DNA from: Flavobacteriia bacterium | GTDB taxonomy: Bacteria > Bacteroidota > Bacteroidia > Flavobacteriales > Flavobacteriaceae | Length of the DNA stretch: 64,000 nucleotides | Assembly: GCA_004293045.1 (NCBI GenBank) | Contig: RDXY01000005.1 | Location: 1-64,000 of the forward strand | Direction: 5' to 3' | Shown: positions 1-64,000 of the stretch, in pieces | Position numbering within the stretch: the first letter of the stretch is position 1 | How the letters are laid out: each line of letters begins with the position of its first letter | The notes under the pieces: model-generated | The model's database searches: none | The model's input: the letters and a program-made list of their open reading frames with translations, nothing else | Told to the model about the DNA's origin: nothing | Program-made: the position numbers and the translations under genes

Positions 1-156
1 TTAAGTGCTGGTTTTGAATATTTATTAATCGGCAGACGACATTTACGAGATAATAATTCGTGGATGCACAATTCTGAAAGGTTAGTAAAAGGCCGAAATC
101 GCTGTACGCTAATGATACACTCAGAAGATTTTGCACTAATGTTCTCGGCAATTTGA
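1..156 (+). pseudogene. C-terminal fragment of a molybdopterin oxidoreductase, cut at both sides
   Basis: Reading from base 1 in frame gives about 44 residues that include LLIGRRHLRDNNSWMHNSER and then LVKGRNRCTLMIH. I recognise this as the molybdopterin-dinucleotide-binding end of FdhF/BisC-type oxidoreductases, where a GRR-x-NNSWMHN-x-LVKG-x-RCTL stretch is typical. After about residue 42 the similarity stops and the frame reaches TGA at 154-156, well before the family's usual end. From about base 119 the opposite strand reads instead as the start of dihydroorotase. The piece is therefore joined to foreign sequence. It may be a genuine rearrangement or an assembly chimera, and the window alone cannot tell which. 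The family call is fairly secure because the motif is long. Confidence 0.6.
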
Positions 157-245
157 CGGATGATTTCATTCTCAATTAATACATCGCCTTCAAAGACGCT
201 CCCTTCATTTACAATTCTTGCATTTTTAATTAAAAATGTACTCAT
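119..245 (-). pseudogene. pyrC: N-terminal fragment of dihydroorotase, interrupted
   Basis: The minus strand starts at ATG 245, directly after the TAG of the upstream mannosyltransferase gene with no spacer. It reads MSTFLIKNARIVNEG, then FEGDVLIENEIIRQIAENIS and AKSSE, which is the amidohydrolase N-terminal beta-sandwich typical of bacteroidotal dihydroorotase (de novo pyrimidine synthesis). The expected metal site (a GxIDxQVHFREPG-type motif) should follow within about 20 residues but is absent. The frame instead continues antisense through the molybdopterin oxidoreductase fragment. In flavobacteria I expect pyrC to follow the polyprenol-phosphate mannose synthase gene on the same strand, so the N-terminal piece is in its usual place and the break lies near 119-136. 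As it stands it cannot encode an active enzyme. Confidence 0.6.
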
Positions 246-968
246 CTATAGTTTGTTAAATATTTTTCTAATTCGTAACATAATCACGCCAATTACAGCT
301 TCGCGAATAATCGCACCGCTCATCTTAGATTCGCCTAACGTTCTGTCTGTGAAAATAATGGGCACTTCTTCTATCTTAAATTTGTTTACAAAGGCACGGT
401 ATTTCATTTCTATTTGAAAAGCATATCCTACAAATTTAATTTTATCAATATTAATAATTTCTAAAACATTTCTTTTATAACAAATAAAACCTGCTGTAGC
501 ATCATGAATTTGCATACCCGTAATAAATTTTACATAAACAGAAGCAAAATAAGACATTAAAACTCGGTTTAAAGGCCAATTAACCACGTTTACACCTTTG
601 GAGTATCTTGAGCCAACTGCTACATCAGCACCATTTTGACAAGCCAAATATAGTTTTTCTAAATCGTTTGGATTGTGAGAAAAATCAGCATCCATTTCAT
701 AAATAAATAGATAGTTATGCGAAAGCGCCCATTTAAAACCATGCACGTATGCAGTTCCTAAACCTGATTTTTTTGTTCTAACTTCTAAAAATAATTTTTC
801 CGGATATTGTTTTTGTAATTCCACTACTTTATTAAAAGTTCCGTCTGGGGAATTATCATCCACAATTAAAACGTGGAAAGTTGAAGGCAATTGAAAAACA
901 GCATGGATAATCCGTTCTATATTTTCAATTTCATTATATGTAGGTATAATTACTATTCCTGCTGACAT
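246..968 (-). CDS. Polyprenol-phosphate mannose synthase (GT2 family)
   Basis: The 240-residue product is a family 2 glycosyltransferase that moves a sugar, probably mannose from GDP-mannose, onto a polyprenyl phosphate at the inner face of the cytoplasmic membrane. The N-terminus has the GT-A signature IIPTYNEIENI, a nucleotide-binding VDDNSPDGT, the metal-binding DADFSHNP and VGSRYSKG, all in the expected order. No C-terminal membrane domain is present, so it is the short soluble type. Its stop codon touches the start of pyrC, indicating one operon. A lipid-linked mannose donor would suit the DUF2723 (GT117-like) membrane protein at 58.6-61.8 kb, but that link is inference. Confidence 0.88.
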   Translation of the reverse strand: MSAGIVIIPTYNEIENIERIIHAVFQLPSTFHVLIVDDNSPDGTFNKVVELQKQYPEKLFLEVRTKKSGLGTAYVHGFKWALSHNYLFIYEMDADFSHNPNDLEKLYLACQNGADVAVGSRYSKGVNVVNWPLNRVLMSYFASVYVKFITGMQIHDATAGFICYKRNVLEIINIDKIKFVGYAFQIEMKYRAFVNKFKIEEVPIIFTDRTLGESKMSGAIIREAVIGVIMLRIRKIFNKL

Positions 969-1053
969 GTTATTTTCTTTACGTTACAAAATTAAGTTAT
1001 TTTTATATTTATTTTCTTAATAATTTAATAATTAATTGAGTTATTTTTTTTGC

Positions 1054-1061
1054 TATTTTTG
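1054..1061 (+). promoter_or_regulatory. Bacteroidota -7 promoter element TATTTTTG
   Basis: TATTTTTG matches the TAnnTTTG consensus and ends only four bases before ATG 1066. It argues against the upstream start at 1036 in the ORF track, and it suggests a very short or absent leader. Confidence 0.4.
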
Positions 1062-1065
1062 TAGC

Positions 1066-1731
1066 ATGAATATCATACCATTATCAGAACGAATTTTAGT
1101 CAACAAAGATTGGGCCACCGTATTATTTGTGTTGGCAATTGCTGTTGTTGCCCTTAATAAAACTATTTTTTCGATTAGATTTAATGAATTTATAAAACTG
1201 GGTTATTCTGACAAATATAATAAAGTGTATAAAGACACTAATAATTTATTAAGTTGGTTTACTATTTCCATGTTTGTAATTCAATTAATTTCTTTTTCCT
1301 TTTTTATTTTATTGTTGTTAAGCTATTTTAATTACACAAAAGTTGATAATTATATTACTTATATTCAAATAATAACGTTTTTATTTGTTTTTATTTTATC
1401 AAAGTTTTTAATAGAAAAAATCATAGCAACAGTAATAAATTCTGAAAGTTTAGTAGATAAATTTAATCTTATTAAAGTTAATTATAGAGCTTTTTTAGGG
1501 TTTGTATTATTGCCAATTAATATTGTTATGTATTATAACTTTTGGCCCATAAAAGAAGTTTTTTTTATAATACTAAGTGTTTTTGTGCTTTACAACCTTT
1601 TCACCTATTATTTTTTAGTGAAAACATTTCAAAAGTCAATATTAAGTAAATTGTTTTATTTTATTTTGTATCTTTGCACGCTTGAAATAGTCCCGTATTA
1701 TTTCATGTATTATTGGGTAACAAAAAATTAG
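1066..1731 (+). CDS. DUF4271 integral membrane protein
   Basis: The 221-residue protein has about six hydrophobic segments, for example in WATVLFVLAIAVVALN and ILLLLSYF, and a short cytoplasmic-like C-terminus. It resembles the DUF4271 family, which is confined to Bacteroidota and has no known function. I chose ATG 1066 (MNIIPLSER) over the 1036 start because a -7 element overlaps the longer version and homologues begin near this Met. It sits 12 bases upstream of hemD, as in other flavobacteria, and its 3' end carries the probable hemD promoter. No catalytic motif is visible. Confidence 0.8.
   Translation: MNIIPLSERILVNKDWATVLFVLAIAVVALNKTIFSIRFNEFIKLGYSDKYNKVYKDTNNLLSWFTISMFVIQLISFSFFILLLLSYFNYTKVDNYITYIQIITFLFVFILSKFLIEKIIATVINSESLVDKFNLIKVNYRAFLGFVLLPINIVMYYNFWPIKEVFFIILSVFVLYNLFTYYFLVKTFQKSILSKLFYFILYLCTLEIVPYYFMYYWVTKN
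1669..1676 (+). promoter_or_regulatory. -7 element TATCTTTG upstream of hemD
   Basis: TATCTTTG is a full match to TAnnTTTG and lies inside the 3' end of the DUF4271 gene, 67 bases before the hemD start. No well-spaced -33 TTTG is evident, so an internal promoter for hemD is possible but not certain. Confidence 0.4.
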
Positions 1732-1743
1732 GATTTTTTAGGT

Positions 1744-2502
1744 ATGTCAAATTTGAAAGTAAAAACGATTTTGGTTTCTCAACCAGAACCTAAAGTGGAT
1801 AATTCTCCATATCACGATTTGCAAAATAAATTTAAGGTTAAAATTGACTTTAGACCTTTTATTCATATTGAAGGCGTTTCGGCTAAGGAAGTAAGAGCGC
1901 AAAAAATTGATTTAAATAATTTTACGGCAATTATATTTACTAGTAAAAATGCTATAGATCACTTTTTTAGAGTTGCTGAAGAAATGAGATATAAAATTCC
2001 TGAAGATTTAAAATATTTTTGTCAATCTGAAGCGGTGGCGTTTTACTTACAAAAATATGTAGTGTACAGAAAGCGTAAAATATATGTGGGTCAGAAAGAT
2101 TTTTCTGATTTAACACCTCTCATAAAGAAATATAAAGACGAAAAATTTTTATTACCAAATACAGATCAGTTAAATCATGATGTTCCACAAACACTAGATG
2201 GTTTAAAAGTAGATTGGAAACAGGGTATTTTCTACAAAACAGTAATGAGTGACTTATCTGATTTAAAAGATGTTTACTATGATGTTTTGGCATTTTTTAG
2301 CCCAACAGGAATAAAATCTTTGTTCAAGAATTTCCCAAATTTTGAGCAAAACAATACTAGAATTGCTGTGTTTGGACCAACCACTCAGAAAGAAGCTTTA
2401 GATCACGGATTACGAGTTGATATTTTAGCTCCTGCACCAGGCACACCCTCTATGACAGGTGCTTTGGAAAAATATGTAGCAGAAGCAAATAAAGGAAAAT
2501 AA
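1744..2502 (+). CDS. hemD: Uroporphyrinogen-III synthase
   Basis: The 252-residue cytosolic protein has the two-lobed architecture of HemD, which closes hydroxymethylbilane to uroporphyrinogen III in tetrapyrrole synthesis. Recognisable stretches are ILVSQPEP near the start, IIFTSKNAIDHFF (lobe 1), FFSPTGIKSL (lobe 2) and VFGPTTQKEA, the usual G-x-T-T turn. Sequence conservation in this family is low, so the call rests on these motifs and on the DUF4271-hemD pairing known in flavobacteria. A strong hairpin terminator follows 19 bases after the stop, and the convergent pckA gene lies beyond it. Confidence 0.85.
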   Translation: MSNLKVKTILVSQPEPKVDNSPYHDLQNKFKVKIDFRPFIHIEGVSAKEVRAQKIDLNNFTAIIFTSKNAIDHFFRVAEEMRYKIPEDLKYFCQSEAVAFYLQKYVVYRKRKIYVGQKDFSDLTPLIKKYKDEKFLLPNTDQLNHDVPQTLDGLKVDWKQGIFYKTVMSDLSDLKDVYYDVLAFFSPTGIKSLFKNFPNFEQNNTRIAVFGPTTQKEALDHGLRVDILAPAPGTPSMTGALEKYVAEANKGK

Positions 2503-2521
2503 TATTTTTATAATTAAATTA

Positions 2522-2551
2522 AAAAAGCGTTCAGAAATGAACGCTTTTTTT
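2522..2551. terminator. Bidirectional terminator between hemD and pckA
   Basis: AAGCGTTCA and TGAACGCTT form the arms around a GAAA loop, with A-runs before and T-runs after, so it can work in both directions. Confidence 0.85.
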
Positions 2552-2563
2552 GTGCCACAAAAA

Positions 2564-2589
2564 AAAACGTCTTGTTTTCAAGACGTTTT
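2564..2589. terminator. Second hairpin, terminator for pckA
   Basis: AACGTCTTG and CAAGACGTT pair around TTTT. Read on the minus strand the stem is followed by a T-run, which suits termination of pckA. Confidence 0.7.
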
Positions 2590-2617
2590 CAAAAGTAGGT
2601 TAATTAGGTAGATTATT

Positions 2618-4243
2618 TTATAATTTAGGACCGGCTTGAACTAAAGCGGCTCCTTCTTCATTGTCTGTATATTGAATAAAATTCTTAATAAAAAGAGTCG
2701 CTAAATCTTTAGCTTTTGAATCCCAATCGGAAGCATTTTCATAGGTATTTCTTGGATCTAAAATTGTAGCATCAACATCATGTAATGCGGTAGGTACCAC
2801 AAAATTAAAAACAGGTATAGTTGTAGTGGCTGCTTTTTCAATGGAACCATCTAAAATGGCATCAATTATAGCTCTGGTGTCTTTAATAGAAATTCGTTTT
2901 CCAGTTCCATTCCAACCTGTGTTAACCATATAAGCAGTAGCTTGGTGTTTTTCCATTTTTTTTACTAACTCTTCCCCATATTTTGTTGGATGTAACGTTA
3001 AAAAGGCTTTTCCAAAACAAGCAGAAAATGTAGGTTGCGGTTCAGTAACTCCTCTTTCAGTACCTGCTAATTTTGCTGTAAATCCGGATAAAAAATAATA
3101 TTTAGTTTGTTCTGGAGTTAATTTTGAAACTGGAGGCATCACTCCAAAAGCATCAGCTGTTAAAAAGATAACTTTAGTAGCATGTCCTGCTTTTGAAATT
3201 GGTTTTACAATATTATTAATATGATAAATTGGGTAAGAAACACGCGTATTTTGTGTTACGGAACCATCTTTAAAATCTATTTTACCATTGGCATCAACGG
3301 TAACATTTTCTAATAAGGCATCTTTTTTTATGGCTTTAAAAATATCAGGTTCGTTTGCGGCACTTAAATCTATAGTTTTTGCATAGCAGCCGCCTTCAAA
3401 ATTAAATACGCCATCATTGTCCCAACCATGTTCGTCATCGCCGATTAATTCGCGTTTTGGATCGGTTGATAACGTTGTTTTTCCTGTTCCAGAAAGCCCA
3501 AAGAAAACAGCCACATCACCCTCTTTTCCTTTATTAGCAGAACAGTGCATAGAAGAAATTCCTTGTAAGGGTAAGTAGTAATTCATCAAGGCGAATAACC
3601 CTTTTTTCATTTCTCCACCATACCAAGTACCACCAATTAATTGGATTTTTTCTGTTAAATTAAACGCAACATACACTTCAGAATTTAAATGGTGTGCGGC
3701 ATAATCTTTAAAGGTTGTTTTAGAGCCATTCATCACTACAAAATCTGGTTCGCCAAAATTTGCTAATTCTTCTGCGTTTGGTCTGATAAACATATTTGTT
3801 ACAAAATGTGCTTGCCAGGCCACTTCCATAATGAAACGAACTTTTAAACGCGTATTTTCATTTGCGCCACAAAACGCATCTATTACAAAAAGTCTTTTCC
3901 CAGATAATTGTGAGGAAGTGGTTTCTTTTAATGCGTTCCAAGTTTCTGTTGAAATTGGTTTGTTATCGTTAACCGCTTTTTCAGAATTCCACCAAATAGT
4001 ATTTTCTGTTGTGCTATCTTTAACAATATATTTGTCTTTTGGAGAACGACCTGTAAATTCACCTGTCATTACATTTACAGCGCCAAGTTCTGTTAATTGT
4101 CCTTTTTCATAACCTTGTAGGTTGTTATTTAATTCTTCGTCATAAAGTAAATCATATGAGGGGTTGTATACGATTTCTGTAACATTTTTGATTCCATATT
4201 TTTCTAACGAAATCGATTTCGTAAATTGAGCGTAGGTATCCAT
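2618..4243 (-). CDS. pckA: Phosphoenolpyruvate carboxykinase (ATP)
   Basis: The 541-residue enzyme interconverts oxaloacetate plus ATP with PEP, CO2 and ADP, the first committed step of gluconeogenesis. The kinase-1a P-loop [11 protein letters not shown] is present, followed by the metal-binding DDEHGWD and a downstream [12 protein letters not shown]. Earlier the substrate Arg motif [11 protein letters not shown] is intact. Length matches the ATP-dependent family (about 530-540). The start [10 protein letters not shown] agrees with flavobacterial homologues. A -7 element lies 35 bases upstream, and two hairpins lie downstream, so it is probably a monocistronic unit. Confidence 0.97.
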
Positions 4244-4277
4244 AAAATTATTAGTTATGTTGCTTTTATTTAAAGTG

Positions 4278-4285
4278 CAAAATTA
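4278..4285 (-). promoter_or_regulatory. -7 element for pckA (TAATTTTG)
   Basis: On the minus strand TAATTTTG fits TAnnTTTG, 35 bases from the pckA start. The -33 box is not clear. Confidence 0.35.
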
Positions 4286-4315
4286 AACAATAATTTGACA
4301 ATTAAACGGTTTCTG

Positions 4316-4699
4316 TTATTTTTTCGAAAAAATAGCGTAAAATAAATATCCCCATGATAGTATAAGAAGTAGACCTCCTATTGGAGTTACGGGGCCAATA
4401 AGTTTTGATTTTACTCCAGTTAAACCATTAGTTGTTAATACATAAATGGAACCCGAAAAAAATAATACACCTATTAAAGTCAAATAAAATATGATTGTTT
4501 TTTCCTTTAATGTAAGGATTTGCGTCGTGCCAATGAACAATAAAAATAAGGCATGATACATTTGATATTTAACACCTGTTTCAAAAGAATTTAATTGTTC
4601 AATAGAAAGTATTTTTTTTAAGGCATGCGCGCCAAAAGCTCCAAATATAATAGCTAAAAAGCCCAAAGTACAAGCTGCAAGAAGAATTTTCTTTTCCAT
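4316..4699 (-). CDS. DUF423 (YgdD-type) small membrane protein
   Basis: The 127-residue protein has four predicted membrane helices and the family hallmark GAFGAHALKK after the first helix, followed by YHALFLLF. These are characteristic of DUF423 (YgdD/YwdK), whose biochemical role is unknown. Length is standard for the family. It lies between pckA and the divergent saccharopine dehydrogenase gene, an order I recall from other Flavobacterium genomes. Nothing in the sequence links it to either neighbour's reaction. Confidence 0.85.
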   Translation of the reverse strand: MEKKILLAACTLGFLAIIFGAFGAHALKKILSIEQLNSFETGVKYQMYHALFLLFIGTTQILTLKEKTIIFYLTLIGVLFFSGSIYVLTTNGLTGVKSKLIGPVTPIGGLLLILSWGYLFYAIFSKK

Positions 4700-4818
4700 G
4701 GATAGTGTTTTATCTCTTTACAAAGATAATCAACTTCAAATCAAGTTTTTTTATTAATGCTAGATTTTATTTTTTTGAAATATAACATTTCATTACCTTC
4801 GTGTGATATTATAGTAAA

Positions 4819-6180
4819 ATGAGAAAGATATTAATTATAGGAGCAGGTCGATCTGCTTCTTCACTTATAAAATATTTATTAGATAAATCAGAATCAGAAA
4901 ACTTGTTACTTACAATTGCTGATTTATCCGAAGCATTAGCCAATAAGAAAACGGGTAATCATAAAAATGCTCGTGCCATTTCTTTTGATGTTTGTAATGA
5001 CGAACAACGTAAACAAGAAATTCAACAAGCAGATATTGTTATTTCGATGTTACCAGCTCATCTTCATATTGAGGTAGCTAAAGATTGTATTTTTTATAAG
5101 AAAAGTATGATTACAGCATCGTACATTAGTGAAGAAATGAAAAATTTGGATTCCCAAGCTAAAGAAAACCAAATTGTATTGATGAATGAAATTGGTTTAG
5201 ATCCAGGAATCGACCACATGAGTGCCATGAAAATTATGGACGAAATTAAAAGTATAGGGGGAAAAATTATTCTTTTCGAATCTTTTTGTGGCGGATTAGT
5301 GGCTCCTGAAAGTGATACCAATTTATGGAATTATAAATTTACCTGGAATCCAAGAAATGTAGTTTTAGCAGGTCAAGGCGGCGCAGCAAAATTCATACAA
5401 GAAGGCACTTATAAGTACATTCCCTATCATAAATTATTTAGAAGAACCGAATTTTTAGAAGTTGAAGGTTTTGGACGATTTGAAGCTTACGCCAATAGAG
5501 ATTCTTTGAAATATAGAGAAATTTATGGATTACAAAATGCAGAAACCTGTTATCGTGGAACTATAAGAAGAGTAGGTTTTTCAAAAGCATGGGACGTATT
5601 TGTGCAATTAGGCATGACGGATGATACTTATATTTTAGATGATTCTGAACACTTGAGTAATCGCGATTTTGTGAATTTATTTTTACCATATCATCCAACG
5701 GATTCAGTAGAAATTAAACTCAGACATCAATTAAAAATTGATCAAGATGATGTAATTTGGGACAAACTTTTGGAGTTAGATTTGTTTAGCAAGTCGGTGG
5801 TTACGGGGCTAAAAAATGCCACTCCCGCGCAAATGTTAGAAAAAATACTATCATATAAATGGTCGCTACAACCAGAGGATAAAGACATGATTGTGATGTA
5901 TCATAAAATAGGTTATGAAATTAATGGTGAGCAAAAACAAATTGATGCTACTATGGTTTGCTTGGGAGACGATCAAACGTACACTGCGATGGCAAAAACG
6001 GTGGGGTTACCCGTAGCCATTGCCACTTTGAAAATATTAAATGGTGAGATACAAACTACAGGTGTGCAATTGCCTATTTCTAAAGAAGTTTACTTGCCCA
6101 TTTTAAAAGAATTAGAACAGTATGGTGTAGTTTTTAAAGAATTTGATGTGCCCTACTTTGGATATAATTATTATGATTAA
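4819..6180 (+). CDS. Saccharopine dehydrogenase family protein
   Basis: The 453-residue cytosolic protein starts with a Rossmann dinucleotide motif (IIGAGRSASSL), followed by VISMLPAHLH and GLDPGIDHMSA, which are typical of saccharopine reductase/dehydrogenase-like enzymes. The C-terminal half carries the family's alpha/beta domain ending in YFGYNYYD. In lysine metabolism such enzymes link saccharopine to 2-aminoadipate semialdehyde. An ALDH7-type aminoadipate semialdehyde dehydrogenase occurs 39 kb away in this window, which fits a lysine breakdown route, although the genes are not linked. A palindromic hairpin follows the stop. Confidence 0.85.
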   Translation: MRKILIIGAGRSASSLIKYLLDKSESENLLLTIADLSEALANKKTGNHKNARAISFDVCNDEQRKQEIQQADIVISMLPAHLHIEVAKDCIFYKKSMITASYISEEMKNLDSQAKENQIVLMNEIGLDPGIDHMSAMKIMDEIKSIGGKIILFESFCGGLVAPESDTNLWNYKFTWNPRNVVLAGQGGAAKFIQEGTYKYIPYHKLFRRTEFLEVEGFGRFEAYANRDSLKYREIYGLQNAETCYRGTIRRVGFSKAWDVFVQLGMTDDTYILDDSEHLSNRDFVNLFLPYHPTDSVEIKLRHQLKIDQDDVIWDKLLELDLFSKSVVTGLKNATPAQMLEKILSYKWSLQPEDKDMIVMYHKIGYEINGEQKQIDATMVCLGDDQTYTAMAKTVGLPVAIATLKILNGEIQTTGVQLPISKEVYLPILKELEQYGVVFKEFDVPYFGYNYYD

Positions 6181-6186
6181 ATAAAA

Positions 6187-6223
6187 AAATCCAAATTCCG
6201 AAATCATTTCGAAATTTGGATTT
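6187..6223. terminator. Hairpin terminator between convergent genes
   Basis: AAATCCAAATT and the matching AAATTTGGATTT flank an inner CGAAAT/ATTTCG stem. The arms have a roughly 7-base rhythm like other tracts in this window. It serves both the saccharopine dehydrogenase gene and the convergent peptidase gene. Confidence 0.6.
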
Positions 6224-6244
6224 ACTATTTTAGATTTATAAGAA

Positions 6245-6934
6245 TTAATCTCTAGTCGCGCCCATATATCGCATTATATAATATAATAACGTTGCTATTG
6301 AACCTAATGCGGCAACTAAATAGGTTCTGGCAGCCCATTTTAATGAATCTTCTGCGCCAGCATATTCTTCTTGACCCAACATATTTTTGTTTTTCAACCA
6401 AGCCAAAGCACGATTACTTGCATCATATTCTACAGGTAACGTAATTATAGAAAAAATAGTAGTGGCAGCAAATAAAATTATTCCGATTAGTAACAAAGAA
6501 GGAAATGTGTTTAACATTAGAATGCCTGCTAATAAAACCCATTGCATATAATTTGAAGCAATTTCCACAACAGGCACTAGTTTGGAACGCATCGTAAGCC
6601 ATTCGTAAGCCTGAGCATGTTGCACGGCATGACCCACTTCATGAGCGGCTACCGCTGCTGCTGCTGCATTTCGTTGGTTATAAACGGCCTCTGACAAATT
6701 TACGGTTTTATCAGTAGGGTTGTAATGATCCGTTAATCTTCCAGAAGTAGAAATGACTTTTACATCACGAATCCCATGATCAGCAAGCATTTTTTCTGCA
6801 ATTTCTGCACCAGACATCCCATTTCTTAGGGTAAGTTTAGAGTAATGTTCAAATTTTGATTTTAATCTATTTGAAACCAACCAGCTAAAAAGCATAATTA
6901 CTCCACCAATTATCATTGAACCTGTATCAAACAT
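6245..6934 (-). CDS. Neutral zinc metallopeptidase (YugP family)
   Basis: The 229-residue membrane protein has an N-terminal helix (MIIGGVIMLFSWLVSN), the zincin motif AAHEVGHAVQH near residue 95 (HEVGH fits HExxH), and two further helices toward the C-terminus. This is the organisation of the YugP/DUF1751 'zinc metallopeptidase' family. The substrate is not known, but membrane protein quality control is often assumed. Length is normal. A possible -7 element (TAACTTTG, minus strand, 6986-6993) lies about 50 bases upstream. The gene appears to stand alone. Confidence 0.88.
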   Translation of the reverse strand: MFDTGSMIIGGVIMLFSWLVSNRLKSKFEHYSKLTLRNGMSGAEIAEKMLADHGIRDVKVISTSGRLTDHYNPTDKTVNLSEAVYNQRNAAAAAVAAHEVGHAVQHAQAYEWLTMRSKLVPVVEIASNYMQWVLLAGILMLNTFPSLLLIGIILFAATTIFSIITLPVEYDASNRALAWLKNKNMLGQEEYAGAEDSLKWAARTYLVAALGSIATLLYYIMRYMGATRD

Positions 6935-7105
6935 ATTTTTAATTTTAAAAATTTAAAGTTACTAAATAAATATCAAATTATGAGCCAAAGTTAAAAAATG
7001 ACAAGTTGTCAATATTAATTTATTATTTATTTGATGAAACCAAATATTATTACAATAAATAAAAAGATTCAATTTGTATTATCCACTAAATTCAATTAGA
7101 ATGTC

Positions 7106-7774
7106 TTAAAATACTATACCTAATACAAATCGATTATTATTTCTTTCATTAATTGAATTTGCTATATTTCCGTAATCAGACTTCCATTTCCCATTGGAGA
7201 AAGCCAATTCATAGGCGCAATTTAATCTGAATTTATAAAATTTATCTTTAAATAGATAAATAGATAAAGAAGGTCCTGCATAAAACATTTGATTTCTTAT
7301 TGATAGTAATCCGCCATTTGTATTGGGGTTTAAATTATTAAAATCAATGGTATTATTTTTAGAATACAAATCTACTTCTGAAGAGGTTCCTGCTAAACTT
7401 AACCCAGAAGTAAATGCAAAATTAGTCTTATTTATCAGGTTATAATGAAAGCGAATACGTCCCGTAAAATGCATATTCTTATTCTTTGATGTTGTATTCT
7501 CTTTTTTATTTTCTCCAAATCCAAATTCAAAATCTGAAGAATATTTTTTACCAAAAACATTAAAGCCAAAAACAAATTCTGCCGGACTGTTATCTAAAAG
7601 TACAACATTTGATGCTTGTAAATTTCTATTAAGATTTAAATTGTCTTGAATATTCGCATTAACTCCAATATAAAAAGAAGCATCAACATTACTTTTGTTT
7701 TTTATTTCATTTTTTTCTTGAGCGGTTCCAAGTTGAAAAGCAACGAAAAAAGTGGCAAGTATAATTTTTCTCAT
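7106..7774 (-). CDS. Outer-membrane beta-barrel protein, function unknown
   Basis: The 222-residue protein has a signal peptide (MRKIILATFFVAFQLGTAQ, cut after A-Q) and then alternating hydrophobic/polar strands ending in an aromatic, YELAFSNGKW...RFVLGIVF, the pattern of a small porin-like barrel. No enzyme motif is seen. It lies between the metallopeptidase and leuS genes on the same strand, but gaps of over 80 bases on each side give no strong operon sign. I do not recognise a specific family. Confidence 0.6.
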   Translation of the reverse strand: MRKIILATFFVAFQLGTAQEKNEIKNKSNVDASFYIGVNANIQDNLNLNRNLQASNVVLLDNSPAEFVFGFNVFGKKYSSDFEFGFGENKKENTTSKNKNMHFTGRIRFHYNLINKTNFAFTSGLSLAGTSSEVDLYSKNNTIDFNNLNPNTNGGLLSIRNQMFYAGPSLSIYLFKDKFYKFRLNCAYELAFSNGKWKSDYGNIANSINERNNNRFVLGIVF

Positions 7775-7854
7775 TTTATTAAAAAATTTAATGTTATTAC
7801 TACAAAATTAAAATCAGGACAACTAAAATCTATTAATAATTTGTTAAAATAACT

Positions 7855-10731
7855 TTACCCCACCAAATTAATAATTTTGCCTGGAACTATAATCACTTTA
7901 TTTGGTGTTCTTCCTTGTAATTGCGCATGTGTGCGTTCATCTGCCATTACGATTTCTTCAATTTGAGCGGCTGTTAAGTCTAACGGTAACTTAATTGTAA
8001 ATCGCATTTTTCCATTGAATGAAACCGGATATTCTTTTTCAGATTCAACCAAATATTTTTCTTCAAATTTTGGAAAAGCAACTGTTGCAATCGAATCTTC
8101 GTGACCTAAAGCACTCCATAATTCTTCTGCAATATGCGGTGCATATGGTGAAACTAAAATGGCTAAAGGCTCTAAAATAGCTCGATGGTTGCATTTTAAT
8201 TGTTGCAATTCGTTCACGCAAATCATGAATTGAGAAACCGAGGTGTTGAAGGAAAAATTCTCAATGTCTTCGGTTACTTTTTTAATGGTTTTATGTAACG
8301 ACTTATACATTTCTGCCGTAGGTTCATCGTTTATTATAACCGAACCGTTGTCATCAAAATACAAACGCCATAATTTTTTCAAGAATCCGGAAACACCAGT
8401 AATTCCTGCCGTGTTCCAAGGTTTAGATTGCTCTAAAGGCCCTAAAAACATTTCGTACAAACGCAGTGTATCAGCTCCGTATTCTTCACAAATATCATCT
8501 GGTGAAACAACATTATACTTTGATTTCGACATTTTTTCGACTTCTCGACCAACAATGTATTTGCCCTCTTCTAAAACGAATTCGGCATTAGCATAATCAG
8601 CATATAAAGGATGTGCTTTGAATTTTTCTATATTTAATTCGTTCGTAATATCATTGATACAAGATAAATCAACGTGAATTGATTGAACATTTTTATCTTT
8701 TATCAAACCTCTTGAGAACAAAGTTTTTGAATCTTCACTTCTATACACAAAAGCACTCATCCCCAAAATCATTCCCTGATTGATTAGTTTTTTAAATGGT
8801 TCTTCAGTAGGAGCATAACCCCTATCTTTTAAGAATTTATTCCAAAAACGAGCATACAATAAATGTCCCGTAGCGTGTTCGCTTCCGCCAATGTATAAAT
8901 CTACGCTTTCCCAATATTTAAGCGTTTCTTCATTAGCAAAATCTTCTGTATTATGCGCATCCATATAACGCATCCAATACCAAGAAGAGCCTGCCCAACC
9001 TGGCATCGTGTTCAATTCTAACGGGAAAACGTTTACATTATCTATCAACTCACAACTCACAACTTGCGACTTTTCAACGTCCCAAGCCCAAACCGTTGCG
9101 TTTCCTAATGGCGGTTGCCCGTCTTCTGTTGGCAAGTATTTTTCTACTTCTGGTAAAACAATGGGTAAGTGTTTTTTGTCAATCATTTGTGGCAAGCCAT
9201 TCACATAATATACAGGAAAAGGTTCGCCCCAATAACGTTGGCGAGAAAAAACGGCATCCCGTAAGCGGTAATTTATTTTGGCATTTCCTGCACCTAACTC
9301 TTCTAATGCTTCGATGGCTTTTTTCGTTCCGTTTTTGTAATCTAATCCGTTTAAGAAATCAGAATTTACCAATTCGAATCCCCCTTTTTCACCATAAGCG
9401 GCTTCTGAAATATCTTGGTTGAAAATATTTTTTATTTCTGGCATTCCGGACGTTCCTTTGAAGAAATTCGCGAAAGCATAATCACGCTCATCGCCACAAG
9501 GAACGGCCATAACAGCACCTGTTCCGTAACCCGCCAACACATAATCGCCAATCCAAATTGGAATGGGTTCTTTTGTGAAAGGATGTTCGGCATACGCTCC
9601 AGAAAATACGCCTGAAATCGTTTTTACATCAGCCATTCTTTCGCGTTCTGAACGTTTTGCAGTGGCTTCCACATAAGCTTCCACAACAGCTTTTTGTTCT
9701 GGGGTGGTAATTTCTTTCACCAATTCGTGTTCGGGTGCCAATGTCATAAAAGTTACTCCAAAGATTGTATCAGGTCTGGTCGTAAATACTTCAACTTGAA
9801 ACTTGGAACCTAAAACTTGAAACCTAACTGTAGCTCCGACAGATTTTCCAATCCAATTGCGTTGTGATTCTTTGATAGATTCACTCCAATCGATGTCGTT
9901 TAAACCTTGTAATAATCGCTCTGCATAGGCAGAAATTCGCATACTCCATTGGGTCATTTTCTTACGAACAACTGGATGTCCACCACGTTCGGAAACGCCG
10001 TTTACAATTTCGTCATTTGCTAAAACGGTTCCTAAAGCGGCACACCAATTGACTTCGGTTTCGGCTAAATAGGTTAATCTATATTGTAATAAGATTTTTT
10101 GTTGTTGTTCGGATGAAAATGAGTTCCATTCGGTTGCTGAAAAAGGTGCGATATTTTCATCACAAACGGCATTAACTTGCGTGTTTCCATTTTTCTCAAA
10201 TTCTTGTAGTAACGTACAAATGCTTTCTGCTTTATCTGAATTTTTATTGTACCAGGATTCAAATAATTGTATGAAAATCCACTGTGTATGTTTGTAATAG
10301 TCTGGATTTGACGTACGAACTTCTCTGCTCCAATCGAAAGAAAACCCAATTCTGTCTAATTGATTTCTATATCCTTGAATTACATTTCCTGATTTATCGA
10401 CACCACCTTCAATATTCATTCGAGTTGTATCTGCAGGATGTTGCCCAGTTTGAATGGCATATTGTTCTGCAGGTAAACCAAAGGAATCGTACCCTTGCGG
10501 ATGCAATACATTAAAACCTTGATGTCTTTTATAACGCGCTACAATATCCGAAGCAATATACCCTAGCGGATGCCCCACGTGCAAACCTGCTCCCGATGGA
10601 TAAGGAAACATATCTAATACATAGTATTTAGGTAACGGGTTTTGGGCATTGAGTTCTTGGGCTTTAAACGTTTGGTTTTTTGCCCAATAGTGTTGCCATT
10701 TGGCTTCTATTTTTTCGTGGAAATATTTCAT
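7855..10731 (-). CDS. leuS: Leucyl-tRNA synthetase
   Basis: The 958-residue class I synthetase charges tRNA-Leu. The HIGH-type motif is PYPSGAGLHVGHPLGY near residue 45, the CP1 editing domain includes VFTTRPDTIFGVTF near 315, and the KMSKS loop EKMSKSKYNVVSPDD lies near 735. WYWMRYMD and GSEHATGHLLYARFW are also intact. The start MKYFHEKIEAKWQHYW is canonical. Two stretches of coding DNA are odd: residues about 301-312 and 551-562 are encoded by degenerate 7-base tandem repeats like those found between genes here. Both keep the frame and fall in loops. A -7 element (TAAATTTG) lies about 60 bases upstream. Confidence 0.97.
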   Translation of the reverse strand: MKYFHEKIEAKWQHYWAKNQTFKAQELNAQNPLPKYYVLDMFPYPSGAGLHVGHPLGYIASDIVARYKRHQGFNVLHPQGYDSFGLPAEQYAIQTGQHPADTTRMNIEGGVDKSGNVIQGYRNQLDRIGFSFDWSREVRTSNPDYYKHTQWIFIQLFESWYNKNSDKAESICTLLQEFEKNGNTQVNAVCDENIAPFSATEWNSFSSEQQQKILLQYRLTYLAETEVNWCAALGTVLANDEIVNGVSERGGHPVVRKKMTQWSMRISAYAERLLQGLNDIDWSESIKESQRNWIGKSVGATVRFQVLGSKFQVEVFTTRPDTIFGVTFMTLAPEHELVKEITTPEQKAVVEAYVEATAKRSERERMADVKTISGVFSGAYAEHPFTKEPIPIWIGDYVLAGYGTGAVMAVPCGDERDYAFANFFKGTSGMPEIKNIFNQDISEAAYGEKGGFELVNSDFLNGLDYKNGTKKAIEALEELGAGNAKINYRLRDAVFSRQRYWGEPFPVYYVNGLPQMIDKKHLPIVLPEVEKYLPTEDGQPPLGNATVWAWDVEKSQVVSCELIDNVNVFPLELNTMPGWAGSSWYWMRYMDAHNTEDFANEETLKYWESVDLYIGGSEHATGHLLYARFWNKFLKDRGYAPTEEPFKKLINQGMILGMSAFVYRSEDSKTLFSRGLIKDKNVQSIHVDLSCINDITNELNIEKFKAHPLYADYANAEFVLEEGKYIVGREVEKMSKSKYNVVSPDDICEEYGADTLRLYEMFLGPLEQSKPWNTAGITGVSGFLKKLWRLYFDDNGSVIINDEPTAEMYKSLHKTIKKVTEDIENFSFNTSVSQFMICVNELQQLKCNHRAILEPLAILVSPYAPHIAEELWSALGHEDSIATVAFPKFEEKYLVESEKEYPVSFNGKMRFTIKLPLDLTAAQIEEIVMADERTHAQLQGRTPNKVIIVPGKIINLVG
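9045..9079. repeat. Heptamer tract inside leuS (first)
   Basis: On the plus strand the units are TCAACTC, ACAACTC, ACAACTT, GCGACTT and TTCAACG, in exact 7-base register. It encodes part of a poorly conserved loop of LeuS. Confidence 0.75.
9795..9829. repeat. Heptamer tract inside leuS (second)
   Basis: Units CTTGAAA, CTTGGAA, CCTAAAA, CTTGAAA and CCTAACT follow each other in 7-base register. They encode FQVLGSKFQV in the editing domain, just ahead of the conserved FTTRPD. Confidence 0.8.
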
Positions 10732-10758
10732 TTCTATTTTCTATAGTCTATTTTCAGA
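10732..10758. repeat. Heptamer tract upstream of leuS
   Basis: Units TTTCTAT, TTTCTAT, AGTCTAT, TTTCAGA run directly from the leuS start codon into its leader. Confidence 0.7.
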
Positions 10759-10792
10759 TTTACATTCTCGGGTTTAACCGAAAAATAAGGTG

Positions 10793-10800
10793 CAAATTTA
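10793..10800 (-). promoter_or_regulatory. -7 element for leuS (TAAATTTG)
   Basis: TAAATTTG on the minus strand fits TAnnTTTG and lies about 60 bases from the leuS start. No clear -33 box. Confidence 0.4.
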
Positions 10801-10889
10801 CATTTTTATATACTAATGTTAAAACTTTGTTGTTATATTCTATGTAAACAAAATTTCTTTACTATTTTTACACCATAATTAGTAAACTT

Positions 10890-11765
10890 ATGGCACAATC
10901 ATTTGAACAATATCAACGTAGAAGATTAATTTCTTCTTATTTTTCAGTAGTTTTTAGTATTTTTTTAGTGCTGTTTTTATTAGGCGCTTTAGGATTATTT
11001 GTAATTAATTCTGAAAAAATTTCAAACGATTTTAAAGAAAACATTCCTATGACTGTCTATTTTAAAGACGAGGCGAATGATACGATTCTAAATGCCTTTG
11101 ATACTGAATTGAAAAATTCAAAATTTATTAAATCGTATGATTTTGTAACCAAAGCGGAAGCGGCTAAAAACAATCCGGATATAGTAGGTAAAGATTTTAT
11201 GGAGTTTTTAGGATTTAATCCGTTACAGAATTCTTTTGATATTCATTTAAAAAGTGATTATGTAACCAAAGAAGAAATTAAAAAAATAGAAAATAATTTT
11301 AAAAGAAATGGCAATATTTCTGACATCATTTACGATAAAGAATTGGTAGAATTGGTTAACGAAAATGTATCTGAAATTAGCTTTTGGATTTTAATTATTA
11401 GTGCGGTTTTAACTTTTGTAGCGATGTTGTTAATTAATGGCTCTATTCGTTTGTCGGTTTATTCACATCGATTTACCATAAAAACGATGCAAATGGTTGG
11501 AGCTACAAAAACATTTATCAGAAAACCTTTTATAAAAACAAGTATTTTATTAGGAATAATTGGTGCAGTGTTGGCGATTATTGGTTTGGTATTTTTAGCA
11601 TTTTACATTGATGGTTTATTTCCAACTTTAGGCATTGCAAAAGATTATGCAGCTATAGCCATTGTGGCTTTTGGTGTATTGTTAATAGGTATTATTATTA
11701 CTTGGTTGAGTACCTATTTTGCAACTACTCGTTTCTTAAATTTAAGAACCGACGATTTGTACTAG
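10890..11765 (+). CDS. ftsX: Cell-division permease FtsX
   Basis: The 291-residue protein has the FtsX plan: a cytoplasmic N-terminus, a first helix (SVVFSIFLVLFLLGALGLF), a periplasmic domain of about 130 residues, then three C-terminal helices around VLTFVAMLLINGSIRLSVYSHR and ILLGIIGAVLAIIGLVFLAF. With FtsE it forms an ABC-type complex that controls septal peptidoglycan hydrolases. No ftsE is present nearby, which is usual in Bacteroidota. It leads a run of genes (DUF3098, uppP, truB) on the same strand with short gaps, consistent with an envelope/translation operon. Confidence 0.93.
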   Translation: MAQSFEQYQRRRLISSYFSVVFSIFLVLFLLGALGLFVINSEKISNDFKENIPMTVYFKDEANDTILNAFDTELKNSKFIKSYDFVTKAEAAKNNPDIVGKDFMEFLGFNPLQNSFDIHLKSDYVTKEEIKKIENNFKRNGNISDIIYDKELVELVNENVSEISFWILIISAVLTFVAMLLINGSIRLSVYSHRFTIKTMQMVGATKTFIRKPFIKTSILLGIIGAVLAIIGLVFLAFYIDGLFPTLGIAKDYAAIAIVAFGVLLIGIIITWLSTYFATTRFLNLRTDDLY

Positions 11766-11768
11766 TCT

Positions 11769-11800
11769 AGTGAAAAGGGAATAGTAATTAGTGAATAGCA
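11769..11800. repeat. Heptamer tract between ftsX and the DUF3098 gene
   Basis: Units AGTGAAA, AGGGAAT, AGTAATT, AGTGAAT, AGCA lie in 7-base register just after the ftsX stop. Confidence 0.6.
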
Positions 11801-11816
11801 TTTTTATAAAAACATT

Positions 11817-12062
11817 ATGAAAGAAAACTCAAAAAAGCCCGAATTTTTATTCAGTGCTACCAATTATAAAATATTAATTATAGGATTAGTTGTGATTGCT
11901 TTAGGATTCATATTAATGAGTGGTGGAGCCAATGAGAATCCAAATGTATTTAATGAAGACGTATATAGCTTCAGAAGAATAAGATTAGCGCCAACAGTGG
12001 TGTTAATCGGTTTTGGAATTACAATTTATTCGATTTTAAAGAAGTCGAAATCTGAAAATTAA
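11817..12062 (+). CDS. DUF3098 small membrane protein
   Basis: The 81-residue protein has two predicted helices, ILIIGLVVIALGFILMSGG and LAPTVVLIGFGITIYSI, joined by a polar loop containing ENPNVFNEDVYSFRRI. This fits DUF3098, a short Bacteroidota family of unknown role that commonly sits between ftsX and uppP. Its position here follows that pattern. No further motif is visible. It may assist envelope assembly, but that is only inferred from its neighbours. Confidence 0.85.
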   Translation: MKENSKKPEFLFSATNYKILIIGLVVIALGFILMSGGANENPNVFNEDVYSFRRIRLAPTVVLIGFGITIYSILKKSKSEN

Positions 12063-12071
12063 TTTATATTT

Positions 12072-12119
12072 TTTAGATTCTGTGTTTCTAAGAATCTAAG
12101 AATCTAAAAGTCTAAAAAA
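12072..12119. repeat. Octamer tract with inverted arm before uppP
   Basis: CTAAGAAT, CTAAGAAT, CTAAAAGT, CTAAAAAA run in 8-base register up to the uppP start. TTAGATTCT at 12073 is the inverse of AGAATCTAA, so the leader RNA can fold into a hairpin. Confidence 0.6.
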
Positions 12120-12928
12120 TGGATGTATTTCAAGCTATAATCATTGCCATTATTGAAGGTATTACAGAATATTTACCGGTTTCTTCAACAGGTCATATGA
12201 TTTTTGCCAGTTCTTACTTCGGAATTGAAAAAGAAGAATTTGTAAAATTATTTCAGGTTTCTATACAATTTGGTGCCATTTTAGCAGTTGTAGTTTTATA
12301 TTGGAAAAAGTTTTTTGATTTTTCGAAACTACAATTTTTTATAAAATTAGCTTGTGCGGTTGTACCAGCTTTAATTTTAGGAAAATTATTTGATGATAAA
12401 ATAGAAGCCGTTTTAGAACATCCTACTCCTATCGCGATGGTACTAATTATCGGAGGAATAATTTTACTGTTTGTAGATAGATTTTTCAAAAATCCAACCA
12501 TTCATAAAGAAGAAGATATTACCATAAAAAAAGCAGTTACTATTGGCTTTTGGCAATGTTTAGCTATGATGCCAGGCACAAGCAGAAGTGCGGCAAGTAT
12601 CATTGGAGGGATGCAACAGGGGTTAAGTCGTCAAGCGGCTGCAGAATTTTCTTTCTTTTTAGCCGTGCCAACAATGTTAGCAGTTACTTGTTACTCGGTG
12701 TTTTTGAAAACGTATGATAAAAGTGGTTTAAAAGGTTTTGAGTTAATTTTGAAAACAGAAGACAATACTAAAATGTTTATAATTGGAAATTTAGTTGCCT
12801 TTGTGGTAGCGGTTTTAGCTATTAAATTTTTCATTGAAATCATAAAAAAATACGGATTTAAACCTTGGGGTTGGTACAGAATTATCGCAGGAATACTCTT
12901 ATTAGCTTACTTTAATTTATTCAAATAA
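12119..12928 (+). CDS. uppP: Undecaprenyl-diphosphatase
   Basis: The 269-residue, eight-helix membrane enzyme removes a phosphate from undecaprenyl diphosphate, recycling the lipid carrier for peptidoglycan and other surface polymers. The two family signatures are intact: EGITEYLPVSSTGHMIF near residue 14 (catalytic Glu region) and PGTSRSAASIIGGM near residue 152. Length is typical for BacA/UppP. Its stop overlaps the truB start by one base (TAATG), which predicts translational coupling. A short octamer repeat tract fills the leader. Confidence 0.96.
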   Translation: MDVFQAIIIAIIEGITEYLPVSSTGHMIFASSYFGIEKEEFVKLFQVSIQFGAILAVVVLYWKKFFDFSKLQFFIKLACAVVPALILGKLFDDKIEAVLEHPTPIAMVLIIGGIILLFVDRFFKNPTIHKEEDITIKKAVTIGFWQCLAMMPGTSRSAASIIGGMQQGLSRQAAAEFSFFLAVPTMLAVTCYSVFLKTYDKSGLKGFELILKTEDNTKMFIIGNLVAFVVAVLAIKFFIEIIKKYGFKPWGWYRIIAGILLLAYFNLFK

Positions 12929-13632
12929 TGAAAGCAGAAGACTACCAAGAAGGACAAATTTTACTAATTGATAAACCACTTAAATGGTCGTCTTTTCAAG
13001 CCGTAAATAAATTAAAATTTGGCTTAATAAAGGAATTAAAATTACCCAAAAAATTCAAAATTGGTCACGCCGGAACTTTAGATCCATTGGCTTCGGGATT
13101 ATTGCTAATTTGTACCGGAAAATTCACAAAAAGAATAGAAGAATTGCAAGGTCAAGCTAAAGAATATATTGGAACTATTACGGTTGGCTCCACAACACCT
13201 TCATACGATTTAGAAACAGAAATTAACGCCACGTTTCCAACAGAACATATTACAGAAGCTTTAATTAACGAAACGTTACCGCAATTTATAGGTGAAATAG
13301 ATCAAAAACCTCCTGTTTTTTCAGCCATTAAAAAAGACGGAAAAAGGTTGTACGAATCCGCTCGTGCTGGTATAGAAGTGGAAATAAAAACCAGAAAAGT
13401 ATCAGTTTCTGAATTTGAAATTACCAGAATTGCCTTACCCGAAATAGATTTCAGAATTGTATGTAGTAAAGGAACGTACATTCGCTCCATCGCATACGAT
13501 TTTGGTTTGGCTCTTAATTCTGGAGGCCATTTAACGGCACTTCGTAGAACAAAAATCGGTGAGTATTCAGTTGAAAATGCTACGGAACCAGAGGCTTTTA
13601 TTGAAGGATTACAACAATCTCCTTCATCGTAG
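12928..13632 (+). CDS. truB: tRNA pseudouridine-55 synthase
   Basis: The 234-residue enzyme converts U55 to pseudouridine in the T-loop of tRNAs. The catalytic Asp lies in GHAGTLDPLASGLL, KPPVFSAIKKDGKRLYESAR carries the conserved substrate-binding stretch, and CSKGTYIRSIAYDFG is motif III. It begins at the overlapping TAATG after uppP. The 3' end overlaps the convergent thioredoxin-like gene by about 35 bases, so the last codons of each gene are antisense to the other. Confidence 0.96.
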   Translation: MKAEDYQEGQILLIDKPLKWSSFQAVNKLKFGLIKELKLPKKFKIGHAGTLDPLASGLLLICTGKFTKRIEELQGQAKEYIGTITVGSTTPSYDLETEINATFPTEHITEALINETLPQFIGEIDQKPPVFSAIKKDGKRLYESARAGIEVEIKTRKVSVSEFEITRIALPEIDFRIVCSKGTYIRSIAYDFGLALNSGGHLTALRRTKIGEYSVENATEPEAFIEGLQQSPSS

Positions 13633-14188
13633 AAATCCCTTTATCTTCCAAATACCATTTTTGTAACGCTATTTTTGCAGCTTCATCTACAATTCCATTT
13701 TTAGCTTTATAATCTATAATTATGTTTTTTGCGCCTTCTGGTCGTGGTCCCCAATGATTTATTACATTCGAGTTTTCATCTAAAATTATCAATTTTGGAA
13801 TGGATTTAGCCCCATTGGTTAAAAACAGATGGATTAATTCTTCATTTTCATCACGAAACACTAATTTCAAATCTATATTTTTAGAAGCTTCAGCCATTAA
13901 TTTGATAATTGGTAAAATTTGAGCGGCATCGCCACACCAACCTTCTGCTATAACTAACCAAGTTTGGTTTGACTTTAAATTTAGTAGCTTTTTTTCTACT
14001 TCGGCATCTAATTTTATTGTTTTTTCTAACCGATTCATTCGTACTTCATTCAATTCCGAATAGTGTAATAAATCGGCACTTTGTTCTTTTCCTGTCGATT
14101 TTCCTTCACTAATTAATTTCGAAACAATATTTCGATATTCAGTATAGGAATGACTATTTTGTAAAGCAGATTGGATGATAGATTTCAT
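13598..14188 (-). CDS. Thioredoxin-fold protein with a single active-site Cys
   Basis: The 196-residue cytosolic protein shows a thioredoxin fold at about residues 65-160: TWLVIAEGWCGDAAQILP at the active-site position and KSIPKLIILD with the cis-Pro. The usual CxxC is reduced to WCGDA, leaving one Cys, so a classical dithiol exchange is unlikely. A thiol-transferase, bacillithiol-like or purely structural role is possible. The N-terminal 60 residues are helical and unassigned. The 3' end overlaps truB. Related short proteins occur in flavobacteria as 'thioredoxin family'. Confidence 0.8.
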   Translation of the reverse strand: MKSIIQSALQNSHSYTEYRNIVSKLISEGKSTGKEQSADLLHYSELNEVRMNRLEKTIKLDAEVEKKLLNLKSNQTWLVIAEGWCGDAAQILPIIKLMAEASKNIDLKLVFRDENEELIHLFLTNGAKSIPKLIILDENSNVINHWGPRPEGAKNIIIDYKAKNGIVDEAAKIALQKWYLEDKGISTMKEIVVILQ

Positions 14189-14302
14189 AGCGGATGAATT
14201 GTTTTTACAAATTTAAAAATAAATTATGAGCAATTGTGCATTATATGTTATACAGAATTAGAGTTTCTAAATTAAATTGTTTTTTTGATTGCAGATTATA
14301 AT

Positions 14303-14310
14303 TATATTTG
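14303..14310 (+). promoter_or_regulatory. -7 element for pyrH (TATATTTG)
   Basis: TATATTTG lies 19 bases before ATG 14330. A TTG at 14277 is 23 bases upstream, a little far for the -33 box. The element overlaps the longer ORF-track start and rules it out. Confidence 0.6.
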
Positions 14311-14329
14311 CAGCACAAAAAACAACACC

Positions 14330-15037
14330 ATGAGTTACAAAAGAATTCTTCTTAAATTAAGCGGAGAAGCCTTAATGGGCGAAAGACAGTACGGAATTGA
14401 TCCGAAAACTTTAGCAGATTATGCTTCAGAAATCAAGCAAATTCACGACCAAGGTGTAGAAATTGCCATTGTAATTGGCGGAGGAAATATTTTTAGAGGG
14501 GTAGCAGGCGCAAGCAATGGGATGGATAGAGTGCAAGGCGATTATATGGGTATGTTAGCCACAGTTATAAACGGAATGGCATTACAAGGTGCCTTAGAAG
14601 ATGCTGGAATGCCAACACGTTTACAAACCGCATTAAAAATTGAAGCTATTGCCGAACCTTATATCAAAAGAAGAGCTACAAGACACTTAGAAAAAGGTAG
14701 AATTGTAATTTTTGGTGCCGGAACAGGGAATCCCTATTTTACGACTGATACTGCTGCCGTTTTAAGAGGAATTGAAGTAAATTGCGATGTAATTTTAAAA
14801 GGAACTCGAGTAGATGGGGTGTATACAGCAGATCCTGAAAAAGATCCAAGCGCTGTAAAATATGACACCATAACTTTTGATGATGTGTTAGCTAAAGGAT
14901 TAAATGTAATGGACACGACAGCTTTTACATTAAGCCAGGAAAATAAATTGCCAATTATTGTTTTTGATATGAACAAAAAAGGCAATTTATCAAAAATTTG
15001 TAACGGAGAAACAGTAGGAACAACAGTGACAATATAA
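14330..15037 (+). CDS. pyrH: UMP kinase
   Basis: The 235-residue hexameric kinase phosphorylates UMP to UDP. It belongs to the amino-acid kinase fold: [12 protein letters not shown] at the N-terminus, [11 protein letters not shown] for phosphate binding, and [13 protein letters not shown] for the nucleotide. The start MSYKRILLK at 14330 was chosen over the track's 14285 because a -7 promoter lies between them and bacterial homologues start here. frr follows 82 bases downstream, the standard pyrH-frr pair, with an octamer-rich hairpin in the gap. Confidence 0.97.
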
Positions 15038-15098
15038 TTAGATTATTAGAATTTTAGACTACTTAGAATACATTTTAGTCTAACAATCTTTAATCTAA
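15038..15098. repeat. Imperfect inverted octamer repeats between pyrH and frr
   Basis: The arm at 15038-15061 begins TTAGATTATTAG and ends TTTTAGACTA; the arm at 15076-15098 begins TAGTCTAACAATC and ends TTAATCTAA. The second is close to the reverse complement of the first. Within each arm, units of about 8 bases built on TCTAA/TTAGA recur. Confidence 0.6.
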
Positions 15099-15119
15099 AC
15101 ATCTAAAAATCATAAAAAA

Positions 15120-15683
15120 ATGACAGAAGAAATTAACTTTATTATGGATAGCGCAAAAGAATCTATGAATGGATCGGTAGCGCATTTAGAAAAAGAATTT
15201 TTAAACATTAGAGCAGGAAAAGCTTCTCCGCAAATGTTAGGTAGTGTTTTTGTAGATTATTATGGGGCACAAACGGCATTGGCTCAAGTGGCAAATGTTG
15301 TAGCTGCAGACGCAAGAACTTTAACCGTAACGCCTTGGGAAAAAGCCATGTTACAGCCTATTGAAAAAGCGATTATGATTGCTAATTTAGGATTAAACCC
15401 GATGAATAATGGGGATAATATTATCATTAGTATTCCCGCTTTAACAGAAGACAGAAGACGCGAATTAGTAAAACAAGCCAAAGCAGAAGCAGAAGATGCC
15501 AAAGTAGGTATCAGAAACGCCAGAAAAGACGCCAATAGCGACATTAAAAAAGAAGAAAAAAACGGTACATCTGAAGACATCTGTAAAATTGCGGAGGATT
15601 CCGTACAAAAACTAACAGATGCTTTTATTAAGAAAATCGATGAGGTTTTCACAGCTAAAGAAGCTGAAATTATGAAAGTATAG
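15120..15683 (+). CDS. frr: Ribosome recycling factor
   Basis: The 187-residue tRNA-shaped protein splits post-termination ribosomes together with EF-G. Family landmarks are FLNIRAGKASPQMLGSVFVDYYG near residue 27, LTVTPWEKAMLQPIEKAI near 65, and the helical hinge PALTEDRRRELVKQAK near 105, all intact (each quoted only in part here). It completes the pyrH-frr pair. A GC-containing terminator hairpin lies 34 bases after the stop, preceded by a short heptamer tract. Confidence 0.97.
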   Translation: MTEEINFIMDSAKESMNGSVAHLEKEFLNIRAGKASPQMLGSVFVDYYGAQTALAQVANVVAADARTLTVTPWEKAMLQPIEKAIMIANLGLNPMNNGDNIIISIPALTEDRRRELVKQAKAEAEDAKVGIRNARKDANSDIKKEEKNGTSEDICKIAEDSVQKLTDAFIKKIDEVFTAKEAEIMKV

Positions 15684-15693
15684 GTTTTGTTTT

Positions 15694-15720
15694 AGAAAAT
15701 AGAGAATAGAAAATAGAAAA
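15694..15720. repeat. Heptamer tract downstream of frr
   Basis: Units AGAAAAT, AGAGAAT, AGAAAAT, AGAAAAC in 7-base register between frr and its terminator. Confidence 0.65.
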
Positions 15721-15754
15721 CCCTGCAAATAATTTAATTCGCAGGGTTTTTTGT
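15717..15754. terminator. Terminator after frr
   Basis: AAAACCCTGC and GCAGGGTTTT pair around an AT-rich loop, followed by TTTT. It lies between frr and the convergent small membrane-protein cluster. Confidence 0.8.
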
Positions 15755-15762
15755 GTTTTTGA

Positions 15763-15897
15763 TTATTTTTTGTCTAAATATTTCATTAGTTTTTTATATA
15801 ATTTAACAATAGCGATAACTATAATTATCAATATAATAAACATGAGAGTTTGTAATAAAAATAAACCTAAACTAAATTCATTAAAAATTTTTCCCAT
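15763..15897 (-). CDS. Small single-helix membrane protein (44 residues)
   Basis: This frame is too short for the ORF track. It reads MGKIFNEFSLGLFLLQTLMF, then a strongly hydrophobic helix IILIIIVIAIV and a basic tail KLYKKLMKYLDKK, ending in TAA. The tail matches that of the 56-residue protein at 16049-16219 (KLYRKITKYLDKK), so the two are paralogues. It is the last of four small membrane-protein genes downstream of a large lipoprotein gene on the same strand, with gaps of only 15-140 bases. Function is unknown. The paralogy, start codons and shared layout make a real gene more likely than chance. Confidence 0.6.
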   Translation of the reverse strand: MGKIFNEFSLGLFLLQTLMFIILIIIVIAIVKLYKKLMKYLDKK

Positions 15898-15913
15898 AAG
15901 AAAATATTGAAAT

Positions 15914-16033
15914 TTAGGATTTTTTATAAAATTTTATTAAAATTTTAATTAAATATAAGATTGCAATAATAATAAACACATACATAACAACTCTTATTGC
16001 ACCAGTTGTCGAAAAAAATAAAAATGACTTCAT
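15914..16033 (-). CDS. Small single-helix membrane protein (39 residues)
   Basis: The frame reads MKSFLFFSTTGAIRVVMYV, one long hydrophobic helix FIIIAILYLIKILI and a basic end KFYKKS. It is not in the ORF track. It follows the 56-residue gene by 15 bases and precedes the 44-residue gene by 16, on the same strand. The architecture (short N-terminus, one helix, lysine-rich tail) is shared by all members of the cluster, though sequence identity to the other two is weaker. No signal peptidase site is seen, so a membrane-anchored peptide is the simplest reading. Function unknown. Confidence 0.5.
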   Translation of the reverse strand: MKSFLFFSTTGAIRVVMYVFIIIAILYLIKILIKFYKKS

Positions 16034-16048
16034 AACTATTAAATTAAT

Positions 16049-16219
16049 CTAAACATCATTCTTCTTATCTAAATATTTTGTAATTTTTCTGTAAAGTTTA
16101 ATTATATAATATATCACCACAATTAAGAGAATAATATTAATTATAGGTATTAATATTCCTAATAAATAATGAAAATAATACGAAATAGTCTCTGGATGCT
16201 GTACTTTAATTTCTTTCAT
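16049..16219 (-). CDS. Small single-helix membrane protein (56 residues)
   Basis: Not in the ORF track. It reads MKEIKVQHPETISYYFHYL, a helix LGILIPIINIILLIVVIYYI, and the tail KLYRKITKYLDKKNDV. The tail matches the 44-residue paralogue closely. The start codon lies three bases after the stop of an orphan C-terminal tip (16223-16333), and ATGAAAGAAATT mirrors ATGAAAGACATT of the 58-residue gene, which follows the full lipoprotein in the same way. That repeated junction supports both starts. The protein is probably a partner or immunity-like factor for the tip-bearing lipoprotein, but this is inference. Confidence 0.6.
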   Translation of the reverse strand: MKEIKVQHPETISYYFHYLLGILIPIINIILLIVVIYYIIKLYRKITKYLDKKNDV

Positions 16220-16222
16220 AAT

Positions 16223-16333
16223 CTAATATTGAATTGTTGCATAAATTGAACCATTGTTTTTAAGAAATTTAATCTGAAAATGTTCTGATGCTGAAAATAC
16301 AGTGCCAATCCCTTCAAAGATAATATTGAATAG
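16223..16333 (-). pseudogene. Orphan C-terminal tip of the large lipoprotein family
   Basis: An open frame of 36 residues without a start codon reads NIIFEGIGTVFSASEHFQ, then IKFLKNNGSIYATIQY and TAG. It resembles the end of the 571-residue lipoprotein encoded just upstream, which has IKFLINKSNGTL near its own stop. A stop codon precedes the fragment in frame, so only the extreme C-terminal end of a second copy remains. It is followed after three bases by the 56-residue membrane-protein gene. The similarity is short, but position, frame and downstream junction agree. Confidence 0.5.
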
Positions 16334-16358
16334 CTAGGAAAATTTAATGTTTTTAAAA

Positions 16359-16535
16359 TCATATTTTTTTATTCTCATTATTTTTTTCAAGCTCCTCTAT
16401 TTTTAGTTTATAATATTTTTTTTTAATAAAAATATAATTTCTAACTAGGAAATAAAAAGTTACAATTAAATATAATAAGCCCAATAAAATAATTGTTGGT
16501 ATAAAATAACTAAAGGTTTCAAAAATGTCTTTCAT
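16359..16535 (-). CDS. Small single-helix membrane protein (58 residues)
   Basis: The ORF track gives 73 residues from 16580, but that start lies inside the lipoprotein gene. The downstream ATG at 16535, four bases after the lipoprotein stop, gives MKDIFETFSYFIPTIILLG, a helix LLYLIVTFYFLV and a charged tail FIKKKYYKLKIEELEKNNEN. It has the same layout as the other small proteins of the cluster, although its tail is longer and mixed in charge. Tight spacing after the lipoprotein gene predicts co-translation. Function unknown; a dedicated partner of the lipoprotein is the best guess. Confidence 0.6.
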   Translation of the reverse strand: MKDIFETFSYFIPTIILLGLLYLIVTFYFLVRNYIFIKKKYYKLKIEELEKNNENKKI

Positions 16536-16539
16536 AATA

Positions 16540-18255
16540 TTAATCAAGATTAGTAGTAACAGAACAACATAATGTGCCATTACTTTTGTTTATTAAAAAT
16601 TTTATCTTTTTTCTATTCTTAAAACCAAATTCAAATTCTTCGTACTTAATTCCGATATTAAGATACCCTGTCAATGTGATTTGTGCTTCATTGCTACTAT
16701 AGTTTTGATTTGTCATACTCATTGTTGTTTGCACCCAAGTGTTACCAGGTAAAAACCCATCTAAATATGAATTACTTTGATTATCTAATGTTATATTTGA
16801 ACCTTTGTTGGCAACTACTTCAACAATAATTGTATGTGTTGAACTTATTCTTATTTTCTTTGTTGAAAAAAATTGATTTTGCGTTTCTAAATTAGAAACA
16901 TCGGCGCCATCTCCTTGCGATCCGTTATTTAATGACTGAACAAAAGTGTTTAATTCTGTAATGGAATTAAAATTCATTAAATTTTGATTACTATTTGAAT
17001 TAGAAAAACTATGATAATCAAAGTTTATATTGTTTTCAGATGCAATATCAATTAATCCGTCAAGTTTTTCAATTTTTTCTAAACTTGTCAAATTTTGTAA
17101 TATACTTTGCTTTGTTGTTGCACTCTGTCCCGATAACCATTCACCATGTTGAAGTAAAAACTGAAAAGCATTATATTGAAACAAAGAAATTTGAGCTTGG
17201 GTATTTATTGTATCAGGATATTGATAAAAAACACTTGGCATATTATTAAAAGCATACGTTAAAGCATTTTGATTTGAACTACTCAATCCACCATTAACAC
17301 CAATCCAATAATTTGTATACGCTAAAAGCCATTCTGTGGATTCAACTACATTTTTAATAGCATTGTCAGAGGCATATAAATTATAAATAAATTGATTTAT
17401 CTGAAGCATATTTTGAGTAGCAGGATTGCTTAAATCATCACTATTAAAATAATTAGGTATAAATATGTCTGTATTTGAACTATTTTCACCGCCACCACCA
17501 AGACCATTATTTTCATTTCCAGATGATGGATTAGATGGGTTTTGATGGTTATTCATCCATTCCAGCACATCTGGTATAAAATCTTCGCCTCCACTAGTAG
17601 AACAATCGCTTGCAAGAACTTTAAAAACAAGAACTTTTCTTCTACTACCATCATTATTAAAACATTCTGGATTTTCACCAGGAGTAGTAAGTTCTCCCTC
17701 GCAATAATCTACTTCTTCGTAATACCCAACTTCAAGACATCCACTCGTATTGGTTACATTAGATGAAGAACTATTGAGCCTTGCAGTTGAAGTGCTAGTG
17801 ATTGAGTTCATAAACATGTCATTATTGCTAATTTGTCCTAAATGTTTGTTTAAATAATAAGTTACTAAGTACGTTTGAGGACTCTGATTTGGCTTACAAT
17901 CAATTACAATATTTTGTGAAAAAGTAGCAGTAGCTGATTGTAAAACACGAAAAGAAAAAGTTTCTTGGTTGTTAGTTTTTTTTAAGTATTGAATATTTTG
18001 TAAATCTATATCAAAATCGGAAATAGATTCAATACTATTATGTTTATCAGCAGGTAAAACTTTTTTAAGTTTAGCTGATTCAATAAATGCTTGATTGTTG
18101 ATGTTTCTCAATTCTTGAAAATTAATCTTTTTAAAGCGGTAATCTCTCGTGTCTATATTTAAATTTTCATCATAAGCATCTTTACTACAACTAAATGTAA
18201 ATAGCACAGTTACTAAAAGTAGGATGTTTTTCAATTTTTGTTTGGGGTTTTTCAT
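16540..18255 (-). CDS. Large lipoprotein with hinge and separate C-terminal domain
   Basis: The 571-residue product has a lipoprotein signal peptide with lipobox FTFSC (Cys23) followed by SKDAYDE, whose acidic residues could be a surface-export signal. An N-terminal region of about 150 residues (YRFKKINFQELRNINNQAF) is followed by a four-Cys segment (SGCLEVGYYEEVDYC, then PEC and SDC), a Gly-rich hinge NGLGGGGENSS, a helical domain, and a beta-rich tip ending IKFLINKSNGTLCCSVTTNLD. I recall a large flavobacterial family with a shared N-terminus, GGG hinge and varied C-termini. The layout resembles polymorphic effectors but no toxin motif is seen. Four small membrane-protein genes and an orphan tip follow. 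Confidence 0.6.
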   Translation of the reverse strand: MKNPKQKLKNILLLVTVLFTFSCSKDAYDENLNIDTRDYRFKKINFQELRNINNQAFIESAKLKKVLPADKHNSIESISDFDIDLQNIQYLKKTNNQETFSFRVLQSATATFSQNIVIDCKPNQSPQTYLVTYYLNKHLGQISNNDMFMNSITSTSTARLNSSSSNVTNTSGCLEVGYYEEVDYCEGELTTPGENPECFNNDGSRRKVLVFKVLASDCSTSGGEDFIPDVLEWMNNHQNPSNPSSGNENNGLGGGGENSSNTDIFIPNYFNSDDLSNPATQNMLQINQFIYNLYASDNAIKNVVESTEWLLAYTNYWIGVNGGLSSSNQNALTYAFNNMPSVFYQYPDTINTQAQISLFQYNAFQFLLQHGEWLSGQSATTKQSILQNLTSLEKIEKLDGLIDIASENNINFDYHSFSNSNSNQNLMNFNSITELNTFVQSLNNGSQGDGADVSNLETQNQFFSTKKIRISSTHTIIVEVVANKGSNITLDNQSNSYLDGFLPGNTWVQTTMSMTNQNYSSNEAQITLTGYLNIGIKYEEFEFGFKNRKKIKFLINKSNGTLCCSVTTNLD

Positions 18256-18392
18256 ACATTAAAATTTAAAGTTAATAAAAATGGATAATGTAAATATTAT
18301 ACTAAAGTAATACATTTTTCAAAACAAAAAACAACTATTTTTGATTTTTTCTTAAAATATATATTTTTTTGTTATAGATTATGTAAATTCTT

Positions 18393-18765
18393 AAAAAAAT
18401 TTGAAAGAATTCAAAAAAGAAATAGTTTGAGTAAACAAATTACTCAGGAAACAATAGATTTTGATTGTGATGTGAATGTTCTGTAATAAGCAGAAAAGAA
18501 AGTTAACATAATCAAAAGATAGATTTTGTACTTATGGATAAAATTTGTAGTGAAATTAAAGTTGACTTTGAGTATTTCAAAGAAGGTAAGCAAGTAAATA
18601 AAGTCAAAAAAACGGCGGTAGTGTAGGAGTTATAAGCTATAATCAAGGAACAATTAATTTATTTCCCGAGAACAAAATTGAACATCTAAAAAAATAATTG
18701 AGGAGAGTAAATTATAAGATATGAAGATTATAGAATTAGAAAAATTACTATCTTCAAAAGAATAA
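18393..18765 (+). pseudogene. Decayed HTH (XRE-type) regulator gene
   Basis: This stretch of over 300 bases has no intact gene. On the plus strand an early frame reads FERIQKRNSLSKQITQETID, resembling the start of an XRE helix-turn-helix. After stops and frame changes another frame reads GGSVGVISYNQGTINLF, ENKIEHLKK, and, after a shift at a run of seven A, IIEESKL, stop, DMKIIELEKLLSSKE. The last part looks like the Gly/Asn-rich turn and coiled coil that end many bacteroidotal XRE proteins. Several in-frame stops and at least one frameshift mark it as a relic. The family call is tentative. Confidence 0.4.
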
Positions 18766-18775
18766 TTAGCATTTT

Positions 18776-19792
18776 TTATTTCATTTTCCCAACCAACGCT
18801 TTCAAATACACCTTCATATCTAAAAACTCAAAATCAATAGCGGTTTTAATTTTATTTGTATCGTGAGTTTCTAAATTATATAATGCGTTTATGGTAGCTT
18901 TTGTTAACATTCTTTTTCTAAAAAATAGCTTCGCCAAAACAAACTCAAAGATTCGAAGGATTTGCAATTGCCACTTCTTTATTTCAAATTTTGGTTTTTT
19001 TATTTTGTTAGCTGAGGTGCTCGATGCCAAACTATCTGCAATACTATCAAATAATTCTTTGTAAGTTACATCTTCGGCAACTAAAATAAAGCGTTCGCCA
19101 GAAATTGTGCTTTTCATTAGAGCTGTCATTGCTTTTACGACATCTTCTACAGCTACAATTCCAAGTTTACCATGCGTATAAAATAATTGTCCGTCTTTAA
19201 TATTTTTGATAAATAAAGAACTGCCTTCTGTTGGAAATCCGTTCCCGAAAATCACACCTGGATTGACAATTACCACTTCCAATCCTTCTTGAAACCCACG
19301 CCAAACTTCCATTTCTGCGCCAAATTTTGAAATAGAATAATCGCTTCTTACAGCTTCGTTGTTTCTTTCAGTTTCTTCATTTATCAATAAATTATGTTCC
19401 GTTCCGTTTCCTAAAGCCGAAATTGAACTTACATAGCACAATTTTTTTACATCAGAAGATAAGCAACAATTCACCACATTTGCGGTTCCTACCATGTTAT
19501 TTTGATAGAGTTTTTCTTCATCTTTTGGATTAAAAGAAACCAACGCCGCACAATGATATACATAAGAAATGTTAGTAAAAGCAGTTTCAAGAGCAGGAAT
19601 ATCTAAAATATCGGCTTTAACCCAATCTATTTTTTCAAAATTAGTAAGTTTGTTTTCTTTTTTAAATAATTGTTTAATGAGTTGTAGTTTTTTCTCCGAT
19701 CTATATATTGCTCGAATGGCATTCTCTTCTTGAGAAAGTTGCAATAATAAATGAAAACCAACTAAACCTGTTCCGCCTGTAATTAATATCAT
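18776..19792 (-). CDS. NAD(P)-dependent epimerase/dehydratase family protein
   Basis: The 338-residue protein is an extended short-chain dehydrogenase. It starts MILITGGTGLVGFHLLLQL (GxxGxxG cofactor motif), has a YVSSISALG strand, and the catalytic YSISKFGAE (YxxxK) near residue 150, then VNPGVIFGNG. It resembles dihydroflavonol reductase-like or 3-beta-HSD-like proteins, and the substrate cannot be told from the sequence. Upstream lies the divergent asnS gene, downstream the decayed regulator gene. No operon partner is evident. Confidence 0.85.
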   Translation of the reverse strand: MILITGGTGLVGFHLLLQLSQEENAIRAIYRSEKKLQLIKQLFKKENKLTNFEKIDWVKADILDIPALETAFTNISYVYHCAALVSFNPKDEEKLYQNNMVGTANVVNCCLSSDVKKLCYVSSISALGNGTEHNLLINEETERNNEAVRSDYSISKFGAEMEVWRGFQEGLEVVIVNPGVIFGNGFPTEGSSLFIKNIKDGQLFYTHGKLGIVAVEDVVKAMTALMKSTISGERFILVAEDVTYKELFDSIADSLASSTSANKIKKPKFEIKKWQLQILRIFEFVLAKLFFRKRMLTKATINALYNLETHDTNKIKTAIDFEFLDMKVYLKALVGKMK

Positions 19793-19896
19793 GTTGTAAA
19801 ATTAGTGAAAAATTGAAATACAAAGTGACTTCTAATAAATAAAAAATGAGTAAATTAAACTACAAATTCGTATTTCTAAAACTCAAAAATTCGCAC

Positions 19897-19904
19897 TATA
19901 TTTG
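19897..19904 (+). promoter_or_regulatory. -7 element for asnS (TATATTTG)
   Basis: TATATTTG lies 25 bases before ATG 19930 and inside the longer ORF-track reading, which supports the downstream start. Confidence 0.6.
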
Positions 19905-19929
19905 CACTATAAATGAATTTTACGAAAAG

Positions 19930-21381
19930 ATGAAGAAGCACATAAGAATTATAGATTTATTAGAAAACACAAAAACGTTGCAAGAAGTAAACGCAAAAGG
20001 TTGGGTAAGAACGTTTAGAAACAATCAGTTTGTAGCGTTAAATGATGGTTCAACACTTAATAATATTCAGTGTGTGGTTGATTTTGAAAACACACCTGAA
20101 GAAACGCTAAAACGCATTACTACTGGCGCGGCTATTTCTGTTACTGGAACTTTAGTGGAAAGTCAAGGTGCTGGACAAAAAGTAGAAATCCAAGTAACGA
20201 AACTTGAAATTTTAGGAGATTCTGATGCGGAAAAATTCCCAATACAACCCAAAAACAAACCAAGTTTAGATTTTCTTAGAGAAAATGCACACTTGCGCAC
20301 CCGAACCAATATGTTTGGAGCTATTATGCGTGTGCGCTCCACGTTATCTTTCGCAGTGCATAAGTATTTTCAAGAAAAAGGATTTGTGTATGTAAATACG
20401 CCAATTATTACAGGTTCTGATGCAGAAGGTGCTGGAGAAATGTTTCAAGTTTCGGCTTTGCCTTTTGATAACACACCAAGAACTGAAGACGGTAAAGTAA
20501 ATTATAAAGAAGACTTTTTCGGGAAACAAACCAATCTTACGGTTTCTGGGCAATTAGAAGCAGAAACGTATGCCATGTCTTTAGGGCAAGTGTATACTTT
20601 TGGACCTACTTTTCGTGCGGAAAATTCAAATACATCACGTCACTTAGCCGAATTTTGGATGATTGAACCAGAAGTAGCTTTTAATGATTTGGCTGCAAAT
20701 ATGGATTTAGCGGAAGATTTTATTCAAAATGTAATTAAATATACGTTAGATAAATGTTCTGAAGATTTGAAGTTTTTAGAAAACCGTTTACTAGAAGAAG
20801 AAAAAAACAAACCACAAGCGGAACGTAGCGAAATGGCTTTGTTAGAAAAATTAAATTTTGTTTTAGAGAATAATTTCAAACGTGTTTCGTATACCGAAGC
20901 TATTGATATCCTTAAAAATTCGAAACCAAATAAAAATAAAAAATTCCAATATATAATTGACGAATGGGGTGCCGATTTACAATCAGAACACGAACGTTTC
21001 TTAGTAGAAAAACATTTTAAATGTCCTGTAATTTTATTTGATTATCCTGCCAAAATTAAAGCATTTTACATGCGATTAAATGATGGAACCGAGCCAGGAA
21101 AAGAAACTGTTCGCGCTATGGATATTTTATTTCCAGGAATTGGCGAAATTGTTGGAGGTTCGCAACGTGAAGAACGTTTAGACGTATTAATTGAAAAAAT
21201 GAAAGCATTAGGTATTGATGAAGAAGAATTATGGTGGTATTTAGATACTAGAAGATTCGGTTCAGCCGTGCATTCAGGTTTTGGTTTAGGTTTTGAAAGA
21301 TTGGTATTGTTTGTTACGGGGATGACTAATATTCGCGACGTAATTCCTTTCCCAAGAACACCGGATAACGCAGAGTTTTAA
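19930..21381 (+). CDS. asnS: Asparaginyl-tRNA synthetase
   Basis: The 483-residue class IIb enzyme charges tRNA-Asn. The N-terminal OB-fold includes [18 protein letters not shown], motif 2 lies in [20 protein letters not shown], and motif 3 in [21 protein letters not shown]; the last residues [11 protein letters not shown] are canonical. The track begins at 19846, but the -7 element at 19897 and homologue length favour [11 protein letters not shown] at 19930. A long heptamer tract separates it from rpoN. A type I asparaginase gene occurs 3 kb downstream on the other strand but is not linked in function beyond the amino acid. Confidence 0.97.
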
Positions 21382-21383
21382 TA

Positions 21384-21446
21384 AGGCATTAGGCATTAGG
21401 CAATAGGCAATAGGCTTAACGCATAATGCATAAAGCTTAAAGCAAG
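21384..21446. repeat. Nine-unit heptamer tract between asnS and rpoN
   Basis: AGGCATT, AGGCATT, AGGCAAT, AGGCAAT, AGGCTTA, ACGCATA, ATGCATA, AAGCTTA, AAGCAAG: nine units in exact 7-base register filling nearly the whole gap. GC is enriched at fixed positions of the unit. This is the clearest member of the family in the window. Confidence 0.85.
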
Positions 21447-21451
21447 ATATA

Positions 21452-22924
21452 ATGTTAAAACACAGTTTAAATTTCAAATTATCGCAAAAATTATCGCCAC
21501 AACAAATTCAGTTGATGAAGTTGATTCAATTGCCTACGCAAGCTTTTGAGCAACGTTTGCAAGAGGAAATGGTTGAAAACCCAGCTTTAGAAGGAAGTTT
21601 AAACGACAATAACGAATCGTTAGAAGATTATAATGATACTTCAAATGATGAGGATGGTTATGATGATTACGATAACGACCAAATAGATACTGGCGATATT
21701 AATATTGATGAATATTTAAGTAACGACGATACGCCAGATTATAAATATCAAAGTAATAATTATAGCGATGATGATGAAGACCGAACGTTGCCCATGGCAG
21801 CACAAATTAGTTTTCATCAAGATTTAATTAATCAATTAAACACCTTTATACTTTCAGAGAACGATAGAGAAATTGCTGAGTTTTTAGTAGGAAGCATTGA
21901 AGATTCTGGTTATATCAGAAGAACCATTCAGGATATTGTAGACGATATGGCGTTTACGCAAGGGGTGTATACCGATGAGAAATCCGTTGAAAAAGTATTG
22001 CATATTGTGCAACAGTTAGAACCTTCTGGAGTTGGCGCAAGAGATTTACAAGAATGTTTGTTGATCCAATTAAAGCACAAAACACCTACAGAATCGGTTA
22101 ATTTAGCCATTGCTATACTTGATAAACAATTTGATGCGTTTACTAAAAAGCATTACGAGAAATTACTTCAAAAATTTAATTGCTCCAAAGAACAATTAAA
22201 AAAAGCTATTGAAGAAATAGAAAAATTAAATCCGAAACCAGGAGGCAGTTATGACAGCAATAGTAGAATTATTGAACACGTAGTTCCTGATTTTACCATT
22301 CGTATTGTTGATGGCGAATTAGAATTGCTTTTGAATGGAAGAAATGCTCCAGAATTGCACGTTTCAAAAGACTATCAAGAAATGCTGCAAACGTATAAAG
22401 TTTCTAGTGAAAAGTCGAATTCACAGAAAGATGCAGTGCAATTTATCAAGCAAAAATTAGATTCTGCCAAATGGTTTATTGATGCGATAAAACAACGTCA
22501 GGAAACACTTTTTGTTACGATGAATGCGATTATGTATTTCCAACAAGAATACTTCTTAGACGGTGAAGAATCTAAGCTAAAACCAATGATTCTAAAAGAT
22601 ATTGCTGATATGATTGGTTTAGATATTTCTACCATTTCGCGAGTAGCAAATAGTAAATATGTTGACACGCCTTACGGAACAAAACTAATTAAAGAATTTT
22701 TCTCTGAAGCGATGAAAAACGATCAAGGTGAAGATGTTTCTACCATTGAAATTAAAAATATTTTAGAACGTGTTATTGCGGAAGAAGATAAAAGCAAACC
22801 CTTGCCTGATGAAGATTTAGCAGCAATTCTTAAAGAAAAAGGATTCCCTATAGCCAGAAGAACTATTGCAAAATACCGAGAACAATTAGATATTCCTGTG
22901 GCAAGATTGAGGAAAAAAATGTAA
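21452..22924 (+). CDS. rpoN: RNA polymerase sigma-54 factor
   Basis: The 490-residue sigma factor has the Gln-rich region I (KLSQKLSPQQIQLMKLIQLP) that contacts activators, an acidic spacer rich in Asp at residues 50-115, the core-binding domain, and the C-terminal RpoN box ARRTIAKYRE followed by VARLRKKM. All three parts are intact. It directs transcription at -24/-12 promoters and needs AAA+ activators, none of which is in this window. The leader consists mostly of the heptamer tract. Confidence 0.96.
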   Translation: MLKHSLNFKLSQKLSPQQIQLMKLIQLPTQAFEQRLQEEMVENPALEGSLNDNNESLEDYNDTSNDEDGYDDYDNDQIDTGDINIDEYLSNDDTPDYKYQSNNYSDDDEDRTLPMAAQISFHQDLINQLNTFILSENDREIAEFLVGSIEDSGYIRRTIQDIVDDMAFTQGVYTDEKSVEKVLHIVQQLEPSGVGARDLQECLLIQLKHKTPTESVNLAIAILDKQFDAFTKKHYEKLLQKFNCSKEQLKKAIEEIEKLNPKPGGSYDSNSRIIEHVVPDFTIRIVDGELELLLNGRNAPELHVSKDYQEMLQTYKVSSEKSNSQKDAVQFIKQKLDSAKWFIDAIKQRQETLFVTMNAIMYFQQEYFLDGEESKLKPMILKDIADMIGLDISTISRVANSKYVDTPYGTKLIKEFFSEAMKNDQGEDVSTIEIKNILERVIAEEDKSKPLPDEDLAAILKEKGFPIARRTIAKYREQLDIPVARLRKKM

Positions 22925-22952
22925 CTTTTTTAAACTTTCAAAACCGCTTCAA

Positions 22953-23564
22953 TTGATAATAAAATATCTTTTACAACCATTTTCATATATTTTCCATCCT
23001 ATATTTATTTCTATGTATGGTGCAATTTTATATTTCTTTTTCACAAATAACAGCAATTATTTGGCAGAAATGTACTTGACATGCATTCAAATTTTTATTC
23101 TTACGATACTTTTACCGCTTAGTTTTTATTCGTTATTAAAAATTTTTAAAAAAATAAAATCATTTACAGAAGCTACTCTTGAAGAAAGAAGATTGCCCAT
23201 TTTTATTCAACTGGTACTGTTATATTTGCTATTACGATTTACAGTTTTAGAAACCCATTTTCCAGAATTATTTAAGTTTTTTCAAGCGGGTTTTATCAGT
23301 GCTTTTTTAGTCTTTATTTCTGTACTGTTTCGATTTAAAGCTAGTTTGCATATGATAGGTTGTACTTCTTTAGCAGTTTTTGTCTTACTGTTTACGAGTT
23401 ATTTAGAAATAGCCGCACTTAATACTGTAGCACTTTTAATACTTTGCATGGGATTTGTTGCCTCTTCACGTTTATTTATGAAGGCACATACGCCAATAGA
23501 GTTGATGGCAGGAATGCTACTTGGGGGCTTACCTCAACTCTTTATTTGGTTCTATAATATATAA
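22953..23564 (+). CDS. PAP2-like integral membrane protein
   Basis: The 203-residue protein has about six hydrophobic helices and ends with SRLFMKAHTPIELMAGMLLGG, which recalls the last phosphatase motif (SRxxxxxHxxxE/D) of PAP2-type enzymes. The first two PAP2 motifs are not evident, so catalytic activity is doubtful. The only start fitting the N-terminus LIIKYLLQPFSYIFHPIF is TTG at 22953, 28 bases after rpoN; the next ATG (23011) would cut into the first helix. The last 13 bases overlap the convergent barrel gene. Confidence 0.7.
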   Translation: MIIKYLLQPFSYIFHPIFISMYGAILYFFFTNNSNYLAEMYLTCIQIFILTILLPLSFYSLLKIFKKIKSFTEATLEERRLPIFIQLVLLYLLLRFTVLETHFPELFKFFQAGFISAFLVFISVLFRFKASLHMIGCTSLAVFVLLFTSYLEIAALNTVALLILCMGFVASSRLFMKAHTPIELMAGMLLGGLPQLFIWFYNI

Positions 23565-24196
23565 AAGATAAAACCAACATTAAAATTACTCATTTTGGAG
23601 CCTTCTTTAAAGATTGGATTTAAACCATAATAAATATATGGGTTCCAAGTATTAAATCCAACAGAAATATATGCACCATATTGCCAACGATTTATTTCGT
23701 CTGAAATAGATTCTTTAGTACTTTCTGTTGTTGACTCTAATTTTAATTTGGAATTAAATACATAACTAGTTTTTAATCCGGTATAAATTCTCCAAAAGCT
23801 GTGACTATTTTGGGTGGAATTTCGCCATCTAATTTCTAATGGAAAATCAATGCTATGCGTAGTAATTATGGTCCTAATATTTTCGGAAGTGTTATTTTCA
23901 GTAGCGCCAACAATTTCTTTAGAATTAATAAATTGTTTAATATTATTGTATGAATAGCCAATTCCTGGCGCAATAGCCCAATGTCTGTTTTTTGAAATAG
24001 GAAAATCTCTTAAAATTCCAAAAGTTATTCCAGGGGAAAAAGAAAACTGTTTAAATCCATCTGGACGATTTTGTATTAAATTATAACTTAATGAGGCGTA
24101 AAATTGGTCTTCTCTGTAAAGTGAATCCATTGCAATGGGTTTTATTTCTTGCGAGAAACAAAAAAAGGGAATCCATAAAAAAAATAATATTCTCAT
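23552..24196 (-). CDS. PorT-like outer-membrane beta-barrel protein
   Basis: The 214-residue protein has a signal peptide (MRILFFLWIPFFCFSQ) and about eight amphipathic strands, including ASLSYNLIQNRP, WAIAPGIGYSYNN and FNVGFIFYIL at the end. It resembles the PorT family of small barrels; PorT itself is part of the type IX secretion system, but paralogues of other function are common and this gene lacks the usual ubiE neighbour. Two T9SS-sorted proteins are encoded 4-6 kb away, so T9SS is present in the genome. It overlaps the PAP2-like gene by 13 bases. Confidence 0.65.
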   Translation of the reverse strand: MRILFFLWIPFFCFSQEIKPIAMDSLYREDQFYASLSYNLIQNRPDGFKQFSFSPGITFGILRDFPISKNRHWAIAPGIGYSYNNIKQFINSKEIVGATENNTSENIRTIITTHSIDFPLEIRWRNSTQNSHSFWRIYTGLKTSYVFNSKLKLESTTESTKESISDEINRWQYGAYISVGFNTWNPYIYYGLNPIFKEGSKMSNFNVGFIFYIL

Positions 24197-24241
24197 GTGT
24201 AATAGTTATTGTTTTTAATTGTCTAAAACCACACAGTTTTG

Positions 24242-24326
24242 CAGAGAGGAAGGGATTCGAACCCTCGATATGTTGCCATATACACGCTTTCCAAGCGTGC
24301 GCCTTCAGCCACTCGGCCACCTCTCT
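24242..24326 (-). tRNA. tRNA-Ser (anticodon GGA)
   Basis: On the minus strand AGAGAGG pairs with CCTCTCT as the acceptor stem, with G as discriminator. The D arm GCC-GAGTGGCTGAA-GGC, an anticodon loop TTGGAAA with GGA, a long variable arm (TATATGGCAACATA) and the T arm GAGGGTTCGAATCCCTT are all present. The long variable arm is diagnostic of a serine tRNA. No CCA is encoded at the 3' end. Confidence 0.96.
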
Positions 24327-24330
24327 AGTT

Positions 24331-25368
24331 TTAATCATTCATTTCGCCTCGTAAAGATGTTTCAAAAATAGTCTTAAAAACCGAGTTAGCCACGTTTTGG
24401 CCCAACAAATACATTAATTTTGTTATTGCTGCTTCCGTTGTTATATTTTTTCCGGAAATTAAACCTATCTCTTTTAATCTTGTGCTAGTTTCATAGGCAC
24501 CCATTAAAACGCTCCCGCCACTACATTGTGTTACATTAATAATGTGTAAGCCACGTTGTATCGCGTTTTCTATTTCATCAATAAACCAATCTTCCATAGG
24601 TGCATTTCCAGATCCATAGGTTTCTAAAACTACCCCTTTTAAATTTGGAGTGTGTAAAATAGCGTGTAAAATACTTTTGTTTATACCTGGAAACAATTTT
24701 AAAATTAAAACATTATCGTCAAAACAGGTATTCACTTTTAATTTTTTAGAAACTTTTTCTTTTAGAAGCACTTCGTTATTTACATTCAAATGCACACCTG
24801 ACTCTACAAGTTCAGGAAAATTAGGTGATGTAAACGCATTAAAATGTTCGGCACTTATTTTAGTAGTTCGGTTTCCTCGGTATAATTTATATTCAAAATA
24901 AAGGGAAACTTCTTGAATAATTGGTTTTCCTTTTTCTTGCAACGAAGCAATTTGAATGGCGGTTATTAGGTTTTCTTTTGCATCTGTACGTAAATCACCA
25001 ATAGGTAATTGAGAGCCTGTAAAAACAATTGGTTTGTTTAAATTTTCGAACATAAAACTTAACGCAGAAGCACTATAAGACATGGTATCCGATCCATGTA
25101 GCACCACAAAACCATCAAAATTCGCGTAGTTTTCTTCTATAATTGCCGCTGTTTTTTGCCAATCTAAAATTTGCATATTAGACGAATCAATTGGTTTTTC
25201 AAATGAAACGGTTTCAATATTGCACTCTAACAATTTAAGTTCGGGAATGCCTTTTAGAAGTTTTTTAAAATCAAAAGCCTTTAGCGCTCCAGTATCGGCA
25301 TCTTTAATCATGCCAATAGTTCCGCCGGTATAAATTAATAAAATAGAGGGCTTTTGATTTGCTTTCAA
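24331..25368 (-). CDS. ansA: Type I L-asparaginase
   Basis: The 345-residue cytosolic enzyme hydrolyses asparagine to aspartate and ammonia. The first catalytic Thr lies in LLIYTGGTIGMI, the second in VLHGSDTMSYSASALSFM, and QLPIGDLRTDAKEN follows, all typical of the asparaginase/glutaminase fold. No signal peptide is present, so it is the cytoplasmic type I form. Its 3' end lies five bases from the tRNA-Ser gene, and its start touches the acyltransferase gene upstream (one base apart), which suggests an operon. Confidence 0.93.
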   Translation of the reverse strand: MKANQKPSILLIYTGGTIGMIKDADTGALKAFDFKKLLKGIPELKLLECNIETVSFEKPIDSSNMQILDWQKTAAIIEENYANFDGFVVLHGSDTMSYSASALSFMFENLNKPIVFTGSQLPIGDLRTDAKENLITAIQIASLQEKGKPIIQEVSLYFEYKLYRGNRTTKISAEHFNAFTSPNFPELVESGVHLNVNNEVLLKEKVSKKLKVNTCFDDNVLILKLFPGINKSILHAILHTPNLKGVVLETYGSGNAPMEDWFIDEIENAIQRGLHIINVTQCSGGSVLMGAYETSTRLKEIGLISGKNITTEAAITKLMYLLGQNVANSVFKTIFETSLRGEMND

Positions 25369-25369
25369 T

Positions 25370-26497
25370 TTATTGGTATTTTAGTTTATTAATCACTGGA
25401 TTGGCATACATGGCTAAGAAACTTTCTTTCATTTTAATGTCATCCGCATTTATTCTCAATTCTAATCTACGCTCAAAAAGCTGTTTTTCCTTTTCGGTAT
25501 AATTATCAGAATAAGTGCTGGTTTGATGAAGTAGGTCGTAAGCAATATAATTAGTAGGCCAAATTTTGTAAGACTGCAAAATAGAATCGTCAATAACTTG
25601 CGCTACAGCAAACATTTGTTTGTTTGCATTTGTTGTTTCTTCAGAAATTAAGTCTAATTCATGATCTAAAATATCGCCAACATGAATATGAATACGTTTT
25701 TTCTGCCCAATAATTCCACTTAATAGCGTAATAAAATCTTCGTTTTTTTCTTTTGTATAAATTTCGTCATTTGCTTCGGCCATTAATTGAGGAATTTTTA
25801 AGGCATCCGTTGGATCGTATTCGTAAGAGATGGAAACCGGAACAATTTTAATTTTCTTAAAGAAATCCATATTGTTTTTTTCATCGGAAGCCATGGCAAT
25901 CATTTTTAATACCCCAGAGTGTGTAGCATCATTACCATCCTTAGTTCTTCCTTCTCGCTGTGCTATCCATACGGAACGATTTTCTTTTGATACCAATCGG
26001 TACATGTATTCTGAAAGTAATTTAGAACTCTCTAATAACTCTCTTGGGGAAAGATTTCTTTGGACTAAAAAATTTCTATTTAGTTTGGAAAGCATTAGTA
26101 AAAAATCTTTTTTCACTAAATTATCTCCAATGGCAGATGCGGTCATTACTAAACCATGTTCGTGTAAACATACATTTAATAACGAGGTGTCTAAAATTAT
26201 ATCTCTATGATTTGAAATGAAGAAATAAGCGGTATTTGGTTCTAATTTTTCAAAGCCAGATGTAGTAAGTCCGTCTGAACTTTTTTCCAATATTTTTTTT
26301 ATGGCGTGGTACGCAAAATTAATTTGAAAATCTCTTATAGAATGGGTACGAAGCAATTGTTCTTTCCAAACGGATTCTTCCGTATTTGGATACGCAAAAT
26401 CCACCAATGCTTTCATCATAGGATGATTTATAGAAGCACGAATTGCATCGTTTACTTCTGCATCATAAAAGGGACGTATTTTATCAAATTTCGACAT
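25370..26497 (-). CDS. Glycerolipid acyltransferase (PlsB/PlsC superfamily)
   Basis: The 375-residue protein carries the acyltransferase block I FISNHRDIILDTSLL (an NHRDxxxD variant of the HX4D motif) and a second block IAQREGRTKDGNDATHSG. It probably transfers acyl chains to a glycerol phosphate at the membrane, and it is longer than PlsC. A distinct PlsC gene (33969-34700) occurs in the window, so this one may act on another acceptor, for example ornithine lipid or glycerol-3-phosphate. No membrane helix is obvious. It is one base upstream of ansA. Confidence 0.8.
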   Translation of the reverse strand: MSKFDKIRPFYDAEVNDAIRASINHPMMKALVDFAYPNTEESVWKEQLLRTHSIRDFQINFAYHAIKKILEKSSDGLTTSGFEKLEPNTAYFFISNHRDIILDTSLLNVCLHEHGLVMTASAIGDNLVKKDFLLMLSKLNRNFLVQRNLSPRELLESSKLLSEYMYRLVSKENRSVWIAQREGRTKDGNDATHSGVLKMIAMASDEKNNMDFFKKIKIVPVSISYEYDPTDALKIPQLMAEANDEIYTKEKNEDFITLLSGIIGQKKRIHIHVGDILDHELDLISEETTNANKQMFAVAQVIDDSILQSYKIWPTNYIAYDLLHQTSTYSDNYTEKEKQLFERRLELRINADDIKMKESFLAMYANPVINKLKYQ

Positions 26498-26553
26498 ACT
26501 TTATTTTATATCTACAAAAAAACGAAAAAAATAGGAATATACATTAACAAATT

Positions 26554-27321
26554 TTAAAATCCGAAGATATCTTTGCTGTTTTGTGTGGTAATAGCCGCTA
26601 TATCTTCTACTGGCAACTGATAAATTTCGGCTAATTTTTCTGCAATTAATTTAATATAACTACTTTCATTGCGTTTCCCTCTAAAGGGTACAGGAGCTAA
26701 GTAAGGTGCGTCGGTTTCTAAAACAATATGTTTGAGGTCAATTTCATTTAAAAACTGATCAATTTTTCCATTTTTAAAAGTGGCTACACCACCAATTCCT
26801 AATTTCATACCGCAAGAAATAGCTTGTTTTGCTTGATTGAAATCTCCAGTAAAACAATGGAAAATCCCCCACAATGCTGCTGATTTTTCTTGTTCTAAAA
26901 TTTCAAAAACTTCGTAAAATGCTTCTCTACAATGAATATTTATGGGTAATTCATATTGTTTAGCTAGTTGAATTTGCTTTACAAAAACGTCTTGCTGTTG
27001 TTTTAAAAACGATTTGTCCCAGAATAAATCAATACCAATTTCGCCAATTGCTGCAAATTTTCTATGGGCTAATTCAGAAACGACATGCGCCAATTCCTCT
27101 TCATAATTTTCTTTTACATAACAGGGATGTAGCCCCATCATTAAAAATACATTTTCCGGATATTGTGCTTCTAGAGCATACATTTTCTTAGTATAACTAC
27201 TATCTATAGAAGGTACAAATAGTCGAGAAACGCCAGAATCAATAGCGCTTTGAATCATTTTTTCTCGGTCTTCAGAAAATTCTTCAGAATATAAATGAGT
27301 ATGTGTGTCAGTTAAAATCAT
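26554..27321 (-). CDS. TatD family metal-dependent hydrolase
   Basis: The 255-residue TIM-barrel protein has metal ligands in order: TDTHTHLYSEEF at the start, GEIGIDLFW near residue 93, NIHCREAFYEVFE near 128, FHCFTGDF near 154, and LETDAPYLAP near 200. These match TatD-type deoxyribonucleases, which act in DNA repair or end trimming. Length is standard. It lies eight bases downstream of the LuxE-like gene, and the two probably share a transcript. Confidence 0.93.
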   Translation of the reverse strand: MILTDTHTHLYSEEFSEDREKMIQSAIDSGVSRLFVPSIDSSYTKKMYALEAQYPENVFLMMGLHPCYVKENYEEELAHVVSELAHRKFAAIGEIGIDLFWDKSFLKQQQDVFVKQIQLAKQYELPINIHCREAFYEVFEILEQEKSAALWGIFHCFTGDFNQAKQAISCGMKLGIGGVATFKNGKIDQFLNEIDLKHIVLETDAPYLAPVPFRGKRNESSYIKLIAEKLAEIYQLPVEDIAAITTQNSKDIFGF

Positions 27322-27329
27322 TTTATTTT

Positions 27330-28310
27330 TTAATAAACCATTAAATTACAGCCTCTTATGTCAGAATTATCAAATCGTCCTAATACTTCAAAAGTCATAT
27401 TGTGGTGTTTTTTCCCTAAATCTTGCGTAGCAATAAAGGAACAGGAATTAATATTCGCTAAATCAATCACATTGATGCCGCCAGTTTTCCCATTCTCAAC
27501 GTATTGTAAAGCGTCTTCTGCATCTCTAATTAGTACGTCCATCCATAAGGAACATTCAAACACACCGTTTCCTAACGAGTAAGCTTGAGATAAGAGTTCG
27601 GTCATTCCGTATTCCGAATGTATGGTGTTTACTCCAAATCCTTCACAAAGCGTTTGGTGTAATTCTTCTCGAATGATTTCTTTTCGTTTGCCTTTCATAC
27701 CACCAGTTTCCATTACTATGGTATTAGTTAGATTGAATTTTTTGTATTCTATTAAGTCTAATAAAGCATAAGTAACCCCTATCAAAAGAATATTCTGTCC
27801 ATCAGTTTCAAGTTCGATAATTTTATTGGCAAGTTGTTCAAGATTATTTAAATAGAAACCACTGTCTTGATGATTACTTTTTGCGATCCAATCGTTTACC
27901 ATATAAATTAAAGAAGAACCTTCCCTTTCTAAATAAGATGGAAGTAAAGCTAAAACACAATACTCTTGAATATTCCCATAAAATTGAGCGAAAGCAATAG
28001 AATAGCTGTTCTCGTATACCGAAACATCTGTAACAAAATGCTGGCTTGTTTGTGTACCTGTTGTGCCGCTACTAGTAAAAATTGCTTGAGCTGGTTCAAA
28101 ATTAGAGACTATTGTTTCCGATTTAAAAAATTGTATGGGTAAAAATGGAATCGCATTTATTTGTTTTACATTATTTGGACTTTTGCCTAAATGATTACAA
28201 AAAGCTTGATACACTTTGTTGTTTTCATATTGATAACGAAAAACTTTTAAAGTAATTTTTTCAAATTCTTTTTTAGAGGAAATAGCAAAAATGTCATCTT
28301 GTGAAATCAT
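27330..28310 (-). CDS. LuxE/PaaK-type acyl-protein synthetase-like protein
   Basis: The product (326 residues from ATG 28310, MISQDDIFAISS) carries the adenylating-enzyme loop FTSSGTTGTQTSQH and a later HSEYGMTELLSQAYS, as in LuxE acyl-protein synthetases and PaaK-like CoA ligases. It would activate a carboxylic acid as an acyl-adenylate, but the acid and acceptor are unknown. The track's start at 28343 runs through a -7 element (28315-28322), so I use the internal Met. The gene may have nearly no leader. A TatD gene follows. Confidence 0.8.
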   Translation of the reverse strand: MISQDDIFAISSKKEFEKITLKVFRYQYENNKVYQAFCNHLGKSPNNVKQINAIPFLPIQFFKSETIVSNFEPAQAIFTSSGTTGTQTSQHFVTDVSVYENSYSIAFAQFYGNIQEYCVLALLPSYLEREGSSLIYMVNDWIAKSNHQDSGFYLNNLEQLANKIIELETDGQNILLIGVTYALLDLIEYKKFNLTNTIVMETGGMKGKRKEIIREELHQTLCEGFGVNTIHSEYGMTELLSQAYSLGNGVFECSLWMDVLIRDAEDALQYVENGKTGGINVIDLANINSCSFIATQDLGKKHHNMTFEVLGRFDNSDIRGCNLMVY

Positions 28311-28314
28311 ATTG

Positions 28315-28322
28315 CAAAAGTA
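28315..28322 (-). promoter_or_regulatory. -7 element TACTTTTG close to the LuxE-like start
   Basis: TACTTTTG on the minus strand ends four bases before ATG 28310, the same spacing as at 1054-1066. It would give a leaderless or near-leaderless mRNA. Confidence 0.4.
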
Positions 28323-28364
28323 GAAAAAGAATATTAGTTGCAAGTATCTTTTCTAGTTTTAGAT

Positions 28365-28396
28365 ATAAAAAAAGCACCAATTAATATTGGTGCTTT
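28365..28396 (-). terminator. Terminator after the T9SS-sorted protein gene
   Basis: AAAGCACCAA and TTGGTGCTTT pair around TTAATA, and on the minus strand a run of T follows. Confidence 0.8.
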
Positions 28397-28418
28397 CTTG
28401 AATATGTTTTAAAACTAA

Positions 28419-30131
28419 TTACTGAATAATTAGTTTTTTAGTTGCCGTTTTTCCTTCTTCAGTAATTTTTACAATGTACATACCAGGAGTTAAACCAGTA
28501 ATATTTACAGAATTATTACTTACTTTCGAATTGATTACTTCTTTTCCTAAAACATTTATTATAGATACATTAATATCACTATTTAAAGCTGTTTCAATAA
28601 ATAAATTATTTTTTGTTGGATTTGGATACATTTTCAATCCGTCAATTTGAGAGAAAGATTGGTTTGCTAAAGTGAAATTAGGAGTAGTTGTAATTGATAA
28701 TTCATCTAATGTCATTGCAGGTGTGGATGTTGCGCTATCTTGTCTGAAAATAAAGTTAGCAATACTTGTTAAAGCAGTAGTAGGCGTAGTTGAAATAGTT
28801 GCGCTTGCAGAACCTCCAATGGTTGGGTTTTCATATAAAGCTAATAAATTAGATGTAAAATTATAGCCTAAAACTAAATATTGTACAGAGTTTACATTGT
28901 ATAAATTTGGAGACCAAACAATATCTGCAGTTACTGTAGTGGTGCTAATTCCATATTGAAATTGTGTTCCATTTGATTTTATCCAAATTTTACCAGAATA
29001 TACATTTGTTGCACTTGAAAAACTTGCAAAGTAGGTTGAACCTGTTGTAGATATTCCTGTTAAATCAGTAACTTTAATTAAAAATGAAGTGTAAATAGTA
29101 CCAGATGTAGTGTCTGTAAACGGTAACAAAGTGTCACTTCCTGTACCTGCTAAGGCTACTGAATTTCCTGTTGCAGTAATGCCTGTATAAGATAAATTAC
29201 CAGAAACAGCTAAAATTTCATCTGATCCAACTGAAGTATTTTTCCACATTTGAGAAAAGCTAAGCGCTGTACCGGCACTATAATTGAAAGATTCATTTAC
29301 AGGTATAGTACTTGTTCCAATACAGCTATCTGGACTTGTGACACTAAATGTAAATGAACAAGTTGGTCCAGAAGAAATTTGAACAGTAGACGTCCCTAAA
29401 GTGCTTTCATTATAGGTTAAAATAACACTTCCTATTGCAGCTGTTGAAGGATTGTCTCCAGTTATTGAAGCGCCAGGAGCTGTTATTGTATAAGTACCAG
29501 TTGCGCCACCTGTATAAGGAATTGTTACAGTATAATTATCTAAAGCTGAAGTTGAAGTTACACAAGCAATTACAGGAGTTCCTAATGATAATGTACAAGA
29601 AGCTGATACTGCAGCTAATTTAATATCGTCAATTCTCATTTGAGCAGTTGCTGGTTGTGTGAATCTTAGTGACAAAGTTGTCGATGCTGGGATTTGACCT
29701 CCAGGGATTGTAACTAAATTCCATGACGTATTTGTGTTATTTGTAAAAGTTATAGGTGTCCAAGTTGTACCGTCTGTTGACTTTTCAACTACTAATTGAG
29801 TTGCAGCTACACTTGTAAGATAACCAAATGAAAGTTGAATATCAGAAGCTGTGTAAGTAGATGTATTAATGCCGCTAATAATTAAGTTTTTTCCAGCTGT
29901 ATTGGTTAAAAAAACATTTCCACTTCCAGAAGCACCAACATATCCAGATGAAGCTAAAGAAGTTCTTACATCTCCAGAACCTGAATAGGCTATTGGAGTA
30001 CTTGCCTGCCATCCAGTATAAGCAGTAATTAGTGTCGTAGAAGCAGGAGTTCCAAAGTTTTCAGAATAAATAGTTTGTCCAAAACTAGAAATAGTTAATA
30101 AACAAGAAAGTAAAAAGTAAATTTTTTTCAT
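28419..30131 (-). CDS. Secreted protein with type IX sorting domain
   Basis: The 570-residue protein has a signal peptide (MKKIYFLLSCLLTISSFGQ), a beta-sandwich region near residues 20-180 starting IYSENFGTP and typical of choice-of-anchor/jelly-roll domains, a second repeat-like region, a lectin-like segment near 270-480, and a C-terminal T9SS type A domain beginning QIDGLKMYPNPTKN and ending GKTATKKLIIQ. It should be exported through the outer membrane and attached or released at the cell surface. The passenger is Thr/Ser-rich, and no enzyme motif was found. A -7 element lies 23 bases upstream. Confidence 0.85.
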   Translation of the reverse strand: MKKIYFLLSCLLTISSFGQTIYSENFGTPASTTLITAYTGWQASTPIAYSGSGDVRTSLASSGYVGASGSGNVFLTNTAGKNLIISGINTSTYTASDIQLSFGYLTSVAATQLVVEKSTDGTTWTPITFTNNTNTSWNLVTIPGGQIPASTTLSLRFTQPATAQMRIDDIKLAAVSASCTLSLGTPVIACVTSTSALDNYTVTIPYTGGATGTYTITAPGASITGDNPSTAAIGSVILTYNESTLGTSTVQISSGPTCSFTFSVTSPDSCIGTSTIPVNESFNYSAGTALSFSQMWKNTSVGSDEILAVSGNLSYTGITATGNSVALAGTGSDTLLPFTDTTSGTIYTSFLIKVTDLTGISTTGSTYFASFSSATNVYSGKIWIKSNGTQFQYGISTTTVTADIVWSPNLYNVNSVQYLVLGYNFTSNLLALYENPTIGGSASATISTTPTTALTSIANFIFRQDSATSTPAMTLDELSITTTPNFTLANQSFSQIDGLKMYPNPTKNNLFIETALNSDINVSIINVLGKEVINSKVSNNSVNITGLTPGMYIVKITEEGKTATKKLIIQ

Positions 30132-30153
30132 TTTTTAAAAATTAAATTAGTCA

Positions 30154-30161
30154 CAAATATA
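30154..30161 (-). promoter_or_regulatory. -7 element TATATTTG for the T9SS-sorted protein gene
   Basis: TATATTTG on the minus strand is a full TAnnTTTG match. A TTG lies about 16 bases further upstream. Confidence 0.5.
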
Positions 30162-30231
30162 AGTACACAACCTGTTTCAATAACATGGAAGTAGTAAAGT
30201 TAATGTAAACTTAATAAAGATAAATTATTAG

Positions 30232-30570
30232 CTAGTTAATGATCAGTTTTCTAGTAGCAGATGCTTCGCCTTCTTTGATCTTAATGATATAAACACCAGG
30301 ATTTAAAGTAGAGACATTTAATTCTTTGGTATATAGAATAGTGTCAATTACTTTTTTGCCTAACACATCAAAAATTTCAACTTTTTTATCTAAATTTAAT
30401 CTTGAAGAAATGAAAACTTTGCCAGTATTGTTAGGGTTTGGGTACAAACTTAATCCTTCAATAACAGGCTCTTGCGATCTAGTAGAGCCATTATTTTTGC
30501 TTTCTTGAGCAACTGCAGCCACACTAAATAAGAAGAATAAGATGAAAGTATAAATGTAATTTTTAGCCAT
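30232..30570 (-). CDS. Minimal protein: signal peptide plus T9SS sorting domain
   Basis: The 112-residue product has a signal peptide (YTFILFFLFSVAAVAQ), a linker of about 15 residues (ESKNNGSTRSQEP) and then an entire type A sorting domain, from GLSLYPNPNNTGKVFIS to SATRKLIIN. There is almost no passenger between them. It could be a remnant of a larger protein, a decoy or a small surface peptide. The sorting domain matches that of the neighbouring 570-residue protein only in family terms. It is divergent from gdhA. Confidence 0.8.
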   Translation of the reverse strand: MAKNYIYTFILFFLFSVAAVAQESKNNGSTRSQEPVIEGLSLYPNPNNTGKVFISSRLNLDKKVEIFDVLGKKVIDTILYTKELNVSTLNPGVYIIKIKEGEASATRKLIIN

Positions 30571-30761
30571 AATTTTAATATATGTTGTAAATTTATAAAA
30601 TAAATATCAATTAAAATGCCAAAAATGAGAAAATTATTTATTTTTCATTATTTTTTTTAGTGGTGTAAATTTATTTTTTTAAAACTATAACAATTTGTTA
30701 TTTTTTTGATGATTTCTTATTTTTTTCCAGGGTGTTTTCTTTTTTCTTAAAAAAACGCTAA

Positions 30762-32183
<1,422 letters not shown>

Positions 32184-32202
32184 TCTTATTTATATTATTA
32201 AC

Positions 32203-32239
32203 AAAAAAGCAGTTTTCCTTTTTGAAAACTGCTTTTTTT
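32203..32239. terminator. Terminator after gdhA
   Basis: AAGCAGTTTTC pairs with GAAAACTGCTT around a T-rich loop, followed by a T-run. It also faces the convergent HD-domain gene. Confidence 0.88.
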
Positions 32240-32262
32240 ATATTTATAATTGAAACTATTTA

Positions 32263-32907
32263 CTAAATAATTCCGTTCCATTCTCCGTAAAATTGCTCCA
32301 AATACAATTCCATAAAATCATGGCGTTTTTGGGCTAGTTTTTTTCCTGTTTGGGTATTCATTTTGTCTTTTAACAGCAATAATTTTTCGTAAAAATGATT
32401 AATTGTGGGCGCAGTGGATTTTTTATATTCTTCCTTAGACATTGATAAATTGGGTAAAATTTCAGGGTGATAAATAGCTCTATTTTTAAACCCTCCATAA
32501 TTAAACGTTCTTGCAATTCCTATAGCTCCAATAGCATCCAGTCTGTCGGCATCTTGCACAATTTCTAATTCTTTGGAATGAAAGTCTTTTTTGAAATTTC
32601 CACCTTTGAAAGATATATTTTCAATAATATTTACCACATGATGTATAGTTTCTTCTGCAACATTTTCTTTTGTTAAAAAATCACGTGCTATTTTCGGCCC
32701 AATTGTTTCATCACCATTATGAAATTTACTATCGGCAATGTCGTGCAACAAAGCGGCTAATTGAACTACTTCAATATTACAACTTTCTTCTTTAGCAATT
32801 AATATAGCATTTTTATAAACACGCTCAATATGAAACCAATCATGTCCGCCTTCTGCTGACTTTAATTGCTGTTTCACGAAATTTTCTGCGTTTTCTAGTA
32901 CTGACAT
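32263..32907 (-). CDS. HD-domain hydrolase
   Basis: The product (214 residues from ATG 32907, MSVLENAENFVKQQL) has the metal-binding HD phosphohydrolase set: HDWFHIERVYKNA, LAALLHDIADSKF with the HD pair, and VQDADRLDAIGAIG. This YedJ/YpgQ-like group hydrolyses phosphates from nucleotides, with substrates that cannot be told from sequence. The track's start (32931) lies in the terminator hairpin of the upstream desaturase gene, so the downstream Met is preferred. It converges on gdhA. Confidence 0.88.
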   Translation of the reverse strand: MSVLENAENFVKQQLKSAEGGHDWFHIERVYKNAILIAKEESCNIEVVQLAALLHDIADSKFHNGDETIGPKIARDFLTKENVAEETIHHVVNIIENISFKGGNFKKDFHSKELEIVQDADRLDAIGAIGIARTFNYGGFKNRAIYHPEILPNLSMSKEEYKKSTAPTINHFYEKLLLLKDKMNTQTGKKLAQKRHDFMELYLEQFYGEWNGII

Positions 32908-32922
32908 TTTAGTTTGGATAAA

Positions 32923-32946
32923 AAATTCCAAACTCTTTTGGAATTT
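32923..32946 (-). terminator. Hairpin between the desaturase and HD genes
   Basis: AAATTCCAAA and TTTGGAATTT are perfect 10-base arms around CTCT, with a T-run on the minus strand. The adjacent GGAATTT extends a 7-base repeat of the same motif. Confidence 0.65.
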
Positions 32947-32973
32947 GGAATTTATATTTTTAGAATTTAAATA

Positions 32974-33963
32974 TTATCTAATTAAAGCAGGTGCTACCCA
33001 TTTGAAAACCTGCCCTTCTTCAGGAATGATTATTCTTTCAGATATTTTCTTCATTCTTTCTGGTAATTTCATTAGGTAATCTCTTGCTTTTTCAGCTTCG
33101 GCGGTTAGTCCGTTGATATTAGCAATATCCCATTTTACGTTTAATTTTTCTAAAATATCAACATAATCAGCAGCTGTATACACGCCAATTCTTTGAGCGG
33201 AATCAGAAAATGCTTCAAATGCACTACCAATTTTTTCGCCAGATTCACGTAAGAAAACTGCAGGCATGGTAATTTTTTGCTTCATCATGTATTGAAAAGC
33301 CAGCATCATTTCGCTAGGATCTACTTTAAATATTTGATTTACAAATTCGCTATAGGCTAAATGATGGCGCATTTCATCACCAGCAATAAGATTGCACATT
33401 TTGAATAATTTTTTTTCTCCATATTTTTTAGCAATAAGTGCTACTCTGTTATGAGAAACAAATGTGGCTAATTCTTGAAAACTGGTATAAACAAAGTTTT
33501 TGTAGGGATCTCTTCCGGTTCCAATATCAAAACCATCATTAATTAGATGTTGCGTGGTTTGCTCTATTTCACGCATATTTACTCTTCCTGATAAGTACAA
33601 ATATTTGTTTAAAGCATCACCATGACGATTTTCTTCACCTGTCCAATGGCGTACCCATTTGCTCCATCCATTTCTTTCTACATTATCTACCCCTTCTACA
33701 TCCATTAACCACGATTCGTAGGTTGGTAAAGCTTCTTCTGTAATAGTATCTCCAACTAAAGTAACCCAAAAATCGTAGGGTAAATCTTTTGAAATTTCTC
33801 TTAGTTCTTTTACTTCTTCTAAAAAACTTTCTTGATTAGAATCGGGTAGTAAATCCGTTGGTTGCCATATTTTTTCTACTGGAATTAAAAATTCTTCCAT
33901 AAAAGAATCAATTTTCTTTTCCAATAATTGCATCACTTCAAGTCGTATGTTTTGTATTGACAT
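32974..33963 (-). CDS. Acyl-ACP desaturase
   Basis: The 329-residue soluble di-iron enzyme resembles stearoyl-ACP desaturases. The two iron-ligand helices show EENRHGDAL near residue 130 and GDEMRHHLAYSEF near 215, both with the ExxH pair. It would introduce a cis double bond into an acyl chain carried by ACP, setting membrane fluidity. It lies five bases downstream of the plsC gene, so new acyl chains and their transfer to phospholipid are encoded together. A hairpin terminator follows. Confidence 0.92.
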   Translation of the reverse strand: MSIQNIRLEVMQLLEKKIDSFMEEFLIPVEKIWQPTDLLPDSNQESFLEEVKELREISKDLPYDFWVTLVGDTITEEALPTYESWLMDVEGVDNVERNGWSKWVRHWTGEENRHGDALNKYLYLSGRVNMREIEQTTQHLINDGFDIGTGRDPYKNFVYTSFQELATFVSHNRVALIAKKYGEKKLFKMCNLIAGDEMRHHLAYSEFVNQIFKVDPSEMMLAFQYMMKQKITMPAVFLRESGEKIGSAFEAFSDSAQRIGVYTAADYVDILEKLNVKWDIANINGLTAEAEKARDYLMKLPERMKKISERIIIPEEGQVFKWVAPALIR

Positions 33964-33968
33964 GGTTT

Positions 33969-34700
33969 TTAATTTATATGTTTTTTTATACTTTCTTCAG
34001 TTTTTTCAAAAATTTCATCAAATGAATAATCAGAAATTTTTAATGGTTGATGTATTTGAAATGTTATTTTTGTTCCTAACCCTAAAGGGAATTGTCCAAA
34101 TCTGTTCATCTTCCAGGAATTATTTATACTAATAGGAACAAAATAAGCATCTGGTGCAAATTTGTATAACATTTTCAATCCATTTGTAGCAAATTCTTTA
34201 GGCTTACCCGTTTTGCTTCTCGTACCTTCAGGAAAAATAACCATCGAACGATTTGTACTATTAATGTATTCTCCAGCTTTTTTTATTTCTGTCAAAGCTT
34301 GTTTTCCGTCTTTTCTATCAATTAATGCAGAACCACCAATTCTTAAATTTAAAGAAACACTTGGAATGCCTTTTCCTAGCTCTTTTTTACTGATAAATTT
34401 TGGATGCACATTTCTTAAAAACCAAATAATTGGAATAATATCGTGCATGCTTTGATGGTTACAAACTAAAATTAAAGGTTTGTTTTCTGGTAAATTTTCT
34501 TTGCCCACGAAGGTGTATGTTGTACCTAAAATATGAGCAGTTCTTAATAGAAAAAAATTTAAAACCGCTACAGAAATTCTATGTGCATTATACCCAAATA
34601 CATGGTAACATACCAATTGAATAGGGTGAAAAATAAGCAACCAAAATAAAAAAACTATCGCATAAAGGACCGATAATGGATACGAAATAATTTTTTGCAT
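33969..34700 (-). CDS. plsC: 1-acyl-glycerol-3-phosphate acyltransferase
   Basis: The 243-residue membrane protein has one or two N-terminal helices (VLYAIVFLFWLLIFHPIQL), the HX4D motif in LVCNHQSMHDIIP near residue 83, and block III FPEGTRSKTGKP near 160. These define PlsC, which makes phosphatidic acid from lysophosphatidic acid. Length is standard. It is followed after five bases by the acyl-ACP desaturase gene, forming a fatty-acid operon. Confidence 0.93.
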   Translation of the reverse strand: MQKIISYPLSVLYAIVFLFWLLIFHPIQLVCYHVFGYNAHRISVAVLNFFLLRTAHILGTTYTFVGKENLPENKPLILVCNHQSMHDIIPIIWFLRNVHPKFISKKELGKGIPSVSLNLRIGGSALIDRKDGKQALTEIKKAGEYINSTNRSMVIFPEGTRSKTGKPKEFATNGLKMLYKFAPDAYFVPISINNSWKMNRFGQFPLGLGTKITFQIHQPLKISDYSFDEIFEKTEESIKKHIN

Positions 34701-34743
34701 ACCTTTTTTGTATTAAACGCTGTCAAAGATATGTGTTATAAAT

Positions 34744-34771
34744 AAAAAAAACCACCTATTAGGTGGTTTTT
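34744..34771 (-). terminator. Terminator after the bacilliredoxin gene
   Basis: AAACCACCTA and TAGGTGGTTT form the stem, with T-runs on either side. Confidence 0.8.
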
Positions 34772-34791
34772 ATAGTATGCTTGCATAGTAA

Positions 34792-35202
34792 TTAGCAAAA
34801 TTCGTTGTAAGCGTCTTTTAAGTTTTCTGCGATTAGTTCTGCTGGACGGCCTTCAATATGATGGCGTTCTAACATGTGAACCAGTTCGCCGTCTTTAAAT
34901 AAAGCCATACATGGCGAAGATGGAGGAAAAGGAAACATATGTTCTCTTGCTTTGTCCACTGCTTCTTTGTCCACTCCTGCAAAAACAGTTACTAAATTAC
35001 TTGGTTTTTTTACATTTTCTAAACTCATTTTTGCACCTGGACGAGCATTTCTGGCCGCGCAACCACAAACCGAATTCACAACCACTAAAGTAGTTCCTGC
35101 TTTACTGATAGCTTGTTCCACAGTTTCAGCGGAATATAAATCTTGAAAACCTGCATCAGATAATTCTGCACGCATGGGTTTTACCATTTCTTCTGGATAC
35201 AT
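34792..35202 (-). CDS. Bacilliredoxin (BrxA/BrxB family)
   Basis: The 136-residue protein has the CGC active site in [15 protein letters not shown] and the family's [17 protein letters not shown]. BrxA/BrxB (YphP/YqiW) remove bacillithiol from protein thiols in Firmicutes, and many Bacteroidota carry them together with bacillithiol synthesis genes. No such genes are in the window, so the thiol partner is open. Start [14 protein letters not shown] is canonical. A -7 element (TAAATTTG, 35234-35241, minus) lies about 32 bases upstream. Confidence 0.92.
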
Positions 35203-35233
35203 ATTTTGTTTTTTAATTTGCGTTTATAAAGCA

Positions 35234-35241
35234 CAAATTTA
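35234..35241 (-). promoter_or_regulatory. -7 element for the bacilliredoxin gene (TAAATTTG)
   Basis: TAAATTTG on the minus strand, about 32 bases before the start; it faces the divergent promoter at 35328. Confidence 0.45.
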
Positions 35242-35300
35242 CAAAGTTTTTACTTCTACACATATAAACTTTTCATAAAGATTTGTTATCGTGTTATAAA

Positions 35301-35335
35301 TTTGATTAAATCTTTAATATTGTATGTTATATTTG
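35301..35335 (+). promoter_or_regulatory. Promoter (TTTG, 23 bases, TATATTTG)
   Basis: TTTG at 35301-35304 and TATATTTG at 35328-35335 are separated by 23 bases, and the next gene's ATG follows 17 bases later. Confidence 0.5.
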
Positions 35336-35352
35336 TAACAAGATATTAGATT

Positions 35353-36180
35353 ATGAGATATTACATTTTATTTTTTTTAGGTTTAGCCACATTTAGTTTT
35401 GCACAAGAACTAAAAGATGCAGAAATTGAAGTGGTACATATTAAAAGCAAACCTAAAATTGCAACTATTTTAAAAAGAGTAAACAAGCAATTATTAAAAA
35501 AATCCGATACTACCAGTTTTGTTTTCGATTTGCGTCAAATAAATTTAAAAAATTCGGATACCATTATAAATAGAACAGAAGCGCAAATTATTAAAATTAC
35601 CAATTTCAATAGTACATTTTCAAAAAAAAATGTGATAGAAAATAAAAACAATTGGTTTTCTAATTTTAAAGAAATCTTTAAAGAATATAGTTCAGAAGAA
35701 TCACCAATTGGTTGGCTTTCAGGTTTCCCGATTCGTAAAAATTTATCAACTGCCGAATTAGACTTTTTTATTCATCCAAACGGTTACGAATTTACTAGAG
35801 AATGGTTAGATAATGAAGAATTATTAGTCACTTTTAAATCGAATGGTTTTTATAAAGGAAATTTTATTGTGGATAAAAATTACAATTTATTACAATTAAA
35901 TTATGAAACGGAACTACCTTATCCGTTTTTTTACACTAGTGAAGCAAGCATTGGTAAGAATCATAAATTCACTTCAAATTGGATATATCAAAGGGAAAAA
36001 GTTGCCATGAAATTTGAAATTTTCAACAATAAAATGATCTTAAAATCTTTATTTATTGAAGAAAAATTACGAGATTTTACCTTTAAACGATTTGATGAAA
36101 AAGGCGTTACTTTTACCGATGTAAATCAGTTTTACACAAATATCAAATTGGTGAACAAGAAGTTTCAAGAAGTAGAATAA
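35353..36180 (+). CDS. Secreted protein of unknown function
   Basis: The 275-residue product has a signal peptide (YYILFFLGLATFSFAQ) and no further membrane segment, lipobox or sorting domain, so it is likely periplasmic or outer-membrane associated. The middle contains IGWLSGFPIRKNLSTAELDF and many beta-prone stretches ending near GVTFTDVNQFYTN. I do not recognise the family. It is divergent from the bacilliredoxin gene and convergent with the lycopene cyclase gene; neither suggests a role. Confidence 0.65.
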   Translation: MRYYILFFLGLATFSFAQELKDAEIEVVHIKSKPKIATILKRVNKQLLKKSDTTSFVFDLRQINLKNSDTIINRTEAQIIKITNFNSTFSKKNVIENKNNWFSNFKEIFKEYSSEESPIGWLSGFPIRKNLSTAELDFFIHPNGYEFTREWLDNEELLVTFKSNGFYKGNFIVDKNYNLLQLNYETELPYPFFYTSEASIGKNHKFTSNWIYQREKVAMKFEIFNNKMILKSLFIEEKLRDFTFKRFDEKGVTFTDVNQFYTNIKLVNKKFQEVE

Positions 36181-36208
36181 CTGGATTCTGAAACTTGTTT
36201 GATGGGTA

Positions 36209-37345
36209 TTAAAAAATTCGTTTTAGTAACGCTTTAATAAACAACCCTTTTGGGCACATCCAAATAACTTGTACATCTTCCCAAATAGTCGTTTCTTCAT
36301 CTAAGAATTTGAAAATTAACGGCGCTTTTCCAGTTTTAAACATACTCGAAAAAATGGTGCTTCCATATTGATTGGTTTGATATAAAATGTCAATCAATAA
36401 TAAATCGTAAAACCAAAATTTGTTGATTTTGTGAAATTTGGTAAAATCGTTTTCGGTCTTTAAAAACTGAACCAATTTCTTCGACTTTTTTACCGAATTT
36501 TTAAATGTATAACCCGTACTGGCTTTGCTCCATCCGCCTGCCGAACCTATATTTATTATGTTTTTACTGTTATTTTTCCAAAATGGGAAACACGTCATTG
36601 GAATATTACCTTGCTCTTTTTCTACAATTTCATATTCGGTTATGCCTAATTTTTTTATGTAGTTTTCAATTTCAGATTCATAAGCTTCTTTTGAAAGGAG
36701 CTCTTTAGAAAACAAGGTATATTCAATTAATGCTTCGGTTGAAGAAGTTGGTAGCACATACATAAATCGGGTATTCCCTTTTTGTTCTACGGAAAAATCC
36801 ATAAAAGTTGGGCAATCTTCCGTGAAAACGGCTTCTTTACTTTTGATAAACCAACCAATAAAATGTTGTTGCACCAAAGGAAATTTAGTTTGTGATGTTA
36901 CAAGTCCCGGATTGTAGATGCTATTAAAAATTTGATTGCAAGTAAACGATTTTGTTTTTGTTTGAACCACACAATGATTGCCTAATTCCGAAAAATCAAG
37001 TACTTCATCTTGAAAAATCTCTATATTTTTATGGTGACTTATTTCTTCAAAAATTAACTTATAAAAGTCCGCACTTTTAATCATTTTGTATTCGTACGGA
37101 TGTAAATTTAATGGATTCGTGAAATTGTCGTTTTTAAACCAAGCAAGTTGCCATTTTTTGGAACTAATTTCATCAAATAAATTTCCGGAATCCCAATAAC
37201 ACCACGTTCTGTCGTTTTTATTTTTTGCAACGGAATCTATCAAAAGTATTTTTTTATCAGAAAATCGACCAGCTTGAATCATTTCAAACAACGTTAATAA
37301 TGCCGACAAACCGTTTCCGGTAAATATGTAATGATAATGATTCAT
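36209..37345 (-). CDS. crtY: Lycopene beta-cyclase
   Basis: The 378-residue FAD-dependent enzyme closes the ends of lycopene to beta-carotene, leading to yellow carotenoids such as zeaxanthin. It starts with a dinucleotide-binding loop TGNGLSALLTLFEM, then RTWCYWDSG, a stretch seen in CrtY, and later NIGSAGGWSKASTGYTF, the family's C-terminal signature. The remaining carotenoid genes are not in the window. The promoter region is shared with the divergent mntR-like gene, including a dyad at 37394-37415. Confidence 0.93.
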   Translation of the reverse strand: MNHYHYIFTGNGLSALLTLFEMIQAGRFSDKKILLIDSVAKNKNDRTWCYWDSGNLFDEISSKKWQLAWFKNDNFTNPLNLHPYEYKMIKSADFYKLIFEEISHHKNIEIFQDEVLDFSELGNHCVVQTKTKSFTCNQIFNSIYNPGLVTSQTKFPLVQQHFIGWFIKSKEAVFTEDCPTFMDFSVEQKGNTRFMYVLPTSSTEALIEYTLFSKELLSKEAYESEIENYIKKLGITEYEIVEKEQGNIPMTCFPFWKNNSKNIINIGSAGGWSKASTGYTFKNSVKKSKKLVQFLKTENDFTKFHKINKFWFYDLLLIDILYQTNQYGSTIFSSMFKTGKAPLIFKFLDEETTIWEDVQVIWMCPKGLFIKALLKRIF

Positions 37346-37393
37346 TAATTTTTTGAAAATTTTTATAAAGATACTAAATTTATATTTTAAAAT

Positions 37394-37415
37394 ATTTTTA
37401 GATTTGTCTAAAAAT
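37394..37415. promoter_or_regulatory. Dyad operator between crtY and the DtxR-type regulator
   Basis: ATTTTTAGA and TCTAAAAAT are perfect 9-base arms around TTTG. The centre lies about 36 bases upstream of the regulator's -7 element. It is a plausible autoregulatory site for the DtxR/MntR-type protein. A 17-base stretch before feoA resembles it. Confidence 0.6.
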
Positions 37416-37439
37416 TAATTTATAATTAAATAAAAATAA

Positions 37440-37447
37440 TATCTTTG
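37440..37447 (+). promoter_or_regulatory. -7 element for the DtxR-type regulator (TATCTTTG)
   Basis: TATCTTTG lies 14 bases before ATG 37462. There is no -33 TTTG at normal spacing. Confidence 0.55.
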
Positions 37448-37461
37448 TTAGATTATAATAT

Positions 37462-38112
37462 ATGATGACCACTTCTGAAGAGAATTATTTAAAAGTTATT
37501 TATCATTTATCACATCTTTCTCCGAAAGGCGTGAATACGAATGCTATTGCGGCAATGTTAGATACAAAAGCCTCATCTGTAACAGATATGCTTAAAAAAT
37601 TATCAGAAAAAGAATGGATTCATTATCAAAAATATCAAGGTGTTTCATTAACGGATAAAGGAAAATTAAACGCGAAAATTATAGTAAGAAAACACCGTTT
37701 GTGGGAAGTTTTTTTAGTAGAAAAGCTAGGTTTCGCTTGGGATGAAGTGCATGAAGTAGCAGAAGAATTAGAACACATTAAGTCCGAAAAATTAATCAAT
37801 CAATTGGATCATTTTTTAAATTATCCAAGTTTTGATCCGCATGGCGATCCCATCCCAAATGCAAAAGGAGAAATAAAAAAAATAGAAAAACAATTAGTAT
37901 CTGAAATAGAACTAGGTAAAACCATCACTTGTGTAGGTGTAAAAGATACTTCTGTTGCTTTTTTACAATATCTAAACAAATTGAACATTTCGTTAGGGAC
38001 AAAAATGAAAGTAATAGACAAAGAACCCTTCGATGGAACTCTTAAAATTGAAGTAAATACAACTGTTATAGTTATTTCAGATAAAATTGCAAATAATTTA
38101 TATGTAAAATAA
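37462..38112 (+). CDS. DtxR/MntR-family metal-dependent regulator
   Basis: The 216-residue protein has an N-terminal winged helix (SEENYLKVIYHLSHL, then AAMLDTKASSVTDMLKKLSE as the recognition helix), a dimer and metal-binding middle with HRLWEVFLVEKLGFAWDEVHEVAEELEH, and an FeoA/SH3-like C-terminus. These are the three domains of DtxR-type sensors of Mn2+ or Fe2+. The next gene encodes a ZIP transporter three bases downstream, which indicates that it controls divalent metal supply. It probably binds the dyad at 37394-37415. Whether Mn or Fe is sensed cannot be decided by eye. Confidence 0.92.
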   Translation: MMTTSEENYLKVIYHLSHLSPKGVNTNAIAAMLDTKASSVTDMLKKLSEKEWIHYQKYQGVSLTDKGKLNAKIIVRKHRLWEVFLVEKLGFAWDEVHEVAEELEHIKSEKLINQLDHFLNYPSFDPHGDPIPNAKGEIKKIEKQLVSEIELGKTITCVGVKDTSVAFLQYLNKLNISLGTKMKVIDKEPFDGTLKIEVNTTVIVISDKIANNLYVK

Positions 38113-38115
38113 TAT

Positions 38116-38934
38116 ATGTATCAAGATTTAATAAAATATTTAGAAGGAATTGATCCCATATTAGCTGCTTTTTATGCTACTATGTTTACTTGGTTGGTTA
38201 CTGCTGCCGGAGCCTCTTTAGTTTTCTTTTTTAAAACCATGAATCGTGCCGTTTTGGATGGCATGTTGGGATTTACAGGTGGTGTTATGGTGGCGGCAAG
38301 TTATTGGAGTTTGCTGGCACCAGCTATAGAAATGAGTGAAGGCGAAGGTTTTACAAAAGTAATTCCAGCTGCAAGTGGTTTTTTAATAGGCGCTTTATTT
38401 TTATTTGCATTAGATAAAACACTACCACATTTGCATATTAATTTTAAAGAAACCGAAGGGATAAAATCGCCTTGGCAACGCACAACTTTATTGGTGTTGG
38501 CCATTACACTTCATAATATTCCCGAAGGTTTGGCAGTTGGAGTTTTGTTTGGTGGTGTTGCGGCGGGCATTCCAGAAGCCTCTATTGCAGGAGCCGTTAC
38601 GTTAGCAATAGGTATTGGAATTCAAAACTTTCCAGAAGGAATTGCCGTTTCTATGCCTTTAAGACGAATGGGAATGAGTCGTAAAAAAAGTTTTATGTAC
38701 GGACAATCGTCTGCTATTGTGGAACCTATTGCCGGAGTTTTAGGAGCGCTTGCTGTTACTTTTTTCACGCCAATTTTGCCTTATGCTTTAGCATTTGCTG
38801 CTGGAGCGATGATTTTTGTAGTCGTAGAAGAAGTAATCCCAGAAACCCAACAAGATAAAAACACCGATATTGCCACCTTAGGATTTATTGCTGGCTTTAT
38901 CGTCATGATGAGTTTAGATGTGGCTTTGGGATAA
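38116..38934 (+). CDS. ZIP family divalent metal transporter
   Basis: The 272-residue membrane protein has eight helices and both ZIP signatures, HNIPEGLAVGVLFGG in helix 4 and IQNFPEGIAVSMPL in helix 5, which form the binuclear metal site. It likely moves zinc, manganese or iron across the cytoplasmic membrane. It is three bases downstream of the DtxR-type regulator and thus in its operon. The same arrangement is known in many Bacteroidota. It ends eight bases before a convergent gene. Confidence 0.93.
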   Translation: MYQDLIKYLEGIDPILAAFYATMFTWLVTAAGASLVFFFKTMNRAVLDGMLGFTGGVMVAASYWSLLAPAIEMSEGEGFTKVIPAASGFLIGALFLFALDKTLPHLHINFKETEGIKSPWQRTTLLVLAITLHNIPEGLAVGVLFGGVAAGIPEASIAGAVTLAIGIGIQNFPEGIAVSMPLRRMGMSRKKSFMYGQSSAIVEPIAGVLGALAVTFFTPILPYALAFAAGAMIFVVVEEVIPETQQDKNTDIATLGFIAGFIVMMSLDVALG

Positions 38935-38942
38935 TAGACTAT

Positions 38943-39803
38943 TTAAAAATAAATACCAGCGCCGAAAGTCACAAAATTATAACTTGGCGATGCAATTCTT
39001 AAATTTTCATAGCCTATAGAATAAAAGTAATTTTTTTGATGGTATTTTCCTCTAATTTCAAATGTATTTACGGGTTTTCCATTTATTTTACTCCAAATCA
39101 TAGCGCTAGTAAAACTCATTTTTTTAGCAGCAAAAATGTCTGTATTTAATCCATAAGAAAAACCGGCTTTGTTGACATTATTTGCAATATAAGTGGCGCC
39201 GAGTGTCCAGCCTAAATTAAATTTTTCAAAACGAATTCTATCGTAACCTAAATTAAATTGGTATAAAGATAAATTAGAATTGGTTTTATTAAAATTATTT
39301 CGTTCGAATAATGCTCTGTAATCGGTTTGAATATATAGATGTTGAAACGGTCTAAATTTCCCTTTTACATGGTTGCCAAAAGAAGCCGAATTACTATATA
39401 AAAAATGATTTTCAATTTCAAAACGAAGTTGTTTTTTTAAAATAGAGGTGTCATTTATTTTTTCAAAATTCCCTGATTTTCCATTAAAAAAAGGGTAAGG
39501 TGAAAGCGGATTGTATAAATGATTTTCGTTTCGATAATCGCCAATTGTGGTATATAAAGTAATATAAAAACCCAGTTCTACAAAAAAACCTCCAATACCA
39601 AAATGGTCTTTACTTTCTTTTGAGGGAGTTGATGGATAATCACTTTCAGGTGTTGTTGGTAAAGGCGGACGAGTGTCCTCTTTTATAGTGTTAAGCTCGT
39701 TTTTTGATTTTTCAATTTTTTGCGCATAAAAGTCGCTTGAAAATAGTACTAGAATAAGTAATGCTGTATTTTTTATCATAAAAAGTTTTCTTTTCATAAT
39801 CAA
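38943..39803 (-). CDS. Outer-membrane protein of unknown function
   Basis: The 286-residue product (start among MIMKRKLFMIKN uncertain) has a signal peptide with LILVLFSSDFYAQ, a Pro-rich linker RPPLPTTPESDYPSTPSK, and then about ten beta strands ending in NFVTFGAGIYF, as in small outer-membrane barrels. I do not recognise a specific family. It lies between the ZIP and FeoB genes, so metal passage or binding at the outer membrane is a possibility, but the sequence shows no metal motif. It is on the same strand as feoAB. Confidence 0.6.
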   Translation of the reverse strand: MIMKRKLFMIKNTALLILVLFSSDFYAQKIEKSKNELNTIKEDTRPPLPTTPESDYPSTPSKESKDHFGIGGFFVELGFYITLYTTIGDYRNENHLYNPLSPYPFFNGKSGNFEKINDTSILKKQLRFEIENHFLYSNSASFGNHVKGKFRPFQHLYIQTDYRALFERNNFNKTNSNLSLYQFNLGYDRIRFEKFNLGWTLGATYIANNVNKAGFSYGLNTDIFAAKKMSFTSAMIWSKINGKPVNTFEIRGKYHQKNYFYSIGYENLRIASPSYNFVTFGAGIYF

Positions 39804-39822
39804 AAATGATGCCGAGAAGTTT

Positions 39823-39948
39823 TTACTTACAATCGCATGTATCTCCGCAATTTTTTTTAGGTGCTTTTTTCTTCCAAAAGAATTTTTTAAATAAAAAACT
39901 GATGGCTAAACCTAAACAGATGTATGTTAAAATTTCTTGCAAATTCAT
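39823..39948 (-). CDS. FeoB-associated Cys-rich membrane peptide (41 residues)
   Basis: The track shows a 98-residue frame, but its first 57 residues are antisense or shadow to feoB's end. The Met at 39948 gives MNLQEILTYICLGLAISFLF, then KKFFWKKKAPKKNCGDTCDCK. One helix and a C-terminal Cys cluster match the short 'FeoB-associated Cys-rich' proteins found after feoB. It lies 44 bases after the feoB stop on the same strand. A role in iron hand-over or in FeoB stability is assumed from position only. Confidence 0.75.
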   Translation of the reverse strand: MNLQEILTYICLGLAISFLFKKFFWKKKAPKKNCGDTCDCK

Positions 39949-39992
39949 AAATTTCAATTTTATTAATTTCTTAAATCTGTGTTTCCAAAAAA

Positions 39993-42095
39993 CTATTTCA
40001 AACTTTGATAAGCAATTAGTGCAACCAAATAAGCAAATCCGCTCATAAAAACCAATTGAATAATTGGCCATTTCCACGAGTTGGTTTCTTTTTTTACAAT
40101 AGCAAGTGTACTTACACATTGCATAGCAAAAGCATAAAATAAGAGCAATGAAATTCCGGTTGCGAAATTAAATATCTTATTTCCTTTAGCATCAATGTCT
40201 TCTGCCATTTTCATTTTTATTGTAGCTTCTTCTTCGCTCTGATTTCCTACACTATATATGGTGGCAAGTGTTCCCACAAATACTTCTCTAGCGGCAAATG
40301 AACTTACTACTGCAATTCCAATTTTCCAATCGTAACCTAATGGTTTTATAGCGGGTTCAATGGTTTTACCCATAATTCCGATATAAGAATTTTCTAATTT
40401 GTAGGCAGAAACATTATTTTCAATCACAGAAGGATTTATTTTATGGTGGCTTGAATAGACTTCTTTTTCAACGATTTCTTGCGCGTTATTAAAATTGTCT
40501 CCAGGTCCGTGTGATCCTAAAAACCAAAGAATTACTGATAAAGCTAAAATTATTTTTCCAGCCCCTGTTACAAACGCTTTGGTTTTTTCAAGAACATTTA
40601 GGGCTACATTTTTTAAAAGCGGCACTTTATAACTCGGCATTTCAACAATAAAATACGATTTGCATTTTAATTTTAGTGCCTTATTTAGCAAATATGCCGA
40701 GCCAATTGCTACCACAAAAGCCAATAAATACAATGCCATTAAAGTTAAACCTTGTAAACTGAAACCTAAAAACCGTTTTTCTGGAATAATTAATGAAATT
40801 AATATGGCGTAAACTGGTAAGCGTGCAGAACAAGTAATAAAAGGTGTGATTAAAATTGTAATTAAACGTTCTTTCCAATTTTCAATATTTCGAGCACTCA
40901 TTATGGCAGGAATAGCACAAGCCGTTCCAGAAATTAAAGGCACAATACTTTTTCCGGACAAGCCGAATTTTCGCATAATTTTATCCATTAAAAATACAAC
41001 ACGACTCATATAGCCGCTTTCTTCTAAAACAGAAATAAACAAGAACAAAAAGGCAATTTGCGGAATAAAAATGATAATGCCTCCAATTCCGGGAATGATT
41101 CCATCAGAAAGTAAATCCGTAAATTTTCCTTTAGGAAGACTTTCTTTAGTTAACGCACTAAATTTTGAAAAAGTAGTATCTATAAAATCCATTGGAATGC
41201 TACTCCAATCGAAAATAGATTGAAAGATAAGTAATAATATTCCGAAGAAAATTAAATACCCAAAGACTTTGTGTGTTAAAATATTATCCAATTTACTTTG
41301 AAAATCTGTGGCTTTAGATTTGTCAATTTTTTGGGTAATTTTCAACGTATCATTAATAAATTGATACCTTTTTATGGTTTCTTTTTGTTGCAGTTTTTTT
41401 AAATCAGAGTGCGATCGGGTAAAATTATTTTCAATTGCATTTCGTTCTAAATTTAAGAAATTAACATCTTGTGTAATTACCAACCATAATTTGTAAAGCA
41501 ACTGATTTGGAAATGCTTTTTTAAGACGATTAAAATATTCTTCATCTATAGAACTGGCATTTAAACAAGCTTCTGTAGATAGATTTTTATAATTTAGAAT
41601 TAATTCTTTTATATACTCCATTCCAATATTTTTTCTGGAACTTATTAAGGCAATTTTAGTTTTTAATTCGGTTTCGAGCAACGGAATGTTTAATTCAATT
41701 CCTTTTTGTTTCATTCGGTCACTCATATTTATTACAAGCAACGTGGGAATTTCTAAGTCTTTTATTTGTGTGAAAAGTAATAAATTTCGTTTTAAATTTT
41801 CTACTTCTGTAACCACCACAGCTACATCTGGAAAATCTTCATCGTTTTTATTTAATAGTAATTCAATTACTACATTTTCATCAATTGAATTCGCATTTAA
41901 ACTGTACGTCCCTGGTAAATCTATAATTTTAGCTTTCGTAATTTGATTGAGTTTACAAATGCCTGATTTTTTATCCACAGTAATTCCAGGATAATTTCCC
42001 ACTTGCTGATTTAATCCTGTTAACTGATTAAAAACAGAAGTTTTACCCACATTTGGATTCCCTATTAACGCAACTTTTATGGTATTAGAATACAT
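39993..42095 (-). CDS. feoB: Ferrous iron transporter FeoB
   Basis: The 700-residue protein couples an N-terminal GTPase to a ferrous iron channel in the cytoplasmic membrane. The G1 motif is IGNPNVGKTSVFNQL, G3 is IDLPGTYSL, and G4 NMSD is at about residue 123. Two Gate domains and Nramp-like helices follow from about residue 280, including SGTACAIPAIMSAR with the channel Cys. Length is typical. The start follows the feoA stop immediately, which makes a feoA-feoB operon together with the 41-residue peptide. Confidence 0.96.
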   Translation of the reverse strand: MYSNTIKVALIGNPNVGKTSVFNQLTGLNQQVGNYPGITVDKKSGICKLNQITKAKIIDLPGTYSLNANSIDENVVIELLLNKNDEDFPDVAVVVTEVENLKRNLLLFTQIKDLEIPTLLVINMSDRMKQKGIELNIPLLETELKTKIALISSRKNIGMEYIKELILNYKNLSTEACLNASSIDEEYFNRLKKAFPNQLLYKLWLVITQDVNFLNLERNAIENNFTRSHSDLKKLQQKETIKRYQFINDTLKITQKIDKSKATDFQSKLDNILTHKVFGYLIFFGILLLIFQSIFDWSSIPMDFIDTTFSKFSALTKESLPKGKFTDLLSDGIIPGIGGIIIFIPQIAFLFLFISVLEESGYMSRVVFLMDKIMRKFGLSGKSIVPLISGTACAIPAIMSARNIENWKERLITILITPFITCSARLPVYAILISLIIPEKRFLGFSLQGLTLMALYLLAFVVAIGSAYLLNKALKLKCKSYFIVEMPSYKVPLLKNVALNVLEKTKAFVTGAGKIILALSVILWFLGSHGPGDNFNNAQEIVEKEVYSSHHKINPSVIENNVSAYKLENSYIGIMGKTIEPAIKPLGYDWKIGIAVVSSFAAREVFVGTLATIYSVGNQSEEEATIKMKMAEDIDAKGNKIFNFATGISLLLFYAFAMQCVSTLAIVKKETNSWKWPIIQLVFMSGFAYLVALIAYQSLK

Positions 42096-42335
42096 TTATT
42101 GAATAGATTCTTGTAAAATATAGATTTCTTGAGCGGTTTTTTTTCTAATAGCTACTTTCGCGTCGTTTATATTAAAAAATAAAGGATCACCCATTGGTGC
42201 CACCTGAATTAATTCGATAGTATTACCTGGTAAACATCCCATTTCAATAAGTTTCAATGGAATTTCATCGATATTAATATCTGAAATTTGAGCCATTTGC
42301 CCCTTTTTCAATACAGTAGCATTACTATTTTTCAC
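42096..42335 (-). CDS. feoA: FeoA small SH3-like protein
   Basis: The 79-residue cytosolic protein has the FeoA SH3-like fold, with LIEMGCLPGNTIELIQVAPMGDP at the centre (the GxxPGxxVxV signature) and IRKKTAQEIYI at the end. It aids FeoB activity. The best start is GTG at 42335 because no ATG exists upstream in frame, and the length then fits the family. A -7 element and a dyad-like sequence lie between that start and 42369. Its stop codon abuts feoB. Confidence 0.93.
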   Translation of the reverse strand: MKNSNATVLKKGQMAQISDINIDEIPLKLIEMGCLPGNTIELIQVAPMGDPLFFNINDAKVAIRKKTAQEIYILQESIQ

Positions 42336-42343
42336 AAACTTAT

Positions 42344-42360
42344 TTAGATTGAATTAAAAT
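42344..42360. promoter_or_regulatory. Possible DtxR-type site before feoA
   Basis: TTTAGATTGAATTAAAA agrees with the core of the dyad at 37394-37415 (TTTAGATTTGTCTAAAA) at 13 of 17 positions. It lies between the -7 element and the feoA start, a place where a bound repressor would block transcription. Confidence 0.4.
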
Positions 42361-42361
42361 A

Positions 42362-42369
42362 CAAAGATA
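42362..42369 (-). promoter_or_regulatory. -7 element for feoA (TATCTTTG)
   Basis: TATCTTTG on the minus strand matches TAnnTTTG, about 27 bases before the GTG start. Confidence 0.55.
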
Positions 42370-42459
42370 ACATATTCCGAAAACAAAAACCTAACAAATA
42401 TCCTGTTTTACAATTGAACTATTATTTGTATATTGGTAACCCTATTATAAAAGATATAA

Positions 42460-43197
42460 ATGAGCAGAACACTAGTTATTGGCGACATACATGGCGGATT
42501 AAAAGCCTTACTTCAAGTACTACAAAAAGCAGCAATAAAACAGAATGATATTTTAATATTTTTAGGCGATTATGTAGACGGTTGGAGCGAATCGCCAGGC
42601 GTTTTAGAGTATTTAATTGCTTTATCGGAGCAACAAAAATGTATTTTCTTAAGAGGAAATCATGACGAATTGCTTTTAGATTGGTTAGAAAACCGACATG
42701 AAAATATAAAAGAAGAACTATGGTTTAAGCATGGAGGAAAGGCCACTGTTGATGCGTATTTAACTGTTTCAGAAACGGAGAAACAAAAACACATTGCCTT
42801 TTTGAAATCCTTACGAAATTATTATTTAGATGCCGAAAACAGATTATTTGTGCATGCCGGTTTTACAAATATGAATGGCGTTTCACAGGAGTTTTTTCCT
42901 AAATTATTGTATTGGGACAGAACGCTTTGGGAAGTAGCTTTGTGTTTGGATGAAAATAAGGATAAAAATTCTCCAGAATATCCCAAAAGATTAAAAATTT
43001 ATTCTGAAATATTTATCGGACATACGCCAATTTCTAAAACGGAAATAGTCGCGCCGCTTTGTAAAAATTCTGTTTGGAATTTAGATACTGGCGCCGCTTT
43101 TTCAGGCGTGTTAACCATTATGGATTGTGCTTCTAAAATGTACTGGCAAAGTGATAAATTGCGAGAGTTATATCCAAACGAAATAGGAAGAAATTAA
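42460..43197 (+). CDS. Metallophosphoesterase (protein phosphatase-like)
   Basis: The 245-residue cytosolic enzyme has the calcineurin-like set in order: GDIHGGLKAL, FLGDYVDGW, LRGNHDELLLDWL, FVHAGF and IGHTPI. The spacing fits the bacterial PPP-type serine/threonine phosphatase or diadenosine tetraphosphatase group. The substrate is not determinable from the motifs. It is divergent from feoA and is followed after about 50 bases by a separately promoted PhnA-domain gene. Confidence 0.88.
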   Translation: MSRTLVIGDIHGGLKALLQVLQKAAIKQNDILIFLGDYVDGWSESPGVLEYLIALSEQQKCIFLRGNHDELLLDWLENRHENIKEELWFKHGGKATVDAYLTVSETEKQKHIAFLKSLRNYYLDAENRLFVHAGFTNMNGVSQEFFPKLLYWDRTLWEVALCLDENKDKNSPEYPKRLKIYSEIFIGHTPISKTEIVAPLCKNSVWNLDTGAAFSGVLTIMDCASKMYWQSDKLRELYPNEIGRN

Positions 43198-43201
43198 TTC
43201 T

Positions 43202-43209
43202 TATATTTG
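43202..43209 (+). promoter_or_regulatory. -7 element for the PhnA-domain gene (TATATTTG)
   Basis: TATATTTG lies just after the phosphoesterase stop and 41 bases before ATG 43251. Confidence 0.5.
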
Positions 43210-43250
43210 CCCAAAATTAGGAATAAATAACAGCCATAAAAACAGAAATA

Positions 43251-43826
43251 ATGAGTGTAATTGAAAGAAAATTAAAAGACAGAAGCGAGTCAAAATGTGA
43301 AATTAGTGGTGCCGAATTGGATTTAGTGGTGTACACGTTACCACCTTATACAGAAGAAAGTTTAGCACATTCGGTTTTATTGGCCAAGCATTTAAAAGAT
43401 CAAGTAGAAAACCCAGATACAATGAATCCAAATGATTGGAGAGGGTTGTCTGATAGTATGTGGAACGAAAATTTACCGGTTCAAATTCTTTCTTGGCGCA
43501 TGTTAGCACGTTTAAAAAATATCGATACATTAGAAATGATGTATTTAGACGAAGAAGCTTTAGCATGGGCAAAAGCAACAGGCGAAGGAGAAGAGGAAGA
43601 CGAAAATAAAATTGTGCATAAAGACAGCAACGGTGCCATTTTAAAAGATGGCGATTCTGTGGTTTTAATTAAAGATTTAGATGTGAAAGGTGCTACATTT
43701 ACTGCAAAACGAGGCGCAGCAGTTCACAATATTAAAGTGGTTTGGGACGATGCTAATTTAATTGAAGGTAGAGTAGAAAACCAACACATTTATATTTTAA
43801 CACAATACGTGAAGAAAACGAAGTAA
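43251..43826 (+). CDS. PhnA-domain protein
   Basis: The 191-residue cytosolic protein starts MSVIERKLKDRSESKCEISG and has, near its end, KDSNGAILKDGDSVVLIKDLDVKG (quoted in part), which matches the PhnA C-terminal domain. The N-terminal zinc-ribbon of classic PhnA is reduced to one Cys, and a helical middle section of about 80 residues is specific to flavobacterial versions. Despite the name, no direct role in phosphonate use is established. It has its own promoter and a terminator hairpin some 40 bases downstream. Confidence 0.85.
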   Translation: MSVIERKLKDRSESKCEISGAELDLVVYTLPPYTEESLAHSVLLAKHLKDQVENPDTMNPNDWRGLSDSMWNENLPVQILSWRMLARLKNIDTLEMMYLDEEALAWAKATGEGEEEDENKIVHKDSNGAILKDGDSVVLIKDLDVKGATFTAKRGAAVHNIKVVWDDANLIEGRVENQHIYILTQYVKKTK

Positions 43827-43848
43827 TTAGCCAATTAGCCGATATAGC
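43825..43848. repeat. Short octamer tract after the PhnA-domain gene
   Basis: AATTAGCC, AATTAGCC, GATATAGC in 8-base register, beginning in the stop codon. Only three units, so the call is weak. Confidence 0.4.
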
Positions 43849-43863
43849 AATGTGATACTAGAG

Positions 43864-43891
43864 AACCTGCAAGATTTTTGCGGGTTTTTTC
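43864..43891 (+). terminator. Terminator after the PhnA-domain gene
   Basis: AACCTGCAA and TTGCGGGTT pair with one G-T, followed by TTTTTT. Confidence 0.7.
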
Positions 43892-44005
43892 TTATACTTA
43901 AATAATATTTAATAGATTTGAAAAACTAAAAAACGAAACAAAACTTTTGCATAGCCACCAAAATACGGGTGTATATAAGATGTTCTATTTTGCACATATA
44001 TAGAA

Positions 44006-44019
44006 GTTAGTGGCAATTA
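44006..44019 (+). repeat. Left inverted repeat of the barrel-gene module
   Basis: GTTAGTGGCAATTA is the exact inverse of TAATTGCCACTAAC at 44857-44870. A shorter GCCAC at about 43957 can pair with it too, giving a folded site in front of the module. Confidence 0.65.
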
Positions 44020-44037
44020 ATCCTGATTAAGCTAAAA

Positions 44038-44859
44038 ATGAGTAAACTAAATTTGATAGTAGTAATTTTGATTTGCAATTTCATAAGTGCACAAAACAAA
44101 AGTAATGAACAAAACTTTAAACGAAATTCAATATCTATTGAGTTTTACAAACCTATCGAAAATTCTTTATCAGAATTTTATAATTTTAATTATGGATTTG
44201 GAAATTCAATTAACGGAATAAATAATTATTCAAAAAATAAACTTTCAAATTCTTTTGGAATAAGCTATGAAAGAATATGTATTAACAATATTATTTTCAG
44301 ACCTAGAATTGGACTTTCAAGAACAAAAACTAATGAAAATCAGTTCTCCGAAGAACTTGTAGCTAATCCAAAGAAATACACAAAGGAATACATATATAAA
44401 CAGAATAATTTAAATATTTTTGTTGGAATAGCAAAAAGGATTGACCTTACAAAAAAAATAAAATTGGATTTAGGATTAGATTTAGCTTCTATATATTATT
44501 CTAAAGGTAGTGGAAATTATAAATCTATTCAAACACAAAAAGATATAAATAATGGAGATACTTATAAACAAGAAATAAATATCATTAGCGAAATGGGAAA
44601 AGTTTATTCCTTTGGAATTGGTCCTTATTTTAAACCTGAAGTTTCAATATTTACAGATTTTACTTTGTCATTTGAAATGCAAGTTTATTTTTTAAGAACA
44701 ATATCTAGTGATCAGTCATTTCAAATAGAAATTAGTGACCAGTATACTAATGAGATAAATTTTGAACATAATGAATTAAAAACATTAATTAATAATAACT
44801 TTAAATTTTGGGAATGGACGAAAACATCACCACTCTTAAGATTGGGCTATAAATTCTAA
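44038..44859 (+). CDS. Outer-membrane beta-barrel protein in an inverted-repeat module
   Basis: The 273-residue product has a signal peptide (LNLIVVILICNFISAQ) and a strongly Asn/Lys-rich body with alternating strands such as NSFGISYERICINN and PLLRLGYKF at the end, typical of a porin-like barrel. I do not recognise a specific family. The gene is bounded by 14-base perfect inverted repeats, and its stop TAA lies within the right repeat. Codon use looks even more AT-biased than the neighbours. No transposase, integrase or second gene is inside. The arrangement looks like a single-gene cassette. Confidence 0.6.
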   Translation: MSKLNLIVVILICNFISAQNKSNEQNFKRNSISIEFYKPIENSLSEFYNFNYGFGNSINGINNYSKNKLSNSFGISYERICINNIIFRPRIGLSRTKTNENQFSEELVANPKKYTKEYIYKQNNLNIFVGIAKRIDLTKKIKLDLGLDLASIYYSKGSGNYKSIQTQKDINNGDTYKQEINIISEMGKVYSFGIGPYFKPEVSIFTDFTLSFEMQVYFLRTISSDQSFQIEISDQYTNEINFEHNELKTLINNNFKFWEWTKTSPLLRLGYKF

Positions 44860-44870
44860 TTGCCACTAAC
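44857..44870 (-). repeat. Right inverted repeat of the barrel-gene module
   Basis: TAATTGCCACTAAC, followed by CCCGATAGCGCGGAATTGC, a sequence type I recall as a repeated element downstream of flavobacterial genes. Confidence 0.65.
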
Positions 44871-44912
44871 CCCGATAGCGCGGAATTGCTTTCCATGCTC
44901 ACAAAGTAAAAT

Positions 44913-44946
44913 AAAAAACCCCTGCAAAAATTTCGCAGGGGTTTTT
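44913..44946. terminator. Terminator downstream of the aldehyde dehydrogenase gene
   Basis: AAAAACCCCTGC and GCAGGGGTTTTT form a GC-rich stem around an A/T loop, effective in both directions. Confidence 0.88.
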
Positions 44947-44985
44947 CTCTATCTTAAAAAGTGACAAATCACTTATTACTTAATG

Positions 44986-46539
44986 CTACAAATCGAACTT
45001 AATCCCTTGCGCTAATGGCAATTGATCCGAATAGTTTACGGTGTTGGTTTGTCTTCTCATATATACTTTCCAAGCGTCTGAACCCGATTCTCTTCCGCCG
45101 CCTGTTTCTTTTTCGCCTCCAAAAGCACCGCCGATTTCTGCACCAGAAGTTCCGATATTTACGTTAGCAATTCCACAATCCGAACCAGCGAAAGATAAAA
45201 ATTTCTCTGCTTCTTTGATGCTGTTTGTCATAATAGCAGAAGACAATCCTTGTGCTACACCATTTTGTTTTTCGATCGCATTTTCTACTTCGCCTTCGTA
45301 TTTCATTAGGTATAAAATTGGGGCAAACGTTTCGTGTTGTACAATTTCAAAATGATTTTCAGCTTCAATGATGGCCGGTTTTACATAGCATCCCGATTCG
45401 TATCCTTCACCTGATAAAACACCACCTTCTACTAATACGTTTCCGCCTTCAGCTTTTGCTTTTTCAATCGCTGCTAAATACGTGTTCACCGCATCTGTAT
45501 CAATAAGCGGTCCAATATGATTTTTTTGATCTAATGGATTTCCAATAGTTAATTGCCCGTAAGCACCCACAATGGCATCTCTTACTTTATCGTATACACT
45601 TTCGTGAATAATTAATCGTCTTGTAGAAGTACATCTTTGTCCAGCCGTTCCAACCGCTCCAAATACGGCTCCAGGAACTACTACTTTTAAATCGGCAGTT
45701 GGGGTAATAATAATGGCATTGTTTCCGCCTAATTCCAATAAAGATTTTCCGAAACGTTGCGCCACAGTAGTACCAACAATTCTTCCCATTCTAGTAGAAC
45801 CTGTAGCAGAAATTAAAGGAATTCTTACGTCAGTAGTCATCATTTCGCCTACTTTGTAATCGCCGTTAATGATACAAGAAATTCCTTCTGGTAACTCATT
45901 TTCTTTTAAAATAGCAGCAATAATATTCTGACAAGCAATAGAACATAAAGGTGCTTTTTCAGAAGCTTTCCACACACAAACGTCACCACAAATCCAAGCC
46001 AATGCGGTATTCCAAGCCCAAACGGCTACTGGAAAGTTAAAAGCAGAAATAATTCCTACTACTCCAATAGAATGCCATTGTTCTCTCATTACGTGCCCAG
46101 GACGTTCAGATGGAATGGTTTGTCCGTTCAATTGTCGAGATAAACCTACGGCGAAATCACAAATATCAATCATTTCTTGTACTTCACCATACCCTTCTTG
46201 TAACGATTTTCCCATTTCATAGGAAACTAATTTACCAAGCGGTTCTTTTAATTCTCTTAATTTATTTCCAAATTGTCTAACAATCTCACCACGTTGCGGC
46301 GCTGGCATAGCGCGAAACGATTTGAAAGCAGCTGTAGCACTTTGCATTACTTTTTCGTAATCTGCTGCAGTGGTGGTTTTTACTTTTCCAATTAATTGTC
46401 CATCAACTGGTGAATAACTTTCAATGATATCTCCAGAAGAAAAACAATTAGAACCTGTTGAGGTTCCGTCATTAATTTCTTTTATTCCTAGTGCTTTTAA
46501 GGCTTCAGGCATTCCAAATTGTGAGGCTATTGTTGACAT
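44986..46539 (-). CDS. amaB: 2-Aminoadipate semialdehyde dehydrogenase (ALDH7 type)
   Basis: The 517-residue NAD-dependent dehydrogenase resembles antiquitin/AmaB, which oxidises 2-aminoadipate semialdehyde (in equilibrium with piperideine-6-carboxylate) in lysine breakdown. Active-site Cys lies in GTAGQRCTSTRRLI, the general base in SLLELGGNNAI, and the family-specific start is EALKALGIKE. Length matches ALDH7. A saccharopine dehydrogenase family gene 39 kb away might supply the semialdehyde. The next gene upstream belongs to tryptophan/kynurenine breakdown, so general amino-acid catabolism is the theme. Confidence 0.88.
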   Translation of the reverse strand: MSTIASQFGMPEALKALGIKEINDGTSTGSNCFSSGDIIESYSPVDGQLIGKVKTTTAADYEKVMQSATAAFKSFRAMPAPQRGEIVRQFGNKLRELKEPLGKLVSYEMGKSLQEGYGEVQEMIDICDFAVGLSRQLNGQTIPSERPGHVMREQWHSIGVVGIISAFNFPVAVWAWNTALAWICGDVCVWKASEKAPLCSIACQNIIAAILKENELPEGISCIINGDYKVGEMMTTDVRIPLISATGSTRMGRIVGTTVAQRFGKSLLELGGNNAIIITPTADLKVVVPGAVFGAVGTAGQRCTSTRRLIIHESVYDKVRDAIVGAYGQLTIGNPLDQKNHIGPLIDTDAVNTYLAAIEKAKAEGGNVLVEGGVLSGEGYESGCYVKPAIIEAENHFEIVQHETFAPILYLMKYEGEVENAIEKQNGVAQGLSSAIMTNSIKEAEKFLSFAGSDCGIANVNIGTSGAEIGGAFGGEKETGGGRESGSDAWKVYMRRQTNTVNYSDQLPLAQGIKFDL

Positions 46540-46575
46540 TTTTTAACTTTTTTAAATGTTTTTGTTAATTTTTTA

Positions 46576-46583
46576 CAAAGGTA
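46576..46583 (-). promoter_or_regulatory. -7 element for amaB (TACCTTTG)
   Basis: TACCTTTG on the minus strand lies about 37 bases before the amaB start and next to a heptamer tract. Confidence 0.45.
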
Positions 46584-46603
46584 ATAAATTGATTTTATCT
46601 TTT

Positions 46604-46645
46604 AGAACATAGAGTATAGATAATAGAATATAGAAAATAGATTTC
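46604..46645. repeat. Six-unit heptamer tract between nbaC and amaB
   Basis: AGAACAT, AGAGTAT, AGATAAT, AGAATAT, AGAAAAT, AGATTTC in 7-base register. Each unit begins AGA. Confidence 0.75.
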
Positions 46646-46649
46646 AGAC

Positions 46650-47186
46650 TTATTTATTTACAAAATTCGGATGGCTTTCCATTATCGTTCCGCATTTGTT
46701 ACACGTTCTTTTTTCTGCTGAAGCATAAAAATCATTGAAGTGGGTAAGGAAATCATTTTCAATATTGTTCAATTCAAAATATACTTCGTGAAGTTTGTGA
46801 TTACACGTCTCGCAAAACCAAAGCAATCCGTCTTTTACATCCAAATGATTTCGTTTTTTTTCAATTACCAAACCCATAGAATTTTCTGACCTGCTTGGCG
46901 AATGCGGTACTTTTGCAGGTAATAAAAACAGATCTCCAGCGGAAAGATGCATCGCTTTTTTTTCGCCATTTTCTTGAATATACACGGTAATATCACCTTC
47001 TAATTGATAAAATAATTCTTCGGTTTCGTTATAATGATAATCTTTTCGGGCATTTGGTCCAGCCACAATCATTACTATATAATCGCCAGAATCAATATAT
47101 AAATTTTTATTTGAAACCGGGGGAACCAGAAGATGTCGATTTTCTTCTATCCATTTATTTAAGTTGAACGGTTTTGTAATTGACAT
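46650..47186 (-). CDS. nbaC: 3-Hydroxyanthranilate 3,4-dioxygenase
   Basis: The 178-residue cupin-fold iron enzyme opens the ring of 3-hydroxyanthranilate to aminocarboxymuconate semialdehyde in the kynurenine route. Metal ligands appear in KDYHYNETEELFYQ and AKVPHSPSR, and the C-terminal rubredoxin-like iron site has CETCNHKLHE and CNKCGTIME, as in bacterial HAO. Length is normal. It precedes amaB on the same strand with a heptamer tract between. No other kynurenine genes are in the window. Confidence 0.94.
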   Translation of the reverse strand: MSITKPFNLNKWIEENRHLLVPPVSNKNLYIDSGDYIVMIVAGPNARKDYHYNETEELFYQLEGDITVYIQENGEKKAMHLSAGDLFLLPAKVPHSPSRSENSMGLVIEKKRNHLDVKDGLLWFCETCNHKLHEVYFELNNIENDFLTHFNDFYASAEKRTCNKCGTIMESHPNFVNK

Positions 47187-47212
47187 AAAAAGAATTTTAA
47201 AAGGTAAAGTTA

Positions 47213-47220
47213 CAAAATTA
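47213..47220 (-). promoter_or_regulatory. -7 element for nbaC (TAATTTTG)
   Basis: TAATTTTG on the minus strand, about 27 bases before nbaC, directly after the T-run of the preceding terminator. Confidence 0.4.
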
Positions 47221-47243
47221 AAAAAGGTACTTTAAAAAGTACC
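47221..47243 (-). terminator. Terminator after the secreted nuclease/phosphatase gene
   Basis: GGTACTTT and AAAGTACC pair, with a T-run on the minus strand. Confidence 0.7.
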
Positions 47244-47255
47244 TCAATTATTTTT

Positions 47256-48350
47256 TTATTTTTTTGCTTCTTTTATCAGGTAAATATAGGATGGAAAATG
47301 ATCGGAATATCCAGGTCCTGTGGCACCGTTTCGTAAAGCATATCCTTTGTACTGACCCGTTTGCTGAATCATAAAGGGAGCGTTATACACCCCAGCTTTC
47401 CAATATCTCCAAGAAGAATAGTCTTTTCTTAATAAGGGTTCTGAAATGATAATTTGATCGAAAAAATCCCAAGAATCTCTAAAGGCTAAGGTTCCAATTC
47501 CTTTATTCATTAATTTTTCTGCTGGATTGTAAAGTCCTAAAGGTTGAACTTCTTTTTCATCTCCTTTAGCTCCTAACACTTGTTTTATACTTTTATTAAA
47601 AGGTCCGTCATTTAAATCCCCCATGGTAAAAATTTTCGCATTTGGATTAATTACTTGTAACGAATCGATAATTTTTTTGTTCAATGCGGCGGCAGCTTCA
47701 CGAAGTGGACTACTTCTTTTTTCACCACCTCTGCGCGAAGGCCAATGGTTAACTATAAAATGCATTTCCTCGCCGTCTAATACTCCTGTCATTAGAATTT
47801 GATCTCGAGTATAAATTCTTTTTGTTTTGGTATCTACCACATTATCATCGGTATCTTCTACTTTTACTTTGTCTTTTGCTTTTTTGTCGGTTTCATCTTC
47901 GGTCACAATTAAGGCATAATTTTTATAACTTGTAGGCTGAAAATGGCCTTTTTGATATAAAAATCCTGTATCAATTCCTCTTTTATCTGGTGAATCGAAG
48001 TGAATTACGGCATATCCTTTTGCTGCCAATAAAGGTTGTTTGCATAGGTCTTCTAACACTTGTCTGTTTTCCACTTCTGCTACACCCAACACTACAGGTG
48101 AATTTTTTTGGTCGGCACTCGTTCCAAGTTGGGAAATTACGCGCTCTAATTTTTGAAGTTTGTCTTTATAATTTTCAGGGGTATAAATAAAATCTTCATC
48201 ATTTATATTTGGATCATTTATAGTATCAAATAAATTTTCTAAATTGTAGAAAGCGATTGTGTTTACAGCGTAAGTTTTTTTCTCTTGAGAAAAACTTATT
48301 GAAATGCAAAAAAATATTGCTAAAATGCTATATAATGATTTGATTTTCAT
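47256..48350 (-). CDS. Secreted endonuclease/exonuclease/phosphatase family protein
   Basis: The 364-residue protein has a signal peptide (LYSILAIFFCISISFSQ) and the DNase I-like fold: IAFYNLENLFDT, VAEVENRQVLEDL, NHWPSRRGG, MGDLNDGPFN and GYSDHFPSYIY contain the catalytic Asn, Glu, His, Asp/Asn and SDH residues in order. It should cleave phosphodiester or phosphomonoester bonds outside the cytoplasm. The gene is divergent from a TonB receptor and shares a symmetric promoter region with it, so I infer a shared task, for example release of phosphate or nucleosides from polymers. Confidence 0.85.
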   Translation of the reverse strand: MKIKSLYSILAIFFCISISFSQEKKTYAVNTIAFYNLENLFDTINDPNINDEDFIYTPENYKDKLQKLERVISQLGTSADQKNSPVVLGVAEVENRQVLEDLCKQPLLAAKGYAVIHFDSPDKRGIDTGFLYQKGHFQPTSYKNYALIVTEDETDKKAKDKVKVEDTDDNVVDTKTKRIYTRDQILMTGVLDGEEMHFIVNHWPSRRGGEKRSSPLREAAAALNKKIIDSLQVINPNAKIFTMGDLNDGPFNKSIKQVLGAKGDEKEVQPLGLYNPAEKLMNKGIGTLAFRDSWDFFDQIIISEPLLRKDYSSWRYWKAGVYNAPFMIQQTGQYKGYALRNGATGPGYSDHFPSYIYLIKEAKK

Positions 48351-48392
48351 GTTTCAGATTAAGTTATAATTAAAATTCAAGTACAAAATTGA

Positions 48393-48434
48393 CAACAAAG
48401 GTAAATAATTTAATTTATTGTTTTACCTTTGTTG
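48393..48434. promoter_or_regulatory. Symmetric divergent promoter region (13-base arms)
   Basis: CAACAAAGGTAAA (48393-48405) and TTTACCTTTGTTG (48422-48434) are perfect inverted repeats. Each contains a TACCTTTG -7 element reading outward: 48396-48403 to the nuclease gene, 48424-48431 to the TonB receptor gene. Confidence 0.6.
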
Positions 48435-48486
48435 GCTTTTTAGTTTATCACTAAATTGCTTGTAAGGTATTAATTAATAATTAAGT

Positions 48487-51252
48487 ATGAAAAAACTTGT
48501 ATTAAGTCTATTGTTTTTGTTTCAAGTGATATTTGTTTTGGCACAAAATCAATCCACCGTTAAAGGAAAAGTAGTGGATTCAAAATCGCAAAGCCCTTTG
48601 GGTAGCGTTAAAGTAATGATTCAGTCCAATGAACAATTTGTTACAACCAATAGTTTGGGAGAATTTCAAATTAGTGGCATATCAGATGGAAATCAAATTT
48701 TAGTTATTTCTGTTGATGGCTATACCACCCAAAATTTTGCCATTGAAGTGGTGGCAAATCAAACTTTAGATGTTGGTTTGTTATTTTTAGATGAAGATAT
48801 TACTTCCGAACAACAATTAAGTTTGGTTACTATTACAGAAAACGATTTAAGTGATGATAACAGTGGTTCGGAAAGTACGGCTGGATTATTACAATCATCA
48901 AGAGATGCCTATCAACAAGCGGCTGCTTTCAATTGGGGTCAAGCTCGTTTTAGAATGAGAGGATTAGATAATGAATATGGAATAACCATGATAAATGGAA
49001 TTTCTATGAATAAAATCTATGATGGAAGACCGCAATGGAGCAACTGGGGCGGATTAAATGACGCTACAAGAAATCAAGAATTTACTTTAGGTTCTGCACC
49101 TTCCGATTATACTTTTGGAGGCATTTTAGGAACGCAAGAAATAAACACAAGAGCTTCTTTATACAGAAAAGGAACAAGAATTTCTCAATCGGGTACGAAT
49201 ACGAACTATTCCTGGCGATCTATGGTTACGCATAATTCGGGATTAATGGAAAATGGTTGGGCCTATAGTATTTCTGGTTCAAGAAGATGGGCACAAGAAG
49301 GCTATTTTGAAGGTACAGATTATGGAGCTAACTCTTTTTTTGCAAGTGTAGAGAAAAGATTTAATAAAAAACATAGTTTAAATTTTACAAGTATCTATGC
49401 TCAAAATACGAGAGGAAAATCTTCTCCAAACACTAATGAGGTAAATAATTTAATGGGAATTAAATACAATTCATATTGGGGATGGCAAGATGGGAAAAAA
49501 CGTAATTCTAGAGATAAAGATGTAGAAGAACCAATTTTAATGTTAAGCCATTATTGGAAAATGTCTGATAGAACTACATTAAATACTAATATAGCTTATC
49601 AAACGGGTTCAATTGGAAACAGTAGATTAGATTATCAAACAGCAAATAGCCCAGATCCAACGTATTATAAAAACTTACCAAGTTATTTTACTAATTTAGG
49701 TGATATTGCAGGTGCTAATGCTGCTCAAAATTATTTTTTAAATAACAGTCAAATTAATTGGAATGCGATGTATTATGCAAACCAATTTAGTAGTGTTGAT
49801 CCTGGAAAGAGTGTTTATGCATTATATGAAGACAGAACGGATGACAAACAAATCACTGCTAATTCCATATTATTTTCAGATTTATCTGATAATGTAAAAT
49901 TAAATGCAGGTGCTAGTTTTAAAAAATTAAAATCGCATAATTTTCAACATATGTTGGATTTGTTAGGGGGTCAATATTTTGAAGATATCGATCCGTTTTA
50001 TTCTGGAGATCAAACGCAATCTGATTTAAATAATCCTAACAGACAAATTAAAGTAGGTGATGAATATGGATACAATTATAATTTAAATGCTATTGTTGCG
50101 GATGCATTTACACAATTTAAATTCACCTATAAAAAAGTAGATTTCTACTTGGCACAATCTTTCTCAAGAACTCAATATCAAAGAGAAGGTTTGTACAGAA
50201 ACGGAATTTATGCCAACACGTCTTTTGGAAAAGGATCAAAACAAATTTTTGAGAATTTTGGATTCAAAGGGGGACTAACATATAAAATTACAGGTCAGCA
50301 TTTATTAGATTTCAATGGGGTGTATATGACAAAAGCACCAAATATGAGAAATACTTTTGCTAATGCTCGTATAAATAATAATATTACTCCGGATTTAAAT
50401 AGCGAAACAATTGCGAGTTTAGATGCTTCTTACGTAGTAAGAACACCAAAATTTAAAGCTCGTGTAACAGGATTTGCATCAAGAGTACAAAATGCAACAG
50501 AAATTTCATTCTTTTACGCTGAAGGTATAGGGGAGGATGTAGATGGAAACGACCAAGATTCGTTTATATCTGAACTTTTAACAGGAATTGAAAAGAGAAA
50601 TTTCGGTGCAGAAATTGGTTTAGAATATCAAATCACATCAACAATTAAAGCAACCGCTGCCGCATCATACGGTCAATATTTGTATGGGAACAATCCAAAC
50701 TTAAAAATTAATGATGATGCACAAGCTACCTTAACCAATACGCAACCAGTAGTTGATTTTGGAAAAGCGTATTTAAAAAATTACAGATTACCAGGTATGC
50801 CTCAAACAGCCGCCTCTTTAGGATTAGAATATAGAGATCCAAATTTTTGGTGGGTGGGTGCAAATATTAATTATTTAGCCGATTCGTATTTAGATGTTTC
50901 AAATATCACTAGAACAGATAATTTTTCATTAAATAATATTGGAATTTCTTACCCAGGCGCTACTGAAGAAGCTGTAAGACAAGCGTTAAAACAAGAAAAA
51001 TTTGCTAATTTTAATTTATTAAATCTTACTGGTGGAAAATCATGGCGAGTAGATACTACTACAATAGGATTTTTTGCTTCAATTAATAATGTGTTAGATA
51101 CAACCTATAAAACAGGTGGTTTTGAACAATCAAGAAAAGCTACTTTCCCAGATTTACAAGCAGATAATGCAAACGGAACACCTGCATTCGGTCCGAAATA
51201 TTTTTACGGATATGGAAGAACTTATTTTATAAATGTATACGTTAACTTTTAA
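48487..51252 (+). CDS. TonB-dependent outer-membrane receptor
   Basis: The 921-residue receptor has a signal peptide (VLSLLFLFQVIFVLAQ), a carboxypeptidase-like regulatory domain at about residues 22-105 (TVKGKVVDSKSQSPLGSV), a plug with FRMRGLDNEYGITMINGISM, and a 22-strand barrel ending in YGRTYFINVYVNF. It imports a substrate across the outer membrane using TonB energy. No SusD gene follows; two lipoprotein genes do. The divergent secreted nuclease gene suggests a phosphate- or nucleic-acid-derived substrate. This arrangement recurs in flavobacteria, as far as I recall. Confidence 0.9.
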   Translation: MKKLVLSLLFLFQVIFVLAQNQSTVKGKVVDSKSQSPLGSVKVMIQSNEQFVTTNSLGEFQISGISDGNQILVISVDGYTTQNFAIEVVANQTLDVGLLFLDEDITSEQQLSLVTITENDLSDDNSGSESTAGLLQSSRDAYQQAAAFNWGQARFRMRGLDNEYGITMINGISMNKIYDGRPQWSNWGGLNDATRNQEFTLGSAPSDYTFGGILGTQEINTRASLYRKGTRISQSGTNTNYSWRSMVTHNSGLMENGWAYSISGSRRWAQEGYFEGTDYGANSFFASVEKRFNKKHSLNFTSIYAQNTRGKSSPNTNEVNNLMGIKYNSYWGWQDGKKRNSRDKDVEEPILMLSHYWKMSDRTTLNTNIAYQTGSIGNSRLDYQTANSPDPTYYKNLPSYFTNLGDIAGANAAQNYFLNNSQINWNAMYYANQFSSVDPGKSVYALYEDRTDDKQITANSILFSDLSDNVKLNAGASFKKLKSHNFQHMLDLLGGQYFEDIDPFYSGDQTQSDLNNPNRQIKVGDEYGYNYNLNAIVADAFTQFKFTYKKVDFYLAQSFSRTQYQREGLYRNGIYANTSFGKGSKQIFENFGFKGGLTYKITGQHLLDFNGVYMTKAPNMRNTFANARINNNITPDLNSETIASLDASYVVRTPKFKARVTGFASRVQNATEISFFYAEGIGEDVDGNDQDSFISELLTGIEKRNFGAEIGLEYQITSTIKATAAASYGQYLYGNNPNLKINDDAQATLTNTQPVVDFGKAYLKNYRLPGMPQTAASLGLEYRDPNFWWVGANINYLADSYLDVSNITRTDNFSLNNIGISYPGATEEAVRQALKQEKFANFNLLNLTGGKSWRVDTTTIGFFASINNVLDTTYKTGGFEQSRKATFPDLQADNANGTPAFGPKYFYGYGRTYFINVYVNF

Positions 51253-51262
51253 TTTTTTAGAT

Positions 51263-51877
51263 ATGAAAAATATAGTATTAAAAATTACACTAGTCGTATT
51301 CTCAATGACAATTTTATTAAGTTGTTCTGAAGACGAAACTGCATTACCAACAACTACAGTAACTATTTCAAATGAAGATTTTCAAACGGCAGTAAACAGC
51401 ACAGATTTAGATATTGCATCTTGGACAAATTTTAACGAAACAGGTGCGTGGAAGTGGAGAGAAAAAACGTTTTCTGGAAATGGATATGCTGAATTTAGCG
51501 CTTTTAACTCAGGGAGTACAAACATAGCCTGGTTAATTTCTCCAGAAATTAATTTAGATGTAGCACAGAAAAAAGGAGTAGCATTCGAAGTAGCGCAACA
51601 TCACTTAGATGTTGATTCGCCAAATAATAGCCTACAAGTATTTATTTCAACAAATTATGATGGCACTAATGTTTTAGCTGCTACTTGGACGCCTTTACAA
51701 GCAAATATCCCTACAAAAAGTGTGGCTTGGTATCAGTTTGTAGCAAGCAATATTGATTTATCAGCGTATAACGGGAAAGCACATATTGCCTTCAAATTCA
51801 AAGGCTCTGGAACAGACACTACTTTAGATGGTGCCTTTCAAGTAGATAATTTTTTATTTTACAAATTAAATAATTAA
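51263..51877 (+). CDS. Lipoprotein with choice-of-anchor-type domain
   Basis: The 204-residue protein starts at ATG 51263 (MKNIVLKIT), since the track's 51233 start lies in the end of the receptor gene. Its lipobox is TILLSC with Cys21. The mature part is a beta-sandwich with WTNFNETGAWKWREKTFSGN and a closing DGAFQVDNFLFYKL, resembling choice-of-anchor J or carbohydrate-binding jelly rolls. It lies 10 bases after the receptor gene. It is likely a surface or periplasmic binding protein for the same substrate. Confidence 0.75.
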   Translation: MKNIVLKITLVVFSMTILLSCSEDETALPTTTVTISNEDFQTAVNSTDLDIASWTNFNETGAWKWREKTFSGNGYAEFSAFNSGSTNIAWLISPEINLDVAQKKGVAFEVAQHHLDVDSPNNSLQVFISTNYDGTNVLAATWTPLQANIPTKSVAWYQFVASNIDLSAYNGKAHIAFKFKGSGTDTTLDGAFQVDNFLFYKLNN

Positions 51878-51882
51878 GCGTT

Positions 51883-53268
51883 ATGAAAAAATTAAACATA
51901 TTATTAGCAACGGTACTATTTTCAACACTTTTTAGTTGTATTAATAGTGACAATTATGACGCACCAAATTTATCTGGCGAGTGTAGTGATTTATCTGCAA
52001 CTATTACGGTGCCGGCTTTAATTGCTACCTCTACAGCAACATATCAAAAATATGTTCCAAATGATATTATTGAAGCATTTGTAACTTCGAGTGACGAAGG
52101 AGGAAATTTTTATAAATCCATTTCATTAGTATCGGTTGATGGCACGAAAGGTTTTAGTATGCCTATAGACGCTTATAATTTATATACAAAGTATGAGCCA
52201 GGTAGAAAAGTATATGTAAATTTAAAAGACAGATATTTTGTTACAGAAAATGGCGCTATGGTTTTGGGTTCATTATACAATAACGGAACACCAGCTATTT
52301 TAACTGATGATGAAGTAGGTAGAATTTCTGGCGTTGAATATGAAGCAATTATTAAACGTGGCTGTACTAAAGTAAATGAAAATACTTTGGTAAATAGTTT
52401 AACTGTTTTAGCTACATTAAACAATGCTAATTTAAATAAACTTATCGAATTGGATAATGTACAATTTACAGATGCATCAATGGGTAAAAAATATTTTGAT
52501 GCTACTCTAAATAATTTGGGAGGTGCTACAAATCACGAAATTACAGATCAATTTGGAAATAAAATTATTGTAAGAATTTCTGAATTTGCAAACTTTGCAT
52601 CAAAACCAGTTCCAAATAAAAGTGGAAAAATACGTGGTGTATTAACTAAATTCGGAAGTACTTTCCAATTTATGGTTCGTACGGAAAATGATATTATGTT
52701 AACTAATCCAAGATTAACGGTTGATTTTGCTCCTCCAATTGTAGGTTCAGCATTAACTTATGACGCTACTTTAAATGAGCCTTTTACATCATACACTACA
52801 ACAAATCAACAAATATTCCCAAAATATATTAATGATGCTGCAATTGGAACTAGATATTGGCAAGTAAAAACGTTTGGTGGTAATAAATACATTCAAATGA
52901 CTTCTTTTGGAGGAACAGCAGAAGCTAATAGAAGTTTGTTTTTTGTGCCAATAAACCTTACAAGCGCCTCAACAGTTTCATTTAAAACCAAAGCAGGGTT
53001 TGCAAATGGAGCTTGTTTAAAAGTATATTACACTACAAATTATGTAGCAGGTTCTAATATTACAACAGCTACATTGACAAATATCACGTCAAGTTTTACG
53101 ATAGACCCAGGTTTGTCTTCAGGATACCCTACTAATTTTACCGATAGTGGAAATTGGGCTATTCCCGGAACTTTAACAGGTAATGGCTTTTTAGTTTTTG
53201 AATATATTGGAAATGGTAGTGGTGGTGTAACTACCACAATGCAAATAGATGATATAGTAATTAACTAA
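51883..53268 (+). CDS. DUF5689 lipoprotein
   Basis: The 461-residue protein has a lipobox LFSC (Cys19), an OB-like DUF5689 domain at about residues 45-260 (NDIIEAFVTSSDEGGNFYKS, then GRKVYVNLKDRYFV), and a second jelly-roll at the C-terminus (GTRYWQVKTFGGNKYIQMTS onward) that resembles its 204-residue neighbour. DUF5689 proteins are common beside such receptors. It follows the preceding gene after six bases and ends in a strong terminator, closing a three-gene operon. Confidence 0.85.
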   Translation: MKKLNILLATVLFSTLFSCINSDNYDAPNLSGECSDLSATITVPALIATSTATYQKYVPNDIIEAFVTSSDEGGNFYKSISLVSVDGTKGFSMPIDAYNLYTKYEPGRKVYVNLKDRYFVTENGAMVLGSLYNNGTPAILTDDEVGRISGVEYEAIIKRGCTKVNENTLVNSLTVLATLNNANLNKLIELDNVQFTDASMGKKYFDATLNNLGGATNHEITDQFGNKIIVRISEFANFASKPVPNKSGKIRGVLTKFGSTFQFMVRTENDIMLTNPRLTVDFAPPIVGSALTYDATLNEPFTSYTTTNQQIFPKYINDAAIGTRYWQVKTFGGNKYIQMTSFGGTAEANRSLFFVPINLTSASTVSFKTKAGFANGACLKVYYTTNYVAGSNITTATLTNITSSFTIDPGLSSGYPTNFTDSGNWAIPGTLTGNGFLVFEYIGNGSGGVTTTMQIDDIVIN

Positions 53269-53284
53269 TTCAAATAATATTCAT

Positions 53285-53322
53285 AAAAAATGCCTTCTTA
53301 AATTTAAGAAGGCATTTTTTTT
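53285..53322. terminator. Bidirectional terminator between the DUF5689 gene and polA
   Basis: AAATGCCTTCTTAAA and TTTAAGAAGGCATTT form a 15-base stem with A- and T-runs on either side. Confidence 0.93.
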
Positions 53323-53344
53323 AAACCCAACAGGTTAAAAAAAA

Positions 53345-56179
53345 TTAATGTGCTTCTAACCAGTTTTTTCCACTGCCAATTTCTACTTCTAACGGAACAA
53401 TCATTTTAAAAGCATTTTCCATTTCGAATTTAATCATCGGTTGAATTTTTTCTAATTCACTGTTATGCACATCAAAAACCAATTCATCATGTACTTGTAA
53501 CAACATTTTGGATTGCCAATTTTCCGATTTTAGTTTTTTATGAATATTTATCATCGCAATTTTAATTATGTCCGCAGCCGAACCTTGAATTGGCGCGTTT
53601 ACGGCATTTCTTTCTGCCCCCCCACGTACTATTGCATTTGCAGAATTTATATCTTTTAAATAACGTCTTCTTCCCGAAATGGTTTCTACATAACCGTTTT
53701 CTCTTGCAAAATCTACTTGCTCTGAAATAAATGATTTCAATTTCGGATAGGTTTTGTAATAGGCGTCAATCAACTCAGCACTTTCTTTACGTGATAAATT
53801 GGTTTGATTGCTCAATCCGAAAGCTGAAACCCCATAAACAATTCCAAAGTTGACGGTTTTGGCGTGACTTCTTTGCTCTTTTGTTACTTCATCTAATGGA
53901 ATATTAAAGACTTTAGCCGCTGTACTTTTATGAATGTCTTCGTTGTTTTTAAACGCAGCAATCATATTTTCTTCACCACACAAAGCAGCAATAATTCGCA
54001 ATTCAATTTGAGAATAATCGGCAGAAACTAAGGTGTAGTTTTCATCTCTGGCAATAAATGCTTTTCTAATTTGTCTTCCTCTTTCGGTACGAATAGGAAT
54101 ATTTTGTAAATTCGGATTATTAGAGCTCAAACGACCTGTCGCAGCAACGGTTTGCATATAATCGGTATGCACGCGTCCTGTTTTTGAATCCACTTGATTG
54201 GGTAATGCATCAATGTAAGTACTTTGTAATTTTACCATTTGACGCCATTCTAAAATGTCTTTTACAATCGGATTGTCATTAGCCAAATAACTCAAAATGT
54301 CTTCCCCAGTAGCGTATTGACCGGTTTTGGTTTTCTTTTGTTTTGCCCCACCAATTTTCATTTTCTCAAACAAAACGTCTCCTAATTGTTTTGGAGAGGC
54401 TAAATTGAACGTTTCGCCAGCGGTTTCGTATATTTTTTGCTCTAAAGCTTTACTTTCAGCCGTCATGTCAATTGACATTTTTTGCAAGAAATCGACATCT
54501 AAGTTAATTCCCTCTTTTTCCATATCGGCCAAAACAGGTACTAACGGAATTTCAATTTCATCATATAATTTTTTCGTACCCACTTTTTCTAAAATAGGTA
54601 AAAAATGATTTTTCAATTGAATGGTAACATCGGCGTCTTCTACCGCATATTCTTTAATTTCATCCAATGGAATATCGCGCATATTACCTTGATTTTTTCC
54701 TTTTTTACCAATTAATTCGGTAATAGATTTTGGTGAATATTTCAAATACGTTTCACTCAATACATCCATATTATGGCGCATATCGGGATTAATCAAATAA
54801 TGCGCTATCATCGTATCGAATAAATTTCCTTTGACTTCAATTCCGTATTGAGAAAGAATTTTTAAATCGTATTTAATATTTTGACCGACTTTTTCGATGT
54901 TTTCATTTTCGAAAAAAGGCTTGAATTTTTCAATTAATACTTGAGCTTCTTCTCTGTTTTCTGGAAATGGCACATAAAATCCTTTTCCTTTTTCCCAAGA
55001 AAAGGCCAAGCCTACTAATTCGGAATTTAAGGCGTCTAAACCTGTGGTTTCTGTATCAAAACATACCGAAGTTTGTTTCAATAAATTTTGCACAAACATT
55101 TTTGTAGGTAAATCGCCTTGTACGTTTTGATAAAAATGTTCCGTATTTTCTAAAGTCGCATAATATGATGTGGTGGTTTCTGTGGCGTCTTCACCATCTG
55201 AAAAACCAAATAAATCATATTGTTCCTCGTTAGATTTTTTTACAATTTGTTTTTTTGGTTCTGTTTGAAAATTGTCATTGTTATTACTATTTTCATTGCC
55301 ATTGTAAAGTTTATCAAACTGTGCTTTCATTTGACGGAATTCTAATTCCATAAATAACGCATCAGTTTTCTCTACATCTGGTGTAGCTAATTCGTAATCT
55401 TTTTCATCAAAAGTTACTGGGCAATCTAGTAAAATTGTAGCTAATTTCTTAGATAATATGCCTTGTGCTTTATTGGCTTCAATTTTGTCTTTTAAGGCAC
55501 CTTTTAATTTATCCGTATTGTCTAAAAGATTTTCCATGGAACCGAATTCGGCCAATAATTTTTTTGCTGTTTTTTCTCCAACACCTGGTAATCCAGGAAT
55601 ATTATCTACGGCATCGCCCATCATTCCTAGATAATCTATAACTTGTAATGGATGTTCTACTTCAAACTTCGCTTGTACCTCAGGAATTCCCCAAATTTCA
55701 ATGTCATTTCCCATTCTGGCGGGACGATACATAAAAATATTTTCCGAAACTAATTGCGCAAAATCCTTATCAGGTGTCACCATAAAGACTTTAAAATTTT
55801 CTTTTTCAGCTTGTTTAGCAATCGTTCCAATTAAATCATCGGCTTCAAAACCTGCTACTTCTATAATTGGAATGTGCATGGCGCGCAATAAATCTTGAAT
55901 ATAAGGTACTGCAATTTTTATGGCTTCTGGTGTGGCATCTCGGTTGGCTTTATATTGTTCAAACATTTCCAAACGAAACGTACTACCTCCTTTATCAAAA
56001 GCCACCGCTAAATGATCTGGTTTTTCTCGTTTAATCACATCCATTAAGGCATTCATAAATCCCATTATGGCAGACGTATCCATGCCTTTAGAGTTAATTC
56101 TTGGGTTTTTTATAAAAGCATAATAGCCTCGAAAAATAAGTGCGTAAGCGTCTAAAAGAAATAAGCGTTTTTGTGACAT
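53345..56179 (-). CDS. polA: DNA polymerase I
   Basis: The 944-residue enzyme (start MSQKRLFLLDAYALIFRG at 56179; the track's earlier start adds 23 unconserved residues) has three domains. The 5' nuclease spans about 1-300 (GLPGVGEKTAKKLL), the 3'-5' exonuclease about 380-560 with an intact FDTETTGLD, and the polymerase about 600-944 with SADYSQIELRI, KTVNFGIVYGVSAFG and QVHDELVFD. Proofreading residues appear to be kept, unlike in several Gram-positive PolA proteins. It is divergent from the metallophosphoesterase gene. Confidence 0.97.
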   Translation of the reverse strand: MSQKRLFLLDAYALIFRGYYAFIKNPRINSKGMDTSAIMGFMNALMDVIKREKPDHLAVAFDKGGSTFRLEMFEQYKANRDATPEAIKIAVPYIQDLLRAMHIPIIEVAGFEADDLIGTIAKQAEKENFKVFMVTPDKDFAQLVSENIFMYRPARMGNDIEIWGIPEVQAKFEVEHPLQVIDYLGMMGDAVDNIPGLPGVGEKTAKKLLAEFGSMENLLDNTDKLKGALKDKIEANKAQGILSKKLATILLDCPVTFDEKDYELATPDVEKTDALFMELEFRQMKAQFDKLYNGNENSNNNDNFQTEPKKQIVKKSNEEQYDLFGFSDGEDATETTTSYYATLENTEHFYQNVQGDLPTKMFVQNLLKQTSVCFDTETTGLDALNSELVGLAFSWEKGKGFYVPFPENREEAQVLIEKFKPFFENENIEKVGQNIKYDLKILSQYGIEVKGNLFDTMIAHYLINPDMRHNMDVLSETYLKYSPKSITELIGKKGKNQGNMRDIPLDEIKEYAVEDADVTIQLKNHFLPILEKVGTKKLYDEIEIPLVPVLADMEKEGINLDVDFLQKMSIDMTAESKALEQKIYETAGETFNLASPKQLGDVLFEKMKIGGAKQKKTKTGQYATGEDILSYLANDNPIVKDILEWRQMVKLQSTYIDALPNQVDSKTGRVHTDYMQTVAATGRLSSNNPNLQNIPIRTERGRQIRKAFIARDENYTLVSADYSQIELRIIAALCGEENMIAAFKNNEDIHKSTAAKVFNIPLDEVTKEQRSHAKTVNFGIVYGVSAFGLSNQTNLSRKESAELIDAYYKTYPKLKSFISEQVDFARENGYVETISGRRRYLKDINSANAIVRGGAERNAVNAPIQGSAADIIKIAMINIHKKLKSENWQSKMLLQVHDELVFDVHNSELEKIQPMIKFEMENAFKMIVPLEVEIGSGKNWLEAH

Positions 56180-56303
56180 AAATGGTTTTTTATCTATTTG
56201 TTTGTAAAAATACAATTCTTTAAATAAAAAATCTTTGTTAAATTTCAATAAATATTTATGTTAATTGTGAACTTGTTAGTTAATTTGTAAAAAATAAAAA
56301 CAA

Positions 56304-57533
56304 ATGAAAGGTTTACTACCACTTCTCATATTACTAATTGTTGAATTTTATTCGTTTCAAGCGGTAAAAACAATTACCAAAAACAAATGGATTTTATTGA
56401 TTTATTTAATCATTTCTATCGTTTTAATGCTTTTTATCGTATATTCTTTCATGAGTTTTGATAGAGGAAAAGGTCAAAATAAAACAAGTTTGTTAGTTAT
56501 TGGTTTGACTTTACTTATTTATGTTCCTAAAATTTTAATTTTTTTAATTTTATTTATAGAAGATGTTTCACGCTTGGTGGAAGCCTCAATTATGAGCTTT
56601 GTGGATGAAAATAGGGAACAATTTTTTAGTCCAAGAAGACGTTTTGTAAGTCAAATTGCCTTAGGAATTGCGACTATTCCTTTTGCGTCTTTACTTTACG
56701 GAATGACTATTGGAAAATATAATTTTAAAGTACTCCGACAACAAATCTTTTTCGACGATTTACCTGAAGAATTTGACGGCACAACAATTACGCAAATTTC
56801 GGATATTCACAGCGGTAGTTTTGACGAAGATACAGATAAAATTAAATATGCGGTAGATTTAATCAACCAACAAAATTCCGATTTATTATTGTTTACAGGT
56901 GATATTGTAAATACACACGCCAAAGAAATGGATCCCTGGATTGATACGTTTAAAGGTTTGTATCAACCAAAATTAGGTAAGTTTTCCATTTTAGGGAATC
57001 ATGATTACGGGAAATATTTCGATTGGGATTCGGAAAAAGAAGAAAATCAAAATTTTGAAGATGTGAAAGGCATTCATGAAAAATTAGATTTTACCTTGTT
57101 ACTGAATGAAAATGTAAAGTTGAAAAAAGGCTCTTCCGAGATTGTGTTGGTTGGTGTAGAAAATTGGGGAGTACATTTTGGCAAAAAAGGAGATTTAAAA
57201 AAGGCGACATTAGGAGTGAAACCTGAAGATTTTAAAATACTTATGAGTCACGATCCAAGTCATTGGGAAAATGAAATTAAAAATCATGAAACTCATTATC
57301 ATTTAACGTTATCGGGTCACACGCATGGTTTGCAATTTGGAATTGAAATTCCGGGTTGGTTCAAATGGAGTCCTGTGCAGTATGTTTACAAACAATGGGC
57401 GGGATTGTATGAAAATGCTGGAAGATATATTTATGTAAATCGGGGTTTTGGCTTTCACGCCTATCCTGGTAGAGTAGGAATTATGCCTGAAATTACCGTA
57501 ATTGAGTTAAAAAAAACCAAAAAAGAGGCGTAA
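56304..57533 (+). CDS. Membrane-anchored metallophosphoesterase
   Basis: The 409-residue protein has four hydrophobic segments in the first 130 residues (LLPLLILLIVEFYSFQAV and others), then a calcineurin-like domain: TQISDIHSGSF, LFTGDIVNTHA, LGNHDYGKYF and LSGHTHGLQFG contain the five metal-binding blocks. It resembles YaeI/LpxG-type phosphoesterases, which can act on lipid-linked diphosphates. The membrane anchor fits a lipid substrate, but this is not proven. A thioredoxin-like gene follows with its own promoter. Confidence 0.88.
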   Translation: MKGLLPLLILLIVEFYSFQAVKTITKNKWILLIYLIISIVLMLFIVYSFMSFDRGKGQNKTSLLVIGLTLLIYVPKILIFLILFIEDVSRLVEASIMSFVDENREQFFSPRRRFVSQIALGIATIPFASLLYGMTIGKYNFKVLRQQIFFDDLPEEFDGTTITQISDIHSGSFDEDTDKIKYAVDLINQQNSDLLLFTGDIVNTHAKEMDPWIDTFKGLYQPKLGKFSILGNHDYGKYFDWDSEKEENQNFEDVKGIHEKLDFTLLLNENVKLKKGSSEIVLVGVENWGVHFGKKGDLKKATLGVKPEDFKILMSHDPSHWENEIKNHETHYHLTLSGHTHGLQFGIEIPGWFKWSPVQYVYKQWAGLYENAGRYIYVNRGFGFHAYPGRVGIMPEITVIELKKTKKEA

Positions 57534-57557
57534 TCGCTTAAAAAATCTGGTTTTTTG

Positions 57558-57587
57558 TTTGATATATTAAAAAAATATATACATTTG
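57558..57587 (+). promoter_or_regulatory. Promoter (TTTG, 18 bases, TACATTTG)
   Basis: TTTG at 57558-57561 and TACATTTG at 57580-57587 are 18 bases apart; the next ATG is 20 bases downstream. Confidence 0.65.
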
Positions 57588-57607
57588 TTTAATAAACAAT
57601 TCGGTCT

Positions 57608-57904
57608 ATGTCGAAATTTGGAGAACTTATAGATGCACAAGTGCCAGTATTAATTGATTTTTTTACAGAATGGCATGAGCAATCAATGATTATGAATGAA
57701 ACAATTCGTCACGTTGCAGCAGCCTTAGGCGACAAAGCAAAAGTGATTAAAATTGATGTAGATAAAAATAAAGAATTAGCGGAAGCACTTCGTATTAAGG
57801 GTCTACCAACTTTTATGATTTATAAAGATGGTCAAATGGTTTGGAGACAAAGTGGTGAATTTGATGCCAATACTTTAATTTCTCTTATTCAAGAACAAGC
57901 TTAG
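57608..57904 (+). CDS. Thioredoxin-fold protein lacking the CxxC pair
   Basis: The 98-residue cytosolic protein aligns with thioredoxin from VPVLIDFFTEW to the cis-Pro loop GLPTFMIYKDGQMVW, but the WCGPC site is replaced by WHEQSM and no Cys remains anywhere. It cannot perform disulfide exchange. A structural, chaperone-like or polymerase-clamp role (as known for T7 polymerase and host thioredoxin) is conceivable. It has a well-formed promoter of its own. The last four bases overlap the convergent deacetylase gene. Confidence 0.85.
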   Translation: MSKFGELIDAQVPVLIDFFTEWHEQSMIMNETIRHVAAALGDKAKVIKIDVDKNKELAEALRIKGLPTFMIYKDGQMVWRQSGEFDANTLISLIQEQA

Positions 57905-58530
57905 GCGATTTTTTCAAAATTAAATCCTTTACGTTTTAATGTTTCAATGGTTTTTTCTAAACTATTGAGTACATTTTCTTTTGCCTTATGGCTATCATGA
58001 AATACAATTATACTTCCAGAAGAAACATTTTGTATTACATTTTCGTAACACATTTCTGCCGAAATACTTGCGTTATAATCTTTACTTACTACATCCCACA
58101 TAATTATTTTATAACCTAATTTTCTTAATTTGTAGGATTGCCACGGTGTAATTTTACCATAAGGCGGTCTGAAAATTTGTGAATTTTGAATGGTAAATTG
58201 TGAATTTAGTTTCATTCTACAAGCTTCTGTATTACTTATGTATATTTTTGTAGGTGTATTCCAACCCTTTAAATGACTATAGGTATGATTTCCTACAGCA
58301 TGCTGTTTGGAAAGAATTTTCTGAACGATTTCTGGGTGTTTTCTAACATTGTCACCAATACAAAAAAAGGTAGCTTTGATGTGATGTTTGTCTAAAATTT
58401 CTAAAACTTTTTCAGTTATTTCAGGCGTTGGTCCGTCATCAAAAGTTAAATAAATAGTATTTTCAGTATTCGGAATATTCCAAACCTGATTGAAAAATAA
58501 GTGTTTTATTATTTTAGGAACTTTTATCAT
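57901..58530 (-). CDS. Polysaccharide deacetylase (NodB domain)
   Basis: The product (209 residues from ATG 58530, MIKVPKIIKHLFFNQ) has the NodB set: TFDDGPTPEITEKVLEIL with the catalytic base, GNHTYSHLKGW with the metal-binding HxxxH, RPPYGKITPW and IVFHDSHK. It probably removes acetyl groups from a cell-wall or surface glycan. The track's start (58575, TTG) runs through the terminator hairpin of the upstream gene and is not credible. Residues about 109-117 (NSQFTIQNS) are encoded by a 7-base repeat tract. Confidence 0.88.
   Translation of the reverse strand: MIKVPKIIKHLFFNQVWNIPNTENTIYLTFDDGPTPEITEKVLEILDKHHIKATFFCIGDNVRKHPEIVQKILSKQHAVGNHTYSHLKGWNTPTKIYISNTEACRMKLNSQFTIQNSQIFRPPYGKITPWQSYKLRKLGYKIIMWDVVSKDYNASISAEMCYENVIQNVSSGSIIVFHDSHKAKENVLNSLEKTIETLKRKGFNFEKIA
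58179..58206. repeat. Heptamer tract inside the deacetylase gene
   Basis: GTGAATT, TTGAATG, GTAAATT, GTGAATT in 7-base register, reading as NSQFTIQNS on the coding strand. Confidence 0.7.
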
Positions 58531-58557
58531 AAAAAAAGCCATTCTATGGAATGGCTT
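58531..58557 (-). terminator. Terminator between the DUF2723 and deacetylase genes
   Basis: AAGCCATTC and GAATGGCTT pair around a 4-base loop. On the minus strand a run of seven T follows, and ATG 58530 comes right after it. Confidence 0.75.
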
Positions 58558-58567
58558 ATGTATTTGT

Positions 58568-61500
58568 TTATTCAATTTCTCTTTTGTATTCGCCCATCAT
58601 ATTGTTAAAATTATTGAATTTTACACGTTGTGAAAAATAAAACTCAAAATCTCCATTTTCCTGAGCTAATAATAATAACGAACGATAAATATCAATTTCT
58701 CTATGAATTTCCCTACGATAAAATGCTTTCTGTTTTTCGGATTGCGAATGAAAGAAAGTTAATTTTTCTTGATATTTTTTAATCAGTTGATTTAAGATTT
58801 TTCTCGCTTCTTCTTTTTTACCAATTTTATAATATCCTTCTGCAAAGGGTTCTACCGTTGTGTAATATTCAAAGTAATCAATTGGCATATTTTTCATAGC
58901 AATTTCAATTACTTTTTTAGCTTTATCAAATTTCTTTTCTTCAATTAAAGCTGTCATTAATCGAGATAAGTTATTTCTATAAGATAGGGCGTTTTTGCGC
59001 GTTTCTGGATCGTGATAAATTTTATCGCTTCCTGCGTTACCCCAAGTCCATTGGTTGATGATTTTGAAGGTTTTTTCTGTGTCAATATAGCCCATATCGT
59101 AAGAATTTCCTTCTTTTAGTTTGGTTCTTACGGGAACTAATTTATACACCATGCCGTCTAACTGAAGGTATTCTTTCATCCAAATATAATCGTCGGCACC
59201 AAAACTTCCTGGAGAGAAATAGATAGGTCGTTTCCAGTTGTTTTCGTTAAAAATATCTAACATTAAAATTCTGTTTTTGTAAATCGCGCCGCCTTTTAAT
59301 TTTAAATTAATTTGTGGCACAATTGAATCGTAATATTTTTTATCTACAACTTTATTTTTGATGATGTTTTGCTTGTCAATTTTAACTTTCAAATGTTCAC
59401 TTGGATAAAAATGTACAAATTGACCGTTTTTCATTTCTCTTTTAGAACAATCGTCTTTTAAGAAATCTAAAGTTAATCCTAAATCCAACGTGTCGGTTGT
59501 TCTTTCGTCAAATAAACAGTAATTTCTTTTGTCGCCCACATATTGATCATGTGTAAACGAAATAGGTACTGCATCTGATTGATTTGATTTGATTTTCATC
59601 TCATCAATATACCAATCTGTAGCTAACAAACTGGTGTTTACAATTCTAACATCCGTTCTGTATCCTTCAATTTCTTGCAAATACCACATTGGGAATGTAT
59701 CATTATCGCCAATGGTAAATAATATAGCATTAGGCTCGCAGGAATCTAAATAGGCTTTTGCCATAGCAACTGCTGTATATTTTCCGCTTCTATCATGGTC
59801 ATCCCAGTTTTCAGTTGCTAATAGTACTGGCGAAGCTAATAAAGTAGTGGCTAAAACGGCTGGAAGTGCTACTTTAGGCGATATATATTTTAAAATATAT
59901 TGATAAATGGCATATATTCCAACGCCAATCCACATCGCAAAAATATAAAACGAACCTACTAGGGCATAATCTCTTTCTCTTGGTTCAAAAGGTCTTTCGT
60001 TTAAGTAAATTTTCAAAACTAAACCGGTGAATAAAAATAAGAGTAATAAAACATAAAACGATTTCCATTCTTTTTGTGCGTGATACACCATTCCGATCAC
60101 CGCTAAAATGAATGGTAAAAAGAAATACGTATTTCTACCTTTATTATTTTTCATATCGGTAGTTAATTCGCTTTGATTATCTAAATGTAAGTTGTCAATA
60201 AAGCGGATGCCACTTAACCAATTTCCTTCTAAACTTTCATAATTTCCTTGTAAATCATTTTGTCTTCCCACAAAATTCCACATTAAATATCGAAAATACA
60301 TGTAGCCAAATTGGTATTCAAACATAAATTTCATATTGTCTGAAAACGATGGTTTTTCAATTGTTAAATAGTCACCATAGTTTTTTAGAAATTCTTCGTA
60401 TTCGTCTAATCCAAGTTTGTTTGATGCAAATTGACTTCTAAAATCAGAAACAATTTCAGTAAATTGACCTAATTTTTCTTCATTCGTTTCGCCAGTTTCT
60501 TCATCATAAAAGGCTTCATGATTTACACTAAATTCTAATGGTTTGGTAAATGTCATGTAATTTTTAGCGTGTTCTTCACTCCAAAGTCTTGGTAAAAACG
60601 CATTGTGTTTAGAATTTGGATTGTGATTGGCGTTTTTATAATTGTTGGTGATAATATATTTACCTGTTTTTTCGTCTCTTTCGTAATTTGGTTTGTCATC
60701 AGAATACGGATTTTCTTCATCAGCCCCAGCATAAGTATTAGAAAATTGAGGGCCATAAAACAACTTGGTTTCTCCGTATTGTTCTCTGTTATAGTAGGCT
60801 AAAACTTCGGCAGCATCACTAGGTTTGTTTTCATTGATATTGATATTAGAATTAGCTCTTACAGGAAGCATGATCCATGTTGAAAATCCAATTAAGATAA
60901 ATAATATGCTTAATAATAGCGTATTAAACTTTACTAATTCTTTTTTCTTGGTATATGTCAAACCATAATAAAAACCAGCTACAATTAGTAAAAAGGCAAT
61001 AATAGTTCCAGAATTAAAAGGCAATCCCATGGAATTTACTGCGAAAATTTCTGTTTTCGCAAAAAATGATAAAGTATAAGGCAATAGAAATTTAAAAATA
61101 AACATCAAAATTGATACTATCACTACATTGGCAATGATAAAGTTTTTAACTGTAATATTTTTTTGAGTTTTAAAGTAATATAGCATTCCAATTGATGGCA
61201 AAGCTAATAAGGCCAAGAAGTGCACCCCAAAAGAAAGTCCAATTACCAATGAAATTAAAATTACCCATTTATTTCCTCTTTCCGTTTCCAGTTCTTCTTC
61301 CCATTTTAGACCCAACCAAAATAATAATGCAATAAATAAAGAAGCCATAGAATATACTTCAGCTTCTACCGCATTGAACCAAAAACTATCTGTAAACGCA
61401 AAGGATAAGGCAGCAATTAATGACGCGCCTAATGTAAGTTTTGATGTTTCATTATTCCATTCAGAAGTAGCTATAACAATTTTTCGTATGATTTTTGAGG

Positions 61501-61795
61501 CCGACAAAAACATAAATAAAATGGTAAAAGCACTAGAAAACACAGAAACCATATTTACCATTAAAGCAATTTGGCTATTATCTGTGGCAAACATAGCAAA
61601 AAACGCACCTATCATTTGGTATAATGGTGCTCCCGGCGGATGTCCTACTTCTAATTTGGCAGCTGTGGCAATATATTCACCACAATCCCAAAAACTCATT
61701 GTAGGTTCTACGGTTAAAGTATAGGTAACTAATGCAATTATAAAAGCAAACCAACCCAAGTAGGTGTTCCATTTGCTGTAATTAAATGAAGTCAT
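58568..61795 (-). CDS. DUF2723 membrane protein (GT117-like)
   Basis: The 1075-residue protein has about a dozen helices in the first 650 residues and then a soluble C-terminal region with helical repeats (KKVIEIAMKNMPIDYFEYY). The start contains MSFWDCGEYIATAAKLEVGHPPGAPLYQ, in which the acidic residue after the first helix and PPGAP are hallmarks of DUF2723, a PMT-like fold thought to transfer sugars from polyprenyl phosphate to proteins. The polyprenol-phosphate mannose synthase at the left edge could supply the donor. Flavobacteria O-mannosylate secreted proteins, so this role is plausible. Confidence 0.88.
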   Translation of the reverse strand: MTSFNYSKWNTYLGWFAFIIALVTYTLTVEPTMSFWDCGEYIATAAKLEVGHPPGAPLYQMIGAFFAMFATDNSQIALMVNMVSVFSSAFTILFMFLSASKIIRKIVIATSEWNNETSKLTLGASLIAALSFAFTDSFWFNAVEAEVYSMASLFIALLFWLGLKWEEELETERGNKWVILISLVIGLSFGVHFLALLALPSIGMLYYFKTQKNITVKNFIIANVVIVSILMFIFKFLLPYTLSFFAKTEIFAVNSMGLPFNSGTIIAFLLIVAGFYYGLTYTKKKELVKFNTLLLSILFILIGFSTWIMLPVRANSNININENKPSDAAEVLAYYNREQYGETKLFYGPQFSNTYAGADEENPYSDDKPNYERDEKTGKYIITNNYKNANHNPNSKHNAFLPRLWSEEHAKNYMTFTKPLEFSVNHEAFYDEETGETNEEKLGQFTEIVSDFRSQFASNKLGLDEYEEFLKNYGDYLTIEKPSFSDNMKFMFEYQFGYMYFRYLMWNFVGRQNDLQGNYESLEGNWLSGIRFIDNLHLDNQSELTTDMKNNKGRNTYFFLPFILAVIGMVYHAQKEWKSFYVLLLLFLFTGLVLKIYLNERPFEPRERDYALVGSFYIFAMWIGVGIYAIYQYILKYISPKVALPAVLATTLLASPVLLATENWDDHDRSGKYTAVAMAKAYLDSCEPNAILFTIGDNDTFPMWYLQEIEGYRTDVRIVNTSLLATDWYIDEMKIKSNQSDAVPISFTHDQYVGDKRNYCLFDERTTDTLDLGLTLDFLKDDCSKREMKNGQFVHFYPSEHLKVKIDKQNIIKNKVVDKKYYDSIVPQINLKLKGGAIYKNRILMLDIFNENNWKRPIYFSPGSFGADDYIWMKEYLQLDGMVYKLVPVRTKLKEGNSYDMGYIDTEKTFKIINQWTWGNAGSDKIYHDPETRKNALSYRNNLSRLMTALIEEKKFDKAKKVIEIAMKNMPIDYFEYYTTVEPFAEGYYKIGKKEEARKILNQLIKKYQEKLTFFHSQSEKQKAFYRREIHREIDIYRSLLLLAQENGDFEFYFSQRVKFNNFNNMMGEYKREIE

Positions 61796-61883
61796 ATATT
61801 TGCCAAATTAATTTAGATTACAAAGAAACTATTTATTGGAGAGAATACCAATTTATTTTTTCTTAAAAATTATTTAAAAATTA

Positions 61884-61914
61884 TTTGCAGAGTATAAAAT
61901 ATGTATTACATTTG
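61884..61914 (+). promoter_or_regulatory. Promoter for tRNA-Gln (TTTG, 19 bases, TACATTTG)
   Basis: TTTG at 61884-61887 and TACATTTG at 61907-61914 have the ideal 19-base spacing. The tRNA begins 21 bases later. Confidence 0.8.
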
Positions 61915-61935
61915 CACTCGCAATTACAAAATAAT

Positions 61936-62006
61936 TGGTTCATGGTGTAATGGTAACACTACTGTTTTTGGTGCAGTCATTCAAGGTTCGAGTCCTTGTG
62001 AACCAA
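61936..62006 (+). tRNA. tRNA-Gln (anticodon TTG)
   Basis: TGGTTCA pairs with TGAACCA as acceptor stem and A is the discriminator. D arm GTG-TAATGGTAA-CAC, anticodon arm ACTGT-TTTTGGT-GCAGT with TTG, and T arm CAAGG-TTCGAGT-CCTTG are all complete. CCA is not encoded. Confidence 0.96.
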
Positions 62007-62007
62007 C

Positions 62008-62039
62008 AAAAAATCCCGCTTTTTCAAGTGGGATTTTTT
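62008..62039. terminator. Terminator after tRNA-Gln
   Basis: AAATCCC and GGGATTT pair around CGCTTTTTCAAGT, followed by T-runs. Confidence 0.8.
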
Positions 62040-62058
62040 ATTTTAAAAATATTTTACA

Positions 62059-62883
62059 TTAAATTTTAAATGCAATAACGGGTCTTTTTGCGTGGTTAAC
62101 TAAGTCTTCAGAAATACTTCCGTTTAAAAAGTGAGAGATTCCTTTTCTTCCATGCGTACAAACGGCAATAACATCAGAACTTGAATCTTTTGCAAAATGT
62201 AAAATTCCTTTTTCCACATCAATGTCATTGTAAAGATGTATAGAATAATCAGAAAAGTGAAATTCTTCAATAAAGTCTTTAACTTTTTCATTTGCCATTC
62301 TAGTAGTAGTGAAATTGTTTGGCGTAATAATATGTAATAAGTTAATGTGAGCTCCAAAATATTTGGCAAAATCAACTACTTTTTCAAAAGGTTTTTTGAT
62401 TTCACTTGAAAAATCAGAGGCAAAAGTAAGTGTGTCCACTTTAAAATTGTCTTCTTCTTTTTTAATAACTAATACTGGAATTTCTGAATTTCTCACCACT
62501 TTTTCGGCATTGGAACCCACAAACATTTCGTGAAAACCACTTGCTCCATGAGAACCCATAACTACTAAATCAGCATGATGCTTTTTTCCATTTTCAATAA
62601 TTCCTTCAAAAGCCATATTAAATTGCACGATGCTTGAAACTTTAATATCATTTAAAAAATCAGCGTTTTCTAATTCTTCTAATTTGGCTACAGCTGCATT
62701 TTTAAAGAAAATTAATTCAGGAATTTCATGAGAGGTATTTAGTGCGTCATTTCCTGAAGTTGATAATTCTAACATATGAAGTAGTAGTATTTCACCATTA
62801 TTTTTTTTGGCAATTTGTGCAGCAACTTTTAAAGCATTTTCAGCATGTTTTGAAAAATCGGTAGGGACTAAAATTGTTTTCAT
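62059..62883 (-). CDS. Universal stress protein, tandem Usp domains
   Basis: The 274-residue cytosolic protein has two Usp folds. The first carries MKTILVPTDFSKHAENALK and the ATP-binding MGSHGASGFHEMFVGSNAEK; the second ends with CTHGRKGISHFLNGSISED and a weaker nucleotide loop. The first domain probably binds ATP, the second may not. Such proteins respond to starvation or redox stress. It is convergent with the tRNA-Gln unit and divergent from rimP. Confidence 0.92.
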   Translation of the reverse strand: MKTILVPTDFSKHAENALKVAAQIAKKNNGEILLLHMLELSTSGNDALNTSHEIPELIFFKNAAVAKLEELENADFLNDIKVSSIVQFNMAFEGIIENGKKHHADLVVMGSHGASGFHEMFVGSNAEKVVRNSEIPVLVIKKEEDNFKVDTLTFASDFSSEIKKPFEKVVDFAKYFGAHINLLHIITPNNFTTTRMANEKVKDFIEEFHFSDYSIHLYNDIDVEKGILHFAKDSSSDVIAVCTHGRKGISHFLNGSISEDLVNHAKRPVIAFKI

Positions 62884-62968
62884 AGATATAAATTTAATTA
62901 CGATTTAATTATAGTATAAAGTTACAATTTTTTTTTGAATTGTTTAACTTTTTTGGAAAAATGAAATA

Positions 62969-63001
62969 TTTGGACATTTTAAAAAAAATGTTGTATATTT
63001 G
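62969..63001 (+). promoter_or_regulatory. Promoter for rimP-nusA (TTTG, 21 bases, TATATTTG)
   Basis: TTTG at 62969-62972 and TATATTTG at 62994-63001 are 21 bases apart. The leader to rimP is about 55 bases. Confidence 0.65.
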
Positions 63002-63030
63002 CGAAGTTATTTAGTAAACAACCAAATAAT

Positions 63031-63056
63031 GAGGCACGCATTGCGTGCCTCTTTTT
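63031..63056 (+). promoter_or_regulatory. Terminator-like hairpin in the rimP leader
   Basis: GAGGCACGC and GCGTGCCTC pair with a 3-base loop and are followed by TTTTT. It sits between promoter and start, only seven bases from ATG 63063, so it can end transcription or hide the ribosome site. It is a likely attenuator of rimP-nusA. Confidence 0.65.
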
Positions 63057-63062
63057 ATAAAG

Positions 63063-63530
63063 ATGACATTTAAAGAAAAAGTAAAAAACCTGCTTGACAA
63101 AGCATTAGAGGATAACCCACAATTGTTTCTGATAGATTTAGATTTCTCAGAATCAAACAAAATTTCCGTTATTTTAGACGGTGATTCTGGTGTGAATTTA
63201 CAAGATTGTATTCATGTAAATAAGTTTTTAGATAGCGGTTTAGAAGCCGAAGATGTAGAATATTCTATTGAGGTTGCCTCGGCAGGTGTTTCTTCGCCAT
63301 TAAAATTGGTTAGACAATATAAAAAAAATATAGGAAGAACAGTAAAAGTAAAAACCATTTCTCAAGGTGATTTTGAAGCTTCATTATCTGATGCAGATGA
63401 AGATACTGCTACATTAACTTGGAGCGCCAGAGAACCAAAAGAAATAGGTAAAGGAAAAGTAACCGTACAAAAAACACGCTCAATTCCTTACACAGACATA
63501 AAAGAAGCAGTAGTAATAATATCATTTTAA
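63063..63530 (+). CDS. rimP: Ribosome maturation factor RimP
   Basis: The 155-residue protein assists 30S subunit assembly. It starts MTFKEKVKNLLDKALED at 63063; the track's start at 63045 lies within the leader hairpin and is rejected. The central VILDGDSGVNLQDCIHVNKFLD and VEYSIEVASAGVSSPL are family landmarks, and the C-terminal SH3-like domain follows. It is 14 bases upstream of nusA, the conserved rimP-nusA order. Confidence 0.95.
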   Translation: MTFKEKVKNLLDKALEDNPQLFLIDLDFSESNKISVILDGDSGVNLQDCIHVNKFLDSGLEAEDVEYSIEVASAGVSSPLKLVRQYKKNIGRTVKVKTISQGDFEASLSDADEDTATLTWSAREPKEIGKGKVTVQKTRSIPYTDIKEAVVIISF

Positions 63531-63544
63531 AAATAAAGCATACC

Positions 63545-64000
63545 ATGGAGAATATTGCATTAATAGATTCATTTTCAGAATTTAAAGACGACAAACTAAT
63601 CGACAGAGTTACCTTAATGGCAATTTTGGAAGACGTGTTTAGAAATGCGTTAAAAAAGAAATATGGTTCAGATGACAATTTCGATATTATCATAAATCCA
63701 GATAAAGGAGATATGGAAATTTGGAGAAACCGTGTAGTTGTAGCCGATGAAGATTTAGATCTTGAAAACGAAGAAATCACATTAACAGAAGCTAGAAAAA
63801 TCGAACCTGATTTTGAAATTGGAGAAGAAGTATCGGAAGAAGTAAAATTAATCGATTTAGGTAGAAGAGCTATTTTAGCGTTACGCCAAAATTTGATTTC
63901 TAAAATTCATGAACATGATAACACCAATCTTTACAAACAATTTAAAGATTTAATAGGTGATATATATACTGCCGAAGTACACCATGTCCGACCAAAAATG
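63545..64000 (+). CDS. nusA: Transcription factor NusA, N-terminal part
   Basis: The gene runs off the window after 152 codons and so is missing from the ORF track. It starts MENIALIDSFSEFKDD and has the NusA N-terminal domain (MAILEDVFRNALKKKYGSDD, DLGRRAILALRQNLISKI). NusA binds RNA polymerase and controls pausing, termination and antitermination. The break falls at the start of the S1 domain (IGDIYTAEVHHV). The hairpin in the shared leader would give NusA a way to regulate itself. Confidence 0.95.
   Translation, partial: MENIALIDSFSEFKDDKLIDRVTLMAILEDVFRNALKKKYGSDDNFDIIINPDKGDMEIWRNRVVVADEDLDLENEEITLTEARKIEPDFEIGEEVSEEVKLIDLGRRAILALRQNLISKIHEHDNTNLYKQFKDLIGDIYTAEVHHVRPKM

Follow-up and report, generated by a model that had tools for sequence, protein, structure and literature searches.

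The 64,000-nucleotide window analyzed here (contig RDXY01000005.1 of a Flavobacteriia bacterium) very probably contains a polymorphic toxin locus, in which an exchangeable lipoprotein-borne tip and its cognate small transmembrane (TM) immunity gene are swapped together. Since it combines a tip and adjoining small gene with the stump of an old tip and three left-over small genes, the locus has the look of an inter-bacterial weapon with a warhead and antidote that are replaced as a unit. On the minus strand, the carrier lipoprotein is followed in order by a 58-aa gene, an orphan frame, ORFs of 56, 39 and 44 aa and a terminator. The features are:

16540..18255, minus strand: carrier lipoprotein with exchangeable C-terminal tip (571 aa; ORF with lipobox Cys23, then SKDAYDE)
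17735..18186, minus strand: carrier N-terminal domain, ~residues 24-174 (profile A3)
17020..17040, minus strand: predicted exchange point (hinge), ~residue 409 (end of homology to L034/L035, and L034/L035 divergence)
16543..17052, minus strand: C-terminal tip domain, last 170 residues, FGxKxRK...CC-ending subtype (same tip on other carriers)
16359..16535, minus strand: 58-aa single-TM gene, class A, probable cognate immunity gene (4 nt past the carrier stop; tracks the tip)
16223..16333, minus strand: orphan tip stump, 36 codons plus stop, start codon absent (tip HMM; best match L098)
16049..16219, minus strand: 56-aa single-TM gene, class B, probable orphan immunity gene (3 nt past the orphan stop; class B matches)
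15914..16033, minus strand: 39-aa single-TM ORF, possible degraded orphan immunity gene (weak small-gene similarity)
15763..15897, minus strand: 44-aa single-TM gene, class C, probable orphan immunity gene (matches L085b, L080 and L073b)
15717..15750, minus strand: intrinsic terminator ending the array, common to the convergent frr (14-pair stem)

An earlier note on this DNA had drawn attention to a repeated junction, and its coordinates were confirmed on the minus strand. The carrier stop (16540-16542) is followed after a 4-nt gap by ATGAAAGACATT (58 aa, 16359-16535), and the orphan frame, ending in IKFLKNNGSIYATIQY with its stop at 16223-16225, is followed after a 3-nt gap by ATGAAAGAAATT (56 aa, 16049-16219). 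The 39-aa and 44-aa TM genes and the terminator are extra parts of the array that the note did not contain. All four small ORFs in the window are short and carry a single strongly hydrophobic stretch each. The earlier interpretation as a whole largely holds, with the amendments given below.

The carrier and its relatives form a modular mosaic. In a search of 400 Flavobacterium genomes, relatives of the window lipoprotein matched its N part alone or its tip alone: L034 and L035 match only over residues 11-409/437 of the window carrier (53-54%), while tip-only relatives were found in G474, G304 and G400:C27 and as detached tip frames of 43-63 codons. Across a sample of ~800 genomes of Flavobacterium and its family, in which 34 tip hits in Flavobacteriaceae were examined, the tip was found on varied carriers, with the window tip subtype recurring on other carriers in G474, G304 and G400. 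The carrier N-domain is common to 25 aligned proteins with differing tips, in all of which the lipid Cys23 is invariant (profile A3), and it has strong matches in Flavobacteriaceae, where it is common, and in a second family of the order; one genome contains as many as seven copies. Among the other tips on this carrier are Tox-MPTase3 (4e-16), AHH nuclease and Tae4 amidase (1.3e-18) domains, all known from polymorphic toxins and T6SS effectors, and SprT-like and DUF6973 domains were further found at carrier C-termini. Phage pressure can diversify surface lipoproteins in general, and the window protein could be a plain surface lipoprotein that diversifies as an antigen or phage receptor, beside functionally unrelated small genes; this is extremely unlikely, as it would leave unexplained both the co-exchange of the small genes and the occurrence of peptidase, nuclease and amidase tips on one carrier.

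Breakpoints between carrier and tip are directly visible in other genomes. Two Flavobacterium genomes (L034 in G494 and L035 in G400) carry related loci at a common frr/pyrH site; over 5.1 kb their identity is 96.5%, with 29-30 of 30 bases per block matching up to carrier codon ~415 and background similarity from codon ~418 onwards. Beyond this point, L034 continues into a Tox-MPTase3 tip and L035 into an unrelated one, and the downstream genes are unrelated too. The core homology of the window carrier to both proteins stops at residue 409-437. In G585, a main tip gene with a 52-aa TM gene is followed downstream by an orphan tip with its own 52-aa TM gene; the two cassettes have 108 nt in common (98%) at the 5' hinge and 79 nt in common (96%) at the small-gene 3' end, and the intervening tips differ. 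G585 is a case of cassettes exchanged with homology at their flanks. The junction is thus a breakpoint elsewhere, as the earlier note had anticipated, both in the split of L034 and L035 at codon ~418 and in the G585 cassettes. Downstream of L035 lies an array with a stray AHH-class immunity gene and a second carrier with its own genes; this array in Flavobacterium fryxellicola (L035, oriented, 6221-13501) is long and also contains tip fragments and several immunity-like genes, and its second carrier has no evident signal peptide.

The orphan frame of the window is open over 16226-16333 only (36 codons) and lacks its own start; it sets in ~25 nt past the stop of the 58-aa gene. A tip HMM was built from ~29 tips of other genomes, with the window sequence left out, and was run against all 1,669 stop-to-stop segments of ≥20 residues in the window. 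The resident tip ranked first (93 bits) and the orphan second of the 1,669 (19.6 bits, E 6e-5), with 7.8 bits for the third-ranked segment; all 20,000 shuffled versions of the orphan scored below the real one. Pairwise, the orphan was nearest to the tip subtype of L098, L080, L100 and L084 (z 9.6-11.4; 0/500 shuffles as good). The best of these matches, L098, comes from G585, where it too is an orphan tip; the TM gene behind it is similar to the class to which the window 56-aa gene belongs. The resemblance to the lipoprotein end proposed in the earlier note therefore holds for the tips of other carriers (E 6e-5; z 9.6-11.4) and not for the resident end, to which pairwise similarity was weak (z 2.1, matched by 22 of 500 shuffles); the contrary outcome that the note had named, an orphan unlike any lipoprotein tip, is at odds with this significant similarity. 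Because it is significant against the tip HMM and near to L098, L080, L100 and L084 while far from the resident tip, the orphan is, judged by these similarities, the truncated remains of a tip that belonged to another subtype. A simple copy of the resident tip was rejected as its identity (z only 2.1). The idea of a complete stored tip/immunity pair had to be abandoned, with a truncated stump of other subtype in its place and the other small genes tip-less. At a further orphan cassette in Flavobacterium fryxellicola (L122:5150-5180), the small gene behind an orphan tip lacks the start codon kept in an intact relative, and therefore both halves of that cassette look decayed.

The small genes are linked to the tip. 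A TM ORF of ≤80 aa lies within 80 nt behind the tip in 26 of the 34 tip hits and behind none of the 24 proteins that join this carrier to another tip; in nearly all of those 24, a different ORF of 110-242 aa directly follows. Over 22 carrier-borne pairs, small-gene similarity was correlated with tip similarity (Mantel 0.73; 0.68-0.73 over analyses), also with the carrier removed (partial Mantel 0.72; 0/10,000 permutations as good), whereas the partial correlation between small gene and carrier with the tip removed was -0.12. Small-gene type goes with the tip and not with the carrier, which bears out the earlier proposal that the small gene travels with the tip. Among the 34 hits, an adjacent small TM gene was absent in six that are not orphan fragments (L101, L105, L107, L108, L109 and L119), and two orphan tip fragments have lost theirs. 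Behind the distant tips L101, L105, L108 and L119, an ORF of 146-165 aa directly follows instead, hinting at a second kind of partner; L101 and L105 have a TM gene ~500 nt further on, and two tips among the six exceptions have neither a small TM gene nor a 146-165 aa ORF.

Each small gene of the window has its own relatives. The 58-aa gene is nearest to small genes behind tips of the same subtype (L073, L086, L071 and L030; z 9.6-12) and is a probable, putative cognate immunity gene. The 56-aa gene matches class B small genes (L087, L078, L085c and L074; z 13.6-20.8) and the 44-aa gene matches L085b, L080 and L073b (z 18-19), making both putative and probable orphan immunity genes; the 39-aa ORF is only weakly similar to other small genes (best z 7.2). 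Over its last 45 nt, the 44-aa gene matches the 3' end of the 56-aa gene at 73% identity. Such common 3' ends, together with the repeated tip/small-gene layout, could also have arisen by tandem duplication and decay of one lipoprotein-tail/small-gene unit with no exchange between strains. This is very unlikely, as the orphan subtype differs from the resident tip, the small genes belong to different classes that are each common to other species, and the breakpoint between L034 and L035 is sharp.

Two other roles for the small TM genes were weighed. As accessory factors for this tip type (a membrane anchor, export helper or chaperone) they would be expected directly behind the tip, strictly tip-type specific and with a single TM, as observed. 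Yet unrelated genes occupy that position behind same-carrier proteins with other tips, and tip-less copies persist beside other carriers (a class C gene behind the Tox-MPTase3 carrier L034, and the 56-, 39- and 44-aa genes of the window); because small genes persist without tips, left-over immunity fits better, and an accessory role is unlikely. Their size and hydrophobicity also recall membrane-acting peptides, and they could themselves be hydrophobic toxins (type I toxin-like peptides) next to a lipoprotein unrelated to antagonism; the tight co-variation of small genes with tip subtype and the known antibacterial toxin domains on the carrier family leave this scarcely any probability. Immunity remains the preferred function of the small genes.

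No recognizable fold or catalytic motif was found in the tip by Pfam or PDB sequence searches, and a structure model from 4 sequences was poor (pLDDT 43), which made the fold search with it uninformative. Since the putative cognate immunity protein is a single-TM protein, the tip is suggested to act at or from the inner membrane, and its activity is probably membrane-directed. For the carrier, the residues after the lipid Cys are rich in K, D and E, with CSKDAYDE in the window and C-E/S-K-D-x-Y-D/E in many carriers. The Bacteroidetes surface-export signal (LES) has the form X-K-(D/E)2-X in C. canimorsus and SDDFE in F. johnsoniae (PMC5080379), which the window carrier matches partially, with one acidic residue at +4 rather than two. 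Surface display of the carrier is likely, though putative, because SKDAYDE resembles this signal but with one key acidic residue instead of two.

The proposed mechanism is as follows. The carrier would be lipidated and probably exposed at the surface, its last ~170 residues forming an exchangeable antibacterial tip, and the small TM gene behind the tip would encode its cognate immunity protein, probably located in the inner membrane, shielding the producer and its kin. A new tip with its immunity gene would be spliced onto the carrier by recombination at the hinge near residue 409 (homologous recombination in G585 at least), and the older pair would be displaced downstream. The displaced tip, having lost its start, would decay to a stump, and the displaced small gene, keeping its own start, would stay as orphan immunity. 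The mosaic of modules, the breakpoints, the homology flanking the cassettes, the tip specificity of the small genes and the orphan stump are seen in the sequences themselves. From the stump we infer the order of insertion in the window; we likewise infer toxicity and a membrane target for the tip, immunity for the small genes, and contact-based surface delivery.

The locus is very probably a lipoprotein-borne polymorphic toxin system with orphan cassettes that parallels CDI/Rhs systems without being one of them. Relatives have a conserved N part with non-homologous C-terminal toxin domains, a specific directly downstream gene co-varies with the tip, and stand-alone or orphan tip cassettes lie near main genes (the window orphan, L098, L080, L086 and L089). 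CDI/Rhs loci likewise have a C-terminal toxin that can be exchanged and, behind it, a specific immunity gene, as well as start-less orphan tip fragments that keep their downstream immunity genes, and hinge recombination, and CDI orphan CT/immunity arrays behave likewise in experiments (PMC3150448). In contrast to them, the carrier here is a lipoprotein of ~450-720 aa, where they have a TPS exoprotein or Rhs shell; the neighboring genes examined include none of CdiB/Rhs type, there is no VENN or DPxGL hinge, and the putative immunity protein is a single-TM protein of 37-76 aa. Pfam/NCBIfam scans and the sequence itself gave no TPS domain, hemagglutinin repeats or VENN in the 571-aa lipoprotein, there is no CdiB partner among the neighboring ORFs, and a Pfam scan gave no YD/RHS repeats in the lipoprotein. 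MafB/MafI of Neisseria resembles the locus in lipid-linked surface presentation and C-terminal polymorphism (PMC3482391), but MafB-N occurs in Neisseria only and has a separate lipoprotein, MafA, as its partner; the carrier has no Pfam/NCBIfam match to MafB-N, and no second lipoprotein gene is listed among the ORFs beside it. The CdiA/Rhs/MafB-like displacement put forward in the earlier note accordingly applies to the way of working and not to membership, the defining parts being absent.

SitA/SitI of Myxococcus, as described, are polymorphic lipoprotein toxins with a conserved N-terminal escort domain, a variable C-terminus and an immunity gene (PMC8546572), but differ by description in delivery through TraAB outer-membrane exchange in myxobacteria, nuclease C-termini and phylum. 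TANFOR proteins of Bacteroidetes are also polymorphic toxins with downstream immunity genes, but they are large and T9SS-linked (PMC7073777), and Pfam/NCBIfam scans gave no TANFOR match in the lipoprotein. The lipobox and cystatin-like polymorphic toxins of the Lipocone paper have a lipobox, a small N-domain, assorted C-terminal toxins and linked immunity genes, with tips of other families (Min-Wnt, CapCone-1, ColM-like, START, papain-like and VanY-like; PMC12419801). The modeled carrier N-domain has a beta-alpha-alpha-beta4 order compatible with a cystatin-like fold, at a core pLDDT of 70-83 that is only partly confident and with no PDB match at E≤0.001; going by this model, the carrier may belong to these systems. 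Otherwise, the carrier N-domain, tip and small genes had no match above the Pfam/NCBIfam cut-off (Pfam, NCBIfam, PHROGs and PADLOC gave sub-threshold noise), a PDB sequence search with the carrier returned weak, chance-level matches only, and scans of genome contigs and viral contigs with the full lipoprotein found no relatives. There is no sign of phage or plasmid carriage, since phage and plasmid tblastn gave no match.

More tentatively, the locus could exemplify a kin-discrimination system that is carried on lipoproteins, has no name as yet and is widespread in Flavobacteriaceae and a second family of the order. In such a system, a new family of ~170-residue, beta-rich tips would kill via the inner membrane, be neutralized by immunity proteins among the smallest known (37-76 aa, one TM helix) and be swapped as cassettes, with no dedicated secretion machine at the locus; no secretion genes were seen beside the window locus. 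To our knowledge, contact-dependent antagonism is less well described in Flavobacteriaceae than in Proteobacteria and gut Bacteroidales, and no description of the tip/small-gene family was found in the open-access literature, most subscription papers lying outside the search. The analysis yields a recognizable carrier domain, a tip family and an immunity family, all without a curated Pfam/NCBIfam match, and a clean natural record of cassette exchange. It also makes toxin delivery by surface lipoproteins directly testable and offers very small putative membrane immunity proteins for specificity mapping.

The ORFs neighboring the window array are frr, pyrH, an epimerase gene and asnS. Seven relatives (G209, G211, G212, G218, G220, G222 and G223) have frr followed by asnS within ~1.5-5.6 kb, with no tip match and no significant carrier match (one weak match, E 0.06, in G222); because of these, the window array is taken to be an addition at a conserved place. 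The NAD-dependent epimerase-like gene (18776-19792), between the array and asnS, was not found there in the relatives examined. In G494, G400 and G207, arrays lie directly behind frr in the orientation opposite to that of the window, with duplicated frr 3' fragments further on. The window array (15120-18255) adjoins frr as in G494 and G400, but reversed, and is convergent with it. Fragments of the frr 3' end were located past toxin arrays in three genomes (L034, oriented, 6782; L035, oriented, 7712 and 13693; L153, G207:C1:459875-460072), as though duplication or integration had repeatedly taken place at frr.

Follow-up and report, generated by a model that had tools for sequence, protein, structure and literature searches.

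Why a single gene for a predicted outer-membrane barrel should stand between two perfect 14-base inverted repeats is the question raised by positions 44006 to 44870 of the stretch of DNA analysed here, 64,000 nucleotides long and referred to below as the window (contig C50 of a 1.68-Mb genome, 75.6% complete). We conclude that the segment 43899-44870 is very probably an integron attI site standing away from any integrase gene, a stray attI, into which one gene cassette has been inserted.

The locus and its relatives

The locus is composed of the following features.

43251..43826, + strand: PhnA (YjdM)-domain gene, upstream (Pfam PF03831, E 1.4e-24)
about 43865-43892: terminator of the PhnA gene
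43899..44005, + strand: attI without an adjacent integrase gene (attI HMM, covariance model, identity to the G189 attI)
43913..43920, + strand: TAGATTTG, which matches the TAnnTTTG -7 element of Bacteroidota promoters (alignments)
43954..43971, + strand: GCCACC...GGGTG inverted repeat inside attI, equivalent to CCACCCAAATTTGGGTG in platform attIs
44006..44019, + strand: R' end of the cassette, GTTAGTGGCA followed by A (the mismatch position) and TTA
44038..44859, + strand: cassette gene, encoding a 273-aa predicted outer-membrane beta-barrel with signal peptide (ORF; structure prediction)
44857..44870, + strand: R'' end of the cassette, TAA-T-TGCCACTAAC
44871..44898, + strand: REP-like hairpin CCCGATAGCGCGGAATTGCTTTCCATGC, in the place of the expected remaining attC of about 125 bp
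44914-44946: terminator of the aldehyde dehydrogenase gene (hairpin I7)
44986..46539, - strand: aldehyde dehydrogenase gene, downstream and convergent (Pfam PF00171)

The initial annotation had proposed to compare the gap between amaB and the PhnA-domain gene across strains, and this gap is short and empty in four relatives (G198, G190, G171 and G163), where the PhnA and aldehyde dehydrogenase genes lie about 115-140 bp apart and the cassette is absent. Since the flanking genes are adjacent in these genomes, the segment is an insertion in the lineage of the window. In G189, which the dehydrogenase (98%) marks as the closest relative, different genes occupy the corresponding place, so the exact insertion junction is unreadable. 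The GC content of the cassette is 24%, against 36-39% in the neighbouring genes. An inverted similarity between 43882-43899 and 44904-44921, which involves the two terminators, was also considered and judged to be ordinary terminator similarity.

The inverted repeats and the gene between them

The left repeat, GTTAGTGGCAATTA at 44006-44019 (+), has its exact reverse complement, TAATTGCCACTAAC, at 44857-44870, and the right-hand copy contains the stop codon (44857-44859), just as had been described from the sequence at the outset. Judged by length alone the repeat is not significant, as its frequency in the window is that expected by chance: six perfect 14-bp inverted repeats spanning 250-2600 bp were seen, against 7.05 expected from Markov shuffles of this AT-rich window. 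A 14-bp pair that starts with GTT and holds at least five G/C was found in 0 of 60 shuffles. The full 14-mer pair occurs once in its own genome, other near matches are scattered singly, and the genome search returned no second exact or near pair. Similar pairs around other genes, for which a search had been suggested, are absent from this genome as exact copies; their equivalents are the R' and R'' ends that array cassettes of the genus carry (see below). An Rfam search returned nothing above the gathering score.

The enclosed gene (GC 23.7%) has no Pfam match. An AlphaFold2 model of its product (mean pLDDT 76.6) shows a signal helix followed by nearly all strands, the best PDB matches to the predicted structure are outer-membrane barrels at low TM-score, and the product is predicted to be a beta-barrel. 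Searching the contigs of the genome with the barrel protein gave no match. Among 400 genomes of the genus homologues occur in six others, five of them nearly full-length, with 32-43% identity. The homologue of G512 (28-32% identity) lies inside a genuine cassette, between folding sites with AAC/GTT boxes, and the other four near-full-length homologues directly follow uvrB. At these uvrB loci (L088, L089, L090 and L091, in G268, G297, G502 and G332) the barrel gene is immediately 3' of uvrB, and at L088, L090 and L091 part of the uvrB 3' end is repeated after it, as though these genes had come in by a different route in which the end of uvrB is duplicated.

The left flank is homologous to attI

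The attI HMM, which was built without the window, matches 43901-44014 with an E-value of 6e-13, and this is the sole significant place in the 64 kb; the next match has E 0.067 and the best match in the reversed window 1.3. The match ends within the repeat, at the R' box. The covariance model R2 scores the window attI at 68 bits (E 2e-8), and in an alignment of 115 positions the left flank shares 71% identity with the attI that adjoins the integrase of G189. By both models, the left flank is homologous to integrase-adjacent attIs and ends at G|TT, where the crossover at the R' end would be placed.

From the integrase stop codon to the first cassette, the attI family comprises a TAnnTTTG-like motif, a CCACCCAAATTTGGGTG-like repeat and then TATAxACAA|GTT, the first of these being mostly conserved among attI sequences. 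This -7-like motif, represented in the window by TAGATTTG, may have a promoter role. The cassette gene had been called promoterless-looking, which it need not be if the flavobacterial motif in attI is used, and its transcription from an attI promoter is possible. The second GCCAC that had been noticed before the left repeat is present, at 43954-43958; it belongs to attI, and the attI models together with the identity to G189 replace the folded site seen there by an attI, with no second attC. No trace of an integrase was found by tblastn in 40001-46000, and the integrase of this genome is located on another contig than the window.

An integron-like platform in Flavobacterium

A tyrosine recombinase, which the initial annotation had advised looking for, is present in the genome together with an attI (contig C4). 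Each of the eight genomes first examined encodes such a recombinase of about 347-350 aa as its best match to the integron-integrase family. In relatives within the genus the gene is directly followed by an attI of about 115 bp and by long arrays of single genes separated by folding sites of about 137 bp. In G268 and G297 the arrays directly follow the recombinase, with one such site per single gene. Covariation in these sites is strong, 11 of 17 consensus pairs showing pair-keeping changes on both sides. A generic attC scan by simple complementarity performed no better than the reversed control in most loci. A model derived from real sites took its place and counts 70 sites in G268, 51 in G297 and 14 (E<=0.01) in the window's own genome, two of the latter beside the recombinase on contig C4.

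The recombinase passes NCBIfam NF040815 ('site-specific tyrosine recombinase/integron integrase'). It aligns to TIGR02249 in two pieces only (3-179 and 239-315) and falls short of the 265-bit cut-off, and residues 178-245 of VchIntI (2a3v), which hold the IntI-specific insertion, remain unaligned to it; the additional domain of IntI-type integrases is therefore missing from the platform. At E<=1e-50 the recombinase is found in 179 of 300 genomes of the genus, and the named public genomes that carry it include F. cucumis, F. psychrophilum, F. saccharophilum and many others. The attI lies right after the integrase at 67 of 71 usable named loci, or at 69 when two matches that start a few bases before the stop codon are included, and also on contig C4 of the own genome. 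All attC matches at the named loci (121 of 121) are on the strand of the integrase. At L115 (9735-10778) and in its homologues, the recombinase has a conserved N-terminal extension of about 70 aa beyond the Pfam and NCBIfam matches.

The cassette ends follow a common rule

In 107 of 108 array cassettes, drawn from G268, G297, G188, G512 and the own genome, R' (GTT plus 6-7 nt) is complementary to the R'' of its own gene over 9-10 nt; the two ends of a single linear site, by comparison, have a median of 4 paired nt. Such pairing is expected if each cassette was once a circle with its one site cut between G and TT. When 98 of the 108 cassettes were counted again, 97 showed pairing over 9-10 nt; in all 72 cases with ten paired nucleotides A stands opposite C at the eleventh position, and the next four positions beyond the mismatch hold 3.5 matches on average over the 97 cassettes. 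The rule would be a footprint of cassette recombination by the integrase.

In the window, matching R' and R'' ends enclose one gene, with one base changed at the mismatch: R'' has T at the position where array cassettes have C. This change from C to T on the right-hand side yields 10 + 1 + 3 = 14 perfect pairs. The R boxes of the window, GCCACTAAC/GTTAGTGGC, recur unchanged in array sites of G268 and G188, and a stray attI of G185 has them too.

The window cassette has no attC beyond R''

A complete attC does not follow the gene. Model R1 finds no attC match in the window, and of the site only R'' is left, with nothing of attC after it. The sequence beyond R'', CCCGATAGCGCGG, had been described as recurrent in flavobacteria, and it is a REP-like hairpin repeated at other flavobacterial loci; this 28-bp hairpin also stands at unrelated positions in other genomes, and matches to the right flank in relatives proved to be REP copies or coding sequence and nothing else. 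A decayed attC at another stray attI (L237, in G201) is likewise followed by this hairpin, and the cassettes at the stray attIs L226, L228 and L234 have truncated sites as well. The right folded site of the initial annotation is thus broken, its attC having gone beyond R'' and an unrelated REP hairpin standing instead. The likeness to gene cassettes that had been seen in the layout as a whole survives in the ends, which match those of array cassettes, and in the homologue from the G512 cassette; it does not extend to a pair of folded sites, the left one being attI. The window cassette would no longer be excisable, and as the window has no attC and its repeat lacks the usual mismatch, we make no claim of mobility.

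Stray attIs across the genus

At least one attI match is present in 214 of 300 genomes of the genus, with up to at least 12 per genome, these counts being lower bounds as 12 were scored per genome. Of the best 150 attI matches in the 300 genomes, 38 follow an integrase and 112 have no adjacent integrase among the matches listed, a number that could include sites beside integrases weaker than E 1e-50 or outside those matches. With 112 of 150 in this position, stray attIs are, on sequence grounds, a habit of the whole genus. When 19 of the 112 loci were inspected, one proved to lie at the edge of its contig, at two others tblastn detected 24-44 remaining residues of the integrase end, and the remainder have no integrase gene upstream. 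The last integrase codons are kept just upstream of the stray attI at several loci, clearly at L212, L220, L223 and L229, which suggests that some stray attIs are the remains of deleted platforms. Other copies may have arisen by attI moving along with a cassette.

In the own genome, a cassette on contig C21 starts after an attI-like end. Also in this genome, at L169 (G000:C44, 3729-10326), an attI stands immediately after thyA, and the stretch from thyA to folA holds an array with three attC sites. Away from the main array of G268 (L174 and L175), three cassette starts have a different left module in common, GATGGGGATTGGTTGGTGGTGGGAAATTGGTTAAATTTG, which may be a second type of attI. At L212, L214, L217 and L218, the cassettes at stray attIs are followed by a second attC family (AACAGCCACTACAACGGATTTGGGCAATTGGC...), which model R1 mostly missed or scored low.

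Origin of the insertion

We propose that a Flavobacterium integron-like system, made up of the tyrosine recombinase, attI and arrays with attC sites of about 137 bp, captures genes, and that integrase-free copies of attI scattered over the chromosome hold cassettes of their own. The barrel-gene cassette would have entered such a copy by recombination at G|TT (44006), with the recombinase acting in trans from elsewhere in the chromosome. Afterwards the attC beyond R'' would have been lost and the mismatch base changed from C to T, the loss of attC probably locking the cassette in place. On a wider scale, we consider it reasonably probable that the genus has a distributed integron, in which one integrase without the IntI-specific domain serves many chromosomal attI docking sites, each receiving and expressing its own cassettes beside different host genes, the window being one such site with its cassette fixed. 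Counted against the proposal are the lack of the classical IntI insertion in the recombinase and the absence of the exact 14-mer pair from the rest of the genome.

The stray attI itself may have had another origin, as the relic of a second complete integron whose integrase, between PhnA and attI, was deleted and whose array shrank to one cassette. We regard this tentatively as a possible sub-variant of the preferred explanation, from which it differs in the origin of the stray attI. The integrase codons that persist upstream of several stray attIs speak for it; at this locus, however, tblastn detects no integrase trace, no convincing tail precedes attI, and where the same two genes are neighbours in relatives, the gap between them is short and empty, with no platform. 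A cassette could also have been inserted at a chance secondary site (attG) and not at an attI, since attG insertion requires only a G|TT-like triplet. Such insertions are described for known integrons (cited in PMC12901181 and PMC11023631), but the left flank here matches attI over its full length, at an E-value far beyond what the few bases shared by attG would give, which makes an attG very unlikely.

One gene flanked by a perfect inverted repeat also recalls a transposon-like unit, either a MITE or a passenger element, with 14-bp terminal inverted repeats. No transposase ORF lies nearby, as had been stated initially, there is no target duplication, the genome holds no other copies of the ends, the ends obey the rule for cassettes, and attI forms the outer flank on the left; this reading, which we rate as extremely improbable, was dropped with neither duplication nor transposase to support it. 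It is scarcely credible, too, that a chance repeat surrounds an ordinary horizontally acquired gene. About 7 such 14-bp repeats are expected per window, yet this one has GTT/AAC ends at the attI crossover, an R box common to real cassettes and a homologue of its gene in a real cassette, and two independent attI models speak against chance.

Comparison with known integrons

The flavobacterial system resembles the chromosomal integrons of Vibrio, Xanthomonas and Treponema in its tyrosine recombinase, its adjoining attI with a G|TT junction, its long single-gene arrays, its folding attC sites with AAC/GTT boxes and its cassette ends, which match when circular. The integrase of the Treponema integron is co-directional with the array, as in the flavobacterial system (PMC3607928). 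Unlike these integrons, the flavobacterial recombinase lacks TIGR02249 positions of about 180-237 and has an N-terminal extension of about 70 aa, and the attC, at about 137 bp, forms a family of its own. To judge from its parts, the system works like an integron; strictly, the platform lacks the IntI-specific domain and the window lacks attC and integrase. The window shares with CALIN elements (at least two attC, no integrase) the position of a cassette away from an integrase, but it has an attI and no attC and falls outside that class. Cassettes inserted at attG (Loot et al. 2024, as cited in PMC12901181) also lie outside an integron, whereas the receiving site in the window is a full attI homologue of about 107 bp. 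In the Delta-attI-type cassettes of class 1 integrons (PMC12901181) displaced attI material likewise accompanies single genes; there attI is downstream in the place of attC, whereas in the window it is upstream as a docking site.

Bacteroidota are listed among the integron-bearing phyla in reviews (PMC8618304), and IntegronFinder 2.0 reported a single complete integron in Bacteroidetes proper, that of Salinibacter (PMC9024848). Our literature search, with subscription papers and preprints outside its scope, returned no account of a flavobacterial integron system, and an integron-like gene-capture system of Flavobacterium appears to have been overlooked so far, perhaps due to the missing IntI insertion, which is a detection feature. 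An active system would mean that a large machinery for gene capture has been missed in a phylum very common in water and soil, and the scattered attIs, if truly docking sites, would turn the integron from one array into a genome-wide insertion network.

In the paired cassette ends from the arrays of G268, G297, G512 and the own genome, position 11 holds the fixed A/C mismatch, or else position 10 is mismatched. In known attC sites extrahelical bases set the choice of strand, and the fixed flavobacterial mismatch, which is reminiscent of these, offers a testable handle on strand choice.
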